Positions 1 through 9,812 of a DNA stretch of 9,812 nucleotides are shown here, piece after piece. How positions within the stretch are numbered: the first letter of the stretch is position 1; each line of letters begins with the position of its first letter. Below the pieces are notes generated by a model. It made no database searches and was not told where the DNA came from. It saw only the letters and a program-made list of their open reading frames with translations. Where the stretch lies: the NCBI GenBank assembly GCA_021789565.1, contig JAJYJL010000186.1:1-9812 (forward strand). Reading direction: 5' to 3'. This DNA is from Acidobacteriota bacterium. GTDB taxonomy: Bacteria > Acidobacteriota > Terriglobia > UBA7540. A program made the position numbers and the translations under genes.

Positions 1-60
1 TGCTCCTCAAAAAAGTCGGCAATCAGCCGCAGGGAGTCGGCATATTCTTTGTGTGTCATT
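1..60 (-). CDS. Small phage protein, N-terminal fragment (cut by window edge)
   Basis: A minus-strand reading frame starts with ATG at 60-58 and runs off the left edge. The visible residues are MTHKEYADSLRLIADFFEE. AAAGGA lies about eight bases upstream of this ATG, a good spacing. A second in-frame ATG at 69-67 sits too close to that site. The pattern YADSLRLIADFFE is reminiscent of the start of short phage proteins of unknown function, judged from memory. It is the last visible gene of the left minus-strand series, 14 bp after the stop of the two-TM protein gene. Function unknown. Confidence 0.6.
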
Positions 61-74
61 GTGGTCATCCTTTC

Positions 75-251
75 TCAGAAAATCAGCAGCGCCATTCCGA
101 GGCAGATAAAACCAAGCGCCAGGCCGATGCGGTTTTTCAGGATGGCAGAAGATTCCGCGTCGCCCCACAGGGCGCAAACCGCCAGCTGGCAGACGGAGAT
201 GACCAGGACGGCCGTTCCTGCCAAAACCGTCAGCGATGCGGCAATCTTCAT
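75..251 (-). CDS. Small two-helix membrane protein, 58 aa
   Basis: A 58-residue protein with two strongly hydrophobic stretches, about residues 4-28 and 41-58, joined by a short polar loop (WGDAESSAILKNR). It should sit in the cytoplasmic membrane as a hairpin; the first helix contains two cysteines (21, 26). I chose the ATG at 251 because it overlaps the TGA of the upstream zinc-ribbon gene by four bases (ATGA) and has a GGGGGTG stretch just before it. This indicates translational coupling. A longer frame starting at 338 is less likely because it would run through the upstream gene. Small two-TM proteins are common in phage accessory and lysis regions, but nothing here proves a holin role. 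Confidence 0.65.
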   Translation of the reverse strand: MKIAASLTVLAGTAVLVISVCQLAVCALWGDAESSAILKNRIGLALGFICLGMALLIF

Positions 252-532
252 CTGGCACCCCCGGCGATGATTTTCTCCGCAAGCGTTCTGGCGATCGGCC
301 CCTCGATACCGAGCTTGTCCCAGCGCGACCGTCCGCATTCACAGAGGATTTCCCGCGACAGGTTCAGGTGGTGGCAGCTTGAGCACCACCACCTGAGCGA
401 AGCGGTATCGAGCGATGCCTCACGCGGTCGGCGGCCCTCTCCGCAGGCACAGTCGATAACGCCGCCGGAGTTCTCAGCGTGGCACGCCGGGCACCACCAC
501 GTAGCGCAGTTCGCCGAAAATTGCGGTATCAT
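248..532 (-). CDS. Tandem zinc-ribbon protein, 94 aa
   Basis: The protein contains two near-identical zinc-binding units: WWC-x2-C-x10-C-x-C at residues 12-30 (C14, C17, C28, C30) and again at 48-66 (C50, C53, C64, C66). Each is led by a Trp pair, so the protein looks like an internal duplication of a small zinc finger. A basic/hydrophobic tail follows (residues 68-94). The start at 532 is chosen because it overlaps the upstream stop (TGATG) and has GAGGGG six bases upstream; the frame stays open to 574 but has no better start. Such fingers can bind protein or nucleic acid; the partner cannot be read from sequence. It is coupled to genes on both sides. Confidence 0.7.
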   Translation of the reverse strand: MIPQFSANCATWWCPACHAENSGGVIDCACGEGRRPREASLDTASLRWWCSSCHHLNLSREILCECGRSRWDKLGIEGPIARTLAEKIIAGGAR

Positions 533-882
533 CAGAATCCCCTCGTCTGAAGATCTTGGCGGATGGCCTCGCAATACATTGACCAGTCTTTGCAGACCGC
601 GTAATGCTCCGCTTCAATGGCGGCGCGTTCCATCATCATCAGCAACCTGCCCCAGGCCTTCGGAGGCAGGTAAGCCGGAACCGGCTCATTCCCCCTCAGT
701 TTCGTGCCGGTTCCCGGCTCGCCTCCCTCGACCAGCGCGACCGTGATGACCGCCGATCCGTAGCGTTCTCTGCGGTGGTTGCGTTCCCTTACGGCGTCCT
801 GCGCTTCTTCAATAGTCATGGTTGATGCATCAATTTCTGAACTTGGATTAAAAACTGCGTTATCGGTAATTGGGACCGGCAT
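532..882 (-). CDS. Hypothetical phage protein, 116 aa
   Basis: A 116-residue protein with an excellent ribosome site (AGGAGG, six bases before the ATG at 882). It has an acidic N-terminal helix region (TIEEAQDAVRERNHRRER, residues 23-40), a short beta-like segment with a Gly-rich turn (YGSAVITVALVEGGEPGTGT, 41-60), a Pro-rich linker, and a C-terminal helix (residues 75-114, WGRLLMMMERAAIEAEHYAVC). No family is recognised. Its stop overlaps the start of the zinc-ribbon gene by one base, so they are probably one transcript. A 36-bp gap separates it from the 88-aa gene upstream. Confidence 0.7.
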   Translation of the reverse strand: MPVPITDNAVFNPSSEIDASTMTIEEAQDAVRERNHRRERYGSAVITVALVEGGEPGTGTKLRGNEPVPAYLPPKAWGRLLMMMERAAIEAEHYAVCKDWSMYCEAIRQDLQTRGF

Positions 883-918
883 GGTTCCTCCTGTATTAAC
901 GATTAGGTAACCATGAGC

Positions 919-1185
919 CTAGAACCCCGAAGTTCTGTTCGCAATGGAACGTAAGTTGTGATCCTGACGTTCTATCCCCGTGAGCGAAAGTTCTGCTGCC
1001 GCTTCCATTTCCAGAGCACACTCAATGGACTTCTCAGCCCACATCAGCGGCGGCACGGCCCGGTCTACAGTTTGCTTTGCGGCGTGCAATCCTTCCGCCC
1101 AGAGATCGGTGTAAAGTTCCTCGATTTCGGTTCGGATGGCTCGGACACGCTGTGCAAGATCGTTCAGCCTCTCAATTTTCGTCAT
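919..1185 (-). CDS. Helical small phage protein, 88 aa
   Basis: Residues 1-30 are heptad-like (MTKIERLNDLAQRVRAIRTE...), suggesting a coiled coil or helical bundle; the rest is also mostly helical with acidic patches (EKSIECALEMEAAAELS). No enzymatic motif is visible. The ATG at 1185 overlaps the end of the upstream 66-aa gene by 14 bases, so its ribosome site lies inside that gene, and the best candidate (GGACAC/CGGGG) is weak. Translation may therefore depend on ribosomes finishing the upstream gene. Function unknown. Confidence 0.65.
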   Translation of the reverse strand: MTKIERLNDLAQRVRAIRTEIEELYTDLWAEGLHAAKQTVDRAVPPLMWAEKSIECALEMEAAAELSLTGIERQDHNLRSIANRTSGF

Positions 1186-1372
1186 AGCCCCGGGTGTCCC
1201 TTTCGATCTGGATTGTTGCCGGGTTGCCGTCGCAGCGGGCCAGGGTCTCGCGCTTCAAACGGTCGATGCGGTCGAGTTTCGCTACCATCCTGTCGGCGCG
1301 CGATTTCGGCGGGATGCCCGTTTCGGTGATGACTTTGTAGCCGCGAATGAAATGCTTCTCCATCCGGTACAT
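1172..1372 (-). CDS. Small basic phage protein, 66 aa
   Basis: A 66-residue, Lys/Arg-rich protein beginning MYRMEKHFIRGYKVITETG, with a central helix (SRADRMVAKLDRIDRLKRETLARC). The ATG at 1372 has a perfect AAGGAGG site five bases upstream, which decides the start. The same frame stays open to an ATG at 1612 (146 aa in total), but that extension crosses repeats and hairpins and its own ATG lacks a ribosome site, so I treat it as leader. It heads the minus-strand series downstream of the transposon and overlaps the 88-aa gene by 14 bp. Function unknown. Confidence 0.65.
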   Translation of the reverse strand: MYRMEKHFIRGYKVITETGIPPKSRADRMVAKLDRIDRLKRETLARCDGNPATIQIERDTRGYDEN

Positions 1373-1684
1373 GTCGGCCTCCTTGAATGCGTTTGCTGAA
1401 CTGTGCGCTAGATTCAGGGCGGGTCTGATAAATGCGGTGTGGGTCTGATAAGGTATGATGTGTTGATTATTGTTAACTAAAGAAACAATTCGACCCAATA
1501 ATGGTGTCGGCCCGGCAGGGTGGATGCCCTGAACGCCGACTGGTTGGTGTATCTCAGCAGCGGTTGCCGGGCCGTCAAAATTGATATTCCGTTTCTTGGA
1601 TTGGGTGTCCATTCAGAGCATCCGCAAGCAAAATATCACGTTAAAAATCCGGGTCAATGGTACTTTAGTTCCAGACAAAAAGTG
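1373..1684 (-). other. Structured intergenic leader between transposon flank and 66-aa gene
   Basis: About 310 bases with no well-supported gene. On the minus strand they hold a promoter-like pair (1630-1657), a hairpin (1506-1540: GTCGGC/GCCGAC outer stem, CAGGG/CCCTG inner stem) and a competing 9-bp pairing of 1509-1517 with 1565-1573 (GGCCCGGCA/TGCCGGGCC). There is also a 6-bp inverted repeat ATTGTT-N9-AACAAT (1469-1489) and two direct copies of GGGTCTGATAA (1421-1431, 1441-1451) with a 20-bp period. The alternative reading is that this is the 5' part of a 146-aa form of the next gene. Confidence 0.45.
1630..1657 (-). promoter_or_regulatory. Possible sigma70-type promoter for the left minus-strand genes
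   Basis: On the minus strand, TTGACC (1657-1652), a 16-bp spacer, then TATTTT (1635-1630). Transcription would start near 1623 and give a leader of about 250 nt before the AAGGAGG of the 66-aa gene. It lies just beyond the transposon's left junction, so the downstream phage genes would not depend on read-through from the inserted element. Confidence 0.4.
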
Positions 1685-1701
1685 TCACTTTCCCTCGGCT
1701 T
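1685..1701 (-). pseudogene. Displaced last codons of the transposon-interrupted phage gene
   Basis: Read on the minus strand, these bases are the target-duplication copy AAGCCGAG followed by GGA AAG TGA. Joined to the 336 coding bases at 4709-4374, they restore an uninterrupted 114-aa frame ending ...AKAEGK-stop. The transposon therefore inserted two codons before the original stop and left this tail 2.7 kb away. Confidence 0.85.
1694..1701. repeat. Left target-site duplication (8 bp)
   Basis: CTCGGCTT directly abuts the left terminal inverted repeat and is identical, in the same orientation, to 4374-4381 abutting the right one. Eight base pairs is within the 8-9 bp usual for IS1-family insertions. 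The ninth base differs on each side. Confidence 0.88.
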
Positions 1702-1722
1702 GGTAGTGGTGCAGTTTGAAAA
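1702..1722 (+). repeat. Left terminal inverted repeat (21 bp)
   Basis: Starts GGTAGTGGTGCAG and ends TTTGAAAA. It is the exact reverse complement of 4353-4373, with 21 of 21 bases matching. It lies 9 bp beyond the stop codon of the 308-aa gene. Beyond base 21 the two ends diverge. Confidence 0.9.
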
Positions 1723-1731
1723 GGCGATGGT

Positions 1732-2658
1732 TTATGAAATAAGTTTTGGCTGTATCGGTCCCCGTTTGTACTCGGTGACTTGAGTAACGTCATAGGTTGG
1801 CTTTAAGATGGTCGTTCCTCTCAGTTTACGATATTCGAGGAGCGTCACGGTCAACAGGTCAGATTCATTTAGCCGGAGTTCTCCGCTGGCGATTTTAGCT
1901 AAGAAAGCCCTGTCCTTGACGTTGGCTGTGATTATTCCGTCTCCTCTCCAAAATGACCAGTCCTTACCATCGTTTCCGAACGCGCCCCGTTTGGGGTTGA
2001 GCAAAACACCCTGATGTATGATGTCCGTGACGCTCTGGTCTGGTCCAGCTAATGTTTGCGAGGATTCCTTGAATTCCTCAAGGGCTGGAAGCTCTTCTCT
2101 CGTAATGGTCACGCTCTGTTCTTCATGCTCCTCGTAAAAGGTTTTTATACTCTCGATTTCCGGCTGATCCAGCATGGGGGGAGCGTAGACCGAATAGATA
2201 TTTTGAACTATAGAGTTATTAGAAAGCAGAGAGTTGACCGCCGATTTGACGGTAAAACTAGAACCATCTTTGGCTGTGTATCTAACCTCATTCGCGCCTA
2301 GCGGTTCAACTGCTTTTGGCTTACCCTTTAGGAGTTGAATCGCGCGAACGGCCCCGATTGTCCCTCCTCCGATTAGACCTATGCATTCCAACAACTGTTC
2401 CAATTGCTCCAGAGAATGCGGCTTCAGAAGTTCAACAAGCTGATGTAAATGGCTTGGGGAAACTAAATTGAGAGCTATAATGAAGGAACCTTCTTGGAAC
2501 GGCTTGGCGTTTACGGCCAGGTCGCCGCTGTCGGGAAAAAGTTCTCTGTTACTTTCTTGAATTAAATTCCCTAGTGACAAAAGGGTAGGAGCTAGCTTGA
2601 AAACGTCGATCTCGCTGATGCCGCCCTTAAGTTCGTAGACAAGGTGAGCTTCCGCCAT
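1732..2658 (-). CDS. Transposon cargo protein of unknown function, 308 aa
   Basis: This is the largest cargo gene. It begins AEAHLVYELKGG, has a conserved-looking core KPFQEGSFII (residues 52-61), a helical stretch (67-92), and one hydrophobic Gly-rich segment (LLECIGLIGGGTIGAVRAIQLL, about 89-110) that could be a single membrane span or a buried hairpin. A beta-rich half follows, with an acidic patch EEHEEQ (176-181) and a DWSFWRGDGIITANVKD segment. No catalytic signature is recognised. I have the impression, from memory, of an uncharacterised bacterial family with a 'KPF-EGSF' motif. Its ATG overlaps the transposase remnant's TAA by one base (TAATG) with no clear ribosome site, so it is probably coupled to the remnant. 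Function unknown. Confidence 0.8.
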   Translation of the reverse strand: MAEAHLVYELKGGISEIDVFKLAPTLLSLGNLIQESNRELFPDSGDLAVNAKPFQEGSFIIALNLVSPSHLHQLVELLKPHSLEQLEQLLECIGLIGGGTIGAVRAIQLLKGKPKAVEPLGANEVRYTAKDGSSFTVKSAVNSLLSNNSIVQNIYSVYAPPMLDQPEIESIKTFYEEHEEQSVTITREELPALEEFKESSQTLAGPDQSVTDIIHQGVLLNPKRGAFGNDGKDWSFWRGDGIITANVKDRAFLAKIASGELRLNESDLLTVTLLEYRKLRGTTILKPTYDVTQVTEYKRGPIQPKLIS

Positions 2659-2984
2659 TATGGAGTCAGATGATACTCAACATTTCTTCGATTGTCCAGA
2701 CGTGATCTGTAACTCCAGCTTCCATATTGGCCCTTCTTATCGGCGGGAATGTTCCGCTGTTTGGCGTAGCAAAACTGCCAAATTTCATCGCACTGAATCC
2801 TTTTGCATTTCAGGTTAACCAACGTGCGGTCCTGATAATCGGCACAGGCAATTCCCACGTCCTTAATGAGCTTCAGTATCGTGTGCTTTGCCACGCCCGT
2901 CATGCGCTCGGCGGAGCGAATAGAGTTTCCTTCCACTAGTGCGGCGATGACTTGAGCTTGTTTTGTTCGGTTCAGTCTGTTCAT
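2658..2984 (-). pseudogene. Internally deleted IS1-type transposase
   Basis: Residues 1-88 look like the N-terminal part of single-frame IS1-family transposases: an HTH (about 17-45, GNSIRSAERMTGVAKHTILKLI), a Cys/Asp linker, and C-DEIW with the first catalytic Asp (D66), then ADKKGQYG. The family normally continues for well over 100 more residues with two further acidic residues. Here frame-1 drifts into unrelated sequence and stops at 2658. In another frame, 2725-2666 encodes MEAGVTDHVWTIEEMLSII-stop, which fits the family C-terminus. So the middle was deleted and the ends were joined out of frame. It is inactive as a transposase, but the HTH is intact and well expressed on paper: promoter 3037-3009 and GGAGAG five bases before the ATG. 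IS1's own N-terminal product, InsA, is a repressor. Confidence 0.88.
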
Positions 2985-3008
2985 GGCATCTCTCCAACTG
3001 ACGCCTTA

Positions 3009-3037
3009 AATATACGTGAGCGGCTTACGTATGTCAA
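3009..3037 (-). promoter_or_regulatory. Strong sigma70-type promoter for transposase remnant and 308-aa gene
   Basis: On the minus strand: TTGACA (3037-3032), 17-bp spacer, TATATT (3014-3009). The predicted start is near 3002, giving an approximately 18-nt leader that contains GGAGAG. The spacer and most of the -10 box are covered by the 21-bp dyad at 3012-3032, a classic repressor position. Confidence 0.75.
3012..3032. promoter_or_regulatory. Operator-like 21-bp dyad
   Basis: Near-perfect inverted repeat: arms ATACGT and ACGTAT, inner half-sites AGC and GCT, with only the two mirror-position bases and the central base breaking symmetry. Its right half (CGGCTTACGTAT, 3021-3032) recurs exactly at 3084-3095, in the spacer and -10 box of the opposing promoter. 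One regulator could thus act on both divergent promoters. Confidence 0.65.
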
Positions 3038-3069
3038 GAGAAAAATGCGGAGCGTTCAAGGATGTCTCA

Positions 3070-3098
3070 TTGACATTCCGGACCGGCTTACGTATAAT
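3070..3098 (+). promoter_or_regulatory. Consensus sigma70 promoter, predicted leaderless start
   Basis: TTGACA (3070-3075), 17-bp spacer, TATAAT (3093-3098): a perfect match in both hexamers and spacing. Six bases follow the -10 box before the ATG at 3105, so the expected +1 coincides with the A of the start codon. The repeat CGGCTTACGTAT (3084-3095) overlaps spacer and -10 box. Confidence 0.82.
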
Positions 3099-3104
3099 CA
3101 ATCT

Positions 3105-3281
3105 ATGGCTAAGAAGCTACCTCCTGAATTTCGCAAATACCTCGCAAAAATAGGGAAAAAGGGCGGTCTGAAAGGTGGATGCGCTAGGGCCGAAAAGATG
3201 ACCGCTGAAGAGCGCAGCGCAAGCGCGCGCAAGGCCGTGCAAGCCCGCTGGGCCAAACAGAAGACTAAAAACGGGGTATAA
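3105..3281 (+). CDS. Short basic KGG-type protein, 58 aa, leaderless
   Basis: The only plus-strand cargo gene. It is highly basic, with an N-terminal LPPEFRKYLAKIGKKGGLKGG, then MTAEERSASARKAVQARWAKQK. The 'GKKGG...AEERSASARKAVQARWA' pattern is typical of short proteins found repeatedly in acidobacterial and some other genomes (from memory); their role is not established, though composition fits nucleic-acid binding or an antitoxin-like partner. The frame is open upstream to 2952, but I chose the ATG at 3105 because the consensus promoter puts +1 exactly there and the protein pattern begins there. No ribosome site precedes it. It ends just before a large hairpin (3286-3344). Confidence 0.75.
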   Translation: MAKKLPPEFRKYLAKIGKKGGLKGGCARAEKMTAEERSASARKAVQARWAKQKTKNGV

Positions 3282-3285
3282 TAGT

Positions 3286-3344
3286 CGTGAAAGCAGGGGG
3301 GCTAGCCTTTGAACGGAAACTAGCCCCTTACCCTGCCTGTCACG
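3286..3344 (+). terminator. Large compound hairpin after the KGG gene
   Basis: Three nested stems: CGTGA/TCACG (3286-3290 with 3340-3344), GCAGGG/CCCTGC (3293-3298 with 3331-3336) and GGGCTAG/CTAGCCC (3299-3305 with 3320-3326), around a 14-nt loop. It lies between convergent genes. There is no U-run directly after it on either strand, so it may instead be a stabilising 3' structure or a small RNA. Confidence 0.5.
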
Positions 3345-3357
3345 CAACTTGGTTTTC

Positions 3358-3377
3358 AGCTAGGCAGAAACCTAGCT
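3358..3377 (-). terminator. Hairpin overlapping the stop of the 29-aa gene
   Basis: AGCTAGG (3358-3364) pairs with CCTAGCT (3371-3377) around a six-base loop. It covers the TAG stop of the minus-strand 29-aa gene and is followed on that strand by GAAAACC. Could be a 3' processing or weak termination structure. Its GCTAG core is shared with the 3286-3344 hairpin. Confidence 0.4.
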
Positions 3378-3465
3378 AAGGCGGTACTTCAAGGGTTACC
3401 GTGACACGTTTAAACTTCAGCGTGATCACGTAACCTTTACGGGAACGGGCTATATTGAAGCGCAT
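3376..3465 (-). CDS. Micro-protein, 29 aa
   Basis: ATG at 3465-3463 with AAAGGAGG seven bases upstream, one of the best ribosome sites in the window. Encodes a 29-residue peptide that starts MRFNIARSRKG, continues YVITLKFKRVTVTLEVPP and stops at TAG. It is strongly basic and made of alternating beta-strand residues, so a two-stranded hairpin is likely; there is no signal peptide or membrane span. It lies downstream of the 138-aa gene in the same direction, separated by 127 bp with two hairpins, and no separate promoter is obvious. Not recognised. The evidence that it is real is the ribosome site, clean composition and placement. Confidence 0.55.
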   Translation of the reverse strand: MRFNIARSRKGYVITLKFKRVTVTLEVPP

Positions 3466-3490
3466 GACCGTTCCTCCTTTCGTTAAGATG

Positions 3491-3525
3491 CCCCCGGCTT
3501 AGGTACTGCGAATACCTGCCGGGGG
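3491..3525 (+). terminator. GC-rich hairpin between 29-aa and 138-aa genes
   Basis: CCCCCGGC (3491-3498) pairs with GCCGGGGG (3518-3525), with an inner AGGTA/TACCT stem (3501-3505 with 3513-3517) and a seven-base loop. TTTCT follows on the plus strand, so it fits a terminator for transcripts coming from the KGG side. On the minus strand no U-run follows, so 138-aa transcripts could read on into the 29-aa gene. Confidence 0.55.
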
Positions 3526-3526
3526 T

Positions 3527-3544
3527 TTCTGCCTTAAAGCAGAA
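3527..3544 (+). terminator. Second hairpin, TTCTGC/GCAGAA
   Basis: A six-bp stem with a six-base loop, followed by CTTTTCCCC on the plus strand. It directly follows the GC-rich hairpin and probably strengthens plus-strand termination ahead of the convergent 138-aa gene. Confidence 0.4.
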
Positions 3545-3592
3545 CTTTTCCCCTACATTATTGAGATAGTCCTCGGGCAGATTTGGCTTGTG

Positions 3593-4009
3593 CTAGTCTC
3601 TCTTAAGCCTCCAAGTCGAAGCCACCCCCGGGACCTTTTCAAACACATCCCTTTTTCTGTGCATTGCGGCATAAAACCTGTTTCTGTCTTTGGCTTCGTC
3701 GCCGCTTCCGGCCCAGCCAAGACGGATGGCCTCTTTTACGATGTCGCCCTCGGACATCTGCGGTACACTGGCAAGAATCTTCTTGGCGATCTCTGAAGTC
3801 TCCACAGTCCCCAGGGAAGACGGGACAAATGGCGTCGGAGTGAACGCGGGAGTAGGTTTGGAATGGTTTAATCCCATCCGGCCTAGGATGGACTTATATT
3901 CCATGAGGGTCTGCTTTCTGGCCACTAGACGGTTATACTCTGACAGCTTTTTATCGAGTTCCAACAGCTCCGAGTCTACCTCTTCCAACGTCGGCGGTCG
4001 CTGATCCAT
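3593..4009 (-). CDS. Coiled-coil plus winged-helix (HARE-HTH-like) protein, 138 aa
   Basis: Residues 8-45 form a heptad-rich coiled coil (LEEVDSELLELDKKLSEYN...), 50-68 a Pro/Thr-rich linker (KPTPAFTPTPFVPSS), and 70-136 a compact C-terminal domain. That domain has the pattern of HARE-HTH winged helices: SEIAKKILASVPQMSEGDIV, then an alpha-helix with AAMHRKRDVFEKVP, and a terminal STWRLK strand. It probably dimerises through the coil and binds DNA or acts as an adaptor. It has its own promoter (4073-4045) and GAGGTG five bases before the ATG. Similar coil-linker-wHTH proteins are common hypotheticals in Acidobacteriota (from memory). It is a candidate for the regulator that reads the element's operators. 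Confidence 0.72.
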   Translation of the reverse strand: MDQRPPTLEEVDSELLELDKKLSEYNRLVARKQTLMEYKSILGRMGLNHSKPTPAFTPTPFVPSSLGTVETSEIAKKILASVPQMSEGDIVKEAIRLGWAGSGDEAKDRNRFYAAMHRKRDVFEKVPGVASTWRLKRD

Positions 4010-4044
4010 AAATACACCTCTGCCAAATAGTTCAGACGATTTTG

Positions 4045-4073
4045 AGTATGAACTACGGCGTAGGTATTGTCAA
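4045..4073 (-). promoter_or_regulatory. Sigma70-type promoter of the 138-aa gene
   Basis: On the minus strand: TTGACA (4073-4068), 17-bp spacer, CATACT (4050-4045). The spacer contains the small dyad CTAC-GCC-GTAG (4053-4063). Like the two central promoters, it combines a perfect -35 box with a palindrome inside the spacer. The leader is about 30 nt. Confidence 0.62.
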
Positions 4074-4113
4074 CTGGTTTCTACGGTCTAGGTCTAGGTT
4101 GGAACTTATTTGG

Positions 4114-4127
4114 CACAATATATTGTG
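4114..4127. promoter_or_regulatory. Perfect 14-bp palindrome
   Basis: CACAATATATTGTG is its own reverse complement. It lies about 40 bp upstream of the 138-aa gene's -35 box and 9 bp past the end of the 57-aa gene, a plausible position for a dimeric regulator. A tandem GGTCTAGGTCTAGG (4086-4099) lies between it and the promoter. Confidence 0.4.
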
Positions 4128-4135
4128 GTAAACAC

Positions 4136-4309
4136 CTACTCGTGCCCGTGATCGCCGGCACGGTCGCCCGAAGGAATTTCTTGAGCATTGCTCGTGCCGC
4201 TGCGAATTGTTTCCTGAACAGCCCGGAATGCGGCTTGATTGAAATCCTCTTTGGGCTGGCGCTTTGGTGGTTTGCGTCTCGGGGTTTTCTTCTCTAGCTT
4301 CTTTGGCAC
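4136..4309 (-). CDS. Short basic protein with a GTG start, 57 aa
   Basis: A minus-strand frame from GTG (4309-4307) to TAG (4138-4136). The first 20 residues are almost all Lys/Arg/Pro (VPKKLEKKTPRRKPPKRQPK), followed by EDFNQAAFRAVQETI and a polar tail ending GDHGHE. The K/R-rich head plus 'EDFNQAAFRAV' resembles a frequent family of tiny acidobacterial hypotheticals, which is my main support. No strong ribosome site precedes the GTG, and the frame has no ATG, so the 5' end is uncertain; the transposon's right end lies only 44 bp upstream, so the original start may have been trimmed. Function unknown; nucleic-acid binding is possible. Confidence 0.5.
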   Translation of the reverse strand: MPKKLEKKTPRRKPPKRQPKEDFNQAAFRAVQETIRSGTSNAQEIPSGDRAGDHGHE

Positions 4310-4352
4310 GACTTCATTATGACAGGATGGCGCTGCGAGTCAATGGCGCGAA

Positions 4353-4373
4353 TTTTCAAACTGCACCACTACC
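4353..4373 (-). repeat. Right terminal inverted repeat (21 bp)
   Basis: Exact reverse complement of 1702-1722. It overlaps the stop codon of the interrupted phage gene: its outermost bases supply the codons for Gly-Ser-Gly-Ala-Val and the TGA. Confidence 0.9.
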
Positions 4374-4709
4374 CTCGGCTTTGGCGATTACGCTATCAAT
4401 GTCCGCAGCAGTGGATCGGTAGTTTCTTGCGTCGTGTTCATAGGCTTTTTTGAGAGTTTCAAATCCGCAGGCAACAGCTTGCTTCTCCGAATTTTCGGCA
4501 AGCCTCAGTAGCCAGGAGCGAACCTTTTTGCATTTTTCCAGTAGTTCCGGCGCGGCGGCGATCAGGTTGGCGTTGGCGTCAGTCTCCGCGCCGTCTCCGA
4601 TGACACGAGCAATAGCTGAACGCGATGGAGCGTAGATGCTCCAAATGCTGTATCCTTCGCCGTTGTTTGCTTCCCACGGTCCCGGCGTATGTTTCGCTTC
4701 ATTTACCAT
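4356..4709 (-). CDS. Phage 'HTPGPW' protein, C-terminus rewritten by transposon, 117 aa
   Basis: The N-terminus (MVNEAKHTPGPWEANN) and the NANLIAAAPELLE segment (residues 46-58) are hallmarks of a widespread small phage protein family of unknown role, found among early genes. A helical second half follows. Start at 4709: GGAGGG is five bases upstream and the gene overlaps the 119-aa paralogue by 11 bp. Residues 1-112 are original. The last five residues (GSGAV) and the stop come from the right inverted repeat of the transposon; the pre-insertion protein ended GK and was 114 aa. Since only the extreme tail changed, it is likely still functional. Confidence 0.8.
   Translation of the reverse strand: MVNEAKHTPGPWEANNGEGYSIWSIYAPSRSAIARVIGDGAETDANANLIAAAPELLEKCKKVRSWLLRLAENSEKQAVACGFETLKKAYEHDARNYRSTAADIDSVIAKAEGSGAV
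4374..4381. repeat. Right target-site duplication (8 bp)
   Basis: CTCGGCTT, identical to 1694-1701, immediately outside the right inverted repeat and inside the KAE codons of the interrupted gene. Confidence 0.88.
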
Positions 4710-5058
4710 TGTGTCCCTCCATCAGAATTTTTCGGGGCTTGCGTACCCCGCTGCTATCACTTCCCTCCGCTTTGGCGACGGCGGATCGGAACTCGTCCCA
4801 TGCCAGATGGCTCGGCGAGAGGATCCTGGCCTCATTCACCGCGAGCAAGCGTTGGCAGGCCACTAGCAGATCCTCGAATGAGTTGCAGGACTTGATTATA
4901 AGTTCCCTGTCCTCGCTGGTGGGGTTTCCTGCTTCCCTGCCGCAGTTTACAAAGACCGAACCGCCGTCGGCCGAGATAATGCCATCTTCCCCTAATACCT
5001 CCGAGGGTCCTGCCCGCCAGCCCCAGGGAAGCGGAGAGTGTGTAAGTCCAACCTTCAT
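4699..5058 (-). CDS. Phage 'HSPLPW' protein, paralogue of the 117-aa gene, 119 aa
   Basis: Starts MKVGLTHSPLPWGW, the same N-terminal motif class as the neighbouring HTPGPW protein. It continues with a short beta region (DGIISADGGSVFVNC, about 25-39), then NPTSEDRELIIKSCNSFEDLLVACQRLLA, matching the 'N..LI..AP.LLE' helix of the family. It ends with AVAKAEGSDSSGVRKPRK and a further 11 residues. The longer frame to 5244 is rejected because the ATG at 5058 has GGAGG six bases upstream and a recognisable N-terminus. The C-terminal GVRKPRK is encoded by the 18-bp repeat that forms the leader hairpin of the next gene. Role unknown. Confidence 0.75.
   Translation of the reverse strand: MKVGLTHSPLPWGWRAGPSEVLGEDGIISADGGSVFVNCGREAGNPTSEDRELIIKSCNSFEDLLVACQRLLAVNEARILSPSHLAWDEFRSAVAKAEGSDSSGVRKPRKILMEGHNGK
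4733..4750 (-). repeat. Leader hairpin repeat, copy 1
   Basis: CGGGGCTTGCGTACCCCG, identical to 5084-5101. On the minus strand it folds into a CGGGG/CCCCG stem with an eight-base loop, about 24 bp upstream of the ATG of the 117-aa gene and just ahead of its GATGGAGG ribosome site. It also codes for part of the 119-aa protein's tail. Confidence 0.7.
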
Positions 5059-5083
5059 TGCAATCCTCCATCTCAAAAGTTTG

Positions 5084-5101
5084 CGGGGCTTGCGTACCCC
5101 G
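5084..5101 (-). repeat. Leader hairpin repeat, copy 2
   Basis: Same 18 bases as 4733-4750, here in the 71-bp gap before the 119-aa gene and again followed by GATGGAGG and the ATG. The conserved order hairpin, ribosome site, start suggests a duplicated leader with a translational or RNA-stability role. Confidence 0.7.
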
Positions 5102-5129
5102 ATGCCGGTTGTCGGCCTTCCGGCCATCG

Positions 5130-5354
5130 TCAGGCAAACGGCTCGAAAAGTTCTTTCGGGGCTGTCTCGCCGGATTGCATCGGCTTGTACCAGCCGCCGA
5201 AGCTCGACGTCCTGAAAACTCGTCCGTCGGCAGTTATCGCCCACACCTTCTGAAATTTGCCGTCGCGGTTATGAGTCGTGCGCAACCCCAAGTTGACCTT
5301 CTTCGCGATTTCAACTGTCTCGATTTTGCCCTCTACTTTTACTCTGATTTGCAT
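5130..5354 (-). CDS. Beta-rich small phage protein, 74 aa
   Basis: MQIRVKVEGKIETVEIAKKVNLG suggests two to three beta strands, followed by KVWAITADGRVFRTSSFGGWYKP, so a small beta-sheet domain is likely. No catalytic motif is visible. The ATG at 5354 has GAGGGAG about eight bases upstream; the longer frame to 5573 runs through two hairpins and the preceding gene and is rejected. It is 97 bp downstream of the 85-aa gene and lies in the same minus-strand series. Function unknown. Confidence 0.65.
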   Translation of the reverse strand: MQIRVKVEGKIETVEIAKKVNLGLRTTHNRDGKFQKVWAITADGRVFRTSSFGGWYKPMQSGETAPKELFEPFA

Positions 5355-5407
5355 GCTTGTACTCCCTCGTTTAACGCCCGGCGGCGGTTTTGGCCTGCCA
5401 TCCTCAG

Positions 5408-5429
5408 TGTCACGCGGCCACCCGTGACA
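5408..5429 (-). terminator. Hairpin TGTCACG/CGTGACA between 85-aa and 74-aa genes
   Basis: A perfect seven-bp stem with an eight-base loop. With the adjacent 5432-5445 hairpin it makes a double structure in the intergenic gap. No U-run follows it on the minus strand, so partial attenuation or mRNA processing is as likely as termination. Confidence 0.4.
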
Positions 5430-5431
5430 GA

Positions 5432-5445
5432 CCCCCGGATGGGGG
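5432..5445 (-). terminator. Short GC hairpin CCCCC/GGGGG after the 85-aa gene
   Basis: A five-bp all-GC stem with loop GGAT, starting 7 bp past the 85-aa stop. On the minus strand it is followed by TCTGT; on the plus strand by TTTCG. A weak terminator or attenuator. Confidence 0.4.
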
Positions 5446-5451
5446 TTTCGG

Positions 5452-5709
5452 CTAAAACAGCTTGCGGCAAGCGCAGGTTGGAATGTCGCACAGGTGCCCA
5501 CCGCAGGCCTGGACCGACCGTTTAATCTCGTCAACGCTGGAGTAGGGCACACAGACGTAGACATGTCCGTCACGCTGTACGCGACCGCTCATAATGTCGC
5601 TAGCAGTCGGTTTTTGTTTGGCCATCATCGCGACCGGAACGTCTCCCACTAGCGAGTAGCTTCCGTTCCTGTTATCTATAACATGCGTAATTCCACCGAA
5701 ATTAGTCAT
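5452..5709 (-). CDS. Cys-rich C-terminus phage protein, 85 aa
   Basis: An N-terminal beta-like part (MTNFGGITHVIDNRNGSYSLVGDVPVAMM) and a C-terminal cysteine cluster (C69, C74, C79, C81 in ACGGHLCDIPTCACRKLF) that may bind a metal, with H72 a possible extra ligand. The ATG at 5709 overlaps the stop of the 34-aa gene (ATGA) and has GGGGGGTG four bases upstream. The open frame extends to 5940 but the upstream part covers the 34-aa gene in another frame. Function unknown. Confidence 0.65.
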   Translation of the reverse strand: MTNFGGITHVIDNRNGSYSLVGDVPVAMMAKQKPTASDIMSGRVQRDGHVYVCVPYSSVDEIKRSVQACGGHLCDIPTCACRKLF

Positions 5710-5810
5710 TTCACACCCCCCAGTATCCGTGCCGCTGCAAGAAACGCGGCCAGCCAAGCCTGATGCAACAGGTAAATTGTCGTGATTGCTGATAAGACTG
5801 TGAATTTCAT
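5706..5810 (-). CDS. Small hydrophobic peptide, 34 aa
   Basis: ATG at 5810 to TGA at 5706. The first part is MKFTVLSAITTIYLLHQAW, followed by LAAFLAAARILGGVK: one long hydrophobic helix with a single Lys at the start and end, so a small single-pass membrane protein or a secreted peptide. It is too short for automatic gene calling but its stop overlaps the next start (ATGA), and GGAGG lies 11 bases upstream. It is likely coupled to the 85-aa gene. No family recognised. Confidence 0.5.
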   Translation of the reverse strand: MKFTVLSAITTIYLLHQAWLAAFLAAARILGGVK

Positions 5811-6071
5811 GGCTCCGTGCGCCTCCGTTCGGATATTTGGAGACCCCGGCTCGGCTTTGTGTGGCGCACAGAACCTGGTGGCGGGGATTGCCCGCTACTG
5901 CCGGGGTCATGTTGTAATCGGGTTTGGTTCCGTGCGCCATGCCAATGTATTAAGCAATCGGACTGCCAAAGGCGTAAAAGTATAAGTCCCGCGTTTTCAA
6001 TCTCATACATTTTCTCATAAGCGAAGAAAAAGTGAAGAATATATGATTTTTGGAATACAGGCCGAAATGTG

Positions 6072-6100
6072 TTGATTCTAAAGCTACAGTTTTTTATAGA
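6072..6100 (+). promoter_or_regulatory. Possible promoter of the packaging genes
   Basis: TTGATT (6072-6077), 17-bp spacer, TATAGA (6095-6100). The predicted start near 6107 gives an approximately 87-nt leader that includes the 6131-6168 hairpin. Confidence 0.45.
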
Positions 6101-6130
6101 CAGATATGATTTTTCATAGTTCAATCAGAG

Positions 6131-6168
6131 GCGGCGCTAAAGGTGACGTAAATTGTCACTTCAGCCGC
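6131..6168 (+). promoter_or_regulatory. Leader hairpin / dyad upstream of the TerS-like gene
   Basis: Outer stem GCGGC/GCCGC (6131-6135 with 6164-6168) and inner stem GTGAC/GTCAC (6143-6147 with 6155-6159). TGAC-N7-GTCA also reads as an operator-type dyad. It sits 26 bp upstream of the start codon at 6194. Confidence 0.4.
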
Positions 6169-6193
6169 AACGTGTAGACGTTAAAGGCCTTGC

Positions 6194-6676
6194 ATGTCAG
6201 AGACGCTAGAATTACACCCAAAACGCGGCGTTGGACGACCCCGGAAGTGTGTTGATAAGGGACCGCTACCGCGCAGCGCTGCGGAACTAATCGATTGGGT
6301 TGTCAACGCTGACGATTGGGCTGCGATGATGCGGATCGTCAAGCGCCGCGCTATACAAGGTTCAATGACTCACATCAAATATCTCATGGTATTCAGGTTC
6401 GGCAAGCCTGTCCAAATGATTGATTTGACAGAGCATATTGACAAGTCCATGGCCGCTGAGACCCTACGCGCAATGCCGCGTGAGGCCGCACTACAGCAGA
6501 TCGCCTCAGCAGCCGCGCATCTGGAAGAGCTACGTCGCCAGGTTGCCGGGGAGCCAGCCCTCGAACTCACAGCGGGCGAATTCGGCGGTGATGACCTACC
6601 ACAAGATGTTGTGGTCGGGGACGATGATAACGATGCTGACAGTGTAAGTGGTTTAGAATCAACAGACACAGGTTAA
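6194..6676 (+). CDS. Terminase small subunit-like protein, 160 aa
   Basis: It directly precedes the large terminase, the usual place for TerS, the DNA-recognition subunit of the packaging motor. Residues 10-18 (KRGVGRPRK) are an AT-hook-like DNA-binding patch. Residues 28-75 form helices ending in RFGKPVQMID, a 'GKP' pattern typical of TerS-like and related phage proteins. Residues 92-118 form a further helix that could oligomerise, and the tail (131-160) is very acidic (GDDDNDADS), perhaps for contact with TerL. The ribosome site is weak (AAAGG). A clear HTH is not visible, so the TerS call rests mainly on context. Confidence 0.5.
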   Translation: MSETLELHPKRGVGRPRKCVDKGPLPRSAAELIDWVVNADDWAAMMRIVKRRAIQGSMTHIKYLMVFRFGKPVQMIDLTEHIDKSMAAETLRAMPREAALQQIASAAAHLEELRRQVAGEPALELTAGEFGGDDLPQDVVVGDDDNDADSVSGLESTDTG

Positions 6677-6848
6677 CACAATAACTATTATCAGAACCAA
6701 GCAATAACTACACAGTTCTATGATTTCTTATAGATCAGCCAACCTGTTCAGAATCAACGGTTTAATCGACTCTGCCGGGGTCGCTATGCACTTCCCCCGT
6801 TTTGTAAAGAAATCCTGGGCTAGTGTTGTAGCCGTCAAGGGGTAGTAG
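6677..6848 (+). other. Non-coding gap between TerS-like and TerL genes
   Basis: 172 bases with no supported gene, unusual because TerS and TerL normally abut or overlap. It is AT-rich at first (two copies of CAATAACTA near 6678-6686 and 6704-6712) and ends in AAGGGG ahead of TerL's TTG start. No clear promoter or terminator. Confidence 0.4.
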
Positions 6849-8498
6849 TTGGAGAAATTGGATTCGTTATACCGGGAGGCATGGGAGCGGGACTTTTACC
6901 AGTTCTGCGGTGCGGCCTGGAGGGTACTTGAGCCGTCGCGTCCGTGGCGGCCGACGTGGTACAGGCACGCGGTTGCGGAGCATTTGCAGGCGGCGATAGA
7001 CGGGCGGTTCAAGCGGGTGTTAATCATGGTGCCGCCGCAATCGGGGAAGTCGAGCATTGTGACAAAGCTGTTTCCGGTATGGGCGTGGCTGAAGCACCCA
7101 TCGCTAAGGTTCCTGTTTAGTTCGTACAGTTTTGAAGCTTTAGCCGTTCCCATGTCAATTGAGCGGCGGCGTCTAATTGAATCGCCGTGGTTCCGCCAGT
7201 TCTGGGGCGACAAGATCAAGCTTTCGCCGGACGACAACCTGAAGTGGCGTTACTCGAACCATGCGGGCGGGTATCATGCCGTGGTAACGGCGGCCACAGG
7301 TCTTGGCGGCGACGTGCTGCTAGTGGACGACCTTCACTCCGCAGATCAGGCGCGGTCTGACGCTGAAAGGGAAGCGGCAATCGAGCATTTCCGGTCGGCG
7401 CTGATGTCGCGGCTAACTCCGGGCGGCAGGGACATTTGCATTGTGGTATGCCAGCGGCTGCACGAGTTAGACCTTGCGGGAACGCTGATGCGGGAGGGCG
7501 GCTGGAAACAGTTGTGCCTGCCAGCGATCTGCGACCGGCCGGAAGCGCAGAAAGTCCACTTCCCGCTGCGGCAGAAATACATTATCAGGAAAATAGGGTC
7601 ACGGCTTGATCCGGAAACGATGGACGAACAGTTTCTGGCGCTCAGGAAGATCGAGCTTGGCCCTGCCGGGTTTTCGTCTCAGTACCAGCAGTCACCCGCT
7701 CCAGCCGAGGGCATTATTTTCAATCCCGCCTGGTGGCGAAGATATAAAGACGCTCCCCATTTCGAGATGATTGTGGTTTCAGTGGATGCCGCTTTCAAGG
7801 ACAACCGTGACGCGGTGGCAGTGCAGGTCTGGGGTTTTGAGGGGCCGCGCTGCTATCTGGTGACCAAGACAACTCGGCAGATGGGCTATCTCCAGACGAA
7901 GGACACCATTCGCATGTATGTGCGGCAGTACCATGCCAACGTAGTGCTGATCGAGCAGGCTGCCAACGGCGCGGCGATTGTCGAGGAACTATCGAGAGAG
8001 TTTGCGGCCATCGGCATCCCGCCGCTTGGGTCGAAAGAAGCGAGGGCGCAAGCCTGCGCTCCCACTATCGCTGCTGAACTGGGGTATCTTCCCGAAGGCC
8101 CGATGGGTGACCAGATGGCGACTGACGCCGCAAAATTCCCCCTGGGGGCCAATGACCACGATATTGATGCCATGTCGCTCGCGCTCAACTGGCGGCGGCA
8201 AAACACTTTCGGGCTGATTGAGTACTACAAGCAGATGGCGGCAAACCCTCCCGCCGAGCGGACGGCCGAAGAGAAAGCGCAGCGGCAGGCGTTTGAGAAG
8301 TCGGCGCATATCAAATTCTCGCGGCCGGATGGTGCTTTTCCGGCGTGCCATGCCTGCGGACGCTCCGGCACGGAGACTGAGCACCGGCAGTCGGTAACGG
8401 TGGTCAACGGGAGGACGGAGATCGGGGAAGAACGGATTGTCAGGTGCTCGCACTGCAAGGCCATTCAAAACCAAAAGGAAAGCGCTTTGACACAATGA
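6849..8498 (+). CDS. terL: Terminase large subunit with extra C-terminal zinc ribbon, 549 aa
   Basis: The ATP-driven DNA packaging motor and headful/cos nuclease of a tailed phage. The ATPase domain has a Walker A-like VPPQSGKSS (61-69) and a Walker B DVLLVDD (155-161). The RNase H-like nuclease domain shows VVSVDAAFKD (D313), VLIEQAANG (E369) and NDHDIDAMSLA (D438/D440), the three acidic metal ligands. Residues 500-536 add C-x2-C ... C-x2-C (C500, C503, C533, C536), a zinc ribbon beyond the normal end of the fold. Start is TTG at 6849 with AAGGGG upstream; there is no nearby in-frame ATG. Its stop overlaps the start of the next gene (ATGA). Length is in the usual TerL range plus the ribbon. 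Confidence 0.92.
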   Translation: MEKLDSLYREAWERDFYQFCGAAWRVLEPSRPWRPTWYRHAVAEHLQAAIDGRFKRVLIMVPPQSGKSSIVTKLFPVWAWLKHPSLRFLFSSYSFEALAVPMSIERRRLIESPWFRQFWGDKIKLSPDDNLKWRYSNHAGGYHAVVTAATGLGGDVLLVDDLHSADQARSDAEREAAIEHFRSALMSRLTPGGRDICIVVCQRLHELDLAGTLMREGGWKQLCLPAICDRPEAQKVHFPLRQKYIIRKIGSRLDPETMDEQFLALRKIELGPAGFSSQYQQSPAPAEGIIFNPAWWRRYKDAPHFEMIVVSVDAAFKDNRDAVAVQVWGFEGPRCYLVTKTTRQMGYLQTKDTIRMYVRQYHANVVLIEQAANGAAIVEELSREFAAIGIPPLGSKEARAQACAPTIAAELGYLPEGPMGDQMATDAAKFPLGANDHDIDAMSLALNWRRQNTFGLIEYYKQMAANPPAERTAEEKAQRQAFEKSAHIKFSRPDGAFPACHACGRSGTETEHRQSVTVVNGRTEIGEERIVRCSHCKAIQNQKESALTQ

Positions 8499-8806
8499 AA
8501 TTATGGACGGATTGGAAGAAAAAGCGCAGGCTCCGCCGACTCGCTTACGGCATCTCCAATTTGACGTGTCCGAATTGCGGGAACTGGCGGATGAAAACGG
8601 AACGCAGGTTTTTATTTCCGTGGCTTACGATACGGAGGCGCGAGTCTTCTATCTCGATACGATACGACTCCAACTACCACCCGGTGACAGTCTTGTGCGA
8701 GTGCAGGATTTGCGGCGCACGGTTTGGCGCTCCTCCGATTGTTAAGCATGAGGACTGGCGCGTCTGGTCGCAGTACCAGGGAAGCTACAAGTCAGAGGTC
8801 AAATGA
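8495..8806 (+). CDS. Basic zinc-finger protein, 103 aa
   Basis: Starts MKLWTDWKKKRRLRRLAYG, a very basic head, then C25-x2-C28 (TCPNCGNW), an Arg-rich middle, and C70-x2-C73 (CECRICGARFG), with C68 nearby: a split four-cysteine zinc ribbon. It is overlapped at both ends by neighbouring genes (ATGA with TerL and ATGA with the fibre-like gene), so it belongs to the packaging/structural transcript. Its CxxC pairs resemble in layout the ribbon at the end of TerL, which may indicate a common origin or partner. Function unknown. Confidence 0.7.
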   Translation: MKLWTDWKKKRRLRRLAYGISNLTCPNCGNWRMKTERRFLFPWLTIRRRESSISIRYDSNYHPVTVLCECRICGARFGAPPIVKHEDWRVWSQYQGSYKSEVK

Positions 8807-9812
8807 AGAAGACTTTCGCAATCTTACTCCTGCTGTTGTTCCCGGTGGTTCTGCGGGCACAGACGAAAACCGTTGTTGCTGACACCCTATACTCACCCTC
8901 CGGGCAACTCCTGAACGGCACCCTCACGGTCACCAATAACGCCACCTTTACGGCGGCGGACGGTACAGTGGTGCCCAAAGGCACGGTTGCCAGCGTCACG
9001 GTCACGAACGGGGCGCTTTCCGTCTCGCTCGTTCCGAACGCCGGATCAACGCCCTCCGGGTCAAGTTACAGCGTCGTCTACCGGCTCGGGCAGGCTTATT
9101 TTTCGGAAACTTGGGTCGTCCCGGCAACCGGCCCCGTAAATCTTTCCGCTGTCCGCGTCAATCCTCCGCCGACTCCTACCGTCATGATCGCCGCGTCGCA
9201 GCTTCCCGCGTTAAGCGGAGATACAACCAGCAGCGCGGGATCGGCTGTAACAGCCACGTCCAAGGTTAACGGAGTTTCCTATCCGGCAAGTCCGGCGATT
9301 GACACGCTGCCGCTGGTGACAGCGACCAACACGGCAACTTATTCGGCGGTTCCGAGCTGCACCGACACGGGCGGAAACCACCTGAATTACAGCACAGCCA
9401 CACACACGTTCTCCTGCGGCACATCCGGGGCGGCAAGCGGCGCGGCGCTCAACCTCTCGAACCTGACGAATCCGACGGCGATCAACGACACGACCCTGAC
9501 TTTTGCGGGAGCGGGCGGCCTGACGGCTAGCGGCACGAATCAGAACATCACGCTCACGCCCAGCGGGGTTGGGACGATCTTTGCCGGCGGGAATATAGAC
9601 CTTTACACCAGCTATATAACGTCAAGCAATACCGCGGGACCGGAGATTGGCTACAGCATCGGAAAACTAAGCATCGGCAACGCCAATGGCAGCGGGGTCA
9701 CTATTGGCAGCACCCTTCATCGCATCCCTATATCGTCGTTTCTTTACGCCACGACGGCGACCTGTGCTAGCTCCGCGTCTCCAGCGGTGTGTGGAAACGC
9801 TGCCGCCGGGAT
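8803..9812 (+). CDS. Tail-fibre-like protein with signal peptide, partial (336+ aa)
   Basis: ATG at 8803 overlaps the previous stop (ATGA) with GAGG four bases upstream; the frame is open to the right edge. Residues 1-20 (MKKTFAILLLLLFPVVLRAQ) form a textbook signal peptide. A beta-rich module follows (about 25-125: LYSPSGQLLNGTLTV ... NAGSTPSGSSYSVVYRL ... ETWVVPATG), of the kind found at the base of fibre proteins. Next come low-complexity Ser/Thr/Ala/Gly repeats (LNLSNLTNPTAINDTTLTF, GGLTASGTNQNITLTPSG), typical of trimeric fibre shafts. The final stretch, ATCASSASPAVCGNAAAG, is familiar from fibre-like proteins of acidobacterial origin. Probably host adsorption, or a surface protein. Confidence 0.72.
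   Translation, partial: MKKTFAILLLLLFPVVLRAQTKTVVADTLYSPSGQLLNGTLTVTNNATFTAADGTVVPKGTVASVTVTNGALSVSLVPNAGSTPSGSSYSVVYRLGQAYFSETWVVPATGPVNLSAVRVNPPPTPTVMIAASQLPALSGDTTSSAGSAVTATSKVNGVSYPASPAIDTLPLVTATNTATYSAVPSCTDTGGNHLNYSTATHTFSCGTSGAASGAALNLSNLTNPTAINDTTLTFAGAGGLTASGTNQNITLTPSGVGTIFAGGNIDLYTSYITSSNTAGPEIGYSIGKLSIGNANGSGVTIGSTLHRIPISSFLYATTATCASSASPAVCGNAAAG

What the first reader, a model, noticed from the sequence alone, without database searches (positions are those of the whole stretch)
1694..4381. Complete transposition scar defines an IS1-like cargo transposon
Exact 21-bp inverted ends (1702-1722, 4353-4373) and exact 8-bp direct flanks (CTCGGCTT at 1694-1701 and 4374-4381) enclose 2,672 bp. 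IS1-family elements make 8-9 bp duplications and their ends start GGT..TG.TGC, as here, and an IS1-type transposase remnant lies inside. The enclosed genes, five besides the remnant, are cargo rather than phage genes. I know of no described element with this content.
Basis: partly seen in the sequence, partly recalled or inferred. Interest (0 to 1): 0.9.

Follow-up and report, generated by a model that had tools for sequence, protein, structure and literature searches.

The report
IS1-like cargo transposon inside a phage
A small jumping element of the IS1 type has inserted into a phage, carrying what looks like an antiviral defence gene instead of a working transposase, and it belongs to a scattered group of similar cargo-carrying elements.

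Summary
It is a transposon, and its end is a family motif: the exact 21-mer occurs in 12 genome contigs (11 acidobacterial), a 19-bp core in 55 of 397 genomes of one order. Of 39 close end pairs in the loci held, 24 have an exact flank repeat, always 8 bp. They span 132 bp to 6.7 kb, in acidobacteria, one Dehalococcoidales bin, alphaproteobacterial plasmids and viral contigs. Two Mesorhizobium plasmids show the empty site of a sister element. The transposase is a divergent IS1 type without the InsA zinc finger. The window copy lost about 500 bp of it, with the presumed catalytic residues, so it is non-autonomous. Its main cargo matches PADLOC's phage-defence candidate PDC-S42; a relative elsewhere also ends beside such an end. 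Sister elements carry RmrT/RmrA, PD-Lambda-2-like, NYN (HEC-09), Fic and YhaV genes; a small KGG ('histone H1') gene recurs. In kind this is a transporter IS. I found no description of this subgroup in the papers searchable; ISfinder was out of reach. Defence function and enrichment are suggestive, not shown.

The parts
1694..1701 (.). left copy of 8-bp target duplication CTCGGCTT
1702..1722 (+). left terminal inverted repeat, 21 bp exact
   Evidence: same 21-mer in 12 genome contigs, 19-bp core in 55 of 397 genomes
1732..2658 (-). main cargo gene, 308 aa: NCBIfam LAPAL_fam NF053583, phrog_3243, PADLOC PDC-S42 (phage-defence candidate); its stop lies 9 bp from the left end
   Evidence: model with C-terminal OB-like domain
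2658..2984 (-). transposase remnant: about 88 N-terminal codons of an IS1-type transposase, then an internal deletion of about 500 bp relative to L123; the 3' end of the gene (about 2677-2725) is still present but out of frame; the presumed catalytic acidic residues are missing
3105..3281 (+). 58-aa KGG-motif protein ('histone H1'-like), divergent from the transposase
   Evidence: phrog_2384 partial match of the longer frame 2952-3281; 69% identical in sister L123
3593..4009 (-). 138-aa protein: long helix plus winged-helix-like domain, probable DNA-binding accessory
   Evidence: 7 database hits, itself included; model pLDDT 80; weak winged-helix matches
4136..4309 (-). 57-aa basic protein near the right end; similar ORFs near the ends of sister elements
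   Evidence: 64% identical over 47 residues in L123; similar ORFs in L081, L102 and L103
4353..4373 (-). right terminal inverted repeat, 21 bp exact
4374..4381 (.). right copy of 8-bp target duplication
4382..4709 (-). interrupted phage gene (phrog_1273, unknown function); the insertion falls before its last two codons
6849..8498 (+). large terminase of the phage (not part of the element; shows the backbone is a phage)

Best explanation
The segment 1702-4373 is a non-autonomous member of a group of IS1-type cargo transposons. Shown: ends, 8-bp duplication, IS1-type transposase ancestry, loss of the catalytic part, sister elements with intact transposase, and empty sites of a sister element. 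Inferred: an IS1-type DDE transposase bound the 21-bp ends and joined them to an 8-bp staggered cut near the very end of a phage gene of unknown function, so the phage was little harmed. The transposase was either still whole at that time or was supplied in trans by an autonomous relative in the bacterial host, probably an acidobacterium. What the element delivers is its cargo: a candidate phage-defence gene (PDC-S42/LAPAL) plus small, probably DNA-binding accessory proteins. In the phage the cargo would most likely act as superinfection protection for the lysogen.
For: Exact ends and duplication. Of 39 end pairs with at most 1 mismatch per end, 24 have an exact flank repeat and in all 24 it is 8 bp long, never 5-7 or 9-12; 15 have no exact repeat. 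Two Mesorhizobium plasmids carry the uninterrupted site of the M. loti element with one target copy (CGCTGGTA for CGCTGGTG), 585/599 and 587/600 identities to the joined flanks. In Acidiphilium two plasmids span 1149 bp where the element plus one repeat copy is missing, the predicted length (arithmetic only). Relationship to IS1: Pfam PF03400 above gathering score for L008; a family HMM matches E. coli InsA in its HTH and InsB in its catalytic part. Deletion of about 500 bp with a 5-bp overlap at the junction. GC 49.5% inside against 56.2% outside; lower inside in 23 of 24 elements checked. PDC-S42 match E 1.5e-40 over residues 15-306. In genome G102 a 57%-identical LAPAL gene stops 12 bp before an end-like sequence in the same orientation as in the window. 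A distant relative (24% identity) in Listeria temperate phage vB_LmoS_188 lies between a gene annotated 'putative superinfection immunity protein' and the integrase.
Against: No empty-site sister of this phage was found. The defence role rests on a candidate profile; NCBIfam calls the same family a 'putative phage structural protein'. In three of the four genomes with a close LAPAL relative (G354, G090, G195) no transposase and no convincing end lie beside it in the stretches read; in G102 the contig starts inside the gene, so the rest of that element is not visible and its end has 3 mismatches to the consensus. Transposition in trans is inferred from elements without transposase, not observed.
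Confidence: 0.88

Rival explanations
1. The element is an ordinary decayed IS1-type insertion; its genes are neutral hitchhikers and LAPAL has no defence role (for example it is a phage structural or lysogeny gene picked up by chance).
For: NCBIfam name 'putative phage structural protein'; many sister elements are short and gene-poor; of the 32 cargo ORFs not chosen for their look only 3 matched PADLOC, against 1 of 40 flanking ORFs, p 0.23.
Against: Over all cargo ORFs scanned 12 of 48 matched against 1 of 40 flanks, p 0.0025, including a two-gene RmrT/RmrA pair in one element with exact ends. The LAPAL frame is intact and its family is widespread (128 hits, the window's own included), and a second copy ends beside such an end.
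Confidence: 0.35
2. The segment is not a transposon but a phage-borne accessory module whose terminal repeats arose by recombination between existing repeats.
For: Phage accessory genes often lie in non-essential spots (general knowledge).
Against: Ends, length of duplication and transposase type recur in unrelated replicons with unrelated cargo and empty sites of a sister element are precise.
Confidence: 0.02
3. It belongs to the IS1595 family rather than IS1 (IS1595 is recalled to include passenger-carrying groups with 8-bp duplications).
For: 8-bp duplication; passenger genes; weak NCBIfam IS1595 match, 24.3 bits, of the full-length relative.
Against: The IS1 model scores higher (59.9 bits), and Pfam finds DDE_Tnp_IS1 and no IS1595 domain or zinc ribbon in L008; ends are GGTnnTG as in E. 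coli IS1A.
Confidence: 0.08

Closest known systems
IS1 family (E. coli IS1A as yardstick)
   Same: Ends of the GGTnnTG form, DDE catalytic part and HTH alignable with InsB and InsA; 8-bp duplication (8-9 bp recalled for IS1).
   Different: Single-frame transposase of about 280-300 aa without the InsA zinc finger; cargo genes; NCBIfam IS1 score 59.9, below its cut-off of 100.
Transporter IS (IS with passenger genes)
   Same: IS ends and IS transposase plus unrelated passenger genes; definition read in PMC3129680 passages, which cites Siguier et al. 2009 (not held).
   Different: The window copy has no working transposase; passengers here are often defence- or toxin-antitoxin-like.
Mobile insertion cassette (MIC) and MITE
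   Same: IS ends with 8-bp duplication and no working transposase; L012 (765 bp, cation-efflux gene, no transposase match) fits a MIC.
   Different: The window copy still keeps transposase fragments.
Tn7-like transposons with defence cargo (PMC8649781, abstract and outline read)
   Same: Transposon carrying antiviral defence genes.
   Different: Different transposase type and, from general knowledge, larger elements with several transposition genes.

Membership tests
IS1 family | terminal inverted repeats of the GGTnnTG type | tested here: met
   window ends GGTAGTGG; E. coli IS1A ends GGTAATGA and GGTGATGC
IS1 family | 8-9 bp target duplication (range recalled) | tested here: met
   8 bp exact in the window; in the group 24 of 39 close end pairs have an exact repeat, always 8 bp
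IS1 family | IS1-type DDE transposase | tested here: met
   For relatives: Pfam PF03400 28.6 bits above 24.1 in L008. For the window remnant itself only a sub-threshold NCBIfam match; the catalytic part is deleted
IS1 sensu stricto (InsA/InsB' type) | InsA zinc finger and two frames joined by programmed frameshift (recalled) | tested here: not met
   InsA aligns only over residues 52-89 (HTH); the 11 full-length relatives aligned are single-frame
Transporter IS | passenger genes unrelated to transposition between IS ends | tested here: met
   LAPAL and 138-aa genes inside the ends
Transporter IS | own working transposase | tested here: not met
   about 500-bp internal deletion, 3' part out of frame; full-length frames in sisters L008, L081, L082, L094, L146
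Mobile insertion cassette | IS ends, cargo, no transposase gene | tested here: inconclusive
   transposase not working but remnants persist
IS1595 family | ISXO2-like DDE domain and zinc ribbon | tested here: not met
   no Pfam PF12762 or PF12760 match at E <= 0.1 in the full-length relative L008; NCBIfam IS1595 24.3 bits against a cut-off of 75
PDC-S42 (PADLOC candidate) | profile match over the whole protein | tested here: met
   E 1.5e-40, residues 15-306 of 308
PDC-S42 (PADLOC candidate) | protection against phage | not testable with these tools
   needs a plaque assay; no paper with the term 'PDC-S42' in the library

The most novel reading that the evidence does not exclude
A distinct IS1 subgroup acts as a small, general vehicle for antiviral defence and toxin-antitoxin genes across Acidobacteria, Alphaproteobacteria and their phages, with its own conserved accessory set (KGG 'histone H1'-like protein, basic end protein, winged-helix protein). 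These accessories take part in regulating or targeting transposition, and cargo copies that lose the transposase persist because the cargo is selected, including inside phages.
Probability: 0.3. Interest if true: 0.78.

Novelty: new variant of a known kind. Interest (0 to 1): 0.6.

Why it matters
Defence genes are known to travel in prophages, conjugative elements and Tn7-like transposons. An IS-sized carrier with simple 18-21-bp ends would be a far more compact route, and one that can drop such genes straight into phages. The ends and the 8-bp signature make the group easy to map exhaustively, so the cargo of a whole transposon group in soil bacteria can be listed and tested, including uncharacterised candidates such as PDC-S42.

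Tried and rejected

A test of mine that said nothing: I counted how many exact 8-bp repeats are also exact at 9 bp (0 of 26). That count is empty, because the intervals had been chosen for 8 bp and the two registers differ. One search repeats the test for lengths 5-12 without presupposing 8, and only that result is used.

Rows dropped and limits of the PADLOC tally: cargo ORFs were chosen by eye and the plasmid records; most frames under about 90 aa and frames antisense to the transposase were left out. The 48 include elements whose end pair shows no exact repeat (L078, L111, L143, L149, L156) or where one end only was seen (L134, L141). Flanking control ORFs were the longest open frames, not annotated genes, so some may be spurious and the control too low; 40 of the 63 listed were used. 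The A3 member that matched NsnC was not identified (not among those rescanned).
Full report
Observation. The window holds a 2672-bp segment with exact 21-bp inverted ends and an exact 8-bp direct flank repeat, at the stated coordinates. A scan that asked for any exact 8-bp repeat bounding any 18-bp inverted pair around the transposase returned only this pair. The window is a phage contig: a large terminase lies at 6849-8498. No whole genome is held for it, so its host is not known; an acidobacterium is inferred from the relatives.

The end is a family motif. The exact 21-mer was found in 12 stretches of the genome collection, 11 from acidobacterial bins and one from a Dehalococcoidales bin. 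The 19-bp core matched 55 of 397 genomes of the order of G008, with reversed-pattern control counts of zero in every genome listed; with 2 mismatches allowed, in the 12 genomes, controls rise to 0-2 per genome and strand. In viral contigs a slightly looser 19-mer gave 34 stretches. In all loci held, 39 end pairs have at most 1 mismatch per end to GGTAGTGNNNCARTTTGA; 24 of them have an exact flank repeat, and in all 24 it is 8 bp, never 5-7 or 9-12. The other 15 have no exact repeat; some are alternative pairings and some have an 8-bp repeat with 1-2 mismatches. With looser ends (2 mismatches) and at most 1 mismatch in the repeat there are 33 intervals of 130-6694 bp, 26 of them exact; these include three overlapping readings in L038 and a nested pair in L080. 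The exact 8-bp repeats lean towards C/G at the outer position and A (T on the other half) at positions 2-3.

Support from empty sites. The Mesorhizobium loti plasmid element (L154 2799-6168, 3370 bp, duplication CGCTGGTG) is absent at the same place in M. huakuii 583 p_1 and Mesorhizobium sp. AR07 pMspAR07d; the joined flanks align at 585/599 and 587/600, with a single target that reads CGCTGGTA. For the Acidiphilium element two plasmids show a span of 1149 bp, the length expected without the element and one repeat copy. For the window itself no sister phage was found. There the evidence is internal: with one copy of CTCGGCTT the interrupted gene runs to a stop directly behind the site, ending ...VIAKAEGK where the interrupted frame ends ...VIAKAEGSGAV. 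A neighbouring phage gene (4699-5244, perhaps of the same family, phrog_1273 at E 0.081) contains a similar stretch, 21 of 23 alignment columns identical (repeat D6). So the insertion changed only the last residue of that phage protein.

Transposase. Relatives with the same ends have a single-frame transposase of about 280-300 aa. Pfam finds DDE_Tnp_IS1 above its gathering score in L008; NCBIfam gives IS1 59.9 bits, below its cut-off of 100, and IS1595 only 24.3. An HMM from 11 relatives matches E. coli InsA only in its helix-turn-helix and InsB in its catalytic part; the InsA zinc finger has no counterpart. Records of Acidiphilium, Mesorhizobium and Hoeflea plasmids name relatives (57-59% identity) IS1 family transposase. 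In the window the gene keeps about 88 N-terminal codons. Then the DNA jumps to the 3' end of the gene, which is out of frame; relative to sister L123 about 500 bp are missing, with a 5-bp overlap at the junction. The conserved acidic residues that align with the IS1 catalytic part lie in the missing stretch. The copy is therefore non-autonomous. Other elements have lost the transposase too: L079 and L067 keep only its 3' end, and L012, L093, L102 and L139 gave no match. In L123 the gene is broken into overlapping pieces in different frames.

LAPAL and these ends. Among 397 acidobacterial genomes 7 have a LAPAL match, four of them close. In one, G102, the gene (57% identity) stops 12 bp before an end-like sequence, GGTAGTGGGCTGTTTTGAAAT read inward, in the same order and orientation as in the window, where 9 bp separate stop and end; shuffled sequence gave 25 such matches in 1.24 million positions. 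The contig starts inside the gene, so the other end and any transposase are not visible there. In the other three (G354, G090, G195) nothing of the kind lies beside the gene in the stretches read: end-like sequences with 3 mismatches in L086 and L088 are more than 1.5 kb away. All four genomes hold relatives of the transposase elsewhere; without a background rate that says little.

Is the cargo defence? Sister elements with exact repeats carry RmrT and RmrA (L155), a PD-Lambda-2_B-like protein (L154), NYN HEC-09 (L008, L082), a Fic protein matching SoFic (L081), HicA (L080) and a YhaV toxin with an adjacent short partner frame (L079, L102). YhaV also lies in L078, PDC-S13 in L143 and PD-Lambda-2_B in L156, whose end pairs show no exact repeat, and RmrA in L141, where one end only was seen. 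In all, 12 of 48 cargo ORFs matched PADLOC at E <= 1e-5 (5 of 10, 3 of 32, 4 of 6 new ones), against 1 of 40 flanking ORFs: p 0.0025. The 32 that were not chosen for their look give 3 of 32 against 1 of 40, p 0.23, so enrichment is suggestive only.

How it most likely works. Shown: insertion with 8-bp duplication, IS1-type ancestry, loss of catalysis, cargo identity by profile. Inferred: movement by a DDE transposase acting on the 21-bp ends, in trans if the deletion came first; selection on the cargo; superinfection protection in the phage. The exact ends and duplication suggest a recent insertion.

Known or new. ISs with passenger genes (transporter ISs), MICs and MITEs are established kinds (PMC3129680, passages read). 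Defence cargo in Tn7-like transposons is published (PMC8649781, abstract and outline read). I found no description of this IS1 subgroup with defence-like cargo in the listings of my searches, but ISfinder and most subscription papers were out of reach. From memory, ISfinder lists IS1-family elements of up to several kb; that was not checked here. Hence: new variant of a known kind.

Noticed in passing
window 5389-5453 (-): Type II hammerhead ribozyme in the phage part of the window: Rfam RF02276, 56.8 bits against a gathering score of 37, full length, E 7e-10.
   Followed up: no
window 4722-4754 and 5073-5105: 33-nt direct repeat, 88% identical (GGGGCTTGCGTACCCCG core), between adjacent phage genes.
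   Followed up: no
L080 1998-6439 and 2021-5250: One element of the group appears nested just inside another, each with its own exact 8-bp duplication.
   Followed up: partly
L082 2049-6601: Element in a Dehalococcoidales bin with 35.5% GC against 53.6% in its flanks, pointing to recent transfer or a mis-binned contig.
   Followed up: no
L157 4001-4870: Unannotated IS1-like transposase frame (33% identity over 98%) in the Brevundimonas phage vB_BpoS-Gurke; no ends found by the scan.
   Followed up: partly
L012 3461-4225 and L006 4985-5747: A 763-765-bp cassette with a cation-efflux-like gene and no transposase match, in two different acidobacterial genomes (L012 exact 8-bp duplication, L006 two mismatches): a MIC of the same group.
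   Followed up: partly
L081 4813-5805: A transposase of the IS1595 type lies inside the 6.7-kb element, probably a second insertion.
   Followed up: no
window 3290-3560: Stretch with hairpin-like inverted repeats between the KGG gene and the 138-aa gene; part of it (3369-3549) is 67% identical in L123; no Rfam family.
   Followed up: partly
family NF053583: NCBI's name 'putative phage structural protein' for LAPAL may be misleading: PADLOC lists the same kind of protein as a defence candidate and the Listeria phage relative is not among structural genes.
   Followed up: partly
L085 21-884 (G102): Second LAPAL gene that stops 12 bp before an end-like sequence of the group; contig cut on the other side.
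   Followed up: partly
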